A stretch of DNA of 64,000 nt from Candidatus Eremiobacterota bacterium (GTDB taxonomy: Bacteria; Vulcanimicrobiota; CADAWZ01; Ess09-12), in the NCBI GenBank assembly GCA_031082125.1, contig JAVHLM010000030.1:1-64000 (forward strand), read 5' to 3'. Below the pieces are notes generated by a model. The model had not been told where the DNA came from and did no database searches. It was given only the letters and a program-made list of their open reading frames with translations. This document shows positions 1-64,000 of this stretch, piece by piece (position 1 is the stretch's first letter; each line of letters opens with the position of its first letter). The translations under genes were made by a program, and so were the position numbers.

Positions 1-108
1 ATGACTCTGAAGGCCATAATGCGGCACTGAGCGAAGGATTGGGCCGGTTTCCCCGCGTTTCAGACCTGGCTGCCGCCGGGCGGAATGTTTTTTTGCGGGG
101 GAAAGATT

Positions 109-273
109 TCATGGCTCTTGACGGGTGTCCCTTTTGATTTTCCACCGTGTGCCCCGCCTCTCCTCCGGTGCTTTCTTCTTCCCCGGGACATGGTCTCGCA
201 GAAACTCCTCTACTTCCCTGTGCCTTTCAAAGGCTTCCCGCATACCCCGGCAATCCATCATATTCGCCGCCAT
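109..273 (-). pseudogene. Short ORF, possible remnant of a decayed gene
   Basis: The first ATG gives 54 codons ending at TGA 109-111, rich in charged helical residues (EAFERHREVEEFLRDH). The frame stays open upstream to about position 340 with a hydrophobic stretch (AIKLFLLPIPGMAAN) but has no start codon there and is cut by a TAA. GC-rich third positions suggest it was once coding. I recognise no family. It may be the C-terminal end of a degraded gene or a chance frame. Confidence 0.25.
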
Positions 274-345
274 GCCAGGGATCGGGAGCAGAAAGAGTTT
301 GATAGCATCGACCGGGAGCCCGATTGAATAAAAGAGCGGTTATCT

Positions 346-354
346 TGGTATCAT
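346..354 (+). promoter_or_regulatory. Extended -10 promoter element (TGGTATCAT)
   Basis: TGG followed by TATCAT, about 88 nt upstream of the small lipoprotein ORF at 442. The same nine-base string occurs upstream of the genes at 30063 and 39177. The nearest -35-like string is TTGAAT at 324-329, with a long 19-nt spacer. Confidence 0.45.
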
Positions 355-441
355 CTTATAGTGATTATGCAGGAGAGAGATGTGAAGAACAGTTTTTTGT
401 GCTGAAGCAATTAATCGAGAAGTATGCGAATGAGGTGCAAA

Positions 442-531
442 ATGGAAGATAACAGGACAGGAGTAGCAAGCATAGTATGGACTGTGGCTCTTTTTGTCAT
501 TCTCGTGATGTTTGCCGGCTGCGGATGCTGA
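442..531 (+). CDS. Micro-lipoprotein or truncated lipoprotein (29 aa)
   Basis: A 29-residue ORF preceded by GAGGTG at 432-437. The product is one hydrophobic segment (IVWTVALFVILVMFAGCGC) ending in a lipobox-like FAGC, with TGA directly after the second cysteine. Full-length lipoproteins elsewhere in this window begin the same way and continue into a Gly-rich linker. Here the bases after the stop would read Gly-Gly-Gly-Val and then a second stop. It may be a genuine tiny lipopeptide or a lipoprotein truncated by a nonsense change. In-frame ATGs at 424 and 430 are alternative starts. Confidence 0.45.
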   Translation: MEDNRTGVASIVWTVALFVILVMFAGCGC

Positions 532-734
532 GGAGGAGGCGTATAGATCTCATTGCGGGAGGCTCATTTTCAGGAGGAGTCGCAGGGGTAACGGGGAGCG
601 ACGGCCTTTCCCGGCATGACGCGCTGCCGTAATGTGAACAGAGCAGTTTATGGAAGGCATTTCCTTCATAGAGGTGGAATGATATATCGCCGGTACTGAT
701 ACCGGCGATATATGCATTAAAGGGGGAAACTGCA

Positions 735-1073
735 ATGAAAACCATGAAAGCAGTGCTTCATGTAAACGAGAAGCCCATAGAGCTCAACGAGTTCGCCGGG
801 CATTTCCTCGAGAACATCGTGCTCTCTGCCGCTGCTTCACTCAAGGGCCCCGAGGATATCAAGACCCTTGAGTTTCACTACAAGGGAGGGAATTTGACCC
901 TCACTGTCAACGGGGCTCCCATCCCGCTCTCTGCCTTTCCGGAGAAAGTCATTACCGGTACGCTGCTTGGCCTCATCAGCTCCTACAAAGGAGTGGAGAA
1001 AATAGAGCATTTCACGGTGGCTATGAAGCAGGGGAAAGGGTCTGTTCCTGCCTGCAAGGGATCATGCAAGTGA
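735..1073 (+). CDS. Small uncharacterised protein (112 aa)
   Basis: A soluble 112-residue protein with no signal peptide or membrane segment. A GGGGG tract about 8 nt upstream supports the start at 735; ATG 744 is an in-frame alternative. The body looks like a small alpha/beta fold, and the C-terminus carries two cysteines in a lysine-rich tail (ACKGSCK), a possible metal or disulfide site. It stands alone, convergent with the lipoprotein gene at 1108. I do not recognise the family. Confidence 0.6.
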   Translation: MKTMKAVLHVNEKPIELNEFAGHFLENIVLSAAASLKGPEDIKTLEFHYKGGNLTLTVNGAPIPLSAFPEKVITGTLLGLISSYKGVEKIEHFTVAMKQGKGSVPACKGSCK

Positions 1074-1107
1074 GGCTCCCTTTCTCCTGCCGCCTGCCTC
1101 AAGCCAC

Positions 1108-2976
1108 TCAGTGGTAATACTGCTTCATCTTGGCATAGTTGGGCTTCTGCTTCCACGAGTCCACGGGGAACTTGCCATTGCTGGGATTGATGCCGCCAGC
1201 CACGTCGATCTTGTTGCAGCCGAAAGTGGCCTCGGTCCCGCTTTTCCAGTGGGCGTTCACCGCCTGGTGGACACAGGTCCCCATGAAGGGTCCCAGGTCA
1301 TCGTTTCCATGGGCGAAAGGCATCACGGCCTTGAGCTGCTCCTCGTACTTCGCCGCCTGGGCCTGCTCCGCGGCATCGTCGGGGGTTCCGTTGATCTGCC
1401 ACCCCATTTCGGTGAGCATGAAGGGGATGACCTTCCCGCCGTTGATGGCTTTCATGGCTGCGGGGAAATCGGTTCCTATCCACTTTGAGAAAGCGCTCCC
1501 GTCCTGGAAGCCCTGGACAGCGGCGATAAAGCGGTTCTGGAACACCGTGGAGAGCCCGTTGCTCTCGAAGAGCTCCTTCATCTTGTTGGTTGCCCCTGCG
1601 CCCATCGTGCCGTTATTGTACCACGTCCCCGTGGTGACGGGGGCGATGATGGCGATCCTTTCGCTGTCAGGGATGCCTGCCGCGTCCTCGGCGGCGATAA
1701 TCTTTTTCACCACGTCCACGACCGCCTGGGCCTTGCCGTTCCTGTAGGAGTCATCGGTATAGTTGTCCCACTCGTTGCCGAAGTCCCACATGAGCACGGC
1801 AGGGTGGCGCGTGCCTCCAGGATAGGCCTCGGCGACGAAATTGGGCCACCACGCGTCGTTGCCGCTGTCATTCCTGTGGTCCAGGTACCAGTTCGAGATG
1901 GGGACCATGACATAAATGCCTTTGTCCTGGCAGTACTTGAGGAAATTGGTGTGGATCCTTCCCGACCCCTTCTGGTTCCAGTCGTAGAGGTGGAGGAAGT
2001 TCACTCCCGCCTGGGCGAAGGTGCCGATGTCGTCGCGGCTCTTCGTGCCCGTGCCCCAGAGGTCCTGGCAATCGTTGTTCCAGAAATCTGAGTCGGTGAA
2101 ATAGCCGGTCCCATCGCCCTTGTAGTCGCTGGGGCCTGGAGTATAGCCAAGTCCTTTGAGGGGCCTGAGGTCATAGACCCGCTGTATGGCTGAAGGATAA
2201 GCGCCTGTCTGGGCCTTCCCCGTCATGGTGACCTCAGTGACTTCTCCCGCCGTTGGCGTATAGGAGACGCTCTTTGAGCCCTTTGAAGAGGTCTGGCCGT
2301 CGAAGACGTAGCCGGCCTTCTGTGCATAGACAGTGTATTGTGATCCGGGGACCACTTTGTAAAAGAGGGCTCTGCCGTTCTCTGTTGTTTTATCGAGGGA
2401 CCAGTCCACCGAAGAGCCGCTCATATGGCCAAGATCGGAGAAGTCGGCAGGGTAGTGATCGACATCCACCCCTGAAAGAAGCGCCTTTTTCGCAGAATCA
2501 AGCACCTCGACGACCACGTAGCCGGTATTCGGATCATAGGGATGGTCACCCCCGGCGAACTGGCTCCACTCGCTCTGGCTTATGATGCTGCAGTTCTTCG
2601 AGGTATCGGAGCTCACGTCCACGCTTGTGTTGAGGGCCACGTATGAGTTTTTCGATACCCTGAGGCTGTAGGAGCCTGAAGAGATTCCCGTCATGGTATA
2701 CTTTCCTGCGCTGTCCGTCGTAGCAGAGAAAGAGCCGCACTCCGTGCAGAACGACTTTGGTGAAAGTGAGCACTGGGCACCCTGGACGGGCGTGACGCCG
2801 TCCCTGCCATAGACAGTTCCCGACAGGGCGTAGGTTGTGCCTCCCGTGGTGCCGTTTCCTGATAATGAAGGGAAGTAACCCTGGGAGGAGTCTCCGCCCG
2901 TGCTGCATCCCGCGCCGCAGAAGAGCAGCATCCCGATAAGCGCCAGTGTCAGAACCCCCTTGCCGTTTCGTTTCAT
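1108..2976 (-). CDS. Lipoprotein with carboxypeptidase-regulatory-like domains and a clan GH-A glycoside-hydrolase-like domain
   Basis: A 622-residue protein started by AAGGAGG 4 nt before the ATG. Residues 1-24 form a lipoprotein signal (LLFCGAGC). Next comes a carboxypeptidase-regulatory-like beta-sandwich (about 48-130), then a second beta module beginning WSQFAGGDH (about 138-255) that recurs in the lipoprotein at 10655. The C-terminal half (about 265-620) resembles a TIM-barrel glycoside hydrolase: a strand ending LMWDFGNEW supplies a GNE acid/base glutamate and FMLTEMGW a later candidate nucleophile. This fits clan GH-A (GH2, GH5 or GH72-like); the exact family and substrate are unknown. 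The product is expected to be cell-surface or periplasmic. Confidence 0.75.
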   Translation of the reverse strand: MKRNGKGVLTLALIGMLLFCGAGCSTGGDSSQGYFPSLSGNGTTGGTTYALSGTVYGRDGVTPVQGAQCSLSPKSFCTECGSFSATTDSAGKYTMTGISSGSYSLRVSKNSYVALNTSVDVSSDTSKNCSIISQSEWSQFAGGDHPYDPNTGYVVVEVLDSAKKALLSGVDVDHYPADFSDLGHMSGSSVDWSLDKTTENGRALFYKVVPGSQYTVYAQKAGYVFDGQTSSKGSKSVSYTPTAGEVTEVTMTGKAQTGAYPSAIQRVYDLRPLKGLGYTPGPSDYKGDGTGYFTDSDFWNNDCQDLWGTGTKSRDDIGTFAQAGVNFLHLYDWNQKGSGRIHTNFLKYCQDKGIYVMVPISNWYLDHRNDSGNDAWWPNFVAEAYPGGTRHPAVLMWDFGNEWDNYTDDSYRNGKAQAVVDVVKKIIAAEDAAGIPDSERIAIIAPVTTGTWYNNGTMGAGATNKMKELFESNGLSTVFQNRFIAAVQGFQDGSAFSKWIGTDFPAAMKAINGGKVIPFMLTEMGWQINGTPDDAAEQAQAAKYEEQLKAVMPFAHGNDDLGPFMGTCVHQAVNAHWKSGTEATFGCNKIDVAGGINPSNGKFPVDSWKQKPNYAKMKQYYH

Positions 2977-3276
2977 AAAACCTCCTTATAGTGGTGCAGA
3001 AAATGGGGATAGCCGGGAATCGGAGAGGGCTGCAATGGCTTATCCTTTTCGGGAGGGTCTGAGCTTTTCTGGTGCAAAGCACAGTTTCCTCCGGCTCAAA
3101 AAGCATCTCTCCTTTTCCAATACCTTATAGATTAATTGCCCATGGCAGCTCTCCCTGCCTGTTCTCCGTTCTTTTCTCTGTCAGCAGTGCCTCCTTTCCT
3201 TCAGGTGTCCATGTCCTCCTTGACGCTATTATAGTGATCATTTGTGAAGGCTCCGTGAATGAAATGAGAAGGCCCG
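2977..3276. other. Intergenic gap without a recognisable gene
   Basis: No convincing coding frame. On the minus strand a TATAAT at 3228-3233 could be a distant promoter for the lipoprotein gene at 1108. The broken ogt fragment begins directly after this stretch. Confidence 0.4.
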
Positions 3277-3468
3277 GTGAAGGCCGGCACCGTGGGTAAT
3301 GAGGCCGCGGTGAGGGCCGTGGCAAAAGCGAACGGCGATAACCGCATCGCCATCATCGTACCCTGCCACAGGGTAATTGGAGAGGACGGCAGGCTTGTAG
3401 GCTATGGCGGGGGCGTATGAAGGAAAGAGTTCCTTCTCCGCCTCGAGCAGGAGCACCGCTCAAGGTAA
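3277..3468 (+). pseudogene. Broken C-terminal fragment of a methylated-DNA-protein cysteine methyltransferase (Ogt/MGMT)
   Basis: This frame encodes the family signature around the alkyl-acceptor cysteine: VGNEAAVRAVAKANGDN, then IIVPCHRVIGEDG and LVGYGGGV, then an in-frame TGA at 3418-3420 exactly where family members usually have Trp (GGGLWRK), then RKEFLLRLEQEH. Upstream, a stop lies four codons before position 3277 and the N-terminal half is missing. The acceptor Cys in PCHRV remains, but the gene cannot make a functional repair protein. Identification rests on these motifs, which are diagnostic of the family. Confidence 0.8.
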
Positions 3469-3490
3469 AAATGGGGACAATTGACAATCT
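3467..3490 (+). repeat. Dispersed GGGGACA element (partial copy)
   Basis: AAAAATGGGGACA directly after the ogt fragment. It matches the beginning of the better-preserved copy at 17172 and then diverges. Confidence 0.3.
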
Positions 3491-3520
3491 GCTCACCAAG
3501 CCGGGCTCTCCGGGAAAGCT

Positions 3521-5020
3521 TCATTTGATGATAAAGCCTGTCGTATACTGCCAGGTGGCGCGGTAATCCTTCACCTGGAGCACCGCGCGGGGCCCCCGCC
3601 ATGGCAGGCTGCGGGAATAGCCGAGGGGAGGCAGGCTCCCCTCAGGCTGCCAGTAAACCCAGCCCCTGATATAAGAGCCGTCATGGACCACTTCGACAGT
3701 GGTGCGGTCCGATGTGCCGCTCCAGCAGTTGGGTGTCTCAAGGTGGAAATCCTTCACCAGCCCTGGAATCTGCACATAGGGGCCTCCATCGGTGAAACAG
3801 GCTTCGCTCAAAGGGATTGCGAAGCAAAGGGTCATCTCCAGGAGGTATGGCCTGTAGAAGAGCTCCATGGGGTGGGTGCAGGTAAATTCAAAAGTCACGG
3901 CAAGAGCCTCAGGGTATTTCACCTGCGGTGCAGTGCATTTAAGATCCACCTTGGTGATGCAGAGAGGGTGGTAGAGATAGAAGTCCCTCCAGGGGGGGCA
4001 GTCGCCGCCGGCAAACTCATCCATTGAAGGCCGGGGCTCAAGAGAAAGCGCTGGAGGACGCCCGGAGCATTTATTCACGGACTTCTCCGCTGCGAACAAG
4101 CCCCTCATGGCCTCTCCTGCCCTTTTGGTGAGATACCTCGGGATATCGCCGGTACTTGAAGGCGCCATCGTGGGGAGAATCGGCGGCAGGGGCGGGGCAG
4201 GGGGAAGGGACTTGCGGGAAAGCCTGCCCTGGATCTCATGAAGGGCACTGATTATCTCGAGGACATCGGGAAAGCGCTTCTCCCTGTCATTCTCAAGACA
4301 TCTGTGGACAAGGGCCGAAAGCTCCTGGTCAATGCCTGGCAGGACCTCCTGGAGAGGCTTAAAGTGGAAAGGGCTTTCCTGGGGGTCTCTGCCCGTGAGA
4401 AGCTGGTGCATCGTGGCGCCCAGGGAATAAATATCGGAGCGCCTGTCGCTCTGGTCCTTCCCGTAGAGCTCCGGCGCGGCATAGCCGGGGGTGCCCAGAA
4501 GCAGGGTGTCCCGGGCCTGCCCCGCCTTGAAGTACCGCGCTATGTCAAAATCCACAAGTTTTATGTTCCCGTCAGGCACGAGCATGATGTTGGCAGGCTT
4601 CAGGTCTCTGAATATGATATTGTTCCGGTGGAGTGTCTTGAGGATGTCGCAGAGTTTGAGAGCCCAGCAGATCACCTCCCCCTGGCCGGGCAGGTTTTTC
4701 TCCAGGTGCGATGAGAGGGGGAGGCCTTCCACGTATTCCTCCACAATGAAGTAGCAGTTCTCCTTGGTGAAGTAATCAAAGACCTTTGGCAGGGAAGGGT
4801 GGGAGAGGGTGGTGAGGATGGCCACTTCCCTCAGGAACTTGTTATGGGCTTCCGCGAGGTCCGACTTGAGCTCTTCAAGAGGCCTGGTGATTTTAATGGC
4901 ATACTGCGGACCTTCCGGAAGCTTTTTCACGAGGTACACTATGTTCATCCCCCCCTCGCCGAGGCGGGAGAGAACCTGGTAATTCTCCGCTATGAGGTCT
5001 CCGGGAAGGTATTCTTTCAT
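3521..5020 (-). CDS. Hanks-type serine/threonine protein kinase with a unique C-terminal domain
   Basis: A 499-residue protein. The kinase domain (about 12-265) has a glycine loop GEGGMNIVY (21-29), Lys43 in AIKI, the helix-C Glu in FLREV, an RDLKPAN catalytic loop (138-144) and AAPE (181-184). The metal-binding DFG is DFD (157-159), an unusual variant. A proline-rich linker (about 275-300) leads to a 170-residue C-terminal part of beta character (about 330-499) that I cannot assign. No membrane segment is seen, so it is probably cytosolic. It starts 6 nt after the stop of the membrane protein gene at 5027, so the pair is probably co-translated and that protein is a candidate partner. Confidence 0.85.
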   Translation of the reverse strand: MKEYLPGDLIAENYQVLSRLGEGGMNIVYLVKKLPEGPQYAIKITRPLEELKSDLAEAHNKFLREVAILTTLSHPSLPKVFDYFTKENCYFIVEEYVEGLPLSSHLEKNLPGQGEVICWALKLCDILKTLHRNNIIFRDLKPANIMLVPDGNIKLVDFDIARYFKAGQARDTLLLGTPGYAAPELYGKDQSDRRSDIYSLGATMHQLLTGRDPQESPFHFKPLQEVLPGIDQELSALVHRCLENDREKRFPDVLEIISALHEIQGRLSRKSLPPAPPLPPILPTMAPSSTGDIPRYLTKRAGEAMRGLFAAEKSVNKCSGRPPALSLEPRPSMDEFAGGDCPPWRDFYLYHPLCITKVDLKCTAPQVKYPEALAVTFEFTCTHPMELFYRPYLLEMTLCFAIPLSEACFTDGGPYVQIPGLVKDFHLETPNCWSGTSDRTTVEVVHDGSYIRGWVYWQPEGSLPPLGYSRSLPWRGPRAVLQVKDYRATWQYTTGFIIK

Positions 5021-5026
5021 CGTTTT

Positions 5027-5620
5027 CTACGGCGCCTGCGACAATGCTTCTGCGAGACTTATAAGCCTTTTGATATCGATGCGGAGCGAATCAGGGTTGA
5101 AATATGCGCTCAGGTCGGGGTAATCAAAGCTCAGGCATACGGCGCCCTCGTGCACGTCAATGCAGGAATACCCCACATGGAACAGGCCGTCAACGATGTC
5201 TCTCGTGGCCTGGGGAGAGAGAGCATTGGCCACTTTCTGCCTGGCGGCGGTTTCAATAAGATAGCGCTCGTCAAAATCCGGCTCGCCGATTTCCACTTCG
5301 CTGAGGAGACGGCAGTCTTTCCCAAGCTTCTGCAGGCCACCCTCGGGAGAGATTTTCATGCTGAACGGCGTCGCCGTGAAGAGAGTGACGGTGATGAAGA
5401 GAGGCTGATTCCTGCCTTGTTTTGATATCTCGATGCTGAGGCTGTATCCTTCAAATTTCCCCATGATCCTTGCAGGGCTCAATCCCTGGATCTGGGGGCT
5501 CTCAAGGAGGGGAGCGATGCGCGTCAAAAAGCTCTTGGCGGAAAGTGATGTCAAGGCAGAAAGAGTATATCCTGCCGCGAATACCGCCAGGGCAAATAGC
5601 AGGAATCCTATGTCAGTCAT
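5027..5620 (-). CDS. N-terminally membrane-anchored uncharacterised protein
   Basis: 197 residues. Residues 5-27 form a hydrophobic anchor (FLLFALAVFAAGYTLSALT) followed by a soluble domain of about 170 residues without cysteine motifs or recognisable catalytic residues. It is the first gene of a two-gene unit with the Ser/Thr kinase downstream (6-nt gap), which suggests it acts with or is phosphorylated by the kinase. The family is not recognised. Confidence 0.65.
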   Translation of the reverse strand: MTDIGFLLFALAVFAAGYTLSALTSLSAKSFLTRIAPLLESPQIQGLSPARIMGKFEGYSLSIEISKQGRNQPLFITVTLFTATPFSMKISPEGGLQKLGKDCRLLSEVEIGEPDFDERYLIETAARQKVANALSPQATRDIVDGLFHVGYSCIDVHEGAVCLSFDYPDLSAYFNPDSLRIDIKRLISLAEALSQAP

Positions 5621-5628
5621 GACCGCTC

Positions 5629-5683
5629 CAAAAAGTAGTGACAGACTCCTCTCTTTACCAATTTTTACAAAGAGGAGCTATTC
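5629..5683. repeat. Dispersed GACAGACTCC element with hairpin
   Basis: AGTGACAGACTCCTCTCTTT followed by TTTTTACAAAGAGGAG. The two arms CTCCTCT(CT)TT and AAAGAGGAG can pair. The core GACAGACTCC and the following TTTACAA resemble the copy at 17172. It lies in the divergent gap between 5620 and 5826. Confidence 0.4.
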
Positions 5684-5718
5684 CCCTGCTGGTCCCTCTA
5701 TCGGGAAAGGCCCTTTTC

Positions 5719-5727
5719 TGGTATAAT
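5719..5727 (+). promoter_or_regulatory. Extended -10 promoter element (TGGTATAAT)
   Basis: TGG plus a perfect TATAAT, 98 nt upstream of the methyltransferase start at 5826. No good -35 is visible, as expected for extended -10 promoters. Confidence 0.55.
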
Positions 5728-5825
5728 CACCTCAAAGCGCCCGATTAATTGAATGGGTCGATAAAAAAGAGGGCAGGGGCAGCCTCCCTGGTGCGCGGGC
5801 TGCCATAGAAAAGCTAAAAGGGGAA

Positions 5826-6365
5826 ATGCCTGTGCATGCAGCAATGCTCGTTGTGTTCGCCCTTGGCACGGCGGCTATCTGTTATTACTCCTGGTGGCTC
5901 TCCCTCAGGGCCCGCCGCTACCACGGCATCCCCCGCTTTGTCGCCTTTGAGAGCCTTTTATTGATGGTGCTCCTCAACGCAGGATCGTGGTTCAAGGATC
6001 CCTTCTGCCTGCGCCAGATTGTCTCGTGGATAGTCCTTTTTGCCTCTCTCTACCCTTCAATGGCGGGATATCTTCTTCTGCGCGGAGCAGGCAGGGCGGA
6101 AGGAACCTTTGAGAACACGAGCGTCCTCGTGAAATCGGGCGTCTATAAGTATATAAGGCACCCTCTTTACACCTCCCTGCTTCTTTTGGGCGTGGGGGTC
6201 TTCCTGAAAGACGTGACCATTCTCACTACAATCCTTATGCTGGTGAGCACGGCTGCTCTTTTCGCCACTGCATTGATGGAGGAAAGAGAGATGGTGCGGA
6301 AATTCGGCGGCGAGTACGAAGCCTATATGAAGGAGACAAAGAGGTTCATCCCCTTTCTCTACTGA
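5826..6365 (+). CDS. Isoprenylcysteine carboxyl methyltransferase (ICMT)-like integral membrane methyltransferase
   Basis: 179 residues with about four to five hydrophobic segments. The C-terminal part carries the signature of the ICMT/phospholipid-methyltransferase-like family: GVYKYIRHPLYTS (about 106-118), then EER followed by FGGEYEAYMKETKRFIP. Members use S-adenosylmethionine at the membrane interface to methylate lipids or prenylated substrates; the bacterial substrate is unknown. AAAAGGGGAA precedes the ATG closely. It is monocistronic and divergent from the kinase operon. Confidence 0.8.
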   Translation: MPVHAAMLVVFALGTAAICYYSWWLSLRARRYHGIPRFVAFESLLLMVLLNAGSWFKDPFCLRQIVSWIVLFASLYPSMAGYLLLRGAGRAEGTFENTSVLVKSGVYKYIRHPLYTSLLLLGVGVFLKDVTILTTILMLVSTAALFATALMEEREMVRKFGGEYEAYMKETKRFIPFLY

Positions 6366-6375
6366 ATGATACTGG

Positions 6376-6504
6376 GAAAGCAAGTCTGTCGCCTAATTTC
6401 CCGAACAGGAGAAGGGTGCTCACGAGCACCAGCAGGTACACCAGGGTCACCTGGACCACTTCGCCGGGAGCGGCGTTGAATTCCCTGGATCCTGCAAAAT
6501 GGCT
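6376..6504 (-). pseudogene. Fragment of an MFS (EmrB/QacA-type) transporter
   Basis: A minus-strand frame reads EFNAAPGEVVQVTLVYLLV and then LLLFGKLGDRL. This matches the first transmembrane segments and loop 2-3 signature of drug/H+ antiporters of the major facilitator superfamily (FxAxxxxVQWVxxxYLL, GxLGDR). There is no start, similarity ends just after GDRL, and the frame runs into the ICMT gene end, so only about 40 codons survive. Confidence 0.6.
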
Positions 6505-6529
6505 CCGGTGCTCTCCCGGGAAAGGGTTT

Positions 6530-7561
6530 CTAAAGGAACTTGAGAATGTTCGGGGTGTAGAGCTCTTTCACGGCAGCAATGCGTGCCTTGATCTGGCTCT
6601 TGTTGGGCAGGAGGCTGATGCATTCCTTCTGGTATTCGAATACCTGCTGCACGGGAAAGGTCTCCCACAGGTTCCTGCTCTTCTCGTAGAACAGTACCAC
6701 CGCGTCCACGCTGCTGGCGAGGATGGAGCTCTGGAGCGCCAGGTTGAGGCACGCCTGGCGGCGAAGCACCACGTCTTTGGAGGCACGCATGGTGGTTACC
6801 AGGAATGACTGCAGCTTGGTGCGTGTCCCGTCGGACAGGGCATTCCCCGTCGATGACCCGATGATGCCGAGGAGGGCCAGGCACTCCTTTTTCTGCTTTG
6901 AGCTGGCGTAGCCTTTTATCAACTGGTCGGCCACTGCATCGAGGGAGGCCGGCGCGATACCCAGGGCGGTGAAGATGCCCTGGCGGTGCGCCTCCTGTAC
7001 GGGTGCCCACAGCACGCCGTCAAGACCGCGCATGTAGGCTACCTTCTTGTTGGTGGAATCCATGACCTTGAGCACCGAGGCCTGGTTGCCCACGCGGATG
7101 CGCTTCAGGTCGGCAGCAGGGTTGAAGATGCTCACCGCTCTCGGCTTAAGCTTTTTTGTATAGTCGATGACAGGCAGGCTGCTCCGGGCGCTCTCAGGCA
7201 GGAAGCGGCCCTCAAGTGCAAGTGCCGTATCGCCGGTGGCTTTATAGGCCTTTTGTGCACTCTCCAGGACTTTTTTCGCGAAATCTGCCTTGTTCGCCGC
7301 GTAAAAGGCGTCCACTATGGCACGGATGGCGCCGGCCGCCTCGAGATCGCCGCTCTTCCACTGAGGGCTGGCTATGAGCTTCAGGGCCAGGCGCTGCGCC
7401 CCGGCATAGTCCCTGGCGTCAATGAGCCGCAGGCACTCATCAGTCGTCGAGCTCACGAAGCCCGATATGGTCCTGCTTTCAGCGACCAGGGCCGCCTGCG
7501 GCAGCAGAGCGAAGGCAAGCAGCAGGGTAAGTACCAGGAACAGGAATCGTCTTGCATTCAT
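6530..7561 (-). CDS. Secreted helical-repeat protein, uncharacterised
   Basis: 343 residues. GGAGGG lies 8 nt before the ATG. Residues 1-28 are a classical signal peptide (FLFLVLTLLLAFALLPQAALVA) without lipobox cysteine, so the product is periplasmic or exported. The rest is mostly amphipathic helix with alternating alanine and leucine, suggestive of a HEAT- or TPR-like solenoid; I cannot place individual repeats. No catalytic motif. It is monocistronic and follows the MFS remnant. The family is not recognised. Confidence 0.7.
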   Translation of the reverse strand: MNARRFLFLVLTLLLAFALLPQAALVAESRTISGFVSSTTDECLRLIDARDYAGAQRLALKLIASPQWKSGDLEAAGAIRAIVDAFYAANKADFAKKVLESAQKAYKATGDTALALEGRFLPESARSSLPVIDYTKKLKPRAVSIFNPAADLKRIRVGNQASVLKVMDSTNKKVAYMRGLDGVLWAPVQEAHRQGIFTALGIAPASLDAVADQLIKGYASSKQKKECLALLGIIGSSTGNALSDGTRTKLQSFLVTTMRASKDVVLRRQACLNLALQSSILASSVDAVVLFYEKSRNLWETFPVQQVFEYQKECISLLPNKSQIKARIAAVKELYTPNILKFL

Positions 7562-7603
7562 CTGTCAGTCCCTCCTCTGAGAATCATTGATATGCCAGGA
7601 CCT

Positions 7604-7612
7604 ATAATATCA
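7604..7612 (-). promoter_or_regulatory. Extended -10 promoter element (TGATATTAT)
   Basis: TGA plus TATTAT on the minus strand, about 43 nt upstream of the ATG at 7561. It belongs to the TG-N-TATNAT set seen through the window. Confidence 0.4.
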
Positions 7613-7790
7613 TGATGCTGTCTGATATACTCTGGAGCATGAATAGATATTCCCTGAAATCAGCTCCGGCACCTCTGCGGGGAAAACCTGGGAGAGGCCT
7701 GATACACTCCCTTCCCTTGCCGTGCTGAGAATTATCTGCTAAAATCTTCAATGACAGGAGAATAGTCCTTATTCCATTGGCACAAAAGAG

Positions 7791-7811
7791 CCTTATCATT
7801 TCCCGATAAGG
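7791..7811 (+). promoter_or_regulatory. Inverted repeat upstream of the histidine kinase gene
   Basis: CCTTATC, loop ATTTCCC, GATAAGG, followed by TTTT. The perfect 7-bp stem lies 50 nt upstream of the histidine kinase ATG and downstream of the candidate promoter at 7737. It could be a weak attenuator or a dimeric regulator site. Confidence 0.35.
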
Positions 7812-7861
7812 TTTTGCAGCACCTCCTGGCAGTGGGAATCATTCCATAAGGGGAAGCAGCA

Positions 7862-8959
7862 ATGCAAGTGACATCACCGTCTCTCAGTCAGGAAAAGCCT
7901 GTAATCAGCGAAGAGACTGTCGCGAAGTGGCAGAATCTTGTGAACCTCATGGCCCGGGCCTGCCAGGTGCCGGTAGGGCTTATCATGAAGGTGGAGAAGC
8001 CTTATATCGAGGTCTTCGTGCGGAGCGCCACCGAGGGCAACCCCTATGAAAGGGGGGAGAAGGCCTCCCTCAATACGGGCCTCTACTGCGAGAGGGTGAT
8101 AGAGCAGCGTGTACCTCTGCTGGTTCCCGACGCGCTGAAAGACCCCGAGTGGGATCACAACCCCGACATAAAGCTGGGGCTCACCTACTATCTGGGCTTT
8201 CCCATAGCGTGGCCTGACGGCGACATATTCGGCACGATCTGCATCCTCGATTACAAGGACAACCCTCATGCGACAGACCAGAAGGAGCTGATGGCCGAGT
8301 TTTCACAGGTCGTCGAGAGGGATCTGCGCATTATTATCCAGGGAGCAGAGCGTGAGAGGCTCCTCAGGGAGAAGGAGCTCCTTCTCAAGGAGATCCACCA
8401 CCGCGTGAAAGGCAACCTCAATATCGTATCGAGCCTCCTGGCCCTCAGCGCGGCGGGGTACAATGATCCCCGCCTGCAGGAAGCCTTCAGGGAGAGCCAG
8501 AACCGCATAAGGTCCATCGCCCTTGTCCATGAGAAGCTTTACGGCTCTGCCGATCTTGCCTCCATCGATTTCGGATTGTATCTCAAGGCCATCGTGGCGG
8601 TCCTCTTCGAGTCGTCGGCCAGGAAAGGGATTTCGTTCCGCATGGACTGTGATGAGATAAGGCTTGAAGCCGATGAGGCAGTGCCCCTTGCCCTGGTCAC
8701 CAACGAGCTCGTGTTGAATGCCCTCAAGTACGCCTTTCCCGGCGACTCGGAGGGGGAGGTGGCAATTGAGCTGCGCTCCGGTGATAAGGGAAAGATTGTG
8801 ATGACAGTCCGGGACAACGGGAAAGGGTTCCCGGAGCACCTGGACTTCCGGAACTCCCCGAGCCTTGGCCTGCAGCTCGTGAACGACCTGGTGAAGCAGA
8901 TCGGCGGCACCATAACCATGGCAGGAGAAAGCGGAACGGTTTTCACCATTCAATGGTGA
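7862..8959 (+). CDS. GAF-domain sensor histidine kinase (HisKA_2 family)
   Basis: 365 residues, no membrane segment. Residues about 18-165 form a GAF-type sensor domain with the motif GLYCERVIEQRVPLLVPDAL. The dimerisation/phosphoacceptor helix contains EIHHRVKGNLNIVSSLL, typical of HisKA_2, with the phosphorylated His at about 180. The HATPase region carries an N box (LVTNELVLNALKY) and G boxes (DNGKGF, SLGLQLV). It senses a cytosolic signal and phosphorylates an unlinked response regulator; none is encoded nearby. GGGG lies about 8 nt before the ATG. Confidence 0.88.
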   Translation: MQVTSPSLSQEKPVISEETVAKWQNLVNLMARACQVPVGLIMKVEKPYIEVFVRSATEGNPYERGEKASLNTGLYCERVIEQRVPLLVPDALKDPEWDHNPDIKLGLTYYLGFPIAWPDGDIFGTICILDYKDNPHATDQKELMAEFSQVVERDLRIIIQGAERERLLREKELLLKEIHHRVKGNLNIVSSLLALSAAGYNDPRLQEAFRESQNRIRSIALVHEKLYGSADLASIDFGLYLKAIVAVLFESSARKGISFRMDCDEIRLEADEAVPLALVTNELVLNALKYAFPGDSEGEVAIELRSGDKGKIVMTVRDNGKGFPEHLDFRNSPSLGLQLVNDLVKQIGGTITMAGESGTVFTIQW

Positions 8960-8969
8960 AAACCTTATG

Positions 8970-9557
8970 CTACAGCTTCTTCACATAGACCTTCCAATAG
9001 TTCCCGTTGCTTTCGACGCACTGGTACACCATGTCATTGTAGCGGAGGTCATTTATGGTCTCCTTCACCGCCACGTCAATATGCCTGTCAGGGAATGCGA
9101 TGGTGATCTGCTGATAGCCCATGCTCACCATGGCGTCTCTTAACTGCATGCTCTTGCGGGGCTCCACCACCCTGGCCTTCTCATAGCGCTTCTTGCTGAT
9201 TCTGACGGTCCATTTCCCGCCGTGGAAGACAACTTCATCGTGCCTGTTGTCAATGCTTCCTATGGTGGCATACTGCGTCTGTTCCAGGTATTTTCCCTTG
9301 TGGACTGTCAAGCTGGTCTTGCTTATCGTCACCTCGCACTGACATTCCTTGCTTCCCTCCCAGGACACATTGGCATAAGTGCTCTTGTCAAGCTGGCCGT
9401 CCTCGTTGCAGGGAGTGTTGAGCTTCACCTGGTCATAGGGGTCGTCGTAGATGCTGCTCTGCGCCAGGCAGGTGCCGGTGCCCATGGACACCAGGAGTGC
9501 GGCAAGCACCGCCACAGAGGGAATCAGGCGGAGAATCGCATTCTTCTTCAGGCTCAT
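8970..9557 (-). CDS. Exported uncharacterised protein
   Basis: 195 residues. AAGGAGG sits 6 nt before the ATG. Residues 1-33 are a signal peptide ending near TCLAQS. The mature part has four cysteines (CNED, then CQC, and one near the C-terminus), is rich in Tyr and Lys, and appears largely beta-stranded. No family recognised. It is convergent with the histidine kinase gene (11 nt between stops), without an obvious terminator. Confidence 0.65.
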   Translation of the reverse strand: MSLKKNAILRLIPSVAVLAALLVSMGTGTCLAQSSIYDDPYDQVKLNTPCNEDGQLDKSTYANVSWEGSKECQCEVTISKTSLTVHKGKYLEQTQYATIGSIDNRHDEVVFHGGKWTVRISKKRYEKARVVEPRKSMQLRDAMVSMGYQQITIAFPDRHIDVAVKETINDLRYNDMVYQCVESNGNYWKVYVKKL

Positions 9558-9815
9558 ATGATGCCTCCTTCGGGTTTTTGCAGGACTTCAGGGGCCGCTA
9601 TTCTTCTCCTCGAAAGGCACCGCATCCTTCTCACAGACAGGGGATTACTCCCGCTCATACGGAGGGCAGGGCGGAGACAGAGGGAGAGCCCGGTCCAATG
9701 GAGAAGAAGATCTTCGGGAAACCGGGGCGCATCTCCTACGTCATTGCCGTCGCCGACCCCCACAAAGTAGAGCCCCGTTAAATATCGGGGACATCAAGAT
9801 GAAAGGAAATCTGCC
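9558..9815. other. Intergenic gap with a possible remnant ORF and a small hairpin
   Basis: A frame at 9698-9781 would encode 27 residues (KIFGKPGRISYVIAVADP) without a ribosome binding site; I do not recognise it. CCCCG-TTAAATAT-CGGGG at about 9774-9791 forms a 5-bp hairpin just upstream of the nitroreductase gene. Confidence 0.3.
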
Positions 9816-10607
9816 ATGGAGCTTATAACTGTCAACAATGAAAAATGCACAAAGGATGGCCTCTGTATCAGAGAATGCCCCGTAACGCTCATTACCGCAG
9901 GCCCCGAAGGGTTCCCCGCCGCCGTCGAGAACGCCGCCGAGCTTTGCATAGGCTGCGGCCACTGCGCTGCCATCTGCCCTCATGGGGCCCTGGTCCTCAA
10001 AGGCACCGATCCCGGCACCCTGCTCCCGGTCCAGGAAGAGGGGGCCATCGGCGGTGACGCCCTTATTCACCTGATGAAATCAAGGCGCTCCGTCAGGCAG
10101 TATAAAGAGACGCCGGTGCCCGCGGAGGTGCTGCAGAAGCTTCTGGACGCCGCGGGATATGCCCCCACGGCAAGGAACCAGCAGACCCTGGGATGGATCG
10201 TGATGGAAAGGCGGGAGGTTGTCCATGACCTGGCGAAGCGCATCATCGAGGGCTTGAGGCAGGCCGACTTCATGCCGGCGATGGTGAAGGCCTTTGACGA
10301 GGGGCGCGATGTCGTGTTCCGGGGAGCGCCCCATCTCGTCATAACCCATGCCCCCTCCGAATCGGTGCTGCCGCAGGTTGACTGCGTCATCGCCCTGACT
10401 TACTTCGAGCTGGCCGCATGGGCCTCAGGCGTGGGCACGTGCTGGGCAGGCTTCCTGATGAAGGCAGCGGAGATGAACCCCGCCATTGAAAGGCAGCTTG
10501 GAATACCGGAAGGCCGCAGGCTTTACGGCGCCTTGATGGCAGGATACCCGAAGATCCGCTACCGGCGGGTTCCTGAGAGGAAAGCAAGAGAGCTGAGGTG
10601 GCTCTGA
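9816..10607 (+). CDS. Ferredoxin-nitroreductase fusion protein
   Basis: 263 residues. The N-terminus (about 5-62) is a two-cluster 4Fe-4S ferredoxin with CTKDGLCIRECP and CIGCGHCAAICP. Residues about 78-263 form a nitroreductase-family FMN domain beginning SRRSVRQYKETPVP, with PTARNQQ and a later GTCWAGF. Such fusions are flavin oxidoreductases fed electrons through the Fe-S clusters; the substrate is unknown (nitroaromatics, quinones or flavins). AAAGGA precedes the ATG. Cytosolic, probably monocistronic. Confidence 0.88.
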   Translation: MELITVNNEKCTKDGLCIRECPVTLITAGPEGFPAAVENAAELCIGCGHCAAICPHGALVLKGTDPGTLLPVQEEGAIGGDALIHLMKSRRSVRQYKETPVPAEVLQKLLDAAGYAPTARNQQTLGWIVMERREVVHDLAKRIIEGLRQADFMPAMVKAFDEGRDVVFRGAPHLVITHAPSESVLPQVDCVIALTYFELAAWASGVGTCWAGFLMKAAEMNPAIERQLGIPEGRRLYGALMAGYPKIRYRRVPERKARELRWL

Positions 10608-10654
10608 CCTTCCATGCCCGTGATTGATCATATCCAGGAAAACTGAGGAGGACT

Positions 10655-13318
10655 ATGAAGAAACTGCAGGCGCCGTTAAAAGCTCTCGGGGTGTTTTTTC
10701 TGGTTGCCGCTCTTCTGATGACGGGAGGGTGCGGAGGCAATAATGGCTCTGACCTGTCGAACTGGAACTATGGATCTTCCGGCGATGAGCAGGCAGCACA
10801 GAGCTGTTCCATCTCGGGGACCCTCCGCGATATCTCCACAAGCCTGCCAATAAGGGGAGCCACCTGCACGCTCGGCCAGGCAAAAAGCGGAGGCCTGCTG
10901 AAAGGCTTTCTGAGAGAGTCAGGCCGATCCATAGACACAGGCACCACCACCACAGACAGGAGCGGCAGTTACACCTTTTCCGGAATACCTCCGGGAGACT
11001 ATCATATACGCTTCAGCCATGACAGCTATATCAGCAGTGTATGGCGCAGCGTCGCGGTAAAAGACTCCGTCACCGTCAAAGATCATCACATGGTGCGGCG
11101 ATCATTCTGGAACAATTTCGCAGGCTCCGATCACTCCCATGACCAGGGCAAAAGCCATCTGATAGTGGAGGTTCAGTCATCATCGCCCGGAGAGTCACAT
11201 CCTGGAATCAAGGCGGCAGTGAGCCCCTCTGATGGCGTTCTGATAGGCTATTTCACCGACAGCAGGTATCCCTCCATCGACTGGAGCGCAACAGAAACCA
11301 ATAAGAACGGGAGGATCCTCCTTTTCAACCTGACTCGTGGAACCAGTTATACCCTCACCTTGAGCGGATCCCAAAGGAGCACTCCCCTTTCAATTGCTCA
11401 TACCAGCACCTCAGGTGACGCGGTAGAGCACTACAAGGTAGCACCCCAGGAGATCACGCCCTCTCCCATGCCGACTCATACTTCGACGTCCACACCGACC
11501 CCCTCCCCCACGGTGTCAGGCACTCATATCGATATCCTTGCTGATCAGCCAGTGTACGCCATGCACGAAGGCTATGGAGCAAATGTGACATCGATGAACA
11601 CTAGCATTGAAATAGAGGTGTTTGAAAAGTGGGGAGGAAGAGTGGGCAGCGCTTACTGTGCATTGCCGGAGCCTGATGATGAAGCCCATTGGAGCTCGAT
11701 TTTCAGCTTCATGAACTGGTCAGGCCTGGACTGGATCAGGCTGAATATGGAGATGAACGACTATGAGCCCGGGAAGGACCACTTCACCTGGGACAGCGGA
11801 AATTTCAGGAGGCTGCTGAAAATCCTGGACTGGGCGCAGGCACATGACGTGGATGTGCTGCTGCAGCAGCAGGATCAGGCAACCCAATGGAACTTCATCC
11901 AGATGATCAATCCCGCCTTCAGCGCGCCAAGTGACATGAATGCCTTTGCAAACGGCTTTGCCACCATGGTGGATTATCTTGTGAACACGAAAAACTACAC
12001 CTGCATAAAGCTTCTCAACATTACCAACGAGCCGATGAACTGGTGGGGCTGGTGGGCAGGCGGCTGTGATATCTCCGTGGGCTACCAGATGGCCAGAAGC
12101 GCTCTCGATGCAAAGGGGATCAAGGTGCCTCTCTGTGGCACTGAATATTTTGACAGCGGCGGATACACTTACAACTGGGACGCCTGCAAGGCTTACCTCG
12201 GCGCCTTTGAGAATCACTGCTACGGCTCCGGGGCCTATGACAGCCCGGCATACAGGCCCATAAGCGATCCCGATTACCCTGTATTGTGGGGGGAATTCGG
12301 AGGAGGCGACAACACCGGTTATGACTGGAATATCTTCGTGGCGAAGTGGTACCTTGGAGGGCCCGCTAACGGAATTGACGGCTTTGCGCGGTGGAGCTAT
12401 CTCAACCAGAATGATATTGACGGGATTTTTTCCTTCATACAGACCTATGATACCGTCAACAAAAAGCTGCTGGATACCTACACTCCGACAGAAAACCTCT
12501 ACTGGATTGACGGGATCGTGTCGCGCTTCACGTCAAAGTACTCCACTGCCCATGCAGTCGCCTGTGATGACCAGGATTTCATGGCCACGTTCCTGAAAAG
12601 CCCTGATGGAGCATATACCCTCATAGTGGTAAACGGGGAAACGTCTGGATATGGCACTGAATGCAGTTATACATTCCAGGGGCTTGAAGAAAGCAAGACC
12701 TTATACCGGTATTCGGTGACCCCGCCAGAGGTGAAAGACAGGACAGGAGGCGTCACAATATCTTCCAGCGGGAGCTTCACCGTGGGTCCTGCCTCGCCTT
12801 CCTTCAATGACATGGTGAGCTCGAACAGTATCTTTGTCTATTCAACGTACAACCTGCCTCACGAGGCCAACGGAATCGTAGATGACGGCCCTTTCGCACC
12901 GATATCCACCAGGTATCCTATTTCATATAATACCGAGGTATGGGGCTCAGGGAATGCCAATATCACCTATCAGGGCGCCTGGGCCACTGCCGCTGACCCC
13001 CGCTCCTACGGCAAGGTGGAAAGATATACCAGCGCCCCGGGAGCATTCTATCAATTTTCCTTCACCGGCACGAACTTCAGGCTCTATGGCCATCAGGACA
13101 ACGGATCGTGCCTGGCGACGGTGTATATTGACGGCCAGCGTGCCGGATACGCAAACAGCTATGCTCCCGTCACTCTCTACCAGATGATGACATACAACAG
13201 CCCTGCGCTGAAGAACGGGACCCACACGGTGAAGGTGGTATTCGAGGGAAAGAGCACTGTCACGGCCGGCGGCGCTTATATCAATCTGGACGCCATCGGC
13301 TTCAAACAGGCTCCTTAA
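10655..13318 (+). CDS. Lipoprotein with carboxypeptidase-regulatory-like module, GH5-like glycoside hydrolase and C-terminal beta-sandwich
   Basis: 887 residues; GAGGAGG lies 4 nt before the ATG. The lipobox is LMTGGC (Cys26). A regulatory-like beta-sandwich (about 50-145) is followed by a module starting WNNFAGSDH (about 150-265), homologous to that in the lipoprotein at 1108. A Pro/Thr/Ser linker (about 270-290) leads to a TIM-barrel hydrolase (about 295-600) with LLNITNEPMNWWGWW, where NEP supplies the acid/base Glu, and PVLWGEFGGG with the candidate nucleophile Glu. The last 130 residues (about 755-885) form a jelly-roll likely to bind carbohydrate (FRLYGHQDNG). It is predicted to be a surface polysaccharide-degrading enzyme; GH5 or GH30-like assignment is by motif only. 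Confidence 0.82.
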   Translation: MKKLQAPLKALGVFFLVAALLMTGGCGGNNGSDLSNWNYGSSGDEQAAQSCSISGTLRDISTSLPIRGATCTLGQAKSGGLLKGFLRESGRSIDTGTTTTDRSGSYTFSGIPPGDYHIRFSHDSYISSVWRSVAVKDSVTVKDHHMVRRSFWNNFAGSDHSHDQGKSHLIVEVQSSSPGESHPGIKAAVSPSDGVLIGYFTDSRYPSIDWSATETNKNGRILLFNLTRGTSYTLTLSGSQRSTPLSIAHTSTSGDAVEHYKVAPQEITPSPMPTHTSTSTPTPSPTVSGTHIDILADQPVYAMHEGYGANVTSMNTSIEIEVFEKWGGRVGSAYCALPEPDDEAHWSSIFSFMNWSGLDWIRLNMEMNDYEPGKDHFTWDSGNFRRLLKILDWAQAHDVDVLLQQQDQATQWNFIQMINPAFSAPSDMNAFANGFATMVDYLVNTKNYTCIKLLNITNEPMNWWGWWAGGCDISVGYQMARSALDAKGIKVPLCGTEYFDSGGYTYNWDACKAYLGAFENHCYGSGAYDSPAYRPISDPDYPVLWGEFGGGDNTGYDWNIFVAKWYLGGPANGIDGFARWSYLNQNDIDGIFSFIQTYDTVNKKLLDTYTPTENLYWIDGIVSRFTSKYSTAHAVACDDQDFMATFLKSPDGAYTLIVVNGETSGYGTECSYTFQGLEESKTLYRYSVTPPEVKDRTGGVTISSSGSFTVGPASPSFNDMVSSNSIFVYSTYNLPHEANGIVDDGPFAPISTRYPISYNTEVWGSGNANITYQGAWATAADPRSYGKVERYTSAPGAFYQFSFTGTNFRLYGHQDNGSCLATVYIDGQRAGYANSYAPVTLYQMMTYNSPALKNGTHTVKVVFEGKSTVTAGGAYINLDAIGFKQAP

Positions 13319-13395
13319 ATCAGGGTTCGGCATCAGCAGAACCTTTTCAGCATCCCCCCTGAGCCACCGGAGAATCAGCCTCAGGCCTTTTCTGC

Positions 13396-13440
13396 AAAAA
13401 AAAAACGGGCCTGCAGAGCTGATCTGAAGCCCGGTTTTTT
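13396..13440. terminator. Bidirectional intrinsic terminator
   Basis: A run of ten A, then CGGGC, a 20-base loop region, GCCCGG and six T. The A and T runs extend the stem, so the structure can act on both strands. It sits between the convergent genes ending at 13318 and 13454. Confidence 0.8.
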
Positions 13441-13453
13441 ATCTTATCCCACT

Positions 13454-14845
13454 TTACTGCTTGTCAAAATACACTATGTCATGAGATCCCACTGAATCGC
13501 CGTAGTTGGTGTAGAGCCTTATGGTACCCGCCGACATGAGCACTCCCCCGATGTCGCCCACACCGTAGGTCTCTTCGGTGAGCTTGGTGCCGCTTGAGTT
13601 GACCATGGTGATATCAGTCATCTGGGCGGGCCAGGTGATCCCGTCCGTGGAGACCGCCTTGCCCTGCTTTTCCAGGAGATACGTGGCATACATCACGTAG
13701 GAGCTCCCGTCTTTCACTATGATGGGATCGTGATAGCTCGTGTAGAGCTTCTGAAAATTACTGAAGGTGAGCCCGTCGGAAGAAGTTCCCATGTAGAGGG
13801 ATGAGGGATTGTTGTCTCCCTTCTGGTTTGCCGACAATACTCCCACGTAGGTGCCGTTTGAGGCGATATAGTAAGAGCCATGGCCTGCGAGCTGAAAGTA
13901 AGCGTTCTGATCATAAGGATAGATTTCTATCCTTATCCCTTCTTTGGTGAAATTGATTCCATCGGTGGATATGGCGCTCCTCACGTGGTGCTTGTAATCC
14001 TTGTTGTCTGAAGGCTGATTGCTGGCCTGGTAATACATCCTGTATCGTCCATCGGGAAGCTTCACTATACTGGGTCCTGAGATAAGATGCTCCCTGTCAT
14101 TGACGTCCGTGGTTCCCTGCAGCACGACGCTCTTCACGGTCCATGCGCTGCCGTCCGGGGACTCGGCGTACTTGATGTCGGTCTGCGCCTGGGATGCATG
14201 GCCATAAAACATCCTGTAGGTGCCGTTGTCCAGCTTTATCACTTCGGGCATCAGCACGTTTCCTGACTCAGTCCCGTTGGTGCGGCCTATCGCGTAGCCC
14301 TTCATGAGCCATGTTTCAGAAGTCACCGGTGAAGGCGAGGGGCTTGGTGAGGGGCTGACCGAGGGGCTTGGTGAAGGCGAAGGCGTGGGAGGCGTGGGCT
14401 GGGGAGAGGGATTGGGTGTGGGGTTTACAGGCACCGATACCTGGTTGCTGCTCGAGCCTGCGCTTGTCACCACGATGACCGATACCCCCGTGGAGGGCGA
14501 GCTGTCGGGGACCCTGCACACCACCTGCGTATCTGACCAGGTGCTGTAAAGTGTCGCCTGCACGGAATTGATCCCGTCGGTAAAAGCCGCGTAGCCGCCC
14601 CTCGCCTGGCGGGTGGCGCCGAAGCCGCTCCCGTTCACCTGGCACCAGTCTCCGGACCGAAGTGGCTGGCCCGGGCTGTTGAGGTTGGAGAAGCTTGAAA
14701 TCTGCGGTGCCGCCGTAGTGCCCCCTCCTCCTCCGTAATATGCGCCGGAGCCAGAGTCTCCCCCCCCGCCGCAGCTCGAAAGAATCGCCAGCGCTGCAGT
14801 AAAGAGAAACACCATCAGCAGGAGCACCTGAAACTTCTTACCCAT
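13454..14845 (-). CDS. Lipoprotein with IPT/TIG domain and a GH43/sialidase-like beta-propeller
   Basis: 463 residues from the ATG at 14845, chosen because GGAGGG lies 6 nt upstream; an in-frame start 27 nt earlier lacks a site. The lipobox is LAILSSC. A glycine tract leads to an IPT/TIG immunoglobulin-like domain (about 45-135), then a Pro-Ser-rich linker of about 35 residues. The C-terminal part (about 180-463) has repeated blades such as LDNGTYRMFYGHAS and LPDGRYRMYYQAS plus STDGI turns, typical of five-bladed propeller glycosidases (GH43, GH32) and sialidases. Catalytic acids cannot be fixed by eye. It is convergent with the GH5-like gene; the two may act on the same polysaccharide. Confidence 0.78.
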   Translation of the reverse strand: MGKKFQVLLLMVFLFTAALAILSSCGGGGDSGSGAYYGGGGGTTAAPQISSFSNLNSPGQPLRSGDWCQVNGSGFGATRQARGGYAAFTDGINSVQATLYSTWSDTQVVCRVPDSSPSTGVSVIVVTSAGSSSNQVSVPVNPTPNPSPQPTPPTPSPSPSPSVSPSPSPSPSPVTSETWLMKGYAIGRTNGTESGNVLMPEVIKLDNGTYRMFYGHASQAQTDIKYAESPDGSAWTVKSVVLQGTTDVNDREHLISGPSIVKLPDGRYRMYYQASNQPSDNKDYKHHVRSAISTDGINFTKEGIRIEIYPYDQNAYFQLAGHGSYYIASNGTYVGVLSANQKGDNNPSSLYMGTSSDGLTFSNFQKLYTSYHDPIIVKDGSSYVMYATYLLEKQGKAVSTDGITWPAQMTDITMVNSSGTKLTEETYGVGDIGGVLMSAGTIRLYTNYGDSVGSHDIVYFDKQ

Positions 14846-14945
14846 ACTTGACCCTCCTTCCAGAATTATCACTTCTAGTGGAGAGTTCTTTGCCGAGGAA
14901 AATTTCCCCTCCAGGGTGAAGATGAAAGAATAAAATCCATGGTCC

Positions 14946-17138
14946 TCAAGGCTTCAGCACGCAGTATGCCTCATCTTTTGCGAGCACCACCCGGGCCGGG
15001 TTTATGCTGACGACATAATATCCGGAAAGAAACCGGTCACCCTCGCGGAGCTCCTGGGTATCCCCCTTCACCAGCATATGGGCGGTATAGTGCTTTCCTG
15101 ATCCGAAAATACCGATCACTGACACCTGGGGCAGGAAATCTCTCTGCCTCTCGACTGACGGGGGATAGGCTTTCATGGCCTTGATTTTTACCTCTTCGAG
15201 AAATCTGCGGGCTTCGGCACACTTATCCTCGTCTCTCTCCAGCAGCAGGTAGCGGTTCAGATAGTCCTTGGAAGTACGGTAATCCCCGGCCTCGCTCGCG
15301 GTGACTCCTATCTGGCGGAGGAGGGAGATCTGCCCGGGTTTCATCTTTTCGGCTGCCTTGTAAGCAGAGAGAGCATCTCCGAGGCTTCCTTTTCTGCTGT
15401 GGCAATCAGCAAGAAGAAGAAGGGCGGAGAGATGGTTGCTCTGAAGCCGAAGAGCCTGCCTGAGAGCAGCTATTGCCTTCTCATAGTCGCCATTCTGGTA
15501 ATAACATATGCCGATGGAGAAAGCCCCGTCAGCGGTCCTGTTGAGCTTCTGCGCCTCAATGAGGAGAGGAAGCGCGTAGCTGCAGTCTTTTGAAGCCACG
15601 GACATCCCGGCGATATGGCGCAGCCTCTCAGGGTTTTTCGGCTTCCTCTTTATGTATTCCTTATAGGCCCTGAGGGCCTCATGGCCCTTTTCCCGGCCTT
15701 CAAGGGACTGCCCGATATACCAGTATGCTTCGGCGCATTTCGGATCATGGGTGAGCGCTTCCCTGAAGCATGCCTCGCTCTCGGTGAATCTGCCTTCGGT
15801 GAGCGATAATATCCCTTTTTCCATGAGCTTTGCCGCATCGGGCAGCGCTTCCGTCACGCCTGCCCGCGGTGATTCCGGCAGGGGAGGGGGAACCGGTGCC
15901 TTCGAGGGAGTTGCTATGATCACGGCAGGAGGTGGTGAGGATGGAGCTCCCGGGAGCGGGGGCTGCCGCGCTCCCGCAATAAGCTTCACGAGCCTGAACC
16001 CGCCGTAGGAAAACAGCAGGACAGCCAGGAGTGCCGCGGGCAGAAGCACCTTCCTGAGGAGCCTCCGGGGCATATCCCCTGGGCCTCTCGCCGCCTCAGG
16101 GCGGCGGAGCCTCACAGTGGTCTCATCTTCCACCGGGAGTCTCTCTTTCCGGGCGGGGGCGGAAGCGGTACCCTCTCTCTTCACGGCGCTTTCAATGAGT
16201 TTTTGTGTCAAGACCTCTCTTTCAGCGTCCTTTACGCTTGAGTCATTCTGTGAGCTCAACAGAGAGGTTCTCAATGCCTGATGCTCCCCTCTCTCATCCT
16301 TCGCTCCGAAAAAGGCTTCCCTCATCTCCGCTATGCTCTGGAAGCGATCCTGCGGCTTTATCTGCAGGGCTTTCTGAACGGCTGCCTGGGTTCTTTCGCT
16401 CACTTTCGGATTCATATCGCGCACGGGAGGAAATCTGAAGAGCGTCTCCCGCCACACCACGTTATTGGTGAGCAGCAGGTAGATCGTGGCTCCGATAGTG
16501 TAGATGTCGGACCTCGCGTCTGTCTGGCCTTCGCCGTAATGCTCCGGCGATGCGGTGATGATGGTGCCCATTTTTTCGGTATCTTCGGATTTCTTGTCCT
16601 TGTAGATCCTTGCAATGCCGAAATCGATCAGTTTCACCTTTCCGGTCGATGCTTCCAGGATCATATTCTGAGGCTTCAGGTCGCGGTAGATGATCGGGGG
16701 CTTCTGGCTGTGGAGGTATTCAAAGATATCCAGAATCTGGCCTGTCCATTCAAGCACCACTTTTTCCGAGAGGAACACCTTGGTGCTTCTCGGGATTTTT
16801 TTCAGCAGGTTCTCTCCTTCAATATATTCCATCGCGAGATAGAAGGAGCCCTCCTCCTCAAAAAGCTCTTCAACCTTGACGATCCCGGGGTGATCAAGCC
16901 GCTCCAGGAGGCTTTTTTCTGAAGTGAGGGATATCACCGCCTGCCCGTCACTGCCTGCCACCTCCTTGATGATGGAGAGCTTTTCCCCCGCTTTTGCACG
17001 ATATATCACCGCCATTCCGCCGACGGTCATATACGTGACCGTATATTTCTCCTTCAATACCGTTTTGTCGGGAAGAATGGTGACAGGGAGGCCGTCGGGC
17101 CCCAGTTTCTTGTCAGGAGTGTGCACCCGGAATATCAT
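14946..17138 (-). CDS. Transmembrane Ser/Thr protein kinase with TPR sensor region
   Basis: 730 residues. The kinase domain (about 30-300) has a reduced glycine loop (TVGGMAVIY), Lys58, YRDLKPQN (151-158) and DFG (172-174); the usual APE is SPE (ASPEHYG). A juxtamembrane region leads to one transmembrane helix near 362-383 (LLPAALLAVLLFSYGGF) and a Pro-rich stretch. Residues about 430-650 form tandem tetratricopeptide repeats (AEAYWYIGQSLEG, YQNGDYEKAIAALRQAL), then a short beta C-terminus. Topology puts the TPRs outside the cytoplasm, probably sensing or binding envelope proteins. The upstream GGCGGTGG is a weak ribosome binding site. Confidence 0.87.
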   Translation of the reverse strand: MIFRVHTPDKKLGPDGLPVTILPDKTVLKEKYTVTYMTVGGMAVIYRAKAGEKLSIIKEVAGSDGQAVISLTSEKSLLERLDHPGIVKVEELFEEEGSFYLAMEYIEGENLLKKIPRSTKVFLSEKVVLEWTGQILDIFEYLHSQKPPIIYRDLKPQNMILEASTGKVKLIDFGIARIYKDKKSEDTEKMGTIITASPEHYGEGQTDARSDIYTIGATIYLLLTNNVVWRETLFRFPPVRDMNPKVSERTQAAVQKALQIKPQDRFQSIAEMREAFFGAKDERGEHQALRTSLLSSQNDSSVKDAEREVLTQKLIESAVKREGTASAPARKERLPVEDETTVRLRRPEAARGPGDMPRRLLRKVLLPAALLAVLLFSYGGFRLVKLIAGARQPPLPGAPSSPPPAVIIATPSKAPVPPPLPESPRAGVTEALPDAAKLMEKGILSLTEGRFTESEACFREALTHDPKCAEAYWYIGQSLEGREKGHEALRAYKEYIKRKPKNPERLRHIAGMSVASKDCSYALPLLIEAQKLNRTADGAFSIGICYYQNGDYEKAIAALRQALRLQSNHLSALLLLADCHSRKGSLGDALSAYKAAEKMKPGQISLLRQIGVTASEAGDYRTSKDYLNRYLLLERDEDKCAEARRFLEEVKIKAMKAYPPSVERQRDFLPQVSVIGIFGSGKHYTAHMLVKGDTQELREGDRFLSGYYVVSINPARVVLAKDEAYCVLKP

Positions 17139-17171
17139 ATTGCCACCGCCAAGCTTAGGTAAGGATTCGGG

Positions 17172-17210
17172 AAAATGGGGACAGACTCCTATATTTACAA
17201 ATTGTTCACA
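17172..17210 (+). repeat. Dispersed GGGGACAGACTCC element (best copy)
   Basis: AAAATGGGGACAGACTCC followed by TATATTTACAAATTGTTCAC. Related strings occur at 3467, 5629, 21279, 29784 and 35938, all between or at the ends of genes. Similar GGGGACAG-type elements in other bacteria are often REP-like and linked to Y1-type (RAYT) transposases; that link is from memory and no such transposase is in the window. Confidence 0.45.
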
Positions 17211-17257
17211 GGAACAGCGCAGCAGACATCCCGGGGCATGGGAGGAACGATGGGGGC

Positions 17258-19108
17258 TCAGGCTTTCCTGAATTTCACGGTGAACCTTGTTCTCTCGCCG
17301 CCCTCGCAGGTGGCTTCGCCGCCAAGCTGCATGGCCAGCGTGGACACCAGGTCAAGGCCCAGGCCTGGAGCATGGCTCAAATCGAAGGCCCCGGGGAGGC
17401 CCCCGCCGTCATCGGCCACTTCCAGCAGGATGAAGCCGTCATTCTCTTTGAGGCTCACGCTTACCGTTCCGCCCCGCTCCCCCGCGATCCCGTGCCTGAG
17501 GGCGTTAGTGACGAGCTCGTTGACGATGAGGCCGAGGCACGACGCATCTTTCCCGTCAAACTTCATCTCTTCAAGCGAGAGGGCGAGCTTCACAGAGCCT
17601 TTTCCGCCGGAACCGGACTTTACAAGCGACCGGGCAATCTGCTCGAGGTAGCAGTCGAGACGTATTTCCGCGCTATAGCCATCGGCATAGAGCATGCAGT
17701 AAAGGTCCGAAAAGGTGGACATGCGGTTAAGGATACTCTTCAGCGCGCTCCTGGCGGCGGGATCTTTTTCCTGATTCATTTCCAGGTTCACCAGCGAGGT
17801 GAGCATGATGAGGGTGTTCTTTGCGCGGTGCTGAAGCTCGCGAAGCAGCACGCTTTTCTCCTCCAGAGCCCTGCGCAGCTCCTTTTCGGCCCGTTTCTTG
17901 TCGGTGATGTCACGGACGACCGACACGGCGCCAATTATTTTCCCGGCGTCATCTCTGACAGGGGAGGAGCTTACCTGGCGGTGCCGCAGCTCGCCGCTTG
18001 CAGGACTCCGGATAATCTCCTCCAGGTTCCTGATGGATTCTCCTGCAAGAGCGAGAAGGGGCGGTGCCTCCTCGACGGGGCGGGGAGAGCCGTCGGGGCG
18101 GAAGACTTCCAGCGAGCCGGCAAGCTCCCTCACATCGATTTCCTTCCCGGGGGAAAGCTTGAACTCCTCGAGGGCACTCGGGTTGGCGAGGGTAAATTTC
18201 TGCCTTGTGTCGTTGAACCAGACTTCGTCATTGATGCTGTTGAGGAGCGATGAGAGCTTTTCCTTTTCCCCCTTGACAGTAGAAAGCAGCATCAGAGCTT
18301 CTTCCTCTGCCTGCCTGCGCCCCGTGATGTCCAGAATTATCCCGTCTATATAGCGCGGTTTCCCCTCATCATCATAGAGTGGCTGCCCCCTCTCAAGGCA
18401 GCAGTGAACCGATCCATCCCTGGCTTTGAGCCGGTACTCCACCTCGAAGGGTTCTCTGTTCCTGAGGGCTTTCTTTACTGTGCCGATTATATATTCCCTG
18501 TCATCGAGAATAAGAGGGTCTATCGAGCACACTTCGCCATGGGTGAGCTCCTCCAGCGCATACCCGGTTATCCGCATGATCTCCTCGTTGAAGAACTCCA
18601 TCCTCCCTTGCTCATTGAGATGGACCCTGTATACTGCGGCGGGAACATTATGGGTGAGCGTGCGGAACGACTGCTCGCTCTTGCTCAAAGCCTCTTCATA
18701 ATGTTTCTGCTCCGTGATATCCCCTATGAAGCCCTCAAGGTATTCCGGTGCGCCTCTCTCATCTCTCGCCAGCCGGACTTTCAGAGCGCCGTTAAAAGTG
18801 CTGCCGTCTTTCCGCCGGTAGAGGACTTCGGCGTGAAGGGGCTCCCTGCCGCCGCGGAGCTCCTTCACCAGCTCCTCGCGCCGTGCGGGATCGGCAAAAA
18901 ACTGGCAGCCCTTCCCTGCCGCTTCCATGGCATGGGCAGGGCTCTCATAGCCGAACATGCGGGCAAACTCGGCGTTGATGTCCAGTATCGTGCCGTCGAT
19001 TCGTGCGAGGAAAATAGCGATGGTGGCGTTTTCAAAGAGGCTGCGGTACCGGTCCTCGCTCTCCCGGAGCGCCTCCCCGGCCTGGGGCTCCAGGTCTTTT
19101 GACTTCAT
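17258..19108 (-). CDS. Multi-PAS sensor histidine kinase (HisKA_2 family)
   Basis: 616 residues without membrane segments. Three PAS domains lie at about 20-135, 145-270 and 290-405; the first two end in GFIGDITEQK and GIILDITGRRQAEEE, the third in VVRDITDKKRAE. The phosphoacceptor helix contains LRELQHRAKNTLIMLTSLVN with His in QHR. The HATPase part has LIVNELVTNALRHG and DDGGGLP and ends with GLGLDLV. It is a soluble sensor, possibly of redox or small ligands; no heme or flavin residues can be assigned by eye. No response regulator is adjacent. Confidence 0.87.
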   Translation of the reverse strand: MKSKDLEPQAGEALRESEDRYRSLFENATIAIFLARIDGTILDINAEFARMFGYESPAHAMEAAGKGCQFFADPARREELVKELRGGREPLHAEVLYRRKDGSTFNGALKVRLARDERGAPEYLEGFIGDITEQKHYEEALSKSEQSFRTLTHNVPAAVYRVHLNEQGRMEFFNEEIMRITGYALEELTHGEVCSIDPLILDDREYIIGTVKKALRNREPFEVEYRLKARDGSVHCCLERGQPLYDDEGKPRYIDGIILDITGRRQAEEEALMLLSTVKGEKEKLSSLLNSINDEVWFNDTRQKFTLANPSALEEFKLSPGKEIDVRELAGSLEVFRPDGSPRPVEEAPPLLALAGESIRNLEEIIRSPASGELRHRQVSSSPVRDDAGKIIGAVSVVRDITDKKRAEKELRRALEEKSVLLRELQHRAKNTLIMLTSLVNLEMNQEKDPAARSALKSILNRMSTFSDLYCMLYADGYSAEIRLDCYLEQIARSLVKSGSGGKGSVKLALSLEEMKFDGKDASCLGLIVNELVTNALRHGIAGERGGTVSVSLKENDGFILLEVADDGGGLPGAFDLSHAPGLGLDLVSTLAMQLGGEATCEGGERTRFTVKFRKA

Positions 19109-19525
19109 ACCCTGGCTCCTTTAAGGCGGTTCTTTATACCGTCATGTATTCTCGCGGGCAGCCCTTCCCTGCCTGACTCAGTTGAAATCCGGTTCGAAGA
19201 TGAATGCTGCGATGAAGGGAAGAAAGGGGGAGAGCTGCGCCATGATTATGCCCTGGTGAAGATTACTTATTCTTCCGCCTCTCCGAATCCTTCTCAAAAT
19301 CAGGAAGAATTGCCCGTCTTTCTCTTAAATCAAGTGCCGCAAGCCCTCCGACAGAAGCGAAAAGCAGAGTGCTCCATAAGAAGCGATGCGACAAATGGTA
19401 ACATTTGTTAAGTAAATATACAATCTGATACAATTTGTTACAGAAAAACGGCTTTACTATGGGAATTTGGGGGGGATAATAGAGACAAGGAAAGTTTAAG
19501 GCGAAAAACGGAAAGGGGATTCACA
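19109..19525. other. 417-base intergenic region with AT-rich operator-like repeats
   Basis: A minus-strand frame near 19266-19380 reads LWSTLLFASVGGLAALDL and ends at a TAA but has no start or ribosome site, so it is probably a remnant. The AT-rich stretch 19385-19445 holds a palindrome and phased direct repeats, described separately. GGATAAT near 19475 may be the -10 of the EF-hand gene. No complete gene is seen. Confidence 0.5.
19391..19440. promoter_or_regulatory. Candidate operator: palindrome plus 30-bp-spaced direct repeats
   Basis: ACAAATG-GTAA-CATTTGT (19391-19408) is a perfect 7-bp inverted repeat. ACATTTGTTA (19401-19410) recurs as ACAATTTGTTA (19430-19440), about three helical turns apart. 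This AT-rich block stands out from its GC-rich surroundings and lies 85-135 nt upstream of the EF-hand gene. Confidence 0.4.
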
Positions 19526-20090
19526 ATGGATCAGATATCAGGACTGAGCGGAATGAGCAATTTTTACTCGCAGATGAGCGCCCTGAGCCCGCAGAGCATG
19601 TACGGCGGCATGAGCGGCATGAGCGGCATGGACATGAGCGGATTAAGCGGTATGAGCGGTATGAGCGGTATGAGCGGCATGAGCGGCATGGGCATGACGG
19701 GCCAGATGGACCCCCAGCAAATGATGCAGATGCAGATGATGATGCAGATGATGATGCAGATGCTGCAGCAGATGACGCAGCAGGGCCAGGGCGCCCTGCA
19801 GGGCCCCCCCGCCTCCTCCGAACTTCAACCAGGCCGACGCCGATGGCGACGGCAACATGACCAAGGAAGAGCTCGCTCAGGACATGAAAAACCATGGAAT
19901 GAACGATGAGAGCAAGGTCGATGAGGTCTATGCCAAAATGGACGCTGATGGAAGCGGATCGGTGAGCGAGAGCGAATTCAGGCAGGGCGCTCCTCCCCCT
20001 CCTCACGGCGGCCAGCAGGGTCAGCAGTGCCAGCAGTGCGGGGCGATGAACGGCATGCAGAATTGCTTCCAGCAGTCCTTCGGGTTCTAG
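19526..20090 (+). CDS. Met-rich EF-hand protein, frameshifted at a C7 tract
   Basis: The gene starts after GAAAGGGG, 8 nt upstream of the ATG. The first frame encodes a Met/Gly/Ser repeat region (multiple GMSGMSG units, then MQMQMMMQMMMQM) and Gln-rich sequence. At the seven-C run 19804-19810 the first frame goes off into an Arg-rich tail ending at 19909. In the +1 frame the protein continues with a proline run and NFNQADADGDGNMTKEEL, a canonical EF-hand, then a second EF-hand KMDADGSGSVSESEF, a Gln-rich tail with CQQC, and a stop at 20090. Removing one C restores a single protein of about 187 residues. It could be a sequencing error, phase variation at the homopolymer, or a real disruption. 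Confidence 0.75.
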
Positions 20091-20145
20091 CTCCTGGAGC
20101 ATGAGCAGTCAGCAGAAACAAGAGTGAGATGAGATTCGATATATG

Positions 20146-20196
20146 AAGGAGGTTTAAGGTTTCCCCCGGCCAGGTGGCGGGGGAAACCGCTATTTT
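20146..20196 (+). promoter_or_regulatory. Perfect Shine-Dalgarno separated from its start codon by an 11-bp hairpin
   Basis: AAGGAGGT lies at 20146-20153. GGTTTCCCCCG (20158-20168) pairs perfectly with CGGGGGAAACC (20178-20188) around a 9-nt loop. Eight more bases reach the ATG at 20197. If the hairpin is looped out, the SD-to-ATG distance becomes about 12 nt. The hairpin could instead be a terminator for the EF-hand gene, followed only by the weak TATTTTA. Confidence 0.5.
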
Positions 20197-21282
20197 ATGA
20201 GTGACAGAACAGGTGATGAAGCGGTAAATCCATTGATAGAAAGCCTCAAAGGGGCATGGTTCGGCGCCACGGGTCCGGGAGACGAAGCCTCTGAAGGCCT
20301 CCCCCTTTCCAGGTCGCCTTATCTTAACGATTTCATCAGGACCTGGAGGAACATGGCCGACGGGAAGGCAACCAGGGAGGAGCTCCGCTCCCAGGCAGGG
20401 GAGCTGTCTTCACGGCTTCGCGGTGCAGAAAAGCAGTTCAAGGCTCTCTATGCCCCTGTGGAAGATGCTCCGCAGATGAAGGAGGTTGCCGGGAAAGCAC
20501 AAAAAGCTTTTAAAGGCTATGAAGAGGCCCTTACTCTGATTGAAAAATATCTTCAGGGCGCCGATGAGACTGTTCTGGCGCAGGGTATCGATAGTGCGAG
20601 AGAATCGGTTGAAAGGCTCTTCGAGGTATATGAGGAATTCGGTGTCCTTGCCAGGGCGCTCTCCGTGAAAACCTGCCCGAAGTGCGGCCGGGAGAATCCC
20701 GCCGAGGCCAGATCCTGCGTCAGCTGCAAGAGCATATTCCCGGTGCTGGTGCCTTCGGTGAACACTGCAAAAACAGGCGCGGCGACCGATATTCTGACGG
20801 GAAAGTTCTCAATACCCTCCTCTTTTCTGAATATTTATGAGGCTATTGAGGGATTTCAGAAGAACGAGATCTCCGGTGACGAGCTCATCGCGATAATTGA
20901 GGCGCTGAGAGCCGTCTTTCACGAAGCAAGGCCCCAGGTTGAGCATATCCTTACGGTTCAGATGGATGGAATCACCACGCCGTCGCCCTTCAAGGACGAG
21001 GTGCTCGAAGCGGGAAAAACCCTTATAGAGGGACTGGATGAAGCGCTGAGCGGCATGGAAGGGCTGATGGCCTTCGCGGTCTCAAGAGACGCCGGGAAGC
21101 TTGCCTCTGCATGGGAGAAGATGCTGGAGAGCGGCCAGCAGATACTGACCGCCAGGTCCAGGTATGGAGAATTATCGGTTGTTCTCGGTGTTGAAAGAGC
21201 GAATCTCCATAGAAGAGCGGCAGATCCGCAGGGAGAAGCAGGCGGGACCCAGGAGGTCGTGACGATATCAGGAGAAGATTAA
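20197..21282 (+). CDS. Zinc-ribbon protein, uncharacterised
   Basis: 361 residues, soluble. Mostly amphipathic helix (coiled-coil or helical bundle) at about 45-150, then a zinc ribbon CPKCG-x10-CVSC with Cys160, 163, 174 and 177, then a second helical region to the end. No signal peptide. It resembles cytoplasmic helical scaffold proteins with an embedded zinc ribbon, but I cannot name the family. It lies downstream of the EF-hand gene, with a hairpin between SD and ATG. Confidence 0.7.
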   Translation: MSDRTGDEAVNPLIESLKGAWFGATGPGDEASEGLPLSRSPYLNDFIRTWRNMADGKATREELRSQAGELSSRLRGAEKQFKALYAPVEDAPQMKEVAGKAQKAFKGYEEALTLIEKYLQGADETVLAQGIDSARESVERLFEVYEEFGVLARALSVKTCPKCGRENPAEARSCVSCKSIFPVLVPSVNTAKTGAATDILTGKFSIPSSFLNIYEAIEGFQKNEISGDELIAIIEALRAVFHEARPQVEHILTVQMDGITTPSPFKDEVLEAGKTLIEGLDEALSGMEGLMAFAVSRDAGKLASAWEKMLESGQQILTARSRYGELSVVLGVERANLHRRAADPQGEAGGTQEVVTISGED

Positions 21283-21300
21283 TGGGGACAGGCAGTGCTG
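21279..21300 (+). repeat. Dispersed ATGGGGACAG element (partial copy)
   Basis: TAATGGGGACAGGCAG overlaps the stop codon of the zinc-ribbon gene. It matches only the first half of the copy at 17172. Confidence 0.25.
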
Positions 21301-21419
21301 GGATGTCCTGGCCCGTCTCTTGACCAGACAATACCGATCACAGGAAACAAATCCTGCCGTCAGAGCAGTTTCCAGGTCAGGGTAGCTTCACGGCACGGCC
21401 GATTACGGTGTGTATCACC

Positions 21420-22334
21420 TTATTTTTCCGTGAGCCTGAGAAACCAGCCGATCCCCTCGTCATGGATTTTGGTGCTGGTGCGGTAGCCCATGTGACCGCC
21501 TTCAGGATCTCTCATCCACTCCACCACGCGGGCCCCTGCGCGGGGGAGAACCTTGCAGGCATGGGCCATCTGCCCGCTCATCGCCGCTCCCCACTCCTCG
21601 TCCCTGTCGCCGCTGTAAAGGAAGAAAGGGCAGCCGTGGTAGCTGTCAGGGGGGAGCTCGCCCCTGTTGAGGCGTGAAAAGAATGAATCGACATCGCGGC
21701 TGCTCCGGGGTGTCACGACGGCATCGGCGGGAACTCCGCCGGAATGGCAGATGACGAGCCTGAAATGGCGGTTCTCCTGAGCATCGCGCCAGGCCACCTC
21801 GTAGCTCACCGCCCCGCCGCGGCTGAACCCGCAGAGGGCCGCCCTGTCAGGGTTCGCGCCGTGCTTGCTCGCTGCATGGTGGAGAGCCCGGTGGATAAGG
21901 CCATAGACTGAAGAGGCATCGAGATAGCGCCCTGAGCGGGGATCGAGCCAGTTGAGCGAGATGAGCATATACCCATGAGAGCGGGCTGAGGAGAGCTCGT
22001 CCTTGATTTCCTCGTAGGCCGTCCCCCCTGTTCCATGAAGAAGTACCATGACGCGGCCTGATTTAAATGGGCGGGGGGTCCAGAAAGCCGCGAAGCTGCC
22101 TTTGTCGGGAAAGTCAACGATCCTTACGCCTGCCCGGGAGCATAGCCCGTAGCTCCGTGATTTTTTCCAGCACCCGAGTGAGTCTCGGTCGGCCTCGGTC
22201 AATTCCCCGCCAGCGATGGCTTCGCCAGTGGGATGGGCCTCCATGGCGGGCAAGGCGCCAAGGACCAGGAACAGCCCTGCCCACAGGGCGATGAGCAATA
22301 CCGCTGAGACAGCCCGCTCCCCGCGAGAAAACAC
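21420..22334 (-). CDS. Exported alpha/beta hydrolase
   Basis: 304 residues from the GTG at 22334, chosen because GGAGGGGAG lies 6 nt upstream; a longer TTG start at 22373 has no site. An N-terminal hydrophobic segment (AVSAVLLIALWAGLFLVLGA) acts as signal or anchor. The hydrolase domain shows the oxyanion motif VLLHGTGG, nucleophile elbow CGFSRGG (Ser), an acidic residue in YSGDRDEEW and the catalytic His in GGHMGY. It is an esterase or lipase-like enzyme; the substrate is unknown. It is followed upstream by the PQQ-propeller gene on the same strand (50-nt gap), so they could share a transcript. Confidence 0.82.
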   Translation of the reverse strand: MFSRGERAVSAVLLIALWAGLFLVLGALPAMEAHPTGEAIAGGELTEADRDSLGCWKKSRSYGLCSRAGVRIVDFPDKGSFAAFWTPRPFKSGRVMVLLHGTGGTAYEEIKDELSSARSHGYMLISLNWLDPRSGRYLDASSVYGLIHRALHHAASKHGANPDRAALCGFSRGGAVSYEVAWRDAQENRHFRLVICHSGGVPADAVVTPRSSRDVDSFFSRLNRGELPPDSYHGCPFFLYSGDRDEEWGAAMSGQMAHACKVLPRAGARVVEWMRDPEGGHMGYRTSTKIHDEGIGWFLRLTEK

Positions 22335-22383
22335 CTGCCGCTCCCCTCCCCGCCGCTGCAATGAAGGGATCAAATGAGGCTCC

Positions 22384-23751
22384 TTATCCCCTCAATGCGC
22401 CAAGGATATAAAAGGCCTTGCCCTGCGAGTCTTCGCCCCTCACCGGCAGCCTCACTCCCCCGATCATCACAAACCCTTCGCCTTCCTCGATTTTTTGGGC
22501 GGATTCCCCTTCGGGGCCCTGCGTGCCGAGTTCCTCCACAAGCTCCCTCGTGATCGCCACTTTCAAGGCTTTGACCTTGTGGTCATCGACGTAATAAAGG
22601 TAGCCCTCGGGGCTTATCTCGGCCGTCATCCAGTGTTTCTCGCAGGGCTGCGCTCCTTTGAGGTCGCCGTTCTCTCCGTTAAAGACCATGAGCTTTTTCC
22701 CCGCCATGTCATACATGTGAAGGGATCCGTCATCGCCTATGCCCACGGTCTGAAACTGCCGCCCCTGGCCGCGGTGCTCCCACTTTACCGTCCCCTTCTC
22801 GCCGTCGAGGGCTACGATCTTTTCCGGCGTCGTGAGGTAAAGGGTCCCGTCAGGAGCGATTTCAGGGACTCCCCCCATGCTCTCCTCGAGGGGGTGCTTC
22901 CAGAGGGGCTTTCCCGTGGCGCCGTCGAGGGCATGGAGCTTTTCATCCTTCCCTTTGAAATAGACGATTCCCTGGGGGCCCACGACGGGAGCCAGACTGT
23001 CGGCGACTTTTTCTGTGGGGAATGTCCAGCGGCTGTTTCCTGTCTTTGGATCAAGCGACACTATCCTGTCGCTCAGGCTTACCACCAGGGAGCTCTCATC
23101 GCCGCTCACGATCATCCTGCTCATGAGGTGTGAGGGGAAGGCCCTCTCCCACTGCATCTGGCCTGTCGAGGAATCAAGACGCCGCACTATTTTTTTCATA
23201 TCGCTGCCCTGGCTTGCAAGGTGAGCTACAAGGAGGGCGCTGTCCTTTTTCAAGGCGATGTTGTCCAGGTGATCGTGGGCGCGGTCGCCCATTTTCTCCG
23301 AGGCCTTCCATTTTTCTTTCCCTGTGGCGCCGTCAACGGCAACAAGGAAGCCGTCCTTGACCTCGTCGAGGTACACTGTGCCGTCGGGGCCTACAGAAGG
23401 CCCGCTCATTCCCCCGCGCTCCTTGACAAGCTCCCACTCTTTTGTGCCGGTCTTCCCGTCCAGGGAGTAAACTTTTCCCTGGTCCTGGCAGATGACTTTT
23501 CCAAGAGGGGTAAGAGTCGTGCGGAGGATGCATGCCGATTCCGCGCTGAAAGACCAGGCTTCAGAGATGAAATCCTTCGCGAGGATATCGCTGGCTTTTT
23601 TAAGGACCTTGCCCATCCCGGGCGCCTGCGGCGGCTCCGATTTCTGAAAGGTCTCACGGGCGGCGTCCTGAGCCTTCTCCTGAAGCGGACCGAATGGGCC
23701 CGGCGGCTGACTGAGGGGTGCAGGGGGGGGCTTGATATTACTTATCTCCAT
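22384..23751 (-). CDS. PQQ-like beta-propeller repeat protein
   Basis: 455 residues. AAAGGAG lies 9 nt before the ATG. A Pro-rich, probably disordered N-terminus (about 1-45) lacks a signal peptide. Residues about 65-400 contain tandem blades with DGTVYL and LDGATGKPLWKH-type repeats, typical of the PQQ-dehydrogenase-like (BamB-like) propeller fold. No cofactor residues can be assigned, so a binding or scaffold role is more likely than catalysis. The C-terminus has EEGEGFVMIGGVRL, also found in the paralogue at 30063. Confidence 0.82.
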   Translation of the reverse strand: MEISNIKPPPAPLSQPPGPFGPLQEKAQDAARETFQKSEPPQAPGMGKVLKKASDILAKDFISEAWSFSAESACILRTTLTPLGKVICQDQGKVYSLDGKTGTKEWELVKERGGMSGPSVGPDGTVYLDEVKDGFLVAVDGATGKEKWKASEKMGDRAHDHLDNIALKKDSALLVAHLASQGSDMKKIVRRLDSSTGQMQWERAFPSHLMSRMIVSGDESSLVVSLSDRIVSLDPKTGNSRWTFPTEKVADSLAPVVGPQGIVYFKGKDEKLHALDGATGKPLWKHPLEESMGGVPEIAPDGTLYLTTPEKIVALDGEKGTVKWEHRGQGRQFQTVGIGDDGSLHMYDMAGKKLMVFNGENGDLKGAQPCEKHWMTAEISPEGYLYYVDDHKVKALKVAITRELVEELGTQGPEGESAQKIEEGEGFVMIGGVRLPVRGEDSQGKAFYILGALRG

Positions 23752-23827
23752 GGTGGGCGCTCCTTTTCAATGTCTACCTGCTCCCTCTGCGGGACGAAGC
23801 AGGCGAAGCAGAAATCTCCCGGTAACT

Positions 23828-23836
23828 ATTATAGCA
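23828..23836 (-). promoter_or_regulatory. Extended -10 promoter element (TGCTATAAT)
   Basis: TGC plus TATAAT on the minus strand, preceded by ATA, 77 nt upstream of the PQQ-propeller ATG at 23751. The same nine bases occur at 33291 (plus) and 35919 (minus). Confidence 0.6.
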
Positions 23837-23980
23837 TATCGCTGCCAAAAGAGGTATCATCTTGAGGCGTGTCCGCATCATCGGGCAATGGCGAGGAAAT
23901 TATACCCGCAGCAGTGAAGGATTCGCTCCCCGCTGCGGGGAAAAATGATCCGTGCCTCTCCCATCAACAAGGAGCGTCCG

Positions 23981-26900
23981 ATGAAAAAAATATTCACCTC
24001 CCCAATCCCGCATTTTATAGTAATTCTCCTGGCGCTGCTCCTGCCTCTCTTGCTGACAGGCTGCGGCTCGGGCGGCAGTGATACTTACCTATACTCCGGC
24101 GGAAGCGGGGGAGGCGGAACCGCACCCGCGGCGGTGAAAGGCATAATCCTGAGCCAGAGAGGCATACCTCTCGAAGGTGCGAAGGTCACTGTGGATTCAA
24201 GCCAGAAGGACGTATTCTCAGAAGGCGCCAGGGCTTCCGGGGAAGCATACACCGATTCCGACGGGCTCTTCCAGATCCAGGGCCTCTCGCCGGGAACGTA
24301 CCTCCTCAAGGCCGAAAAGACAGGCTTTGACGATTACTCCAACACGGTGGAGCTCAGCGAAAACGCAGTCACCTTCGAGGACATCACGATGACGGTGAGC
24401 ACTCCCCGGGGAGTCGTCACGGGGCAGGTCACCGATGAGACGTCGGGAAAGCCCCTGGAAAATGTGACAGTCACTGCCGGATCAATTGGCACCAGGACCG
24501 GCACCGAAGGCTATTACCTCATTACAGGCCTTACACCGGGCACCGTGAGCATCACGGCGAGCAAGGCGGGCTATGAGCCTTACACCGGCACCGTCACCGT
24601 GGATCAGGGGAGCGCCGCTCTGAAATCCTTCACCTTGAAGGCCCTTACGACAAGCGGCTCCGTCGCGGGAATGGTGACGGACCAGAATTCCGGAGCGAAG
24701 CTCCAGGGGGCCACGGTCATAATAGGCCAGTCATCGGCTGCTACCGATGTGAAAGGCACATACCTTCTCACCGGCGTCGATGCCGGGCAGCAGACTGTAA
24801 GTTTCACCAGGACAGGCTATAAGCCCGCAAGCGCCACCGTAACAGTCATTGCGGGCAAACTGGCGGTATGCAACGTATCCATGGCGCCTGAAGGTGGCTC
24901 GCCTTCAGGCGCCATCGTGGGCCTGGTCACTGACAAGGATTGGGGGATGGATCTTGAAGACGTGATCATCTCCATCGGCGCCCTCAAAACCTCGACAAAT
25001 GACAGGGGGCTCTACCTTCTCAACGGTGTGCCGCCCGGATCTTATACCCTCACGGCACAGAAGACGGGCTATCAGAACTATTCCGGCACCGTGGAAGTGA
25101 AGGCGGGGGAGGTCACCAGCTTCCCCATCGAGCTGGTCCTCAAGGAGAGGACAGGGTGGGTCTATGGGGATGTCACTGTCAAGGGCACCGGGGAGCCGAT
25201 CCAGGATGCACTGGTTACCATAGGCGACCATAATACGACGACCGATGACTATGGGTTCTATGATCTCACCGGCATCCCCGAGGGTGAGCAGGAAATAATG
25301 GTCATTGCGGCGGGATATGTGAGTTATCAAGGGAAAGTGACTGTCCCTGCAGGTAAGCAGGGTGTCGCCTGCCGCATAGAAATGACTCCGAACCCCAAGA
25401 CCGCAAAGGTATTCGGACGGGTCACCGATTTGAGCACCGGCGAGGTGCTGCCCGATGCGGTGGTCACAATCGGCGCAAAGCAATGTCTGAGCGGCAGTGA
25501 CGGGGAGTATGCAATTGACGGGTTGGATGAGAAGTCCTATGAAATAAGCGCGGTGAAAAACGGCTATGACTACACCCCTGAGACCATCGTGGTGACAGCC
25601 CCGGCAACAGAAAAGAACATAAAGATGACCCCCCGCTCGACGACAGGTGAAGTTGACGGTACAGTCATTGATACCTGGAAGAAAGAAGCCATTCCGGGAG
25701 CCATCGTCATCGCGGGATTCGAGGTGGCCACGACAGACAGAGACGGCCGTTACCGAATAGGAGGCCTCCCTGCAGGCACTGTGAAGATATATGCCATCAA
25801 GCATGCCTACTGGATCTATTCCAGTGAAGTGAAAATTGAGGCAGGCAAGACGACCTCCAGGAATATCGACATGACCCCCCTTACCCTCAAAGGCACTGTC
25901 GCCGGGCAGGTCACTGACAGGAATACCGGCGCCAGGCTGGAGCGGGCCCTTGTGTTTATCGGCTGCACCGATTGCAGGAGCGATGCGGAGGGAAACTACT
26001 CCCTCGACGTGCTGGCCGGGCCACGTCTCATCTTCGCCCTCAAGCATGGCTACGACCCTTACGTCGATCTCGTCTGGGTCACTGCAGCCGATACGCTCAC
26101 CTGTGACATCAGGATGACGCCTTTCTGGGATACCGGCGAGGTGACGGGCGTGGTCACCGACAGCCAGTCCGGCTCGCCCCTGGAAAACGCCAAGGTCGCA
26201 ATCGGCGCCACGAGCGTTCTCACTGACGGGCGCGGTTATTTTGAGCTGGACGGCATAATCGCGGGAACGAGGACCATCATAGCCTCCAAGGCGGGATACG
26301 CCGGTTACACGGGCTCGGTGGCAGTTCAGGGCAGTGCGGCGACCTCCTGCAATTTCTCGATGACGCCTTACCCTTCAGCGGGGAGCGTCTCTGGAACGGT
26401 AACCGACAGTGTCACGCAAAGGCCTGTGGAAGACGCCACAGTTTCCATCGAGGCCACGAAGGCATACACCGACAGCGAGGGGAGGTATAGGCTCGCCGGC
26501 ATCGCCATCGGAAGCAGGACCATCAGAGTTGTCAAAACTGGCTATCAATCATCATCTACCATGGTGACCGTGGTCTCCGGCACGACTACCTGCAATGTGA
26601 CCCTTGCTCCCGAAAGCACGTCAGGCTCCATAGAAGGCACGGTAACTGATGCAGCCACAGGGCAGCCGATAAGGGACGCCGAAGTGAGGGGGGACGATGC
26701 CGCAGCCACCACCAGTGAGAGCGGAAGGTACAGTCTTGCCGGCCTGCCGGCAGGGGAGTGCATGATCACTGTCACCAGGGAGGGATACACGGACGGTGCC
26801 GCAACAGTCACCGTAAGGGCGGGGGAGACGGTCACGAAGGACTTTGCACTCAGCCCATCGCAGGGATCAGGCACCCTCCAGGGCACCGTGACAGATTCAG

Positions 26901-27388
26901 CCTCAGGCAAGATCCTCCAGGGGGTCCTGGTCGTCGCCAGGGGGCCCGATGGAGGTCAGGCCTATACCGACAAGAGCGGCTTCTATAAAATCACCGGCCT
27001 CAGCGCGGGGACCTTCACCGTGGAGGGCACCCTCAGCGGTTACAATGCATACTCGGGCAGCGTGAGCGTCGCTTCAGGGAGCACGGTGACCCATTCCTTC
27101 ACGATGACGGTCCTTTCCAACAAGGGGACCCTCAAGGGTACGGTGACGGACTCTTCCACCGGCGCTTCCATTGCCGGTGCGAGGGTCACCTACGCCGACA
27201 GAACAACTGAGACCGACACCAATGGGAATTATGAGCTTGTCGGCGTGCAGCCGGGAAACAGGGATTTCTCCGTCACCAGGGCGGGTTATGCCGACGTGAA
27301 CGAAATACTCAAGGTGCAACCGGGCGAGACTGTCACCAAGAACGTCCAGATGACACCGCTTCTGAGACAGGTCCTGTACCGGTGGTGA
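23981..27388 (+). CDS. Lipoprotein of 13 tandem carboxypeptidase-regulatory-like domains
   Basis: 1135 residues from the ATG at 23981, chosen because AAGGAG lies about 7 nt upstream; an in-frame ATG 36 nt earlier has no site. The lipobox is LLLTGC. After a Gly-rich linker come 13 beta-sandwich repeats of about 80 residues. Each starts with a GxVTDxxTGxPLxxAxVxIG-like strand pair, continues with TDxxGxYxLxGLxxG and ends near MTP. Such prealbumin-like domains build long rigid rods in surface adhesins or substrate-binding proteins; no catalytic domain is attached. One plausible role is surface adhesion or carbohydrate binding. Repeat-to-repeat identity is moderate, so the array is old. Confidence 0.88.
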   Translation: MKKIFTSPIPHFIVILLALLLPLLLTGCGSGGSDTYLYSGGSGGGGTAPAAVKGIILSQRGIPLEGAKVTVDSSQKDVFSEGARASGEAYTDSDGLFQIQGLSPGTYLLKAEKTGFDDYSNTVELSENAVTFEDITMTVSTPRGVVTGQVTDETSGKPLENVTVTAGSIGTRTGTEGYYLITGLTPGTVSITASKAGYEPYTGTVTVDQGSAALKSFTLKALTTSGSVAGMVTDQNSGAKLQGATVIIGQSSAATDVKGTYLLTGVDAGQQTVSFTRTGYKPASATVTVIAGKLAVCNVSMAPEGGSPSGAIVGLVTDKDWGMDLEDVIISIGALKTSTNDRGLYLLNGVPPGSYTLTAQKTGYQNYSGTVEVKAGEVTSFPIELVLKERTGWVYGDVTVKGTGEPIQDALVTIGDHNTTTDDYGFYDLTGIPEGEQEIMVIAAGYVSYQGKVTVPAGKQGVACRIEMTPNPKTAKVFGRVTDLSTGEVLPDAVVTIGAKQCLSGSDGEYAIDGLDEKSYEISAVKNGYDYTPETIVVTAPATEKNIKMTPRSTTGEVDGTVIDTWKKEAIPGAIVIAGFEVATTDRDGRYRIGGLPAGTVKIYAIKHAYWIYSSEVKIEAGKTTSRNIDMTPLTLKGTVAGQVTDRNTGARLERALVFIGCTDCRSDAEGNYSLDVLAGPRLIFALKHGYDPYVDLVWVTAADTLTCDIRMTPFWDTGEVTGVVTDSQSGSPLENAKVAIGATSVLTDGRGYFELDGIIAGTRTIIASKAGYAGYTGSVAVQGSAATSCNFSMTPYPSAGSVSGTVTDSVTQRPVEDATVSIEATKAYTDSEGRYRLAGIAIGSRTIRVVKTGYQSSSTMVTVVSGTTTCNVTLAPESTSGSIEGTVTDAATGQPIRDAEVRGDDAAATTSESGRYSLAGLPAGECMITVTREGYTDGAATVTVRAGETVTKDFALSPSQGSGTLQGTVTDSASGKILQGVLVVARGPDGGQAYTDKSGFYKITGLSAGTFTVEGTLSGYNAYSGSVSVASGSTVTHSFTMTVLSNKGTLKGTVTDSSTGASIAGARVTYADRTTETDTNGNYELVGVQPGNRDFSVTRAGYADVNEILKVQPGETVTKNVQMTPLLRQVLYRW

Positions 27389-27417
27389 GCAGCATCTCCA
27401 TCACGGCAGTCTCCTTT

Positions 27418-27954
27418 CTATTTTTGGTGCCACTTTTCGGGCCATTTCAGCATGGGCTCCACAATCGCCTTCGCAATGAACCCCGTGCCGATTGTCACTG
27501 CAGATACTACTGGAAGCGCGACTCCGAGCCCTCCCGCGGCCTGGGCCGCTGCGCCCATAAGCCCGTAGCCTGCCCCCCAGAGAAGCCCGCCCCTGAAGGC
27601 TGCCGACTTCTCTTCCAGGTCGGAAGTGATGCCCTGTATTGAGCTCACCAGCGCACCCGCACCGACTCCCAGAGCTATTCCTGAAGCTCCTGGAAGCAGC
27701 GCTGCCACCGCCAGCCCCGTCAGCGCGGGGGCTGCGAAAAACGCGCACGGAGAGGCCATGCTTTCAAGGTATTTTCCCGCCTTTGATTCGGCAAATCTCT
27801 TGAAGAGCGAGGGCTTCGCGACAGGGGCCTCTTCGCGGGGAGACAGGCTGAAAGTGTCGCGCGGCTTCTCTGATGCATGCTCTTCGGAAAGTGGCTTCCC
27901 GGCAGCGGCGGGCATGGTGTTAAAGGCTTGACTGCCTATAATTATGGAATTCAT
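27418..27954 (-). CDS. Small integral membrane protein with glycine-rich helices
   Basis: 178 residues from the ATG at 27954; AAGGAGG 8 nt upstream fixes this start against a GTG at 27963. The first 60 residues are polar and Pro-rich. Residues about 70-178 contain several Ala/Gly-rich hydrophobic segments (GLAVAALLPGASGIALGVGAGAL, read in parts), suggesting Gly-zipper membrane packing. No family recognised. The polar N-terminus without a signal resembles those of the PQQ-propeller and pentein proteins in this window. Confidence 0.65.
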   Translation of the reverse strand: MNSIIIGSQAFNTMPAAAGKPLSEEHASEKPRDTFSLSPREEAPVAKPSLFKRFAESKAGKYLESMASPCAFFAAPALTGLAVAALLPGASGIALGVGAGALVSSIQGITSDLEEKSAAFRGGLLWGAGYGLMGAAAQAAGGLGVALPVVSAVTIGTGFIAKAIVEPMLKWPEKWHQK

Positions 27955-28042
27955 CGACGGCACCTCCTTGGCAACCTCATTACCGGCATTCCCATGGTTT
28001 AATGGTACAGGAAGGCCCTCAAAGAGCGCTCAAGGAATACTA

Positions 28043-28068
28043 AAAAAAGACTCAATGAGTGTTAACTT
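28043..28068 (-). terminator. Weak intrinsic terminator of the phosphate transport operon
   Basis: On the minus strand, ACTC-ATT-GAGT is followed by CTTTTTTT, about 40 nt past the end of the transporter gene. The stem is short, so efficiency is doubtful. Confidence 0.35.
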
Positions 28069-28105
28069 TTTGTGACACGGAGCTTCAGCAGGGCCCGGGG
28101 ATATC

Positions 28106-29113
28106 TCACATGAACAGCCTCTGCAGGGTCTGGAGCAGGAAGCACACCAGGAATGCGATTGCCCCGCAGAGGGGGAAGGTGAGGAGCGAGGCGTAGACGA
28201 TGCGCCTCGGGTATTTCCATCGGACCACGGCAGGCGACCTGCTCATGCCGGTGCCGGTGACGGCCGCCACGATGGTGTGGGTGGTGCTGAGGGGAATGCC
28301 CAGAAGCGATGCGCCGAGGATAGTGGTGGAAGCCCCCGTGAGGGCAGCGAAGCCCTGCCACGATTCTATTTTCGCAATCTTCTCGCCCAGGGTCCCGATG
28401 ATCTCCTTGCCTCCAATGGAGGTGCCCACTCCCATGGTGATGGCGCAGAGCAGAATCACCCACACCGGGATATGGAATTCCTTGAGCACTCCCCCCATCA
28501 CGAGTGCCAGGGTGAATACACCGACGAATTTCTGGCCGTCATTGAGGCCGTGATTGTAGGCCATGAATGCCCCCGACAGTATCTGGAGCCTGTCGAAGAG
28601 CTTCTTTGAAGGCCCGGGGAGGCGCTTCGCCGCAAGCCTGATGATGATCCTGCTGACAATCCACGAGCCTGCAAGGCCCAGGATCACCGCCGAAGCCACG
28701 CCGATGAGCACCTTGGACCAGCCGGCCCATTGAAGGGAGCCGGGGCCTGCCGTCGCGAGGGCGGCGCCTGAGAGCCCCGCCACCAGCGCGTGGGACTCGC
28801 TTGTGGGAATCCCGTAGCGGGCCGCCACTGCCCCCCAGGCGATGATCCCCACGAGGGCGGCGGAAATAGTCAGCAGGTTGATGGTGGCCGTCGAGACTAT
28901 CCCTTTGCCCATCGTCTCGGCCACTGCCGTTCCCGACAGGGTTCCCAGCACGTTCATCACCACGGCGAGGGCGATGGCCTGGCCTGCCGTCATCACCCTG
29001 GTGGTGATGAGGCAGGCGATGGCGTTGGGAGCGTCGGTCCAGCCGTTGACGAATTCCGACGAGAGCACCAGGAAAAGGACGATGAGGAGGGCCACAAGGG
29101 TCACAGTCTCCAT
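28106..29113 (-). CDS. pit: PiT-family inorganic phosphate transporter
   Basis: 335 residues with about ten hydrophobic segments. The N-terminal signature WTDAPNAIA corresponds to the GANDVANA-like motif of the PiT family, and the duplicated half carries GLNDGQKFVGV. GIPTSESHALVAG and GIPLSTTHTIVAA are the two matching half-repeats with conserved Ser-Thr-His. PiT proteins import phosphate with H+ or Na+ symport at low affinity. The ATG overlaps the stop of the DUF47 gene by one base, indicating translational coupling. Confidence 0.92.
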   Translation of the reverse strand: METVTLVALLIVLFLVLSSEFVNGWTDAPNAIACLITTRVMTAGQAIALAVVMNVLGTLSGTAVAETMGKGIVSTATINLLTISAALVGIIAWGAVAARYGIPTSESHALVAGLSGAALATAGPGSLQWAGWSKVLIGVASAVILGLAGSWIVSRIIIRLAAKRLPGPSKKLFDRLQILSGAFMAYNHGLNDGQKFVGVFTLALVMGGVLKEFHIPVWVILLCAITMGVGTSIGGKEIIGTLGEKIAKIESWQGFAALTGASTTILGASLLGIPLSTTHTIVAAVTGTGMSRSPAVVRWKYPRRIVYASLLTFPLCGAIAFLVCFLLQTLQRLFM

Positions 29114-29760
29114 CAGTGACCTTCCTTGCGCGCAATGGACATCAGGGTATCGGCGGCATCCTGGCAGTGATCCGTCACACTTTCAAGCAGGTGAAAAACC
29201 TCGCTCCAGAGCGCCATGGAAACGGTCACCGGGGCATTGAGGTCGTTAAAAAGGCGTGCAAGCGACTCGTCCAAGAGGTCGTCGGCCTTGTCTTCGAGCG
29301 CATTGATCTTCAGCACCGAGGCTCTCAGCCCGTCATGATCGAACCTGGGAAGCTGGTCAACCACTCTGAGCAGCTCAAGGGTGGCCTCTTCTATGCACTG
29401 GCAGAACCTGCGGGCCACCTCGAGGCAGCTCTCTCTCTCCTTGCTCTTGTCGAGGTTGAAAATCACCATCTTGCGCCCGATGGTCTTCATCGTGTCGGGG
29501 ATGTTGTCGAGGTAATTTGTGAGGGCGAGGATGTCGGGCTTGTCGAAAAGGGGAATGAAGGTACGGTCCACCAGTTTGTGCACGTCGGTGCAGAGTTTGT
29601 CGCCCTCGTGCTCAAGCTTGTCGATGAGCTTGAAGGACTCGCTCCCGCCGCCGCGGAACAGGGAGCTGAGCGCCTTGGAGCATTCGACGCCGATCCCGGC
29701 GTGGCGCTTGAAAAACACGATGAAATCGTCTTCCTTCACCTTTGAGCTGAATAGTTTCAC
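29113..29760 (-). CDS. DUF47 (PhoU-like) Pit accessory protein
   Basis: 215 residues starting at GTG, 6 nt after AAAGGAGG. All-helical, PhoU-like; features include KLIDKLEHEGDKLCTDVHKL and KINALEDKADDLLDESL, matching acidic metal-binding helices of the family. DUF47 proteins sit next to pit genes and modulate phosphate uptake. One-base overlap with the transporter gene supports joint function. Confidence 0.9.
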   Translation of the reverse strand: MKLFSSKVKEDDFIVFFKRHAGIGVECSKALSSLFRGGGSESFKLIDKLEHEGDKLCTDVHKLVDRTFIPLFDKPDILALTNYLDNIPDTMKTIGRKMVIFNLDKSKERESCLEVARRFCQCIEEATLELLRVVDQLPRFDHDGLRASVLKINALEDKADDLLDESLARLFNDLNAPVTVSMALWSEVFHLLESVTDHCQDAADTLMSIARKEGH

Positions 29761-29783
29761 CGGCTCCTCCTTTCCGTGGAGTG

Positions 29784-29830
29784 AAAAACTAGGGACAGCT
29801 CCCTAATATTTGCAATTCATTCCCCTTTTT
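29784..29830. repeat. Dispersed GGGACAG element (diverged copy)
   Basis: AAAAACTAGGGACAGCTCCC followed by TAATATTTGCAATTCATTCC. AGGGA...TCCCT is partly palindromic. It resembles the copy at 17172 in its GGGACAG and ATATTT parts. Confidence 0.35.
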
Positions 29831-29949
29831 CCTCCCTGGAGCATCGGCAAGAATCACTCGTTTCACTATCAATGCATCAGAAGCTGGGGAGGAGGGACCG
29901 CCCCGTCCCTTGTCAGAGAGCAGAATCTCTCCCTGCCTATAGGAATATT

Positions 29950-29978
29950 TTGTCAATGAGATGAATTCATGGTATCAT
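29950..29978 (+). promoter_or_regulatory. Sigma-70-type promoter with extended -10
   Basis: TTGTCA at 29950-29955, a 17-nt spacer, and TGG-TATCAT (29970-29978). The start at 30063 lies about 85 nt downstream. This is the copy of the extended -10 motif with the clearest -35. Confidence 0.6.
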
Positions 29979-30062
29979 AGTGATATGCTGGTGAGTATAA
30001 ACCCTGATAACTCCATCCGCGCCTCGGACCGAGGATGAAATGAGAGAAAGGATCCTGCTGCA

Positions 30063-31439
30063 ATGGAAATTCCGAAAACCACCGCGGTACCTCCCAAAAC
30101 GAGAAAACCAAAGGCTTTAAAACCTCCCGCCACGCAAAAAGGCCACTTCGAGAGCATCACCGATTCCTTCAGCAAGTCCGCGAAGCACGCAGCCGCGCTT
30201 CTGGATACTGACAAGGCCAGGGAGATACTTCTGGGGAAAGACCGGATAGGGAGCGAGAGGATAAACTGGGTGACCAGTATCGGCAAAGAGAGCCTTGGCA
30301 TCAGGCCCTCCATCGGCGCCGATGGCACTGTTTACGCGGGGGTGAGTCTCAAGCGTCTCACGGCTCTGAAAGGAGAGAGCGGCGAGGAAAAATGGAGTCA
30401 CAGGACCAGGATCTTCTGCTCTCCCCCCATGGCCTGCCCCGACGGCACCCTTGTATTCTGGGGCGGTTCCCGCGCGGGAGATTATCAAATCTACGGCGTG
30501 GACGGCGCCACGGGAGAGAAGAAGTGGAACATCCCCACCGATGAATATGGCATAGAGGAGATGGCCGTTACGGAAGACGGCACGGTCTTCGTGGCCATGG
30601 AGTCATCAAAGGACCTCATGGCTCTTGACGGCTCAAGCGGCAGGGAAAAATGGAAGGCTCCCATCGAGGGCCGCACGGAGGCTGTCACGCGGGGACCCGG
30701 GGGGACGCTCTTTGTAAAGCAGAAGAATAATGATAAAATTCTGGCTTTGAGCGAGAAAACAGGAAAGAAGAAATACGAGTTTTCCATGGAAACAGGGGGC
30801 TTCACCCCGGTGTGCACTCCTTCAGGAAACCTCTGTGTGACCGACACCTCGGGAAATGCAAAGGCCTTTGACAGCAATAAAGGCTCCCTGTTGTGGGAAG
30901 CTCAGGGCCCCATGCTGGGGGGCATGTACCCCTCTCTCACCGTAGGGCGCCGCGGCACGCTTCTGTTTTGTCCCCATCAGCAGGGGGTGAAGATCCTCGA
31001 TGAGAAGACGGGGAAGGCGAAATGGGAGTTCAATCCCGGCACGTCGGCGACGGCGCCCCCGGCCGAAGGCGATGACGGCACCGTGTACGTGGCATGCCAC
31101 AACCCCGCCCTCGCCGGCTCTCCAAAAATGACGGGCGTGCTGTACGCTCTCGAGGGGGAAACGGGCAAGAAAAAATGGGAGCTGTGGTTTGATTCTCTCC
31201 CGCAGCACGTGTCGGCGGGCCCCGGCAACAGCCTTTTTGTCGATGACGACAAGGGCAATGTCTATTCTCTGATCTGCGATGATGCAAAAGTCGCCGAAAG
31301 AGAGAAAGAGCTCCCCGCCATGGGCAGAGAGGCCATCATCGACGAAGGGGAAGAGATAAATATCGGCGGCGTGAAGCTTTCCAAAAATCTGAAAAGCGGA
31401 GTGAGCCATGAGCGATCCCATGTACACCATTCCCCCTAA
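30063..31439 (+). CDS. PQQ-like beta-propeller repeat protein (paralogue)
   Basis: 458 residues; AAAGGA lies 11 nt upstream. The N-terminus (about 1-40) is Pro/Lys-rich with no signal peptide. Blades of the PQQ-like type fill about 75-410, for example GADGTVYAG, LDGSSGREKWKAP and GDDGTVYVACH. The tail (INIGGVKL) matches that of the protein at 22384, so the two are paralogues of one family. The role is probably protein-binding or unknown. The gene ends 4 bases into the convergent lipoprotein gene. Confidence 0.82.
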   Translation: MEIPKTTAVPPKTRKPKALKPPATQKGHFESITDSFSKSAKHAAALLDTDKAREILLGKDRIGSERINWVTSIGKESLGIRPSIGADGTVYAGVSLKRLTALKGESGEEKWSHRTRIFCSPPMACPDGTLVFWGGSRAGDYQIYGVDGATGEKKWNIPTDEYGIEEMAVTEDGTVFVAMESSKDLMALDGSSGREKWKAPIEGRTEAVTRGPGGTLFVKQKNNDKILALSEKTGKKKYEFSMETGGFTPVCTPSGNLCVTDTSGNAKAFDSNKGSLLWEAQGPMLGGMYPSLTVGRRGTLLFCPHQQGVKILDEKTGKAKWEFNPGTSATAPPAEGDDGTVYVACHNPALAGSPKMTGVLYALEGETGKKKWELWFDSLPQHVSAGPGNSLFVDDDKGNVYSLICDDAKVAEREKELPAMGREAIIDEGEEINIGGVKLSKNLKSGVSHERSHVHHSP

Positions 31440-33175
31440 GGGCTGCCGACCTGGAAATACACTGCTGCCGTCGCCGCGGTGCCCTGCACCGAGGGATCGA
31501 CGCCGGGGCCGGGGTCGGTGCCGTTCACTATGGTGACCCTGAGCTGGTAATTCCCCGCGGTCTGGGGCGCATTGAAGGTGACGGTATTGGTCTGGGTGCC
31601 TCCCGAGGTCACCGTGTTCTGAGACACGCCGGCAGGGGGATTTGACGCGGTCCCCTCGTAATTCTGAGGGCTGTAATGGTTGGCGGTGTCATCAACGATG
31701 TACCAGGTATAGGTGAGGGATCCGCTGAAATTCACCTTGACCGATGCAGTGAGCGGTGCGCCCGGGCTCACGGCGGAAGGCGACATGTTCTGCTGCGTGG
31801 CTTTGAAGGAGCAGGAGATCCCCTGGGGATCCTGGTCGGCACCAAGGACGATCTGCGGGTAGGCCGTGCCGGGAGAAGTCCCTCCCCAGGCGCTTATCAT
31901 CTGGTCAACTGCCTGAAGCCTGTACCTCCCGTTGGGATTATAACTCGGCGTTTCCAGGGGGCCTGAGACCACCATCTCGAAAAAATACGCATAGAGGGCT
32001 GAGTACACCGGGTTCTCATAGACGTAGCAGAAGGAGCCCACGCAGCCCGTGGTGAGAGCGGGAACTATGTAGGTCTGGTAATTGTTGTAATAGTCGGCAG
32101 CAACGAGGGTGGAATTAGCCTCAAGGGCGTAGATCCCCTGGGGAACATAGGCAGGGGGAGGAGGCAGGGTGATCGTGGGCATGTTGAGGCCCCCCAGGTC
32201 ATAGGAGCCGAACTCGGAGACGATATAGGGCTTCTGCCATCCATTGGGATCCTGCTGCGAAGCCGTCATGGTGGAGGCGAGGGTGTTCAGGAAGCCTCCA
32301 CCCGAGGTCGTCCCGAAAGTTCCGTAATAATCGTTGATGCCCAGGATCTGCAGGTCGGGGCAGTTCGCGGCGATGACCTCAAGCTCTGCGGTGGTGACGG
32401 TAGGGACGGCCGTCATGCAGGGGAGGTTGCTGCCGCCTGCCTGTATTATATTCTTGGCAATATAATCGATCTCTGTGTACACTGCCGCGTGGACCGCGGG
32501 ATCGGAGCTCTTCACCAGCTCGTTCCCGATAATCCACAGAAGCTGCCGATCATTGTTCAGCGCAATGACCCCGTTTACAAAAGTCTGAATGTTCTGGCGC
32601 TGGGCCATGAGTGTCGACCCGCTCTGGGTATTGGTGTAATCAATGGCATTGCTGTCTCCCATCGTGATTCCCACGGCGACGAACATCGGGGTCCCGTTTG
32701 ATGTCGCGGATCTTGCCCAGGTGAGGGCTGCATCGACATCATTGGCCTGCTGGGCAGGAGTCTCGTTTGCGAAGGCGGCGCCGTAGAGGCGCACGCAGTT
32801 TGCGCCGCTCTTGTTGGCAAGCAGGTACATATAGGGATAGGTGAACTGCTGGAGGCCGTACGGCGGCTGGCTAATCCCCTGGAGCCCCGCCCCCTTGACG
32901 GTGAAATCCGGGTAGTTGTAAGAAGATCCATCGGGGTTGGTGCCTTTCACGTCCATGGCATATCCCGTTATGGTGACGTCGGCTTTTGCACTTCTGCTCC
33001 TTATGGTGACGAGGGGCTCCTCGGGGTTGAGGGGGTTGTACGGAGCATTTGAGCTCCCCGTATTGATATACCCGGCGTTGGAATCGCTTGTTCCGGAGCA
33101 TCCGCAGCCGATGAGGGCGGTGACGGTGACAGCTGCAAGAACCAAAGCAATGACGGTGTAAAGATTTGTCTTCAT
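31436..33175 (-). CDS. Lipoprotein with a clan GH-A glycoside-hydrolase-like domain
   Basis: 579 residues from ATG 33175; AAGGA lies 8 nt upstream, while the ATG at 33184 overlaps that site. The lipobox is TALIGC. A TIM-barrel-like domain (about 55-430) carries LLWIIGNEL (acid/base Glu in NE) and KPYIVSEFGSY (candidate nucleophile Glu), as in GH2, GH5 and GH72-type enzymes. An immunoglobulin-like beta domain occupies about 450-579. It is a third glycosidase-like lipoprotein in the window but lacks the FAGxDH module of the other two. Its 3' end overlaps the convergent propeller gene by 4 bases. Confidence 0.78.
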   Translation of the reverse strand: MKTNLYTVIALVLAAVTVTALIGCGCSGTSDSNAGYINTGSSNAPYNPLNPEEPLVTIRSRSAKADVTITGYAMDVKGTNPDGSSYNYPDFTVKGAGLQGISQPPYGLQQFTYPYMYLLANKSGANCVRLYGAAFANETPAQQANDVDAALTWARSATSNGTPMFVAVGITMGDSNAIDYTNTQSGSTLMAQRQNIQTFVNGVIALNNDRQLLWIIGNELVKSSDPAVHAAVYTEIDYIAKNIIQAGGSNLPCMTAVPTVTTAELEVIAANCPDLQILGINDYYGTFGTTSGGGFLNTLASTMTASQQDPNGWQKPYIVSEFGSYDLGGLNMPTITLPPPPAYVPQGIYALEANSTLVAADYYNNYQTYIVPALTTGCVGSFCYVYENPVYSALYAYFFEMVVSGPLETPSYNPNGRYRLQAVDQMISAWGGTSPGTAYPQIVLGADQDPQGISCSFKATQQNMSPSAVSPGAPLTASVKVNFSGSLTYTWYIVDDTANHYSPQNYEGTASNPPAGVSQNTVTSGGTQTNTVTFNAPQTAGNYQLRVTIVNGTDPGPGVDPSVQGTAATAAVYFQVGSP

Positions 33176-33290
33176 GGGTTCCATCCTTTCTTTTTCGGCC
33201 TCACAAGAATTTTACCAGAAAATATTCCCCAAGGCAAGAAGAGGAGTGCGAAAAATTTACCTCTTGGTAACACCCATCCTGGCCCTGGTA

Positions 33291-33299
33291 TGCTATAAT
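33291..33299 (+). promoter_or_regulatory. Extended -10 promoter element (TGCTATAAT)
   Basis: TGC plus TATAAT in GGTATGCTATAATCTG, 59 nt upstream of the ATG at 33358. Confidence 0.6.
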
Positions 33300-33357
33300 C
33301 TGTAGAGGAACCCGGCAGGCCGGGCGTTTTCGCTATTTACCCTCAGAGGAGTGAAGC

Positions 33358-35196
33358 ATGGATACCTCACCAGTGAGGAATGTCTTTCCCGACAAGCTGA
33401 AGTGGACTCCGGGAGCAGAATTCAGGGAGACGGCAGAGCCTCCCTCTTTTCCTTCTCCCCAGGACAGCTTTAAAGCCGGGGAAGGAACGCCTCAGAGTGA
33501 AATAATGCCTTCCTTCCCGGAAGAGAACACTGAAAGCCGCCTCACCGTCTCCCAGAAGGCAATGACAGGGCTCCTGCTGGGCCTTTCAGTTCTCGGCGCA
33601 GCAGGGTTCAACGCGGTGCCGGCGCTGGCCGCGCCCTTCGGCAGCCAGTATTCCCGCGAAAAGGTGCTCCCCTTTGACGATTCCGGCTCCTTCCCCCACC
33701 ACGGGAGCGGCTTTGAGGATCCATCGCCCGATGAGGGCGGCAGCCTCTTCAAGAAGGGCTTCCAGGGCCACACCTATGCCGATTCAAGGAGACTGGCCGC
33801 CGAGTATGGCAGAAAGCTCTATGAGAGAGTGAAAAAGGAAGGCATGGAAGACCAGGCAAAGGTCCTGAATTTCCATGACAGGGGCGCTGAAGGCTACGAC
33901 TATGAATATATCAGCGTCCCTGATGCTCTTTTCAGCGAGAGTGCCTCCGTGCTCCCCGATCACACGGGAAAAATCGGGCACTTCGCCTTTCAGCTCGACG
34001 GAAATCTCCGGGGCAAGGTGAAGGAGCAGGTCCTTGAGGCCTACAGGACATATCTTGAGACGGCCGATAAAGACGTGAAATTCACCTTCGTGGTGGAAGC
34101 CTCTGAAGACAGGGCCGCCCTCGAGAAAACCATAAAGGACTTGAAGCTCGAGAACCCCGGCAGGATAAAGGTCGTTCCCGCGGGAGGGAATGTGTCCCTC
34201 TGGATCCGGGACTCCATGATACCAGCCCGGAACAGTGACGGCTCCCCCGTGATTCTCCGCCAGGACAGGGATTACTGGTCGGCAGCCTCTGACAGGCTGG
34301 TTCCTCAGAGGGTTCAGGAGGGCCAGGGTCTGCCTGAAGTGAAGGATCTCCCCTTCATCAGGATTGACGGGGGAAACATGGTGGCCGCGAAGGATGCGGT
34401 CTTCATCGGCGCTGAATCGGTGAAAGAGACGGCCGAACAGCTGCAGTTCTACCGACTCATCAACAAAAGCTTTGACAGGAAAGTCATGCGGTTCTATGAG
34501 AACCGCACCGGCACGAAGCTGGAGAAAGGCCCCGACTTCGGGCAGCTCTTGAGAGAGGTAGTCCCCGAGGTATTTCACCAGACTTTCCAGAAAAAAGTGT
34601 TTGTCGTGGGGATGGACAACCCCGCCACCCCGCAGAAGGAGCAGCAGCCCACTTTTCATATAGACATGGCCCTGACCCCCCTTGATGACTCCACGGTGCT
34701 CGTGGGCGATCCCTCTCTCGGCGTGAGGCTCCTCGAGGGAATGTCAAAAGAAGAATGGAAAGGCGCCGTGAAAAGCCTCCAGGCCTCCTGTGACTGCAGC
34801 GAAAACGCCTTGACGTCGATTCTGGAGAAAAACCGGGAAGGGACAAGCTCCCGGGAAGGGGCAGAAGCATTTCAGCATAACTTCGACGCCGTGGCGAAAG
34901 ATATGGAAGCCCGGGGATTCAGGGTAATAAGGGCTCCGTATCTGCGCCAGCCTTACGTGGGGGTTCCAATTGTCACTTATAACAACGTCATGATGGAGAG
35001 CTATAAATCCCCGGACGGCTCGCAGGTGAAAAGGGTCTATCTTCCCGTGTACGGGATAAAGGCGCTGGATACCTTTGCTCAGAGTATCTACAGGGAACAG
35101 GGCTTTGAAGTGATCCCGATCCCCTCCTCGGCAATATCCGGTATGCAGGGAGCAGTGCGCTGTCTCACCCAGGCCATTGAGCGCTCGCCTTCCTGA
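33358..35196 (+). CDS. Agmatine-deiminase/protein-arginine-deiminase-like (pentein fold) protein
   Basis: 612 residues; GAGGAG lies 8 nt upstream. The first 60 residues are polar and Pro-rich, followed by a signal-like hydrophobic segment (TGLLLGLSVLGAAGF, then ALAAP) at about 66-90. The pentein domain (about 195-605) carries the guanidine-modifying set: WIRD (282-285), DGGN (337-340), FHID (433-436) and a terminal GAVRCL with Cys602 as the candidate nucleophile. These residues fit hydrolysis of a guanidino group; the substrate (agmatine, peptidyl-arginine or other) is open. The buried signal-like segment suggests an exported enzyme or an unusual leader. It is monocistronic behind an extended -10 promoter. 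Confidence 0.82.
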   Translation: MDTSPVRNVFPDKLKWTPGAEFRETAEPPSFPSPQDSFKAGEGTPQSEIMPSFPEENTESRLTVSQKAMTGLLLGLSVLGAAGFNAVPALAAPFGSQYSREKVLPFDDSGSFPHHGSGFEDPSPDEGGSLFKKGFQGHTYADSRRLAAEYGRKLYERVKKEGMEDQAKVLNFHDRGAEGYDYEYISVPDALFSESASVLPDHTGKIGHFAFQLDGNLRGKVKEQVLEAYRTYLETADKDVKFTFVVEASEDRAALEKTIKDLKLENPGRIKVVPAGGNVSLWIRDSMIPARNSDGSPVILRQDRDYWSAASDRLVPQRVQEGQGLPEVKDLPFIRIDGGNMVAAKDAVFIGAESVKETAEQLQFYRLINKSFDRKVMRFYENRTGTKLEKGPDFGQLLREVVPEVFHQTFQKKVFVVGMDNPATPQKEQQPTFHIDMALTPLDDSTVLVGDPSLGVRLLEGMSKEEWKGAVKSLQASCDCSENALTSILEKNREGTSSREGAEAFQHNFDAVAKDMEARGFRVIRAPYLRQPYVGVPIVTYNNVMMESYKSPDGSQVKRVYLPVYGIKALDTFAQSIYREQGFEVIPIPSSAISGMQGAVRCLTQAIERSPS

Positions 35197-35223
35197 GACG
35201 GAAGCCGCCCGCAGGTCTTTGAG

Positions 35224-35856
35224 TCACCGCCGGTCAAGTTTCTGCACCCAGATGATCTTGCACGAATGGTCACCGAAACCGCCGGGAGTCACCGAGGTGC
35301 GCCACGAGAATCCCTGTTCCCCCGATACATCGACCAGCAGCCCCTTGAGGCTTATCAGGTCGCCCTTTCTGAGGGCCATCAGCTTTTTTTCAATCTCCCG
35401 GTCTGCCGGAATGATATGGGTGTTCACGGCAGACCCGCCCACCTCATCCATGGGGATGGGCCACTCTCTCCCCCTGGGCATGCAGAACCAGTGCCTCGTG
35501 TTGTCCTGCCAGATTCTGATCCCGTCAAGCACTTTCTGGTCCGACATGGCCCCCCAGCCCACGACGATGTCCAGGGGCCCTATCCGCACGTCGTCATATT
35601 CCTTGTTGACGGAAAGGACACGGGCCTCCATGGCGAACTGGGCCCTCGGGGTCAGGGTGAACTCCCTTGTTCCGGCGCGGTAGGACCAGGACTTCGCCCC
35701 CTCGAGCATTTCCATGCGGGGGGTGCTCTTGATCAGCACCCCGGGAGGATAGCGCTTTCCCGAGGGCCAGAGCAGGTACGCCGCGATGATCAGCGCCATA
35801 AGGATGATCCATTTAAGGTTGATGCCCCGGATCACCCATGGGTTTCTCATGCTCAT
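35224..35856 (-). CDS. Membrane-anchored uncharacterised conserved-type protein
   Basis: 210 residues. GAGGAGG lies just upstream; ATG 35850 is an alternative start with better spacing. One N-terminal transmembrane helix (about 15-30, WIILMALIIAAYLLW), then a periplasmic domain. VVGWGAMSD, then HIIPAD and LKGLLVDVSGEQGFSWRTS are features I associate with a widespread uncharacterised bacterial family; the function is not known to me. It converges on the pentein gene. Confidence 0.7.
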   Translation of the reverse strand: MSMRNPWVIRGINLKWIILMALIIAAYLLWPSGKRYPPGVLIKSTPRMEMLEGAKSWSYRAGTREFTLTPRAQFAMEARVLSVNKEYDDVRIGPLDIVVGWGAMSDQKVLDGIRIWQDNTRHWFCMPRGREWPIPMDEVGGSAVNTHIIPADREIEKKLMALRKGDLISLKGLLVDVSGEQGFSWRTSVTPGGFGDHSCKIIWVQKLDRR

Positions 35857-35918
35857 CTGCCTCCTCTTCTGAGCCTCTCTTTTCCCTGAATGAAGATTCC
35901 AGGTACTTTGCTTTTCGT

Positions 35919-35927
35919 ATTATAGCA
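35919..35927 (-). promoter_or_regulatory. Extended -10 promoter element (TGCTATAAT)
   Basis: TGC plus TATAAT on the minus strand, about 63 nt upstream of the ATG at 35856. Identical to the elements at 23828 and 33291. Confidence 0.6.
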
Positions 35928-35937
35928 TGAACCGCGG

Positions 35938-35955
35938 AAAAGGGACAGACTGCGG
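35938..35955 (+). repeat. Dispersed GGGACAGACT element (partial copy)
   Basis: AAAAGGGACAGACTGCGG; the core matches the copy at 17172 and lies in a divergent gap. Confidence 0.25.
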
Positions 35956-36076
35956 CCTCTCCCCGGAGGAATAGTTACGGAAATCAAGAACTCTCCTGGA
36001 GGTGCCCCTCGCAGGCACCATGGCCAATGAAGCCCGGGGAGGTCAGCACCGAGGCAGTCATCACAAAGGAGGTACC

Positions 36077-37489
36077 ATGAAAAACAGCTTCATTCTCTGC
36101 AGTATTCTTTTGGTGGCCCTGATGTTTCTGCCTGGGTGCTCTACCGGCGGCGGCACAGAGAGCTCCATGATCCTGAGCCCCGCTGATACTTCGTCACCTG
36201 CGCAGACGTACCCGGAGTTCACCGCGGAGTCAGTGCTCCTCGACGATGATGACACAAGCGATCCGCAGGGAAACCTTGTGGTTGTCATCAGCGACATTCA
36301 CCTCGGCGACGAGCGGAGCATCAAGGAAGGATACGCCTGGTTCAACAAAAACGAGTCGATCCTCGTGGATTTTCTTAAGACCCTGGCCGGCCGCCAGGCA
36401 GTCAAGGAGGTCGTCATCGACGGCGATATGTTTGATGAGTGGGTGATCCCCATGGATCACGACACCTTTAACGGCTTCGGCTCCGGCCAGGAAGGGGAGT
36501 CCAGGTTCGTGGACTCCATCGCCCAGGCGCATCCCGATATCATTAGCGGCATAAAGACTCTCATCCAGTCGGGGAGAAAAGTGACCTATGTGCCTGGGAA
36601 CCACGATATGCTCGTCACCAGAGAAGACATAGACAGGATTTTTCCCGGCATCAGCCAGCAGCGTGATGCCGCCGGCCTCGGCACCTATTCTCCCGGAGGG
36701 CTTGCCGGGACGGTCATCGAGCACAGCCACCGCTATGATTTCTTCAATGCCCCCGATATGCTCTCAAACCGCATTCCTTATTCCCCGGAGAACTATACCA
36801 CCAACAGCGGCGCAATAATCCCCCCGGGCTTCTTCGTCTCGAAGATTGCCGCTTCCAACGGCTACCAGAGCGTGGGCTTTGAAGGCTCTCTGGGGCTCAA
36901 CAGCAATTCCATGATCGGCCCGTTCTACTACTGGGCTGCCTGGAAGCTCATCCTGAGCCAGGTGAAGCCCACCCAGGATTACAATGCGAAGATCATCAAA
37001 ACAGGGATTGACGGCTATACGGGCGTCTATGCCATCAACGACCTTGTGCCCCAGGTTGATTTCATCACCATAAATCAGCCCCTGCTTTACCGCTATATCG
37101 AGGACAACTGGCAGAATCGGCAGGCCGAGAACCTGGTGCCGAGCTCAATAAGCGTTCTCAGCGGCCTTCTCGTGGGCTCACTGAGCGTATGGTGCGACTT
37201 CCAGTCGAGAACCCAGTACTTCTCCCGCGACACCGGCACGCGGGTCGTGGTCTTCGGCCATACCCACAAGGCGACGCTTGGCGCAAGCTATAACGCCAAC
37301 AATGATAAATGCATCTATGCCAATTCCGGCACCTGGATTGACAAGGGCGACCCTGACTGCACGATGGTGATCATTGACCCTGATTCTCAGCTCGACGGCT
37401 CTGTCAAAGAGACAGTAAGCGTCTATCAGTTCACCGATAAGGGCACGATGAAACAGCTTTACACAGACAGCATCACCCTGAAGAACTGA
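36077..37489 (+). CDS. Calcineurin-like metallophosphoesterase lipoprotein
   Basis: 470 residues from ATG 36077, supported by AAAGGAGG 4 nt upstream; an in-frame start 75 nt earlier has no site. Lipobox LMFLPGC. The phosphoesterase motifs appear in order: ISDIHLGD (about 76-83), DGDMFDEW, PGNHDM and a terminal GHTHKAT, giving the two-metal (Fe/Mn/Zn) site. A large insertion separates GNHD from GHTH. A surface phosphoesterase or pyrophosphatase is likely; the substrate is unknown. Confidence 0.88.
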   Translation: MKNSFILCSILLVALMFLPGCSTGGGTESSMILSPADTSSPAQTYPEFTAESVLLDDDDTSDPQGNLVVVISDIHLGDERSIKEGYAWFNKNESILVDFLKTLAGRQAVKEVVIDGDMFDEWVIPMDHDTFNGFGSGQEGESRFVDSIAQAHPDIISGIKTLIQSGRKVTYVPGNHDMLVTREDIDRIFPGISQQRDAAGLGTYSPGGLAGTVIEHSHRYDFFNAPDMLSNRIPYSPENYTTNSGAIIPPGFFVSKIAASNGYQSVGFEGSLGLNSNSMIGPFYYWAAWKLILSQVKPTQDYNAKIIKTGIDGYTGVYAINDLVPQVDFITINQPLLYRYIEDNWQNRQAENLVPSSISVLSGLLVGSLSVWCDFQSRTQYFSRDTGTRVVVFGHTHKATLGASYNANNDKCIYANSGTWIDKGDPDCTMVIIDPDSQLDGSVKETVSVYQFTDKGTMKQLYTDSITLKN

Positions 37490-37524
37490 GCGGGGGCAGA
37501 GGGGGTAAGCGCCCCCGGGGCTTA

Positions 37525-39177
37525 TTATTCCCCCTTTGCGGGGCCATCGCTTCCGCCGCCGGGAGAGGCTTTCCCGGGCTCAGGGCTGCTCAGCGGCTCA
37601 GGGCTGCTCACCGACTCAGGGCTGCTCAGCGGCTCAGGGCTGCTCAGCGGCTCGGGGCTGCTCAGCGGCTGATCTGCGGGAGCCGCGGGGAAATGGAGGG
37701 CTGACAGGTTCCTCAGGAATTGGCTCAGGAACCCGGAGTCATCCATGAAGTATTCCGGGTGTGCGCGCAGACAGGCAGCCATATCGGCGTCTATCTTCTC
37801 AATCTCTCTGAAAGTCTCTATGATTCCCTTGAGGCTTTCAGAGGTCTTGACAGCCTCTTTTATCCGCTGCTCATCGGTGGGGTGGGTCCGGAACCACTCG
37901 GCTCCCCGGTTTTTCAGCTTGCTCCTGTCGCCGAGCTTTTTCATCACCACGGTGAACTCCCTGGGATCGAGGCCTGCGGCGGTCATGAAGAGCATTGCCT
38001 TCCGGTCCGCCTCTGTCTCGAAGCCCCTGCTCCAGCCGCTCACGAAAAAGCTGTTGGTGAAGTCGGTGAGGAGCTGTGCCCAGGGGCTCCCCGTGGCAAT
38101 GACGACAATGGCCCCGAGGTAAGAGTTGGTCCGGGCCCTCCTGTACATCTTGACGGCATGGTGGCTTTCAGTGTGGGCTATCTCGTGGGCGATGATGCCT
38201 CCCAGCTCGTCGTCTGATTCCAGGATCCCCAGAAGCCCTTTCGTGATGTACACGCCCCCTTCAGGGACAGAGTAAGCATTCACCACGTCGGTGTCCAGCA
38301 CGCGGAAGCGGTAGGTATAGCGCTTCAGGTCATTGCCCTTCACGACGGCATGGCCGAGGCGGACCACACGCTCTCTGTATTCGGGATTGTCGGAAACGAT
38401 GAATGAGCTCTCTACAATGGAGGTGAGCTCCCGGCCCAGGGCTGCCTCGAGGGCATCATCGGAGTAGTAGCGGGTTTTCTCGGCATGGCATATGGGGCAT
38501 GGCTTATAGCCCCCCTTCTTCGCTATCCTGGAGTTGGCGAACTCCTGCCTTGTCCCCTTCCCGGTAATATGCTCGGCATCTTTTTTATGGTAGAGCTTTC
38601 CCACGTCGCTTCCTACGACAGGCATCACGAGTGTTTCCGACATGAGCTGCACGGCCGCAGGCACCTCAGCGACCACAAGGTCCATTGCCTTTCTGCGGTC
38701 CTTGCCAAGTTTCACCCCGAGGAGCTCAATGTCCCCGTTCGAAATTCCATAGGCGGTAGTCTCGGCAGCCCACTTGTTGCCGGCTTTGAACAGCCTCACC
38801 AGGAAGACATAATCGACGCTGAAGAGGTCCCCGGCTTTTTTCGACGCGAGAAGGGCCCCGGGGAAGCGGAGCAGCTCCGCGCGCCCCTCGGGAGTGACGG
38901 TGGCGAATGTCTTCCCGTTCAGGGCCTCCTTCGGGCTTACAAGCCTGATGTTCCCGGGAGGGGAGCCGGCGCCTTCCTTGGCCTGGGGAAGGCTGATCCC
39001 GAAGGAGTATACCTCCTCCTCGGCGCCGGGCGACCACTTTCCATTTTCGTCAGTGATGACGACGGCCACCCGCGTCTCCAATGACGCCCATGAAAATGCA
39101 CCTGAGTAAAAGGCGAAGACAAGCGAAAGCACGATGATGCCCAGTGCCTGGCGAAAAGGAAATCTTGATGATTTCAT
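37525..39177 (-). CDS. M48-family zinc metallopeptidase with Ada-like Cys motif and SSPEPL repeats
   Basis: 550 residues from ATG 39177, supported by AAGGAGG 8 nt upstream; the longer frame to 39303 has no site. Residues 1-33 are a signal peptide. A small module YHKKDAEH...GYKPCPICH (about 200-240) resembles Ada-type zinc-binding pieces. The peptidase domain (about 260-470) carries AHEIAHTESHHAVK, the HEXXH zinc site near residue 327. The C-terminus (about 510-545) has six imperfect SSPEPL hexapeptides encoded by an 18-nt tandem repeat. It is a probable periplasmic quality-control peptidase of the BepA type. Confidence 0.87.
   Translation of the reverse strand: MKSSRFPFRQALGIIVLSLVFAFYSGAFSWASLETRVAVVITDENGKWSPGAEEEVYSFGISLPQAKEGAGSPPGNIRLVSPKEALNGKTFATVTPEGRAELLRFPGALLASKKAGDLFSVDYVFLVRLFKAGNKWAAETTAYGISNGDIELLGVKLGKDRRKAMDLVVAEVPAAVQLMSETLVMPVVGSDVGKLYHKKDAEHITGKGTRQEFANSRIAKKGGYKPCPICHAEKTRYYSDDALEAALGRELTSIVESSFIVSDNPEYRERVVRLGHAVVKGNDLKRYTYRFRVLDTDVVNAYSVPEGGVYITKGLLGILESDDELGGIIAHEIAHTESHHAVKMYRRARTNSYLGAIVVIATGSPWAQLLTDFTNSFFVSGWSRGFETEADRKAMLFMTAAGLDPREFTVVMKKLGDRSKLKNRGAEWFRTHPTDEQRIKEAVKTSESLKGIIETFREIEKIDADMAACLRAHPEYFMDDSGFLSQFLRNLSALHFPAAPADQPLSSPEPLSSPEPLSSPESVSSPEPLSSPEPGKASPGGGSDGPAKGE
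37572..37672. repeat. 18-nt tandem repeat in the M48 peptidase gene
   Basis: About five to six imperfect copies of GGCTCAGGGCTGCTCAGC, in frame, encoding SSPEPL on the minus strand. Copy number could vary without shifting the frame. Confidence 0.75.
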
Positions 39178-39240
39178 AGATATGGCCTCCTTTTTGGCTT
39201 CCGCGGGTGTGCCGCGGGACGGAACGAGGGTCTCATGTGA

Positions 39241-39249
39241 ATGATACCA
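39241..39249 (-). promoter_or_regulatory. Extended -10 promoter element (TGGTATCAT)
   Basis: TGG plus TATCAT on the minus strand, 64 nt upstream of the M48 ATG and downstream of the methyltransferase stop. It may give the peptidase a promoter of its own inside the six-gene run. Confidence 0.5.
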
Positions 39250-39262
39250 TGGCGCCGTCATT

Positions 39263-40393
39263 TTATTCCCGCGCTTCACCGGAAAGAAAGAAAGGGACCT
39301 CACCTGCCTGCCCTCCCTTCCTGCAGAGCATCAGGTGCATGATATAAAAGAGGAACATCCGGTGCTCGTAACGGGCTCCGAAAGCCATATTCTCCTCCTT
39401 CACAAGCGTGTAGGGCCCTGAAAGGAGCCGCCGCCATTCGCGGCCCGCAAGAAGCTCCCGGAACAGCTCCTCGTAAGTGGGATAGCTCTTCTCCAGCTCC
39501 CCGAGAAGCTCATCCCTGAGAGGGGCCTGCCAGTTATAGGTTGACGCCAGGACAAGGAGGCCTCCCGGAGTCAGCATGGCATCGGCATTCTTGACAAGAA
39601 GGGTAGGGCAGGGGAGCTCGGTGAGGACGTTGAAGGCAAGGGCAAAGGAGAGCTTTCCGCCTCCGAACAGGGGGCTGGTGCAGTCAGCGGCAATGAAGTC
39701 CACGTTCTCACCGGCGGCAGGAGGAGCCTGCACGATGGCATCCCGATATATCGTGCCGCTCATGGGGAGTGAGAAAGCCCATTTCCCCGTTTTCATTATG
39801 GTGCGGGCGATCTCAAGGTAATCAAAGCAGCAGTCCACGCCGATCATCCACTCGACGAAGGGCGCAAGCTCAGCGACGAAGCGCCCGCAGGCGCACCCGA
39901 GGTCGGCGCCGACTCCGCGGAGAGCAGCCCCCATCATCTCTCTCAGGTATTCCAGGTGATAAAGGGCCGTCGCCGAGGTGAGGGGCACCATTGACGCGAC
40001 GCTGTCGTCGAGCGTGATCCTGTCGTGGTAATGCCTGCACAGATAATAGGCCAGGGTTTTTCTGTAGGCATCGGGCGGGGAGGAAGGAGCGTCCAGGGCC
40101 CTCACCTGCAGGGACCAGTGCTTTTCCAGGGCGCGGTACATCCTGGCGTGCAGCGCCCCTGATCTCAGCTTCTCAGCCAGCAGGTGATTGGAGGCACAGT
40201 AACCTTTTAGGTCGCTGATGAGGAGAGGGATGCCGCTCACAATGGGATAGAGTTTCCGGCACCGCATGGAGGTGCATGCGAGGAGGCCCTCGTCCAGCTC
40301 GCCGCCGCGGACCATGAAAGTCTCCGACAGCGTGAGGTCATTGCCGCAGAGGGGACAGAGCAGGCTGACCCGGGATAAAAGTCTGTGCTTCAT
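39263..40393 (-). CDS. Class I SAM-dependent methyltransferase with N-terminal zinc-binding domain
   Basis: 376 residues from the ATG at 40393; a TTG start 42 nt earlier overlaps the ankyrin gene and is less likely. The N-terminus has CPLCGNDL and CTSMRCRKLYPIVSGIPLL, a Trm112-like zinc module. The Rossmann methyltransferase part (about 150-330) shows GADLGCACGRF (motif I) and IGVDCCFDYLEIAR (motif II region). The substrate is unknown. It starts 16 nt after the ankyrin gene stop, so they are likely co-transcribed. Confidence 0.78.
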   Translation of the reverse strand: MKHRLLSRVSLLCPLCGNDLTLSETFMVRGGELDEGLLACTSMRCRKLYPIVSGIPLLISDLKGYCASNHLLAEKLRSGALHARMYRALEKHWSLQVRALDAPSSPPDAYRKTLAYYLCRHYHDRITLDDSVASMVPLTSATALYHLEYLREMMGAALRGVGADLGCACGRFVAELAPFVEWMIGVDCCFDYLEIARTIMKTGKWAFSLPMSGTIYRDAIVQAPPAAGENVDFIAADCTSPLFGGGKLSFALAFNVLTELPCPTLLVKNADAMLTPGGLLVLASTYNWQAPLRDELLGELEKSYPTYEELFRELLAGREWRRLLSGPYTLVKEENMAFGARYEHRMFLFYIMHLMLCRKGGQAGEVPFFLSGEARE

Positions 40394-40409
40394 AGTCTTT
40401 CCCGCTGCG

Positions 40410-41171
40410 CTATTTCCCGGCGCCGGAAGCCTCAAGAAGGTCTATTATCTTCTTATTTCCTGTCTCCCTGGCAAGATCAAGCGCTGTTCTCCCTGCTTTA
40501 TCGGCCACGTGAGCCCTGGCTCCCCTGGCGAGGAGAAGCTCCACCGTTCCGGCATGCTCCGAGCTCACCGCCCTGTGGAGTGCCGTGCTCCCGTTCGATG
40601 ATGGCTTGTTTACCCCGGCTCCCTTTTCGATGAGGATATCAATGACACTAATGTGGCCATGGAGAGCCGCCGAATGGAGGGGAGTGATGCCGTTCATGTC
40701 GCTTGCGTTGATGTCGGCGCCCAGCGAGATAAGGAGGTTCACCACGTCGGCGGCGCCTGCCGCCGAGGCCCAGTGGATGGCCCTCTCGCCCAGGCCCGCG
40801 TCAACGATGGCATTGACATCATCGATGAACCCGTAGACGGAATAGCTGTCATTTGCCTCTATGGCGTCAAAGAGGTTCCTGTGGGCAAGCCTGATTTCAT
40901 CGACCGGCGCCTTTTTGGCCGTGCCTGCCGCACCGTGCTCCACAGGGGCTCCCGGGTGTCCCCTCTTCTCCTTGAGAGCGGCACTCTGGCGGGCGGTGAG
41001 CTCCTCCCGCTTTCTCAGCTCGTCTTCAAGGCCCTTCAGTTCTTTTTCCCTCTTTCTCAGGCGCTCTTCCTCGAGCGTCGTGCTTTTTTCGCCTGACAGG
41101 TATGTCCCCAGAAGCACGCCGCCCCCGAAGAGTGCCGCGGTGCCCAGAAGCTTGATGATGACTCTCCACAT
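40410..41171 (-). CDS. Membrane-anchored ankyrin-repeat protein
   Basis: 253 residues from ATG 41171, after the G-rich SD AGGGGGGG. One N-terminal transmembrane helix (LLGTAALFGGGVLLGTYL), a charged coiled coil (about 30-65), then four to five ankyrin repeats (about 105-250), for example GITPLHSAALHGHISVIDIL and GSTALHRAVSSEHAGTVELL. It mediates protein binding at the membrane. It lies in the same-strand cluster with SLH, metzincin and methyltransferase genes. Confidence 0.85.
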   Translation of the reverse strand: MWRVIIKLLGTAALFGGGVLLGTYLSGEKSTTLEEERLRKREKELKGLEDELRKREELTARQSAALKEKRGHPGAPVEHGAAGTAKKAPVDEIRLAHRNLFDAIEANDSYSVYGFIDDVNAIVDAGLGERAIHWASAAGAADVVNLLISLGADINASDMNGITPLHSAALHGHISVIDILIEKGAGVNKPSSNGSTALHRAVSSEHAGTVELLLARGARAHVADKAGRTALDLARETGNKKIIDLLEASGAGK

Positions 41172-41289
41172 GGTGAAGCCCCCCCTCTTTTTAATAGGGA
41201 ATAGTTTCAACATCTCCCCGCAGGATACCTACTCGAAAGTAAAGGCACCTTGCGATGAGCGCTCCACTTTTTCCATTAAGTCGCCGCCT

Positions 41290-43239
41290 TTATTCCCCGA
41301 CGAGTTCCTTTCCTGAGCTTATCTTTTCTATGGTTTTCTTCGCGTTGGTGCCGTGGATTGCCCAGATGCTTGCCGCCCCTTCGGCCCTGGTGAGCTTCTC
41401 CTGGGGCATGAGAACCCTCGTGGTGCCAAATACCGAGCGCAGGACAATGAAGGCATTGTCCATGTCCTTGTAATAGCCGGCTATATAGCGGTGGGTGATT
41501 TTTGAGGCGTCGTTGAAGCGCTCCTCGAGATCTTTCTTGTAGATGTCAAGGTTTTCCTCGTACCGCCTGATGTCTTTCTCGGTGATGTTGTATTCCAGGC
41601 TGCACCTTATGGCCATCATCTCCTCCCGTGAGAGCTCCTTGTCCGGCTTGAAATGCTCAAGGTCATAGCCGATGACATATCCGGCGTTCGCCATGGCCTG
41701 GATCCATTTCCAGTCGGGATGATCGAGGGGGACATCCTCAAAGGCTGAAGTTTTCACCTCAGGGAGCTTGATGAAGTTGCCCGACTCGACGGGGAAGTAT
41801 ATGTTGTGAGCCTTCACCAGCCACTTTACATACAAGGCCCGCGTGATAGGCTTATCGGGCTCAAAGGGGCCCGAAATGCTCTCAAAGACGCCGAGCCTCG
41901 CGATGTCCGTTATCTGTTTCCTGAAGGTGCTCTCGGAGATGTCGGTGTAGGCTATCTCATCGAGGCCGAAGATTTTCATCGACGGCTTTTCGGCGCTCAC
42001 TGACGGACTGGCCGCCGGTGAAGGAGAGGGAGGGGGAGTCGGGGTGACTTCCGCCACAGAGGGAGTCGGCGCGGGAGTCTGAGCCTGCTCGGCGCGCTTT
42101 CCCGGCCCGAAGCCATAGAACCACACAAGAAACATCGCTGCGACAAAGGCAAAAGAGAGGGCGCCCCACAGCACTCCGGCTGCAGCAGCGCTTTTCGGGG
42201 GAGTCTTGGGAGGAGGAGCGGCGGCGCCTGCCGGCGGCTTTTCCGTCATGGCTGCCGGCCTGTCAGGTGAAGCTTTGCTGTCACCGGGAGCGGTCAGGGA
42301 CCCTTCCGCAGCGGCGAGGGGCTCGGGCTTCACCATCGGTGAGCTTCCGGGAGCGCTTTCCGCGGCGGCCGGCCCGGGAGGCGGGGGAGCTTCTTTATCG
42401 TCCTTTCTGCCTTCTTTTGAAGGGGCCTGAGCCGCGTGAGGATCGGACCCGGGGCGCGGCGCAACCTTCTCCGGCTCCTTCTCGATGAAATTCACCAGCG
42501 GTGCGGCCAGGGCGGTAAGCTTCAGCGAATGGTCAATGCTCTCCATAAGAGTGAGTATCCTGTCGTTTTCTATCAGCACCGCGGCCCCCGCGCCGAGAAA
42601 TATCAGGGCGATGAGGCTCGCCACGGGCGTGATGCCGAAGTCCTCCTTGTTGAGCACCATGTTGATGAACACGAAGAGCAGGATATTGCCGAGTATGAGG
42701 AGCGCAAAGCACCAGAGGCCATAAGAGAGTGCGCGCCTCAGGGGCTTCTGGCTCCGCGTGGGGATGACGAAAAGGAGAAAGGCGAAGAGGCAGAGGAGCA
42801 TCGTTATCCAGAAAAGCTCCGTGCAGAAGAACTGCCTCTTGAAAGTGCTCACTTCCACCCTCCACTTGTCAATGGTGTAGTAGTAGGAGATACAGGCCCC
42901 GTGGATAAGCCATGCGAAAAGGGATATGCCGCCGGTGACGGCAAGGCCCGCGGGGCTTCTCTCTTCGGGAGGCATCTGGAAATACGAGAAGAGCTTGAAA
43001 AAGAAGGAGATCCCCGCGGCGACGGATACCAGGGAGAAGAAGAGCGACGAGATGACGCCGGCGAAGCTGAAGCTCAGGAAGCACAGTCTGTTGAGATAGT
43101 GCGCGGCGACCTCGAGGGGGTTCAGGGAGAAGGTGAGCATCTTGAGCTCGACACTCATGAAGAGCACATCAATGGCGACCAGGAGTATCCCGATAAGCAC
43201 GAGGGCGGTGCCGTAAGTTTTCGCGAGCTTTCCCGTCAT
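41290..43239 (-). CDS. Multi-pass membrane protein with C-terminal S-layer homology domain
   Basis: 649 residues. About six transmembrane helices in residues 10-245, a long Pro/Ala-rich linker (about 265-365), one more helix near 368-388 (WGALSFAFVAAMFLVWFYGF), a second Pro-rich linker, then SLH-type sequence. The latter includes AFEDVPLDHPDWKWIQAMAN and GYDLEHFKPDKELSREEMMA. SLH domains bind pyruvylated cell-wall polymers or peptidoglycan, so the protein may tie the membrane to the wall. It is 28 nt downstream of the gene at 43268 and probably co-transcribed with it. Confidence 0.82.
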   Translation of the reverse strand: MTGKLAKTYGTALVLIGILLVAIDVLFMSVELKMLTFSLNPLEVAAHYLNRLCFLSFSFAGVISSLFFSLVSVAAGISFFFKLFSYFQMPPEERSPAGLAVTGGISLFAWLIHGACISYYYTIDKWRVEVSTFKRQFFCTELFWITMLLCLFAFLLFVIPTRSQKPLRRALSYGLWCFALLILGNILLFVFINMVLNKEDFGITPVASLIALIFLGAGAAVLIENDRILTLMESIDHSLKLTALAAPLVNFIEKEPEKVAPRPGSDPHAAQAPSKEGRKDDKEAPPPPGPAAAESAPGSSPMVKPEPLAAAEGSLTAPGDSKASPDRPAAMTEKPPAGAAAPPPKTPPKSAAAAGVLWGALSFAFVAAMFLVWFYGFGPGKRAEQAQTPAPTPSVAEVTPTPPPSPSPAASPSVSAEKPSMKIFGLDEIAYTDISESTFRKQITDIARLGVFESISGPFEPDKPITRALYVKWLVKAHNIYFPVESGNFIKLPEVKTSAFEDVPLDHPDWKWIQAMANAGYVIGYDLEHFKPDKELSREEMMAIRCSLEYNITEKDIRRYEENLDIYKKDLEERFNDASKITHRYIAGYYKDMDNAFIVLRSVFGTTRVLMPQEKLTRAEGAASIWAIHGTNAKKTIEKISSGKELVGE

Positions 43240-43267
43240 GGCTTTATCTCCTTTGCATGCTGCAGGA

Positions 43268-44068
43268 TTACTTTGTTCTCTTCCTCAGGGCTGCGAGGCG
43301 GAGGGGGACCCAGGAAGGCACGGCCCCATGCTCCTTCTCCATATGCGCGGCAAAGGCGAGCAGCGCCTCCCGCGCCTCTTCCGTCTTTCCGCTCATTTCC
43401 AGGGCATCGGCACACTCCAGGGCGAGGGAGGGATCGCCCTGGTTTTTCGAAACCCTGTCCCTGAGCTCTGCCGCGAGCGCCTCATACTCTCCCTTGATAA
43501 AACGGATTCTTCGACCGTAGAACTCCCTTTCACCGTCATTCTTCTCACCGGTTATCTCAAGGGCGGCAGGCTTCACAAGGATGCGCAGGGACTCGCTCCC
43601 CTCCTTCACGAGGAGCGTTTCAGGGATTTCCATCTCGACGCGGTATTCCCCTTTCGCGAGGCCGGAGCGGGCCCCCCAGGAGAGAGCGCATGACGATCCC
43701 GGGGGGAGCGTGGCCGGTGCTCCCCGCGAGATAAGCTCCCAGGAAATCCCGGCAGGAGTCCCGCTCCCGTCCTTCACAAGGGGGGAGAGCCCCCCGAGCC
43801 CTGAGAGATCGAGGGCTTTCCCGCTGAGGGTATTGGTAAAGACAAGAGTCGCATAGAGGGGCGTGCCGGGTCCGAGACGCTGAGTGAAGGCGCCGTTGAT
43901 GCTCAGAGAGAAATAAAGCATGCCCTTCTGTGCTGAAGGGACCGGTGTTCCCTTCGGTGTCCCTGCGGGCTCACCCCTGAAGCTCTCCCTTATTATCAGG
44001 GCTCCCAATATGATGCCTCCCAGCAGGAAGAGCGCGAATATCAGAAGCGCCGTCTTTCCCTTTTTCAC
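43268..44068 (-). CDS. Membrane-anchored uncharacterised protein
   Basis: 266 residues with an N-terminal transmembrane anchor (about 7-26, LLIFALFLLGGIILGALII). The external part is mainly an immunoglobulin-like beta domain (about 50-170), followed by a helical C-terminus with TPR-like character (LALECADALEMSGKTEEARE). No family name. It sits between the metzincin (19-nt gap) and the SLH protein, which suggests a shared envelope role. Confidence 0.68.
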   Translation of the reverse strand: MKKGKTALLIFALFLLGGIILGALIIRESFRGEPAGTPKGTPVPSAQKGMLYFSLSINGAFTQRLGPGTPLYATLVFTNTLSGKALDLSGLGGLSPLVKDGSGTPAGISWELISRGAPATLPPGSSCALSWGARSGLAKGEYRVEMEIPETLLVKEGSESLRILVKPAALEITGEKNDGEREFYGRRIRFIKGEYEALAAELRDRVSKNQGDPSLALECADALEMSGKTEEAREALLAFAAHMEKEHGAVPSWVPLRLAALRKRTK

Positions 44069-44087
44069 CTCGTCTTGTTCCTTTCTC

Positions 44088-46460
44088 TCAGTAGCTCTTC
44101 ACCTTGAAGTGGCCGATGCAGTTCCCGGCGCCGCTCGTCGCGTCCCTGCAGCACCCGCCGCTGTTCACCCCCGTGCCCTCCGGGCTCCTGCAGAAGAAGC
44201 CGCGGTTCCCCGCTCCCGCCGTGTATTTATTGAGCGAGAGAGGGAGCAGTGAGCCCTCGGGGACCGAGGTGTCGTCAATCCAGTAATCGGCGCAGTTGTA
44301 TTTCATGATGCAGTCGAAATTGCCGCTGTGCTGCCCTCCCACGGCGGCAACCCAGGCCTCCTTGCCATTGATTTTCCTGGTCTTATCGGTTTGGCCATGG
44401 TGGGGCATGCTGACGTTGTGGCCGATCTCATGGCGCACCGTGCTTCTGAGGCACAGGAGCCTGTAGTCATTGTAAGTGGTTCCCTTGTCATCAACGCTGA
44501 GAACGTTGCCAAGGTAACTGTCATAATAATTGATGAGCACCGTGTTCGCGTCCCTGCAAGGCGGCCCCACGTGCGAGGCGAGGCCCGCGGCGTCCATGAC
44601 AAAAGGCCTGAGCTGGCTTGGCAGCATGATGACGAGGATATACTGACTCCCCTTGCAGTGGTCGCCCCCGAGGTAGTTGACGACGTCGTTGCGAAAGTCC
44701 AGGTCATAGAGCACGTTGAGCTTCATTCCCTCATTGGCGAAGACCGTTTTCGCCTCCTGGATGGCGCTGTGGAAATAAGCCGAGTAGTCGAAGACAAAGA
44801 GGTCCATGCGGCGGGGATCAAGGCGGGTCAGCACATTTTCCGTGAGGACGCCTCTGTATTCCTCAAAGCTCGTGAGGCCGTCGCCCCTGTTCGGGCATCC
44901 CGCGAGAGAGTCGCTGTCAGCGTCGGGATCGCTCGCGGAGTTGTCCTTTTCCCATTTGTCGTGGATGCCGTTCTGGTTCCTGTCAAGGGGCAGCATCAGC
45001 TCGCCGGCCTCTTCATCGGCCGTATCGCCCTTCACCTTGGCGGGGAACCAGATCCCTCCGTACATCACCTCGGCCTTGAGGCGCGCCGAAGCCGCCGAGT
45101 CCTTCACATACACCTTCACCCTGTTCTCTTTCTCTGTCACGTCCTTTTTCGTGATCTGAAGGCCTGCCCGGTACTTGAGGTTCCCGGCGAGAGACTTCTC
45201 GCCGATGTCGTATCCCGCGTTGTCACCTTCACGGAAGAACATGTCCTCAAGGGTATCAATGGGGCACTCGTTGTAATGGCAGTATTTCCGCGTCACCTGT
45301 CTTCCTGCGAAGGAGGTGACATGGCTGTAGTCGTCACTCTTGTAGCCCCCGATGCAGTCAGGGCATGGATTGTGGGTGCAGTGGTTTCCCCCGTTGGTAA
45401 AGATGCCGGGATTCTTGGAGGTGTCAAGCAGGGTGAAGCGTATCTCCTCGATCTCCTGGGGAGGGGGATTGGTGAGGGTGAGCCTGTATTCCCTCACCGC
45501 ATCCACTTCAGGGTACCACTGCGACTCCTTCGAGTCCACCGCCTCGAGGACCGCGTCAATCTCCTTTTTAGGGGCGAGGCTCCAGTCAAGGGAGAGCGTG
45601 AACTTCGTGTCATCGCTCACTTCCCTGAAGCCGGGGCTGAAATTGACGGTGCAGGTGGCCTGCTGGGTCCTGGAGCCTGACAGGAAAAACTTGTCAAAGG
45701 AAAAGTCGTCGGCGAAGACAATCTTGTCCTCCTTGATATCGGGACTGTAGGCCCCGGTGTTGGACATCACCGTGTAATGGGTGGTCCTTGAATCGGTGAA
45801 CCTGAAGCCCGCATAGAAGGGGCATTTGTCATCGCGGTCCACATCTTTTGTGCCGCTGCCGCTGAAAATGGAGGTATGGATCCTTGTGCCTTTGCTCTTC
45901 ACTCTCACCTTGATCTCAAGCTCCATCTTCCCGCCTGCGATCCTGTGATCCGTGAAATGCATGCGCCACTCAATGTTGTTCTTATTGAGAATCTCCATGC
46001 ACTCCTTTTCCCACTGGAGCATCTGCTGGTAGTTCTTGAGAGTGTCCCCCTTGACAGGCTCCGGCGGTGAGGGAAAGGTGAGTATCTTGGAATCCGACAT
46101 GGAAGTCTCGTAGGTGCTCGTATTGGTGTCCCCGCTGCGGTAAACCCATACGCCGCGCTCTTTCGAGCTTTCCCCTGCCGCGTAGGTGAGCTTCATCGGG
46201 ATAAGGGAATAGGCGGTGCCCGGCGCATGGGCCAGGATGGAGAAGCCCTCCAGCTCCCAGCGGTACGAGCCCCTGGCGGACACGTCGCCCTCCATCGACA
46301 GGTCGAAGTATCCCCGGTACTTGTCAAACCTCAGGACTGTGCCGGGCTCGGTGTGATAGGCGGGGAGCCCCGCCTGGGCCCTGCCGGCGAGCACAGTGAA
46401 GGCCCAATAGATGAGAACGGCGAATACTGCGGCGATGACAAGCTTCGTCACGGATTTCAT
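44088..46460 (-). CDS. Exported metzincin-type zinc metallopeptidase
   Basis: 790 residues from ATG 46460, with GAGGTG 8 nt upstream; the longer frame to 46532 lacks a site. A signal peptide or anchor occupies 1-30. The catalytic region near residue 675 has HEIGHNVSMPH, the metzincin HEXXHxxxxxH, followed by a Met-turn in DCIMKYN. Upstream, DRNQNGIHDKWEKD and DPDADSDSLAGC resemble calcium-binding thrombospondin-3/EF-like loops. Cys-rich stretches suggest disulfides. It is a secreted or periplasmic protease, first gene of a six-gene same-strand run. Confidence 0.85.
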   Translation of the reverse strand: MKSVTKLVIAAVFAVLIYWAFTVLAGRAQAGLPAYHTEPGTVLRFDKYRGYFDLSMEGDVSARGSYRWELEGFSILAHAPGTAYSLIPMKLTYAAGESSKERGVWVYRSGDTNTSTYETSMSDSKILTFPSPPEPVKGDTLKNYQQMLQWEKECMEILNKNNIEWRMHFTDHRIAGGKMELEIKVRVKSKGTRIHTSIFSGSGTKDVDRDDKCPFYAGFRFTDSRTTHYTVMSNTGAYSPDIKEDKIVFADDFSFDKFFLSGSRTQQATCTVNFSPGFREVSDDTKFTLSLDWSLAPKKEIDAVLEAVDSKESQWYPEVDAVREYRLTLTNPPPQEIEEIRFTLLDTSKNPGIFTNGGNHCTHNPCPDCIGGYKSDDYSHVTSFAGRQVTRKYCHYNECPIDTLEDMFFREGDNAGYDIGEKSLAGNLKYRAGLQITKKDVTEKENRVKVYVKDSAASARLKAEVMYGGIWFPAKVKGDTADEEAGELMLPLDRNQNGIHDKWEKDNSASDPDADSDSLAGCPNRGDGLTSFEEYRGVLTENVLTRLDPRRMDLFVFDYSAYFHSAIQEAKTVFANEGMKLNVLYDLDFRNDVVNYLGGDHCKGSQYILVIMLPSQLRPFVMDAAGLASHVGPPCRDANTVLINYYDSYLGNVLSVDDKGTTYNDYRLLCLRSTVRHEIGHNVSMPHHGQTDKTRKINGKEAWVAAVGGQHSGNFDCIMKYNCADYWIDDTSVPEGSLLPLSLNKYTAGAGNRGFFCRSPEGTGVNSGGCCRDATSGAGNCIGHFKVKSY

Positions 46461-46686
46461 GCTCTTCACCTCTCTTGTGAGGCGGTAATCCCGGCTCTCG
46501 ATCATCCATTGCCGGCGATGAGGGTGCGTCATCTCACCTTTTCTCCCCTGGCGCGGTAATTCCCTCTCGGATGATGAACCCGGGGCAGGGCTTCCTTCCC
46601 TGCAAGGAGGTATTCAGGAGAGGGAAAGGCCCTTCGAGGTGTCGAAGCTTTCAGCACTGCCCATTGAAGCCAGGGAGCGCCGGCAC

Positions 46687-48450
46687 ATGAGCCATCTCAA
46701 GTCCGCAGCAGGAAAAATTGTCTATTTTTTCATTGATCTGCTCTACTTTCTCGTCTCGAAGGTCCTGACCCTGGCGGGCAGGGCCGGGGAGATAACCCGG
46801 TTTGCCTCGTGGATGCTCTATTTTGCGCCCGGGAGCACTTTCTTAAGGCTGCTGCAGGGACACACCTTTATGTGCAGCAAGAGATATGATGAGGCGATAG
46901 CGGTTTTTGACAGTATCAGAGACAAGGTCCCCCCTTCTGAGTTCCCCTTTGCGGCCCGGGCCTACGCCTGTCTCGAGAAGGGGCTTTATCACGATGCCGT
47001 GGAAGACTATACCCGGGCTATTGAGCACTCTCCCCATGACTACAAGATCATTGGCATGCGTGCCGTCACCTTTGAGAAGTGCGGGCTCTTTGAAGAGGCG
47101 ATAGGAGACTACAGCGCCATTATAGCTCTCAAGCCGAAAGACCCGGTGCTTCTGTGGATGCGTGTCAATGCGTACAAGCGTTGCGGGCGGCTCCAGGAAG
47201 CGATAGAGGACTTCGGCAGGATGATTACCATGAAGCCCCGGGCCCCGGGCCTGTTCGTTGAGCGCGCCAAGGTGCTCGCCCAGATGAAGCGTTACCGTGA
47301 GGCCCTTGAGGACTATGACAGGATGGTCTCGATGAAGCCGAAGGACCCGTGGGCGATCAGCATACGGGCCGGAGCCTGCCTGGAAATGGACTTCGTTGAC
47401 AAGGCGATAGAAGACTGCAGCGCAATGATTCCCATGAAGCCCCGGGAAGCCGGTTTTTACCTGCAGCGGGCCAATGCCTTTATGCGGAAGAAGTCCTATC
47501 AGGAGGCCATCCTTGATTTCGAGAGGGCGCTCTCGCTGAAGCCCGCTAATCTCAACGCGCTCGCCGGCATGGCCGAAGCCCTCTTCTGGAAGGGGGCCTT
47601 CCGGGATGCCGTCAATGCCTATGCCCGGTTGATGACGGCAAATCCCCGGAGCGATATTGCTGATAGATCGCTCCTCTTGATAAGGGACCGCAGGGAGTTG
47701 TTCTCTCAGGCGATGGGGGAGTTTGACCGCCTGGTCTCCTCGTATCCGGCCTTTTCATGGCCGTACCGACTGCGAGGCCACTGCCATCTCGCCCTGGGAG
47801 ATACTTCCGCAGCGGCGGCGGACTATACGAGGGCCATCGAGATCGAGCCCCGGGGGATGAACGCATATTTCTTCCGTGGATTTGCCATGCTGGAGGAGGG
47901 GGATGAAAAGAAAGCCCTCGCCGACTTCTCGAAATCACTTGAAAGGCCGCCCTGCAGCGATATGTTCTACATTGCAGCCCTTGTTGAGCGGGGAGCGCTC
48001 CATAGCAGGAGAGGCCGCCATGAAGAGGCTCTCGCGGATATATCCAGGATCATCGAGGTGCGCCCCGATACTCCCCTCTACCTTTCCTTGCGGGGATTCA
48101 CCTATTATTGCCTGAATGCCTGTCATGAAGCCCTCGCTGACCTCTCAAAAGCCATTGAGCTTGATCCCTCCGATGGATTCACCTGGCAATGCCGGGGGAA
48201 CACTTACGGGAAGATGGGGAGACCCGACCTTGCGGTGAGGGACCTCGAGAGAGCCCAGGAGCTCATGATTGCACCCGAAGCGTCGGAGATTGAATTGAGT
48301 GCCCTCTCGGCGCTGGTTCGGATCGGCCGCGACCCTGAGAAGCACCTTGACAGGATAAATGAAGCGCTGCAGAGCTATGAAGGAGAATCACTGGAGCTGC
48401 TGCTGAGGATAGCGGAGCTGGAGAACCCCGAGCCGCCACCCGGGGAATGA
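46687..48450 (+). CDS. TPR-repeat protein with N-terminal membrane segment
   Basis: 587 residues from ATG 46687 (GGGAG about 10 nt upstream); GTG 46639 is an in-frame alternative. The N-terminus contains a hydrophobic stretch (IVYFFIDLLYFLVSKVLTLAG). From about residue 60 to 560 it is almost entirely tetratricopeptide repeats, with recurrent YxxAIxDYSAxIxLKPKDP, for example YDEAIAVFDSIRDKVP and YREALEDYDRMVSMKPKDP. It acts as a scaffold for protein complexes. It is separated from the giant fusion gene downstream by a promoter. Confidence 0.85.
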   Translation: MSHLKSAAGKIVYFFIDLLYFLVSKVLTLAGRAGEITRFASWMLYFAPGSTFLRLLQGHTFMCSKRYDEAIAVFDSIRDKVPPSEFPFAARAYACLEKGLYHDAVEDYTRAIEHSPHDYKIIGMRAVTFEKCGLFEEAIGDYSAIIALKPKDPVLLWMRVNAYKRCGRLQEAIEDFGRMITMKPRAPGLFVERAKVLAQMKRYREALEDYDRMVSMKPKDPWAISIRAGACLEMDFVDKAIEDCSAMIPMKPREAGFYLQRANAFMRKKSYQEAILDFERALSLKPANLNALAGMAEALFWKGAFRDAVNAYARLMTANPRSDIADRSLLLIRDRRELFSQAMGEFDRLVSSYPAFSWPYRLRGHCHLALGDTSAAAADYTRAIEIEPRGMNAYFFRGFAMLEEGDEKKALADFSKSLERPPCSDMFYIAALVERGALHSRRGRHEEALADISRIIEVRPDTPLYLSLRGFTYYCLNACHEALADLSKAIELDPSDGFTWQCRGNTYGKMGRPDLAVRDLERAQELMIAPEASEIELSALSALVRIGRDPEKHLDRINEALQSYEGESLELLLRIAELENPEPPPGE

Positions 48451-48557
48451 AGGCAGGGGACCTGATCTGCCGGTATCTCCTCTTAGAAGGCGGAAGGCAG
48501 AGTGCTGCTCCCCCGCTGAAGTGACTATTTCTTAATAGAACGTTAACAATGCATATG

Positions 48558-48586
48558 TTGAAGTGGATCCTGCCATGGCTTATAAT
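48558..48586 (+). promoter_or_regulatory. Sigma-70-type promoter of the giant fusion gene
   Basis: TTGAAG (48558-48563), a 17-nt spacer, TATAAT (48581-48586). Initiation is expected near 48593-48595, so the leader before ATG 48616 is only about 20 nt, and the in-frame ATG 48595 would be leaderless. Confidence 0.65.
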
Positions 48587-48615
48587 ACCATGGGATGCTG
48601 TGCGCGAGGATAAGC

Positions 48616-51600
48616 ATGGACAGGATACTGGGAAATATCGGAAACAAGTTCATAGAAAAGTACCAGCAGCACGTCTCGGGTGACCTTGCCGACGAGCGCG
48701 ACTATGACTGCAGATACACGCCGTCATGCTCCGAATACACCCATCAGGCCGTAGATCAGTACGGCCTGATTAAAGGCGGAGCCATGGGCTTCATGCGCAT
48801 CATGCGCTGCCACGGAGGCGCCGAGGGCGGCTTCGACCCCGTTATTGCCGGGGGCGGGGAAGGCGACGGCTTCGTCCCAGCCCATAAGAACTACCAGTAT
48901 GAGTCAGCCGAGAAGATAATGGCCTATTCGAAAGCCCCGGCGGCCTCACACCACACCACTAAATCCGATGAAGCGCTGCCTGAGAAGAAAAGCGAGCCAC
49001 AAGGCTTCAGGGAGACTGTGAAGAAGGCGTGGCGCTCATCGGTGGCGGGGGCCTGCAGCGTTGCAGGGGGAATTGCAGGGGGCATGCTTTTTTCGCTGTT
49101 GGGAGCCGGGCTGGGCGGATGGCTGGGGACGGCGGCCGGCCGTGACAGGATCGATGACGTCAACGCGAAGATTGCGAAAAACTATTCGCCCGAGTCGGTC
49201 TATGGCTTTGCAAAGATAGAAAATGCAGTGGCCAAGCCCTCCTATCTCCTTAATAAATTCATTGAAGCTGAAACGGGAAGCGCCACGGCGGCCCGTGTCG
49301 CAGGGAGCTTCATGGGAGGGCCTCTGGGAATTGCCGTAGGAGGCTTTAAGGGTTTTCTGAAGGGCATGAAGACAGGAAGCCAGTATGGCCGTCTCTTTGG
49401 CCGCTCACTCACAGGCCGTCATAAGGCCGCTGAGACAACCCCGACGGCAGGGCGCGAGGGCTCTCCGGCGCCGGAGCGCGATGCTTTTACGCCGGCGTCT
49501 TCTTTCCTTAAGGAGAGGCCTCTCTTCAGGGTGGGCGGTACCACGGTAGCGCCCCTCGTCAACGGCGATGCCGCCACGGCCATGGCAGAGCTTGTGAAGG
49601 AAGCGAAAACCTCGGTGGACATCGAGATCTTCTCCATCAGGAGCGAGGAGATGGTGAAAGTCCTGAAAGAGAAGCTCGGCGAGGGGGTGAAGGTCAGGAT
49701 CATCAACAATCCTCCGGGCCGCAATGCCGAGGAGATTGAATACCACAAAAAGGCCATAGACGAGCTGAAAGGCGCCGGCGCCGAAGTCATGGAATATCCC
49801 CTCTTCAAGTCCGCGTGGCAGTTCAACCATACCAAGCTGATCATAGTCGATGACCATGCGGCCCTCATGGGGAGCAAGAACTGGAGCGACGATTTCAGGA
49901 TGAAGAAGGATTTCGACGTGGCCTTCCTTCTCACGGGCGACACCGTCGATGAGGCCCGGAGGATTTTCGCCGGGGACTGGAAGGCCTGCGGTGGAAAAAC
50001 CCCGGAGGTGGCGCACCGCGACGAAAGCCCCGGGGTGGAGCTTCAAGTGAGCGAGCCCTTCCGCTACGATGCAGGAGAGGCTGTCAGGAAGAGCATCAGG
50101 GAAGCGGCATCTTCCATAGACGTGGGAATGTACTGGCTCACCGACAAGGAAGTCCTCGGTGAGCTCGTGGAAGCGGCAGAAGAGCGGCATGTGAAGGTGA
50201 GGGTCCTCCTCTCCCGGTCTGATGAGAACCGTGCCGCGAAGGAGATCCTTGAGCGCGCCGGCGTCGAGGTGAGAGTGTTCTCGCCGCCCGGGGGGGACGG
50301 GCCCCAGAGGGCCTCGTACCACACCAAGATGGCTGTCTTTGACGACAGGAAGGTCGTCGCCGGCTCATGCGACTGGACCACCCAGGCCTTTTACCTCAAC
50401 CACGAGCTCAACATCGCCATAGATGACGCCGGGGTGGCCCGGCACATGAAGGAGGCCTTCCTGAAGGACTGGGACAGCTTCGGGAAGAAGGACGGCGATT
50501 TTGACAGGCGGTTCGAGATGAAGGGCCTCGCCCGCGTCAACGAGCTCCAGAGAAAGATCTCGCAGAAGCTCCCGTCGAGCCTTGCCAAGACCGGAATGAT
50601 GCTCGCAGGCATCGTGGGATCGGCGAAGCGCCTCTTCCGCAGCGGTCCTGCGATCCCCGGCCCGTCAGAGGGCTTCAGCACAGAGGCGCCGGCTCTCAGG
50701 GCGGCAGGAAAGCTTTCCCTGCCGGAGCTCCGCGAGCCCATAAAGATGCAGGCTGTCTCCGGGAAGGGCGCTCTGGAAGCCACGTCCGCCCTCACGAAGA
50801 TGGAGCTCAACCCCATGATGATGGGAGTCTCAGGCAATGTGCTCGTAAAAAACGCGTCGGGCGGGGCAGAGCTCACCATCCCCGAGGCCTCGTCGATTGC
50901 CCGCCAGGTGGCGCGCCAGCTCCTCATCGGGAAGCTCGATTCCCGGAGCGTCACCGAGATAGTCATCGTAGGCGACATGAAAGAGGTGAATGCCCTGCAG
51001 GCCAGCCCTTCGGGGAAGGTACACCGGCAGTCCGGCGGGGGCGTGATAATCGATACCGATCCAGAGCAGCCTTTCCGAAGGGTCTATCTGAACAGGAACC
51101 TTTTCTCAAAGGACAGGAAGCTCCCTGGCGGCCTGAATCTCTCGGTCTTCAGGAAAGACGATCCCGACAAGGTCACAATCGTGCCGGTCCTTGGGAAGCG
51201 CCCCCTGAGCCCCCCCATTGACAAGGATTCCTCAATGTTCTGCGGAGGGCTTGTCTCCATATCGGCAGAGCCGCCCGAAGGCTTCTTCGCCGGCTCGACG
51301 GCCCAGGAGATGGCCAGGGCGGGCCACAAGGCAAAGCCCGCCAGAGATGCCGACATCTGGCTTTACCGGGTGCCTGACACCCGGCAGCAGAATTACTTCC
51401 AGTTCACCTATCCCAGCGAGGACAGGCCCCTTGACACGCCCAGGGAGGGAAAGTTCAAGATAGCCACGGGCTTCGGGCCCGCAAGCAACCCCCTGTCGGC
51501 GGGCACTTCCGAGGCCGATCTGCTGTGGTTCGGCGACGAGCAGCACGGCACGCTGAAAGACTACATGGACACCATTGCGAAGCCCGGCCTCACCGTCGAG

Positions 51601-54150
51601 GACCTTTACCGGCACCAGGGCTTCGTGCAGCGCCTCTCGCAGAATGAGGTGCTGCTGGGAAGCCCCGATCTCACCCACACGCTCACCAAGCAGGGGTTCA
51701 GTGAGCTCGAGACCGATCCCCGGTACTACAGGAAGATTTACAGCCGCGAATACGACGCCTTCCTGAAGGGCCTGTTCCGGGAGTCGTCAGGCGGCCCGCC
51801 CGCCAGGACAAGCTACCTGCTTGCCACCTCGCGGGGATGCTCCCAGGGATGCACCATATGCTGCTCCGGCGGCGTCAAGTCATTTCAGTTTTTCGACGGG
51901 AAGCGCATCATGACTGAGCTTGAGAAGATCGCCGCGCTGGAGAAGCCGAAGGATGGAGAGATTATCGACATCTTTTTCCTGGACAGCAACCTGAACAACA
52001 ACGCCGAGCGCATGATCGAGCTTGCCGATCTCTACGAGAAGAGCCCCCTGAAAGGCAAATTCCGCTTCTACTGCCGCCACAGCAGTCCCAACGGCTTCCT
52101 GACACCGGGCGAGAATGGCGGCAAGGAGGTCAACAGGGAGCTCGTGGCAGCCTACGGAAAGCTGGGGCTCAAAGAAGTCGTGATGGGCATTGACACTTAT
52201 GACGACAACAGCACGCTTACCATGAAGACGCGGCGGAACGTGGTGGCCGAAAAAGAGGGAGAGACGCGCCCCACTTACATGGCAGGCGAGATCAGGGAGC
52301 TCATCAGGGCCCTCGAGAAGGAAGGACTCACAAGCCGCGGCTTTTACATCACCAACAACCCCTGGGTCACCGATATGGACCGCCTTGACTCCTATTACCA
52401 CATCATGGCGCTCTGGCTTGAAAATCCCCACTTCTCCATCGACGCGAGAAACAGGGAGGTCCTCCAGCTCAAGCCTTTTGACGGGAGCCCCATCACCGAC
52501 GTGGCCGCCGGGATGAAAACGAAGGTCCTTGAGAAGGGCCGTTTCGTCGCCAGGGGGCCTCTCGGCGAGCTTGACGAGATGATGCAGTGGAGCGCCTTGA
52601 ATGACCCGCGGGCCAGGGGAGATGCCGGCAAGGCCGTCGGGCAGTTCAGGGAGGGCATCAGCTCCATCAGGCAGAAGGCCGGGGAGGTCTTCAATGACAG
52701 CTCCCGTTCTGCTGGCGACCGCCGCAGGGCCGAGCTCGTGATCCGCAAGATGATAGAGCGGGACAGGGAGCTCTCCGCGATGATGGAGGGCCTTAGCGGA
52801 GCAGGGCCGGCGTCGGCATTCCTGAAAGATGCCCGGGCCTTTGCGGAGGCTTACAAGGACCTGCCGCCCTTCAACCCCGCCGATCAGAAGAGCGATTTCC
52901 TCTCAGCGGCGCAGACGCTTTTCGACGGCCTCCGCCGCACCCTTCCCCTCAAGATGGAGATGCCGCCGCCTGCCCCTGATCCGGGCAAGCCTGGGTACCG
53001 CGGGGAGATTGCATCGCTTGACCCGGGGGATCCCCATACCATCAAGGACCTGGAGCGCTACCTGGAGGACAACCTCGGCGCCGCTGCGATGGAGGCCATA
53101 AAGTCCGGCAATGAGCCTTTCGTGATACTTCAGGGCGAGGGGAGCAGGGCTTTCGACGCCATGAAGGCCCGGGGCTGGAAGGTGCTGGAGAAGGTGGAGA
53201 AGCGCGAGGGCTTCCACCAGGTCTGCCGCGTCCAGGACGGGGCGGGGAAGGCCATGTATGCCGTCGTGCGCGTCAACGGCGATGACCGCGTCCTCCATAT
53301 CCAGAGCCTTCTCAGGCTCGCGGGGCTCCCAGCGGACCGACTCAGCACCGCAGGCCGTTACACCCCCGTCAAGGACGATTTCCTGAAAGCCTTCGAGTCT
53401 CTTGGCCACGTGCCGGATTACGTGGTGTACGGGATGGGGAAGACGGCGGCGGCGGCCCTGATGACGGCAAAGCCTCTTCACAACGCGAAAGAGCTCGCCG
53501 GAGTCTTTTCCGGCAAAAAGCCCGCCGGGGGGGCAGCTCCCCCGGGGAAAGAGCCGGCTCACGACCTGAGCGGCCTTTCAGTGCACGTCATGGAGCTGGA
53601 GAACGGGAAGCACCTGTGGTTCCTGCCCCCGCTCTACGGCGATTTATCAAAGGATGTGATGGCGGCTCTCATCGAGCACGGTGCGAAGGACATCACCTTC
53701 ATGGGCACCTGCGGCGCCGTCAATCCCTCCTATCGGGTGGGGCAGATAGCCACCCCCGTTGAGCGGCTCAGGCCTGACGGAAGCCGTGAGCGCCTCGACT
53801 GGCTCGCTCCCTCCCCTGGCGCCACGCCCGGCACTTACACGCGCGTCGCCACTCCCAACCTTGAGACGGTGCAGTGGGCACGGGACACGGTAAAAATCGG
53901 GGTGGACACCGTTGAAGTAGAGCTCGGCTATTGGCTCGATGAGCTCAAGAGCCACCCTGAAATAAAGTTTCGTGTGCAGAACGTGGTGAGCGATGTGATC
54001 CAGGGAGATCACCATGCCGACATGACCCAGTGGAACAGCCTGAACAATGTCAAGAGCATGGGCGCCATAAGGCGGAGCCTGGAAAAGGGTCTGGGCCTCC
54101 CGCCGGAAGAGCTCAGGGTGAAGAGCCTGGAATCCCGCACCATATGCTGA
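48616..54150 (+). CDS. Giant fusion: YidD domain, two PLD motifs, radical-SAM-like domain, nucleoside-phosphorylase-like domain
   Basis: 1844 residues from ATG 48616 (GAGGA 5 nt upstream; the MDRIL start resembles YidD proteins). Residues about 1-75 match YidD (DUF37): YQQHVSG, then CRYTPSCSEYTHQAVDQYG and RIMRCHGGAEGGFDPV. A Gly-rich hydrophobic region follows (about 145-180). Two phospholipase D HKD motifs appear: FNHTKLIIVDD with GSKNW (near 405) and YHTKMAVFDD with GSCDW (near 568). Cys1075-x3-Cys1079-x2-Cys1082 in SRGCSQGCTICC is a radical SAM cluster motif; the domain spans roughly 1060-1330. The C-terminus (about 1630-1844) resembles the phosphorylase/nucleosidase (PNP/UDP) fold, with FMGTCGAVNPSYRVGQIATP and DTVEVELG followed by VVSDVIQGDHH. 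The combination is unknown to me; each domain call rests on motifs. Confidence 0.8.
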   Translation: MDRILGNIGNKFIEKYQQHVSGDLADERDYDCRYTPSCSEYTHQAVDQYGLIKGGAMGFMRIMRCHGGAEGGFDPVIAGGGEGDGFVPAHKNYQYESAEKIMAYSKAPAASHHTTKSDEALPEKKSEPQGFRETVKKAWRSSVAGACSVAGGIAGGMLFSLLGAGLGGWLGTAAGRDRIDDVNAKIAKNYSPESVYGFAKIENAVAKPSYLLNKFIEAETGSATAARVAGSFMGGPLGIAVGGFKGFLKGMKTGSQYGRLFGRSLTGRHKAAETTPTAGREGSPAPERDAFTPASSFLKERPLFRVGGTTVAPLVNGDAATAMAELVKEAKTSVDIEIFSIRSEEMVKVLKEKLGEGVKVRIINNPPGRNAEEIEYHKKAIDELKGAGAEVMEYPLFKSAWQFNHTKLIIVDDHAALMGSKNWSDDFRMKKDFDVAFLLTGDTVDEARRIFAGDWKACGGKTPEVAHRDESPGVELQVSEPFRYDAGEAVRKSIREAASSIDVGMYWLTDKEVLGELVEAAEERHVKVRVLLSRSDENRAAKEILERAGVEVRVFSPPGGDGPQRASYHTKMAVFDDRKVVAGSCDWTTQAFYLNHELNIAIDDAGVARHMKEAFLKDWDSFGKKDGDFDRRFEMKGLARVNELQRKISQKLPSSLAKTGMMLAGIVGSAKRLFRSGPAIPGPSEGFSTEAPALRAAGKLSLPELREPIKMQAVSGKGALEATSALTKMELNPMMMGVSGNVLVKNASGGAELTIPEASSIARQVARQLLIGKLDSRSVTEIVIVGDMKEVNALQASPSGKVHRQSGGGVIIDTDPEQPFRRVYLNRNLFSKDRKLPGGLNLSVFRKDDPDKVTIVPVLGKRPLSPPIDKDSSMFCGGLVSISAEPPEGFFAGSTAQEMARAGHKAKPARDADIWLYRVPDTRQQNYFQFTYPSEDRPLDTPREGKFKIATGFGPASNPLSAGTSEADLLWFGDEQHGTLKDYMDTIAKPGLTVEDLYRHQGFVQRLSQNEVLLGSPDLTHTLTKQGFSELETDPRYYRKIYSREYDAFLKGLFRESSGGPPARTSYLLATSRGCSQGCTICCSGGVKSFQFFDGKRIMTELEKIAALEKPKDGEIIDIFFLDSNLNNNAERMIELADLYEKSPLKGKFRFYCRHSSPNGFLTPGENGGKEVNRELVAAYGKLGLKEVVMGIDTYDDNSTLTMKTRRNVVAEKEGETRPTYMAGEIRELIRALEKEGLTSRGFYITNNPWVTDMDRLDSYYHIMALWLENPHFSIDARNREVLQLKPFDGSPITDVAAGMKTKVLEKGRFVARGPLGELDEMMQWSALNDPRARGDAGKAVGQFREGISSIRQKAGEVFNDSSRSAGDRRRAELVIRKMIERDRELSAMMEGLSGAGPASAFLKDARAFAEAYKDLPPFNPADQKSDFLSAAQTLFDGLRRTLPLKMEMPPPAPDPGKPGYRGEIASLDPGDPHTIKDLERYLEDNLGAAAMEAIKSGNEPFVILQGEGSRAFDAMKARGWKVLEKVEKREGFHQVCRVQDGAGKAMYAVVRVNGDDRVLHIQSLLRLAGLPADRLSTAGRYTPVKDDFLKAFESLGHVPDYVVYGMGKTAAAALMTAKPLHNAKELAGVFSGKKPAGGAAPPGKEPAHDLSGLSVHVMELENGKHLWFLPPLYGDLSKDVMAALIEHGAKDITFMGTCGAVNPSYRVGQIATPVERLRPDGSRERLDWLAPSPGATPGTYTRVATPNLETVQWARDTVKIGVDTVEVELGYWLDELKSHPEIKFRVQNVVSDVIQGDHHADMTQWNSLNNVKSMGAIRRSLEKGLGLPPEELRVKSLESRTIC

Positions 54151-54169
54151 TAGAATCGGCAGCCGGCCA

Positions 54170-56602
54170 TTACAGTTGTTTTTCCTGGATCTTCACCCCC
54201 TTTTCATAGACCAGGAAGGGCTCGCCGTCTGAGAGGGAGCCGAATATGAAGGTGAGGCCGAGGGGCGCCTTACCTCTTACCGAGAGGGTTCCCAGGCCGT
54301 GCAGAAGGTGAAGATGGCAGGCCTCGCAGAGCGTGATGAGATTCCAGGGGTTGTCAGTGCCGCCCTGGGAGCGCCTGATGATGTGGTGCACGTGAAGGTT
54401 TCTGCGGCAACGGCAGCCGGGAGCCTGGCAGCGGAACCTGTCACGCCTGAGAATTCTGTGGTGATGGGCCGCCTTGCGGAATTCCCCTTCAGTGGCGAGG
54501 TAATCGGCAAGGAGGGATGCGAGGAATCTCTCTTCCGGGAGGATCAGGCCAATGGCAGTCTCGGTGGATTCCTCTGCGGCGGTATGGAGAAAGGCCAGGG
54601 CTGCCATGTTCCAGACCTCGTAGAGATCAGCGGGGAGAAAGAATTTGACCATCATGACGCTTGATGCTTTTTGGGCAGAAGTCCCTCCCGGGAGGATGTC
54701 CACGAGGAAGGTCTCCTCAGGGCTGGCACCCTGCGGGATAGTGCAGGCCTCCCGGGCTTTTTCGACAACTTCCGGTCCCGCACACAGGGTGGAGTTTTTT
54801 TCAATTTTCATCCCGGCCTCACAGGCGAGCATTTCATCGACATCGCTGAAATGTTTCCAGGGCTCCTCAAAGCGCCTGTCGCGGCTCAGCATGAGCTCCT
54901 CGTCGTCCGATGAGAGGGGCCATGAAGAAGCAAGCGAGGGGCCCATATACCATGACCCATCGCGTATGATGTCCTGCACCTCCGGAGAAAGGCTGTGGAA
55001 CCTCTCGTCGGTGAGATAGCGGAAGCCGGGGAGAAGATTGTAGCTGTGGGAAACAAGGCAGTCATATTCCAGAATCCTCGCGCAGCGCCGTGCCTCTTCC
55101 CGGAGGTCCACCGTGGGAACACTCGCGGCATAGGCGATCCACTGCGATTCATTCCTGGAATCCACGAGGGGGAGAATGAGCCGCGCCTGCTCCCTGGTGA
55201 TGGTGCCTTTTTTAAAGGCATCTTCCGTGAGAGAATGGCGGCCGAAGCCCTCGGCGAGTCTGATGAGCTGGCGGGTCTGGGCCATTGAGAAGCCGCACCA
55301 CTCCCGGGCGTAATCCTCGATGAAGTCAAATCCGAACAGGTGATGGAGCTTCCTTGCCTCCATCGCCCTGAGGAGCATGCCGATTGCCGCATCAAGCCTC
55401 TGGCGTATCATTGCAGCCCTGATGAGCCTCCCCGCCAAATCTCTTACAGGGCCCGCATCTATGCTGAAACCGGAGGCTGTCCCTGCCACCTTAGGATGCG
55501 ACATCCCTGCGCTCCCCATCTCTTCCAGCCACGACGGAAAAAAGATGCTCCACGGCGATTCCCAGGGGTTGTCACCGGTGGCCGCCTGCCTCTCGTCCAC
55601 CTGCCCGTTGACGGCATCAGGATCGCTGATGTGGTGGTTTCTCATCCGCCTCGGTAAAAGGGGCACCCTGGAGAATATCGGGAGAGAGCCCTTGTCGTCG
55701 AGAGGTGACAGACAAAGAGCGGATTTCCCGGAGCCGATCCAGTTGGCAAGGAGCGCCTCGACAAACCCGGCGATGGGCCCGTCATAGTGCTCTTTGTCCC
55801 GGAAGAAGGAAAGGGTGAAATCCCAGGTGAGTGCCAGGGTGGGCGATACGCTGAAATGCATCATTGTGCCATCGGCTTCGTCGCCGTCGGAGGCTATTCC
55901 GCTCTCAGCGGTATCACAGTGAGCCGAGGAACCTTTTTCGCCGCTACAGGGCATCTGTGTGCTCCGAGAGCCCAGCGCCTTTTTCACATCTCTCTCAAGG
56001 CCGCTCACCGAGAGCTTCTGCGCCCTCTCAAGCCACTCCGCCTCGTTCTCAGGCGTGACGACCCTTAAAAGATGCCTGAGGGCGCTCCTGGCAATTTTCC
56101 CCTGGAGATATGCCTCCCTGGTGAGGGGAAGGCTGCTTAGAAGCTCGAAGTTGCGCATCAGCTCAGATGCGGTGCGCCCCGAGAACGAGAGATGCTCCAC
56201 GGCAAAAGAACCGATGGAGCGATACCCTAAATGATCAACTCCTTTCGTCTTGAGATTCACAAGAAGGCCGCCGATGGTGAGGTCAAGCGCCAGGCGGCCG
56301 CGAACAGCTTCACAGAGGGTGAAATCTACGCGGGCTGCCCGTTCATCCCTGCTGATAGTGGAGATGGGGGGTCCCCAGGTGATATCCCCGGTGAGCCTTT
56401 CCGCTTCGGGAATGAGCCCCTCCCTGGTGATCTTCACGATATGCTCCGGTTTGTACAGGGTCCCCTCGGGAAGCTCATAGGGCTCGGGGAGGAGCAGAAG
56501 GTCCTCGTGGTCATGAAGACAGCAGGGATCCGCGAGGTAAAGAAGCTCTTCTTCATCCGGCAGGAACAATGAGTGAGTGGTGTGGGTCTCAAATGTATCC
56601 AT
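54170..56602 (-). CDS. HNH endonuclease-domain protein
   Basis: 810 residues from ATG 56602, where a promoter ends just before the codon; ATG 56662 is in frame but without any site. The C-terminus (about 735-790) is an HNH nuclease: DRFRCQAPGC, LHVHHIIRRSQGGTDNPWN and LITLCEACHLHLLH, with paired zinc cysteines. The long helical N-terminal region contains two repeats of a DUF222-like segment (GYRSIGSFAVEHLSFSG, then FIEDYAREWCGFSMAQTRQL). Such proteins are common in mobile or accessory regions; targets are unknown. It converges on the giant fusion gene with an 18-nt gap. Confidence 0.82.
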   Translation of the reverse strand: MDTFETHTTHSLFLPDEEELLYLADPCCLHDHEDLLLLPEPYELPEGTLYKPEHIVKITREGLIPEAERLTGDITWGPPISTISRDERAARVDFTLCEAVRGRLALDLTIGGLLVNLKTKGVDHLGYRSIGSFAVEHLSFSGRTASELMRNFELLSSLPLTREAYLQGKIARSALRHLLRVVTPENEAEWLERAQKLSVSGLERDVKKALGSRSTQMPCSGEKGSSAHCDTAESGIASDGDEADGTMMHFSVSPTLALTWDFTLSFFRDKEHYDGPIAGFVEALLANWIGSGKSALCLSPLDDKGSLPIFSRVPLLPRRMRNHHISDPDAVNGQVDERQAATGDNPWESPWSIFFPSWLEEMGSAGMSHPKVAGTASGFSIDAGPVRDLAGRLIRAAMIRQRLDAAIGMLLRAMEARKLHHLFGFDFIEDYAREWCGFSMAQTRQLIRLAEGFGRHSLTEDAFKKGTITREQARLILPLVDSRNESQWIAYAASVPTVDLREEARRCARILEYDCLVSHSYNLLPGFRYLTDERFHSLSPEVQDIIRDGSWYMGPSLASSWPLSSDDEELMLSRDRRFEEPWKHFSDVDEMLACEAGMKIEKNSTLCAGPEVVEKAREACTIPQGASPEETFLVDILPGGTSAQKASSVMMVKFFLPADLYEVWNMAALAFLHTAAEESTETAIGLILPEERFLASLLADYLATEGEFRKAAHHHRILRRDRFRCQAPGCRCRRNLHVHHIIRRSQGGTDNPWNLITLCEACHLHLLHGLGTLSVRGKAPLGLTFIFGSLSDGEPFLVYEKGVKIQEKQL

Positions 56603-56637
56603 GTAATAATAATAACATATTGAGAGAAAAAAAGCAA
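56602..56637 (-). promoter_or_regulatory. Promoter abutting the HNH gene start (possible leaderless mRNA)
   Basis: On the minus strand TTGCTT (56637-56632), a 17-nt spacer and TATTAT (56614-56609), preceded by TG at 56617-56616. The seventh base after the -10 is the A of ATG 56602, so the transcript would begin at the start codon. No Shine-Dalgarno is present. Confidence 0.5.
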
Positions 56638-56662
56638 AAGGACCACCCCCATAAAAGCTCAT

Positions 56663-56980
56663 AATGAAGGGGTTTTAAGACCATCGCAGGATACCCCGTG
56701 AAGGGCGGAAAAGAGGTGCGGATGACAAAAATGACCCTGAAGGCTCTCAAAGAATCGCCACGGCCTGTTTCTGCACTCTCCCGGTCATTGCCCACGCGGG
56801 TGGGGTCACCGTGCGCCCCTCTTGCAGCTGCAGAAAATAATTTTTCGATGGGGAAGCTCTCCCGGCCAACTGGATTTTAGCGTAAACAGTATTTGTCCAT
56901 GTGGGTAAGAATAAGAAGCAGTGCCCTTGACAAGAGTAAAGGACTATAGAGAATGAGCACATTGTTGCAAAGACGATGTA
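56663..56980. other. 318-base gap between HNH gene and CRISPR array trailer end
   Basis: No convincing gene; a short plus-strand frame near 56722-56880 has no ribosome site. This is the trailer side of the array. I see no terminator. Confidence 0.45.
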
Positions 56981-58897
56981 GTTTCAATCCTTGTTTTTAT
57001 GGAATCGGCTCTGGGACCAGCCACTCAGATAGATGGGTGCAGGGTAGCCAAGTTTCAATCCTTGTTTTTCTGGAATCGGCTCTGGGACTCACCCAGAGAG
57101 CCGGCGCCGCCGTGGATTTTCTGGGTTTCAATCCTTGTTTTTCTGGAATCGGCTCTGGGACAAGCATTACCAGTAGGGCATCCCCGGAGAAGTGGTGTTT
57201 CAATCCTTGTTTTTCTGGAATCGGCTCTGGGACAGGTGCACCCCCGCACCATACACCGAGATATGGTGAGTTTCAATCCTTGTTTTTCTGGAATCGGCTC
57301 TGGGACGAGAAGACCACGGTGAGCATCAAGGAAATAGATCAGTTTCAATCCTTGTTTTTCTGGAATCGGCTCTGGGACCATGCACAAGAACATCTATCTC
57401 GCCCACATTCATCTTGTTTCAATCCTTGTTTTTCTGGAATCGGCTCTGGGACCCCTGCAGTGGGAAACGGCCAATACAAACCCCTATAGTTTCAATCCTT
57501 GTTTTTCTGGAATCGGCTCTGGGACCAGGGTTGCCGATAGCCACCCCACTCTCCCGATGCTGTTTCAATCCTTGTTTTTCTGGAATCGGCTCTGGGACTG
57601 ATACAGGCGGGGTGAAGTATAATATCACTGTCGGTTTCAATCCTTGTTTTTCTGGAATCGGCTCTGGGACACGAGGCACTTCCACGGGGCAGATATTTAC
57701 ATTCACGTTTCAATCCTTGTTTTTCTGGAATCGGCTCTGGGACAAGCATTACCAGTAGGGCATCCCCGGAGAAGTGGTGTTTCAATCCTTGTTTTTCTGG
57801 AATCGGCTCTGGGACGGAAACTCACCGGCAACATCCTTGCTGACTATAGGTTTCAATCCTTGTTTTTCTGGAATCGGCTCTGGGACCAGCAGTTGCAGTC
57901 GGAAACAACTGCACAGTGTAGTTTCAATCCTTGTTTTTCTGGAATCGGCTCTGGGACCTCATCGATGCCACGAACAGCGCGAATGCCTGGAAGTTTCAAT
58001 CCTTGTTTTTCTGGAATCGGCTCTGGGACCAGAAGCAGACGTAATGAGCAGAAGGTGGTATCGTGGTTTCAATCCTTGTTTTTCTGGAATCGGCTCTGGG
58101 ACTGTGTCCTGCGAATCCATCACCCTGGATTATAACAAGTTTCAATCCTTGTTTTTCTGGAATCGGCTCTGGGACTGAACTGAAAAGCCAGTTGCTTCAC
58201 CGGCATGAAGGTTTCAATCCTTGTTTTTCTGGAATCGGCTCTGGGACATCACGCCTCACCACGGCCATGCGCCTGCTCGCCCGGTTTCAATCCTTGTTTT
58301 TCTGGAATCGGCTCTGGGACCGCATTGCCCGCGTGGAGCTTGAGCAGCGATGGGAGTTTCAATCCTTGTTTTTCTGGAATCGGCTCTGGGACAATTCAGA
58401 GGGGTGGCAAATGACAGAAAATGAGTAGTTTCAATCCTTGTTTTTCTGGAATCGGCTCTGGGACCAGGTTCTCGATCTCGTGAGCCTGCATGGTCTGGGT
58501 TTCAATCCTTGTTTTTCTGGAATCGGCTCTGGGACTGTTGTGCTTGTTGGGATTGGCGAGCAGCCATCTCTGTTTCAATCCTTGTTTTTCTGGAATCGGC
58601 TCTGGGACGCAGAAGATACTTTTCAGAGGGGCAGACGAGCCCAGTTTCAATCCTTGTTTTTCTGGAATCGGCTCTGGGACGTGGATAGCCAACTGCGTGA
58701 GCGCGGCGATGGCTGGTTTCAATCCTTGTTTTTCTGGAATCGGCTCTGGGACGCCCTGCCCGTGGAATACAAGGCAAATCCCAAGTAGTTTCAATCCTTG
58801 TTTTTCTGGAATCGGCTCTGGGACGGGGATTCCAGCATAAAACCACAGCTTTCACCTGGAGTTTCAATCCTTGTTTTTCTGGAATCGGCTCTGGGAC
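56981..58897 (-). CRISPR. CRISPR array: 27 repeats of 37 nt, 26 spacers
   Basis: On the plus strand each repeat begins GTTTCAATCCTTGTTTTTCT and ends GGAATCGGCTCTGGGAC. Repeats start at 56981, 57052, 57125, 57197 and then about every 71-73 nt to 58861. Spacers are 34-37 nt. All repeats are identical except the first (56981), which has ttAT instead of ttCT at 56999. Read on the minus strand the repeat ends in ATTGAAAC, the usual 8-nt 5' handle of type I crRNA, so transcription runs right to left, from the cas side. The mutated repeat at 56981 is thus the trailer end. Spacer 3 (57162-57196) and spacer 11 (57744-57778) are identical. Confidence 0.99.
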
Positions 58898-59072
58898 TGA
58901 CCCATGTATCCCCGTAGCCGTAATATATGAGTTTTTCCCCCATTTTACTCGGGGGCTTTTTCCCTGTTTTTTTGTCGTTTGGAGCCTTTTTCTATATTCA
59001 AAAAGGGAGACATTGCATCCTTTTTATTATTAAAGATTCCCATCGCAACGCTATTTTTTTGTCAAAGATCAT
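58898..59072 (-). promoter_or_regulatory. CRISPR leader
   Basis: 175 bases between the array and the cas4 stop, strongly AT-rich (T/A runs) and adjacent to the unmutated end of the array. This is the expected site of the crRNA promoter and of new spacer insertion. A TAATAAT lies at 59026-59032 on the minus strand; no well-spaced -35 could be fixed. Confidence 0.75.
58932..58961 (+). terminator. Hairpin-plus-T-run inside the leader, facing the cas operon
   Basis: TTTTTCCCCC (CCCCC 58937-58941), loop ATTTTACTC, GGGGG (58951-58955) and CTTTTT. It acts as an intrinsic terminator only for plus-strand transcripts, that is antisense RNA leaving the array towards the cas genes. On the minus strand the stem is followed by A. 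Confidence 0.45.
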
Positions 59073-59675
59073 TTATACGCAAATATTTTTGTAACAACAG
59101 TCAGCGCAGCGGCTGGTCGATGATGTTCTTTTGGGGTAGTAACCGCTTGTGATTATTTCGAAAATCTCATCAAGGATCCCTTTCGTATTCCGGAAGTCTC
59201 CCTCAGAATAAACTATCTCACTTACCTTTGACCCGCCTCTCGTGTAGCATATGAATCCGTGATGGACCGGTTTCCTGTATATCTCCCTGATGAGCATCGC
59301 ATAGAGCACCGACTGCACTTTGTGAGTCTTGAAGGTATAATCGTTGTACTCTGAATATTTATAATCAAGCGGGCCAGCGCTCCCGTCATCAAAAAAGAGC
59401 ACTTCGTCAACCTTTCCCCTCACTCTTAAAGCTGGCGAGGCAAGATAGACCGATATTTCCCTGCCCGTGCAGTGAATCTTTTTTCTCAGGTATGAAGTGT
59501 TTTCCCGCTCACGGTGCTCATGGAGGGTTCTTCCTTTAAGCACCTTGTAACGGAGCTCCTCATGTTGGGGGATATTGAGACAGTTCATGAAATAGGTGAA
59601 TCTGGGGCAGTATACGTGCTCAATTACTTCTGAGGGCGTGATCATAGGCATTGACTCGGGCCGTGCAGCTTCCAT
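59073..59675 (-). CDS. cas4: CRISPR-associated exonuclease Cas4
   Basis: 200 residues; GAGGGG lies 7 nt upstream of the ATG. The Fe-S cysteines are present: Cys23 in VYCPRF and Cys190, Cys193 and Cys199 in CADCCYKNIC. The nuclease core includes GKVDEV, PLDYKYS and the QSVLYAM helix of the RecB-like PD-(D/E)XK fold. Cas4 trims prespacer ends and selects the PAM during adaptation. It is unusual in lying after cas2, next to the leader, rather than before cas1. Confidence 0.93.
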   Translation of the reverse strand: MEAARPESMPMITPSEVIEHVYCPRFTYFMNCLNIPQHEELRYKVLKGRTLHEHRERENTSYLRKKIHCTGREISVYLASPALRVRGKVDEVLFFDDGSAGPLDYKYSEYNDYTFKTHKVQSVLYAMLIREIYRKPVHHGFICYTRGGSKVSEIVYSEGDFRNTKGILDEIFEIITSGYYPKRTSSTSRCADCCYKNICV

Positions 59676-59687
59676 TTATTACCCCTC

Positions 59688-60002
<315 letters not shown>

Positions 60003-60006
60003 CTAC

Positions 60007-60975
60007 CTATTTTATCAGGCTGTTTGCGATCTTGTGGCAGTCAAACTGGATCATATCAAGTCTCTTTATATTTCTTCCCCCATAGCGGATACTCTCGTCG
60101 AGGAACCTGCTGAGGGCATCAATAAGCACCGCTTTTCCCTCTTTGTTGAGCGTAAAGCCGTTCTGAAGCCTGTCGAAAAGCTCCACCTTGATATGCCGGC
60201 CTGCGAAAAGCTTCACCACAACCTCATCGGCCCATATCCGGTAATTTTCTATGAGGTCAAATACCATTGACTTTTTGTTGTAATGATCAGTATGGATTAT
60301 TCCCACATAAGGGTCAAGCCCTGCTATGATACAGGCTTTCTCAACCTTGGAATAAAGCACTCCGTAAGCGTAATTGAGGAGAGCGTTGAACTCATCTTTT
60401 GATGGATTTCTTGATCTACCGTTGAACCGGAACCTCTCGGGCATAATAAAACTGAGGGCATCGAAATAGATACGGCTTCCGCTGCCCTCCAGTCCCATGA
60501 TACTCCCCCGGGCTTCATCTATTGTGCCTTCCAGGGAATCTAGCTTCCCTCTGATTTCACGGATCTTGTCAATGTAAGAAGTAATCTCCGCTGAGACATG
60601 AGATCTGCTCTGCCTCAGAGTGAGAAGATGCTCAATCTGGTTGTCAAATTTCCGCTTCACCCAATCAAGGGCCAGGGTAAGACCTTCTTCCTTTTCTGAA
60701 ATCTCAAGCTGCCTTCTGCGGATGAGCGTGGTGCTTCCGAGTTTGCTGTGCCATACGCGGCCAAAAGGATTCCCGAATTCATCAAGAAAAATCACATCGA
60801 TATTATGATCCATGGCGAGCTTTATAGCATCGGTGGTAATATAAGCGGAAGTGGCAATCATAATGGATGAGATTTTTTTGCAGGAGACTTCAAAGACCTT
60901 ATCCTCGTTCTTCACTTTAAAGCACTCGCCGTTTTTCTGCAGATATGAACCATAAGTGTTTATTACAAGCTGCAT
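60007..60975 (-). CDS. cas1: CRISPR-associated integrase Cas1
   Basis: 322 residues, normal length for Cas1. The beta N-terminal domain leads to the helical catalytic domain, with metal ligands Glu163 in GLEGSGSRIYF, His228 in VGIIHTDH and Asp240 in SMVFDLIENYR. NALLNYAYGVLY (197-208) is the family signature. It catalyses spacer integration at the leader end of the array. It starts 8 nt after the HEPN gene stop and is followed by cas2 after 4 nt. Confidence 0.96.
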   Translation of the reverse strand: MQLVINTYGSYLQKNGECFKVKNEDKVFEVSCKKISSIMIATSAYITTDAIKLAMDHNIDVIFLDEFGNPFGRVWHSKLGSTTLIRRRQLEISEKEEGLTLALDWVKRKFDNQIEHLLTLRQSRSHVSAEITSYIDKIREIRGKLDSLEGTIDEARGSIMGLEGSGSRIYFDALSFIMPERFRFNGRSRNPSKDEFNALLNYAYGVLYSKVEKACIIAGLDPYVGIIHTDHYNKKSMVFDLIENYRIWADEVVVKLFAGRHIKVELFDRLQNGFTLNKEGKAVLIDALSRFLDESIRYGGRNIKRLDMIQFDCHKIANSLIK

Positions 60976-60983
60976 AAGATCTT

Positions 60984-61364
60984 TCAGGATACCATCAGAA
61001 TTCTTTTGATTTCGTTCAAAAACGCTTTCCCGTCTTCAACTTTCAGGGTAGCCTGTGGCTCGATGATCTCTTCCTGAATGTCGTAGTCTGCCGTTTCCCT
61101 GATTTTTCTTGCATCTATGAGCATTCGATGATATTTCGCTTCTATTCTGCCGGTTTTGACCAATGAATATCCGAAGGCCGATTCTACGGCGGAATGTTTT
61201 GTTACCTCTATATGAGCACTCAGCAATATGGCTTTTGCAGCATAGAACATGGAATAATAGATTTTGCTGGCAGCGTCGGAACTGAATCCATTCTTCAGCA
61301 GACACTCAGCGGCATCAATTGCCTGTTCAGACTTGGCAATCAATCTTTGTATCTCATCCTTCAT
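60984..61364 (-). CDS. HEPN-domain protein (toxin-like) of an MNT/HEPN pair
   Basis: 126 residues from ATG 61364, which overlaps the MNT stop (ATGA). PF05168-type HEPN features: DAASKIYYSMFYAAKAILL (30-48), KHSAVESAFG and KIRETADYD (88-95). An R-x5-H string (R73 to H79) is present, but whether it is the RNase motif is unclear. In HEPN/MNT systems the HEPN protein is an RNase toxin neutralised by nucleotide transfer from the MNT partner. Here the pair is inserted between cas6 and cas1. Confidence 0.85.
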   Translation of the reverse strand: MKDEIQRLIAKSEQAIDAAECLLKNGFSSDAASKIYYSMFYAAKAILLSAHIEVTKHSAVESAFGYSLVKTGRIEAKYHRMLIDARKIRETADYDIQEEIIEPQATLKVEDGKAFLNEIKRILMVS

Positions 61365-61690
61365 ATTGCTATCCCTTCTTTTTTCACATTGCGATAAAAT
61401 GAGAACTCCTTTTCCAATGCAACCTGAAATTGCGATATTGAGCAAATCTTCAGGGAAATAATAGGCTTGAAATCATTATCCCACATAAGCTGGTAGGTGC
61501 AGTCTTCCAGTGTTTTCTCATGAGCAGGCGATCTCTCATCAAGGAGCAGCAACACGTCGAGATCGGAATCTTCGTCGGCATCACCTCTCGCCCGGGAGCC
61601 AAAGGCGATAAGCTCTCTCACTGCAGCAGGAGTTTCGCTCACAAGTCTTCGCTTCAATTCCAGGAGAAGCTTTCTATCAGTTTCTCGCAT
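61361..61690 (-). CDS. MNT-type nucleotidyltransferase (antitoxin-like)
   Basis: 109 residues. The minimal nucleotidyltransferase signature is complete: GSRARGDADEDSDLD (31-45), that is GS-x10-D-x-D with Asp43 and Asp45 as metal ligands. MntA-type proteins AMPylate their HEPN partner. The downstream HEPN gene overlaps by 4 bases. A 78-nt AT-rich gap upstream could hold a separate promoter. GGAGAAC lies about 12 nt before the ATG. Confidence 0.87.
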   Translation of the reverse strand: MRETDRKLLLELKRRLVSETPAAVRELIAFGSRARGDADEDSDLDVLLLLDERSPAHEKTLEDCTYQLMWDNDFKPIISLKICSISQFQVALEKEFSFYRNVKKEGIAI

Positions 61691-61768
61691 GGTGTAAATG
61701 TTCTCCAGTCCTCTAAGATATAAGTAAAGTTTTTTGCAATAAAATCGATTTCATGCAAAATATTTTAC
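61691..61768 (-). promoter_or_regulatory. AT-rich gap upstream of the MNT/HEPN pair
   Basis: 78 bases between cas6 and the MNT gene, the longest gap among the cas genes in the window. It contains TTGCAA and TATATC strings but no well-spaced promoter pair. I looked for a degenerate CRISPR repeat and found none. Confidence 0.3.
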
Positions 61769-62443
61769 TCACAATTTCTTCACCACTGTCCCGAACCCTC
61801 TGGAAACTGATTTCCCCAGTCCCCAGAGATCTGGGATGGAGAAGTTGACGCTGAAGGAACCGATGAACCCGGTCATCGGAATGCCTTTTAGTGATGTTGG
61901 CACTTCTTTGAATCTCGAGAAATCTGCATATATTTGGCCTGGTACTGTATATCCGAGGCTTTTTGAGACTGAGATTATATTGCCGATAAGTATCTTTTCT
62001 AACAGACTCTTTCTTGAACCACTCAGACTTGAATTAAAATACTTCTCAAAATTTTTCTCATTCAAGGCTAGCCATGGGGTAATAAAGGAATAATTCTGCA
62101 GCTTATCGCACATTTCAAATATTACATACCGAAAATTCAGTTCATTTGCGATAACAGTATAGCTATAGTTCCCAAAGGTAAGAATGTGGGATAATAAATC
62201 AAGCCGCGTGAGTACATCTGCTCCGTTTTGAAATCCTATTACCAGACATTCTCCTTTAAGAATTTTATACTGGATGAAAGGATAAGTATAAGTCAGGCTC
62301 CCATCTTCACGATGCTGATGTAAAAGAACTTCATCGGGATAGAGACGGGCAATGGCACCTCTTAGATCCTTCACTTGAACGCACTTCTCCAGTGGACGGT
62401 CGAATACAATTTTAAGAATAGACTGGGATATTCTGATGCTCAT
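61769..62443 (-). CDS. cas6: CRISPR repeat endoribonuclease Cas6 (Cas6b-like)
   Basis: 224 residues. The N-terminal part has RGAIARLYPDEVLLHQHR and TYTYPFIQYKIL, resembling Cas6b N-terminal domains. The C-terminus has IPDLWGLGKSVSRGFGTVVK, the Gly-rich loop that grips the repeat. Cas6 cuts pre-crRNA in the repeat, leaving the ATTGAAAC handle seen in this array. Its ATG overlaps the cas3 stop (ATGA). Catalytic His candidates lie in LLHQH. Confidence 0.85.
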   Translation of the reverse strand: MSIRISQSILKIVFDRPLEKCVQVKDLRGAIARLYPDEVLLHQHREDGSLTYTYPFIQYKILKGECLVIGFQNGADVLTRLDLLSHILTFGNYSYTVIANELNFRYVIFEMCDKLQNYSFITPWLALNEKNFEKYFNSSLSGSRKSLLEKILIGNIISVSKSLGYTVPGQIYADFSRFKEVPTSLKGIPMTGFIGSFSVNFSIPDLWGLGKSVSRGFGTVVKKL

Positions 62444-64000
62444 AGTATTTTCACCACATCATCGGGTTCTTCATAATAATTCAGGCCGTACTCCTGAGAA
62501 TATAAAGAATCTTTCAGAAGCCAATTACCCAGATATTCTTCAGCAATCTCGCCAGGTTCGAATCCTGTTTTCGCATATAAGCTTATGGATATTCTTGCTA
62601 TCCTTCCTGCAAGTGCCCGCCAAGCCTCTCTTCGCTTCCACCTATCCTTTTCCTCATTAGCGTGTTTCATTGCTTCTCTTAGATCGGGATCCAACTTGAT
62701 GACAATGAATTCATATTTCTCATTCTCCAAACCCCGTAGAAGAGTTTTCACCGATTCACTATCCCTCATTTTTGCGAATTTCTCAAGGTAGCTATTTCCA
62801 GTATCTTTCTTTCTTGTCAACTGTTCAAAATATTGCTCAGAAAAGGTCAGGATGTCTTTCTCTTCAATATCTGTCATCCCTTCAAGCACATGCCAAGTCA
62901 CCTGTAAATGCACTTCATCATAGATCATTTCCGAATAGCGTTTTCCTTTTTGATTTATCAGATCCACTATCTCCACCAATGCTTGTTCCGGAAATCTTTC
63001 ATTTCTGTTACATCGCCCTGCAATCTGAATAATATTGTCTAATGGAGCAAAATCACGAATGACATGATCCATGTCAATGTCCACCCCAGCCTCTATGCAT
63101 TGTGTTGATACCACGATGCAAGGTTTCCCTTGCTTAATAATCCCAATTTTTTCCAGTCTGTCCATAGGGGTCACATCAGCACTGAGAAACAATAGAGGTA
63201 TATGGGAATATTCATCAGGCCAATTCTGCAAGAGACTATCACGAATAAAACGTGCGCTGCTTCTCGTATTGAGAGTGATAAGGATTCTCTTGCCCTCGCG
63301 CAGCCATGTGCATCTCTCTGAAAGAAGCTCCTTTGCAAAGTCGCAGATCCTTTGTTTCTTTTCTTGGCGGAACCGCAATCTGTAACGGTTACACTTTTCG
63401 AAATATTTCTTATAATTTTTAATAAGTGGCATGGCATCTTGTATAATTGAAGGGAGAGTCGCAGACATTAACAAAAGGCTGGTATTTCCTTGATTCATCA
63501 GTACCTTCATTATTTCTTCAAGGGGCTTCCAGAGTCTGCATGGAAGTGATTGGACTTCGTCCATTACAATCAATGCATCGCACAGATTATGAAAACGCAT
63601 CTGATATCGGGCTTTAGGATCAATAAGAGTCAACAGAAACTGATCATAGGTGGTGATTACCAATTCTGATCGCCATGTATCGATAAAGAAATGCTCTGTC
63701 TCTCCTTCTAGCCCAGCGCCATATTTTCTGTCTGATAATGAATGGCTTCCAAGCAGCCACGTCCCATCTTCACTTTCGCCGGAATTCCGGAGAAGTTCCT
63801 TATATTCTCTTATCGTTTGGTCGATTATAGAGAGAAAGGGCAAGACAATAATTGCTTTGGGGATTACTCCATTTGAATTGAATTTTTCGCGAAGCCTTAA
63901 AAGCCAGGTTGCAGAGAGAAGGGTTTTGCCTGTTCCTGTTGGTGCCGTAAGACTGAAAATCCCGTTTGTCTGGATTTTATCAATTGTCGATACCATCTCA
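62440..64000 (-). CDS. cas3: CRISPR-associated helicase Cas3 (partial, truncated by window edge)
   Basis: About 520 residues visible; the frame is open to position 64000, so the N-terminus (and any HD nuclease domain) lies outside. Helicase motifs in order: Walker A TAPTGTGKT (about 17-25), DEVQ box in VMDEVQSL, SATLPS (motif III), VVSTQCIEAGVDIDMD and QIAGRCNRNE (motif VI). This is the Cas3 unwinding ATPase recruited by Cascade. The ATG at 63996 is probably internal. Base composition is clearly more AT-rich than the 3-56 kb part. Confidence 0.93.
   Translation of the reverse strand, partial: EMVSTIDKIQTNGIFSLTAPTGTGKTLLSATWLLRLREKFNSNGVIPKAIIVLPFLSIIDQTIREYKELLRNSGESEDGTWLLGSHSLSDRKYGAGLEGETEHFFIDTWRSELVITTYDQFLLTLIDPKARYQMRFHNLCDALIVMDEVQSLPCRLWKPLEEIMKVLMNQGNTSLLLMSATLPSIIQDAMPLIKNYKKYFEKCNRYRLRFRQEKKQRICDFAKELLSERCTWLREGKRILITLNTRSSARFIRDSLLQNWPDEYSHIPLLFLSADVTPMDRLEKIGIIKQGKPCIVVSTQCIEAGVDIDMDHVIRDFAPLDNIIQIAGRCNRNERFPEQALVEIVDLINQKGKRYSEMIYDEVHLQVTWHVLEGMTDIEEKDILTFSEQYFEQLTRKKDTGNSYLEKFAKMRDSESVKTLLRGLENEKYEFIVIKLDPDLREAMKHANEEKDRWKRREAWRALAGRIARISISLYAKTGFEPGEIAEEYLGNWLLKDSLYSQEYGLNYYEEPDDVVKIL

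Follow-up and report, generated by a model that had tools for sequence, protein, structure and literature searches.

Introduction

The primary work on the split ribosome binding site (RBS) of phage T4 gene 25 is reportedly that of Nivinskas (1999) and of Malys and Nivinskas (2009). A review documents structure-bridged ribosome sites for two phage T4 genes (PMC3014915). In gene 25, a hairpin between the Shine-Dalgarno sequence (SD) and the AUG cuts the spacing from 27 to 11 nt, and in gene 38 an intervening structure cuts it from 22 to 5 nt (PMC3014915). According to this review, mutations that destabilise these structures lower initiation; the gene 25 arrangement was tested by lacZ fusions and DMS probing, and is described as confined to close T-even phages (PMC3014915). 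Hairpins at cistron junctions are also known from the E. coli gal operon, where the galE E-hairpin is described as lying past the galE stop codon, close to a site of pausing and Rho-dependent termination, and as protecting the mRNA of the first cistron at its 3' end (PMC9239205). Our literature search recognised no bacterial chromosomal example of an SD-hairpin-ATG layout, which is a weak negative.

Here we analyzed a 64,000-nt stretch of the chromosome of a Candidatus Eremiobacterota bacterium (contig JAVHLM010000030.1, positions 1 to 64,000; hereafter the window), in which an earlier note had pointed out a hairpin between the SD and the start codon of one gene. From comparison of sequences, we propose that this junction, which lies within a two-gene operon of the chromosome, is a structure-bridged (accommodated) ribosome binding site, and we assign this reading a probability of roughly 0.6.

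Layout of the junction in the window

The features of the junction, all on the plus strand, are as follows. C5 denotes a paralogous operon in the same genome.

19526-20090, plus strand: gene 1, a Met/Gln/Gly-rich N-terminal frame (19526-19909) and then an EF-hand frame (19857-20090), from ORFs and a domain search
20088-20090, plus strand: gene 1 stop codon TAG, as far upstream of AGGAGG as its C5 counterpart
20146-20153, plus strand: SD AAGGAGGT, read from the sequence and consistent with the genome-wide enrichment of AGGAGG 4-12 nt before starts
20154-20157, plus strand: TTAA, the 4-nt gap between SD and stem (TAAA at C5)
20158-20168, plus strand: 5' arm of the hairpin, GGTTTCCCCCG, 11 bp, from sequence and fold
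20169-20177, plus strand: hairpin loop of 9 nt, from sequence
20178-20188, plus strand: 3' arm of the hairpin, CGGGGGAAACC, from sequence and fold
20189-20196, plus strand: GCTATTTT, the segment from stem to start and a weak terminator tail, from sequence and terminator score
20197-21282, plus strand: gene 2 ORF (P0001) of 361 aa with its ATG at 20197, from the ORF call, homology and predicted fold

The perfect 11-bp hairpin reported in the earlier note was located at 20158-20188, wholly between the SD and the ATG, with every element in place. The coordinates also agreed with the distances given in the note, since 43 nt separate the SD from the ATG and subtraction of the 31-nt hairpin leaves 12 nt. 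Its further statement that no rival SD exists was borne out for the 20 nt immediately upstream of the ATG, which contain no SD except for the G-run of the hairpin arm. No start codon (ATG, GTG or TTG) stands at usable distance downstream of the window SD in any frame, the nearest to one being an out-of-frame GTG at +21, and a promoter scan of the window found no promoter-like site between gene 1 and gene 2.

The window SD lies inside a tiny frame at 20143-20157 (ATG AAG GAG GTT TAA), whose TAA stands just 5' of the hairpin. The SD of the C5 operon likewise lies inside a tiny frame whose TAA stands just 5' of the hairpin (GTG AAT ACA GGA GGT TAA; locus L034, G000:C5, 2015-2032). These frames may be a coincidence or may be leader peptides.

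Gene 1 appears to carry a frameshift in the C7 run near 19803, and its Met/Gln-rich and EF-hand frames overlap; slippage, an error in the assembly or pseudogene status could account for this. The predicted fold of the gene 2 protein, at a modest mean pLDDT of 71.8 and pTM of 0.41, is largely helical and has four cysteines in a central motif. The motif is zinc-ribbon-like. The zinc-ribbon matches fell mostly under the curated cut-offs, and at the Pfam zinc ribbon cut-off P0002 passes and P0001 fails.

Elsewhere in the window, a 1147-aa ORF (23945-27388) is built of many similar repeats, which resemble carboxypeptidase-regulatory-like repeats. In a search of the whole window against Rfam families at the gathering score, the hairpin was unmatched, and the sole match was a CRISPR direct repeat (CRISPR-DR7) at 56981-57017 on the minus strand.

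A paralogous operon with the same layout

After itself, the best match of gene 2 was in the same genome, at C5:159077 (34% over positions 12-327); full-length alignments of the two proteins gave 31-32% identity. The gene preceding it resembles gene 1 in its N-terminus and Met/Gln-rich stretch. At the C5 junction, AGGAGGT is followed by TAAA, then by a stem of 14 bp that includes one G-U pair, and finally by GTTTTTT and the ATG. The distance from AGGAGG to the ATG is 49 nt, and with the hairpin looped out it becomes 11 nt, compared with 12 nt in the window. Both junctions combine an over-long SD distance, no alternative SD or start, and a stable hairpin (11 and 14 bp) lying wholly between SD and AUG that would restore the spacing to 12 and 11 nt.

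The two stems were compared pair by pair. Eight of the 11 window pairs are identical at C5, which has three further pairs. Compensatory double changes were found at pair 2 (G-C in the window, A-T at C5) and pair 11 (G-C and C-G), and pair 8 is C-G in the window and a U-G wobble at C5. The 4 nt from SD to stem and the 7-8 nt from stem to ATG are common to both operons.

The distance from the gene 1 stop to AGGAGG is exactly 56 nt in both operons. Within these 56 nt, 17 of 56 positions agree, compared with 15.0 +/- 3.2 in shuffles. This is the shuffle level, indicating that unconstrained sequence there has been randomised. Since the flank has diverged beyond resemblance and the SD, stem and spacing still match, the latter appear to have been held. 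Retention of the layout in a distantly diverged duplicate suggests, as far as sequence can tell, that the layout matters.

Folding strength and chance expectation

The window junction folded at -31.1 kcal/mol over 101 nt (z -2.71) and at -27.7 kcal/mol over 71 nt (z -3.69), and in each case 0 of 200 shuffles was as low. A stem of at least 11 bp arose within the 43-nt window spacer in 16 of 5000 dinucleotide shuffles, and the stem of the C5 spacer was equalled in 4 of 5000.

In the 71-nt fold, the window stem is extended by pairing of SD-adjacent sequence with the ATG region. Ensemble predictions in longer context gave an unpaired probability of 0.09-0.51 for the window SD and 0.01 for the A and T of the ATG; at C5, pairing took in part of the ATG and the three leading bases of the SD. 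This predicted partial pairing of SD and ATG counts against bridging, and because of it we kept inhibition as a reading, in which initiation is blocked by the stem or its extension as long as this is neither melted nor bound by a protein such as the gene 2 product. The four cysteines of gene 2, conserved without exception across the alignment (12 of 12 homologs), would suit such a role; however, RNA binding by this protein is purely hypothetical and the zinc-ribbon matches lie mostly under the cut-offs, as described above. Moreover, the core stem includes neither the SD nor the ATG, and the extension is weak and differs in its details at C5. We therefore consider an inhibitory or regulated hairpin improbable.

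SD usage and survey of the genome

The genome comprises 7.43 Mb in 69 contigs, of which 2.46 Mb, deliberately including the window and C5 loci, was surveyed with genes called by a simple longest-ORF rule. AGGAGG occurred 158 times at 4-12 nt before ATG (1466 starts), or 17.6 per position versus a background of 1.05, so that canonical SDs are in use in this genome. An exact match to the 16S rRNA 3' end (anti-SD) was not found in the assembly, and hence the use of the anti-SD is supported here through this enrichment. At 41-50 nt before starts, AGGAGG was near background (1.9 per position), so that a remote SD by itself is unremarkable. What exceeds chance is the conjunction of features and its recurrence in the paralog, rather than the SD alone.

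Within 48 nt upstream of the first start, 12 of 1937 ORFs had a stem of at least 11 bp, versus 32 of 20,000 random windows. A stem of at least 9 bp no more than 70 nt upstream was present at 56 ORF starts; of these, the SD followed the hairpin in 13, and 40 had no SD by the patterns used. A strong SD solely before the hairpin was present at three of the 56: the window, C5 and C1:478748. The last was rejected as a false start, being a TTG within a terminator-like tail, with prepilin-like sequence starting further downstream. We also set aside C7 193624, where, judged by eye, the ATG is preceded by an in-frame TTG that has a normal distance to the SD, and other weak matches judged by eye to be short stems inside coding sequence or to have the SD within the stem. 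A motif search of the genome returned 18 matches (11 forward, 7 reverse), of which only the window and C5 paired properly on inspection by eye. No third convincing bridged case was found in the 2.46 of 7.43 Mb surveyed.

Terminator scoring

The hairpins were scored as intrinsic terminators by the d'Aubenton-Carafa score d. A value of d > 0 was obtained for 20 of the 100 intergenic regions between convergent genes, 46 of the 514 between co-directional genes and 1 of the 225 between divergent genes; the excess of convergent over divergent regions indicates that the score discriminates in this genome. The C5 hairpin, a GC-rich stem followed by a U6 tail, scored d = +2.4 and has the form of an intrinsic terminator. 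The window hairpin, with its broken tail GCTATTTT, scored d = -23.5, below what is expected of one, and was not reported by a terminator scan of the window. On these sequences, the C5 hairpin may terminate some transcription and the window hairpin probably does not.

These scores bear on a second reading, in which the hairpin is an intrinsic terminator or attenuator that ends gene 1. It and the U-tract would stop the majority of transcripts, gene 2 would be expressed from readthrough only, and the hairpin would lie between SD and ATG by accident or as a compact overlap. The C5 score argues for it, as do the hairpins that relatives often carry between the two genes (see below). The window score argues against it, and termination alone leaves unexplained why the order of SD before hairpin, the 4 nt from SD to stem and the 7-8 nt from stem to ATG were kept. 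Overall, we regard this reading as unlikely, if the foremost of the rivals. Since it fits C5 but not the window, the feature common to both operons is the SD-hairpin-ATG geometry. Because termination fails by score for the window and not for C5, the bridging hairpin may have a dual role and perhaps also be an attenuator or a stabiliser of mRNA ends. The stricter proposal, that one hairpin in a cellular chromosome is both the transcription attenuator of gene 1 and the ribosome-site bridge of gene 2, is doubtful to about the same degree as the terminator reading.

Relatives and phylum-wide searches

Relatives of gene 2 were sought in 58 genomes, in which the family of this genome was represented by this genome itself. 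Matches (E <= 0.001) were found in 32 of the 58, this genome counted, and two scans of genome contigs yielded no relatives of gene 2. Homolog loci of the relatives were compared at the first possible start, a crude choice of start. A hairpin of at least 8 bp lay within 250 nt of this start at 16 of 27 loci, and one ending within 26 nt of it at 0 of 27. The hairpins in relatives often follow a small Gly/Met-rich ORF, as at L114, L118, L119 and L124. At these four loci, from family f13 genomes, the small Gly/Met-rich ORF, a GC-rich hairpin and the gene 2 homolog recur together, and no SD was found by the pattern used before the first possible gene 2 start.

A degenerate pattern allowing up to 3 mismatches matched in 18 of 149 phylum genomes. 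When the fetched loci were scanned for architecture, the layout appeared at the two loci of this genome only, plus one case (L099) that was dropped as weak, with a 7-bp stem and a 56-aa ORF. A covariance model built from both copies, in an alignment imperfect at one window stem position, was searched against the same 149 genomes and found the window, C5, the C5 reverse strand and three places in genome G005. The G005 matches were rejected, as no SD adjoins the hairpin there. As to conservation in relatives, which the earlier note had proposed as a check, the layout is kept in the C5 paralog, with two compensatory pairs across two paralogs of one genome, but it was found in no further genome among the 149.

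The inter-gene hairpins of several relatives leave the RBS untouched, so the hairpin may have another primary job. From these sequences, the hairpin between the two genes may be the older element and its merger with the ribosome site lineage-specific. A further reading is mRNA stability: once processing or Rho termination has occurred, the hairpin would shield the gene 1 segment against 3'-5' exonucleases, and gene 2 would be weakly translated. The hairpin's place at the end of the first cistron, the precedent described for the E. coli galE hairpin (PMC9239205) and the similar intergenic hairpins of relatives are consistent with this; however, it predicts neither an SD just 5' of the hairpin nor a near-constant looped-out distance in both operons. 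We judge it the least probable of the readings considered.

Discussion

Among the three readings that the earlier note raised, bridging is the best supported, because the diverged paralog keeps the SD, the 4-nt gap, the stem, the 7-8 nt and the ATG with compensatory changes; termination is disfavoured for the window by its score but not for C5. Under the bridging reading, genes 1 and 2 are probably co-transcribed, and in a readthrough mRNA a strong SD would stand 43 nt upstream of where gene 2 starts. The hairpin would fold out of the mRNA path in the cell and bring the SD to about 12 nt from the AUG. The 30S subunit would then pair with the SD and set the AUG in the P site, with initiation presumably at this ATG. 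Expression of gene 2 would depend on the folded hairpin, which would also mark the end of the gene 1 segment and may set the ratio of gene 1 to gene 2.

If bridging is correct, the window provides a chromosomal case that was kept while the proteins of a duplicated operon diverged to about one third identity, suggesting that cells use this layout too. Start-site prediction that expects the SD within about 12 nt could then misjudge such genes. With the window and C5 as a pair, it could be tested in a simple way how the 30S subunit makes room for a hairpin of 31-37 nt beside the SD helix. If the dual element were real, docking of the 30S subunit on the SD and folding of the terminator would compete or cooperate on the nascent RNA, and transcription readthrough would be tied to initiation.

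Compared with known systems, the junction shares with intrinsic terminators a GC-rich stem followed by T-rich sequence, most clearly at C5. Unlike them, the window hairpin has no proper U-tract, has a negative score, and stands with an SD directly upstream and an ATG directly downstream. It resembles the galE E-hairpin in lying near a cistron junction, but that hairpin, as far as the source describes it, bridges no SD-to-AUG interval (PMC9239205). The likeness to T4 gene 25 is closer in that the window and C5 hairpins are intercistronic, narrowly distributed and would shorten an over-long spacing (from 43 to 12 nt in the window, and to 11 nt at C5). The differences are that the present case lies in a bacterial chromosomal operon, is known from sequence alone, has a longer spacing and hairpin, and is terminator-like at C5. 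As in T4 gene 38, the intervening structure of the window would draw the SD near the AUG, whereas gene 38 is a phage gene with a shorter intervening structure.
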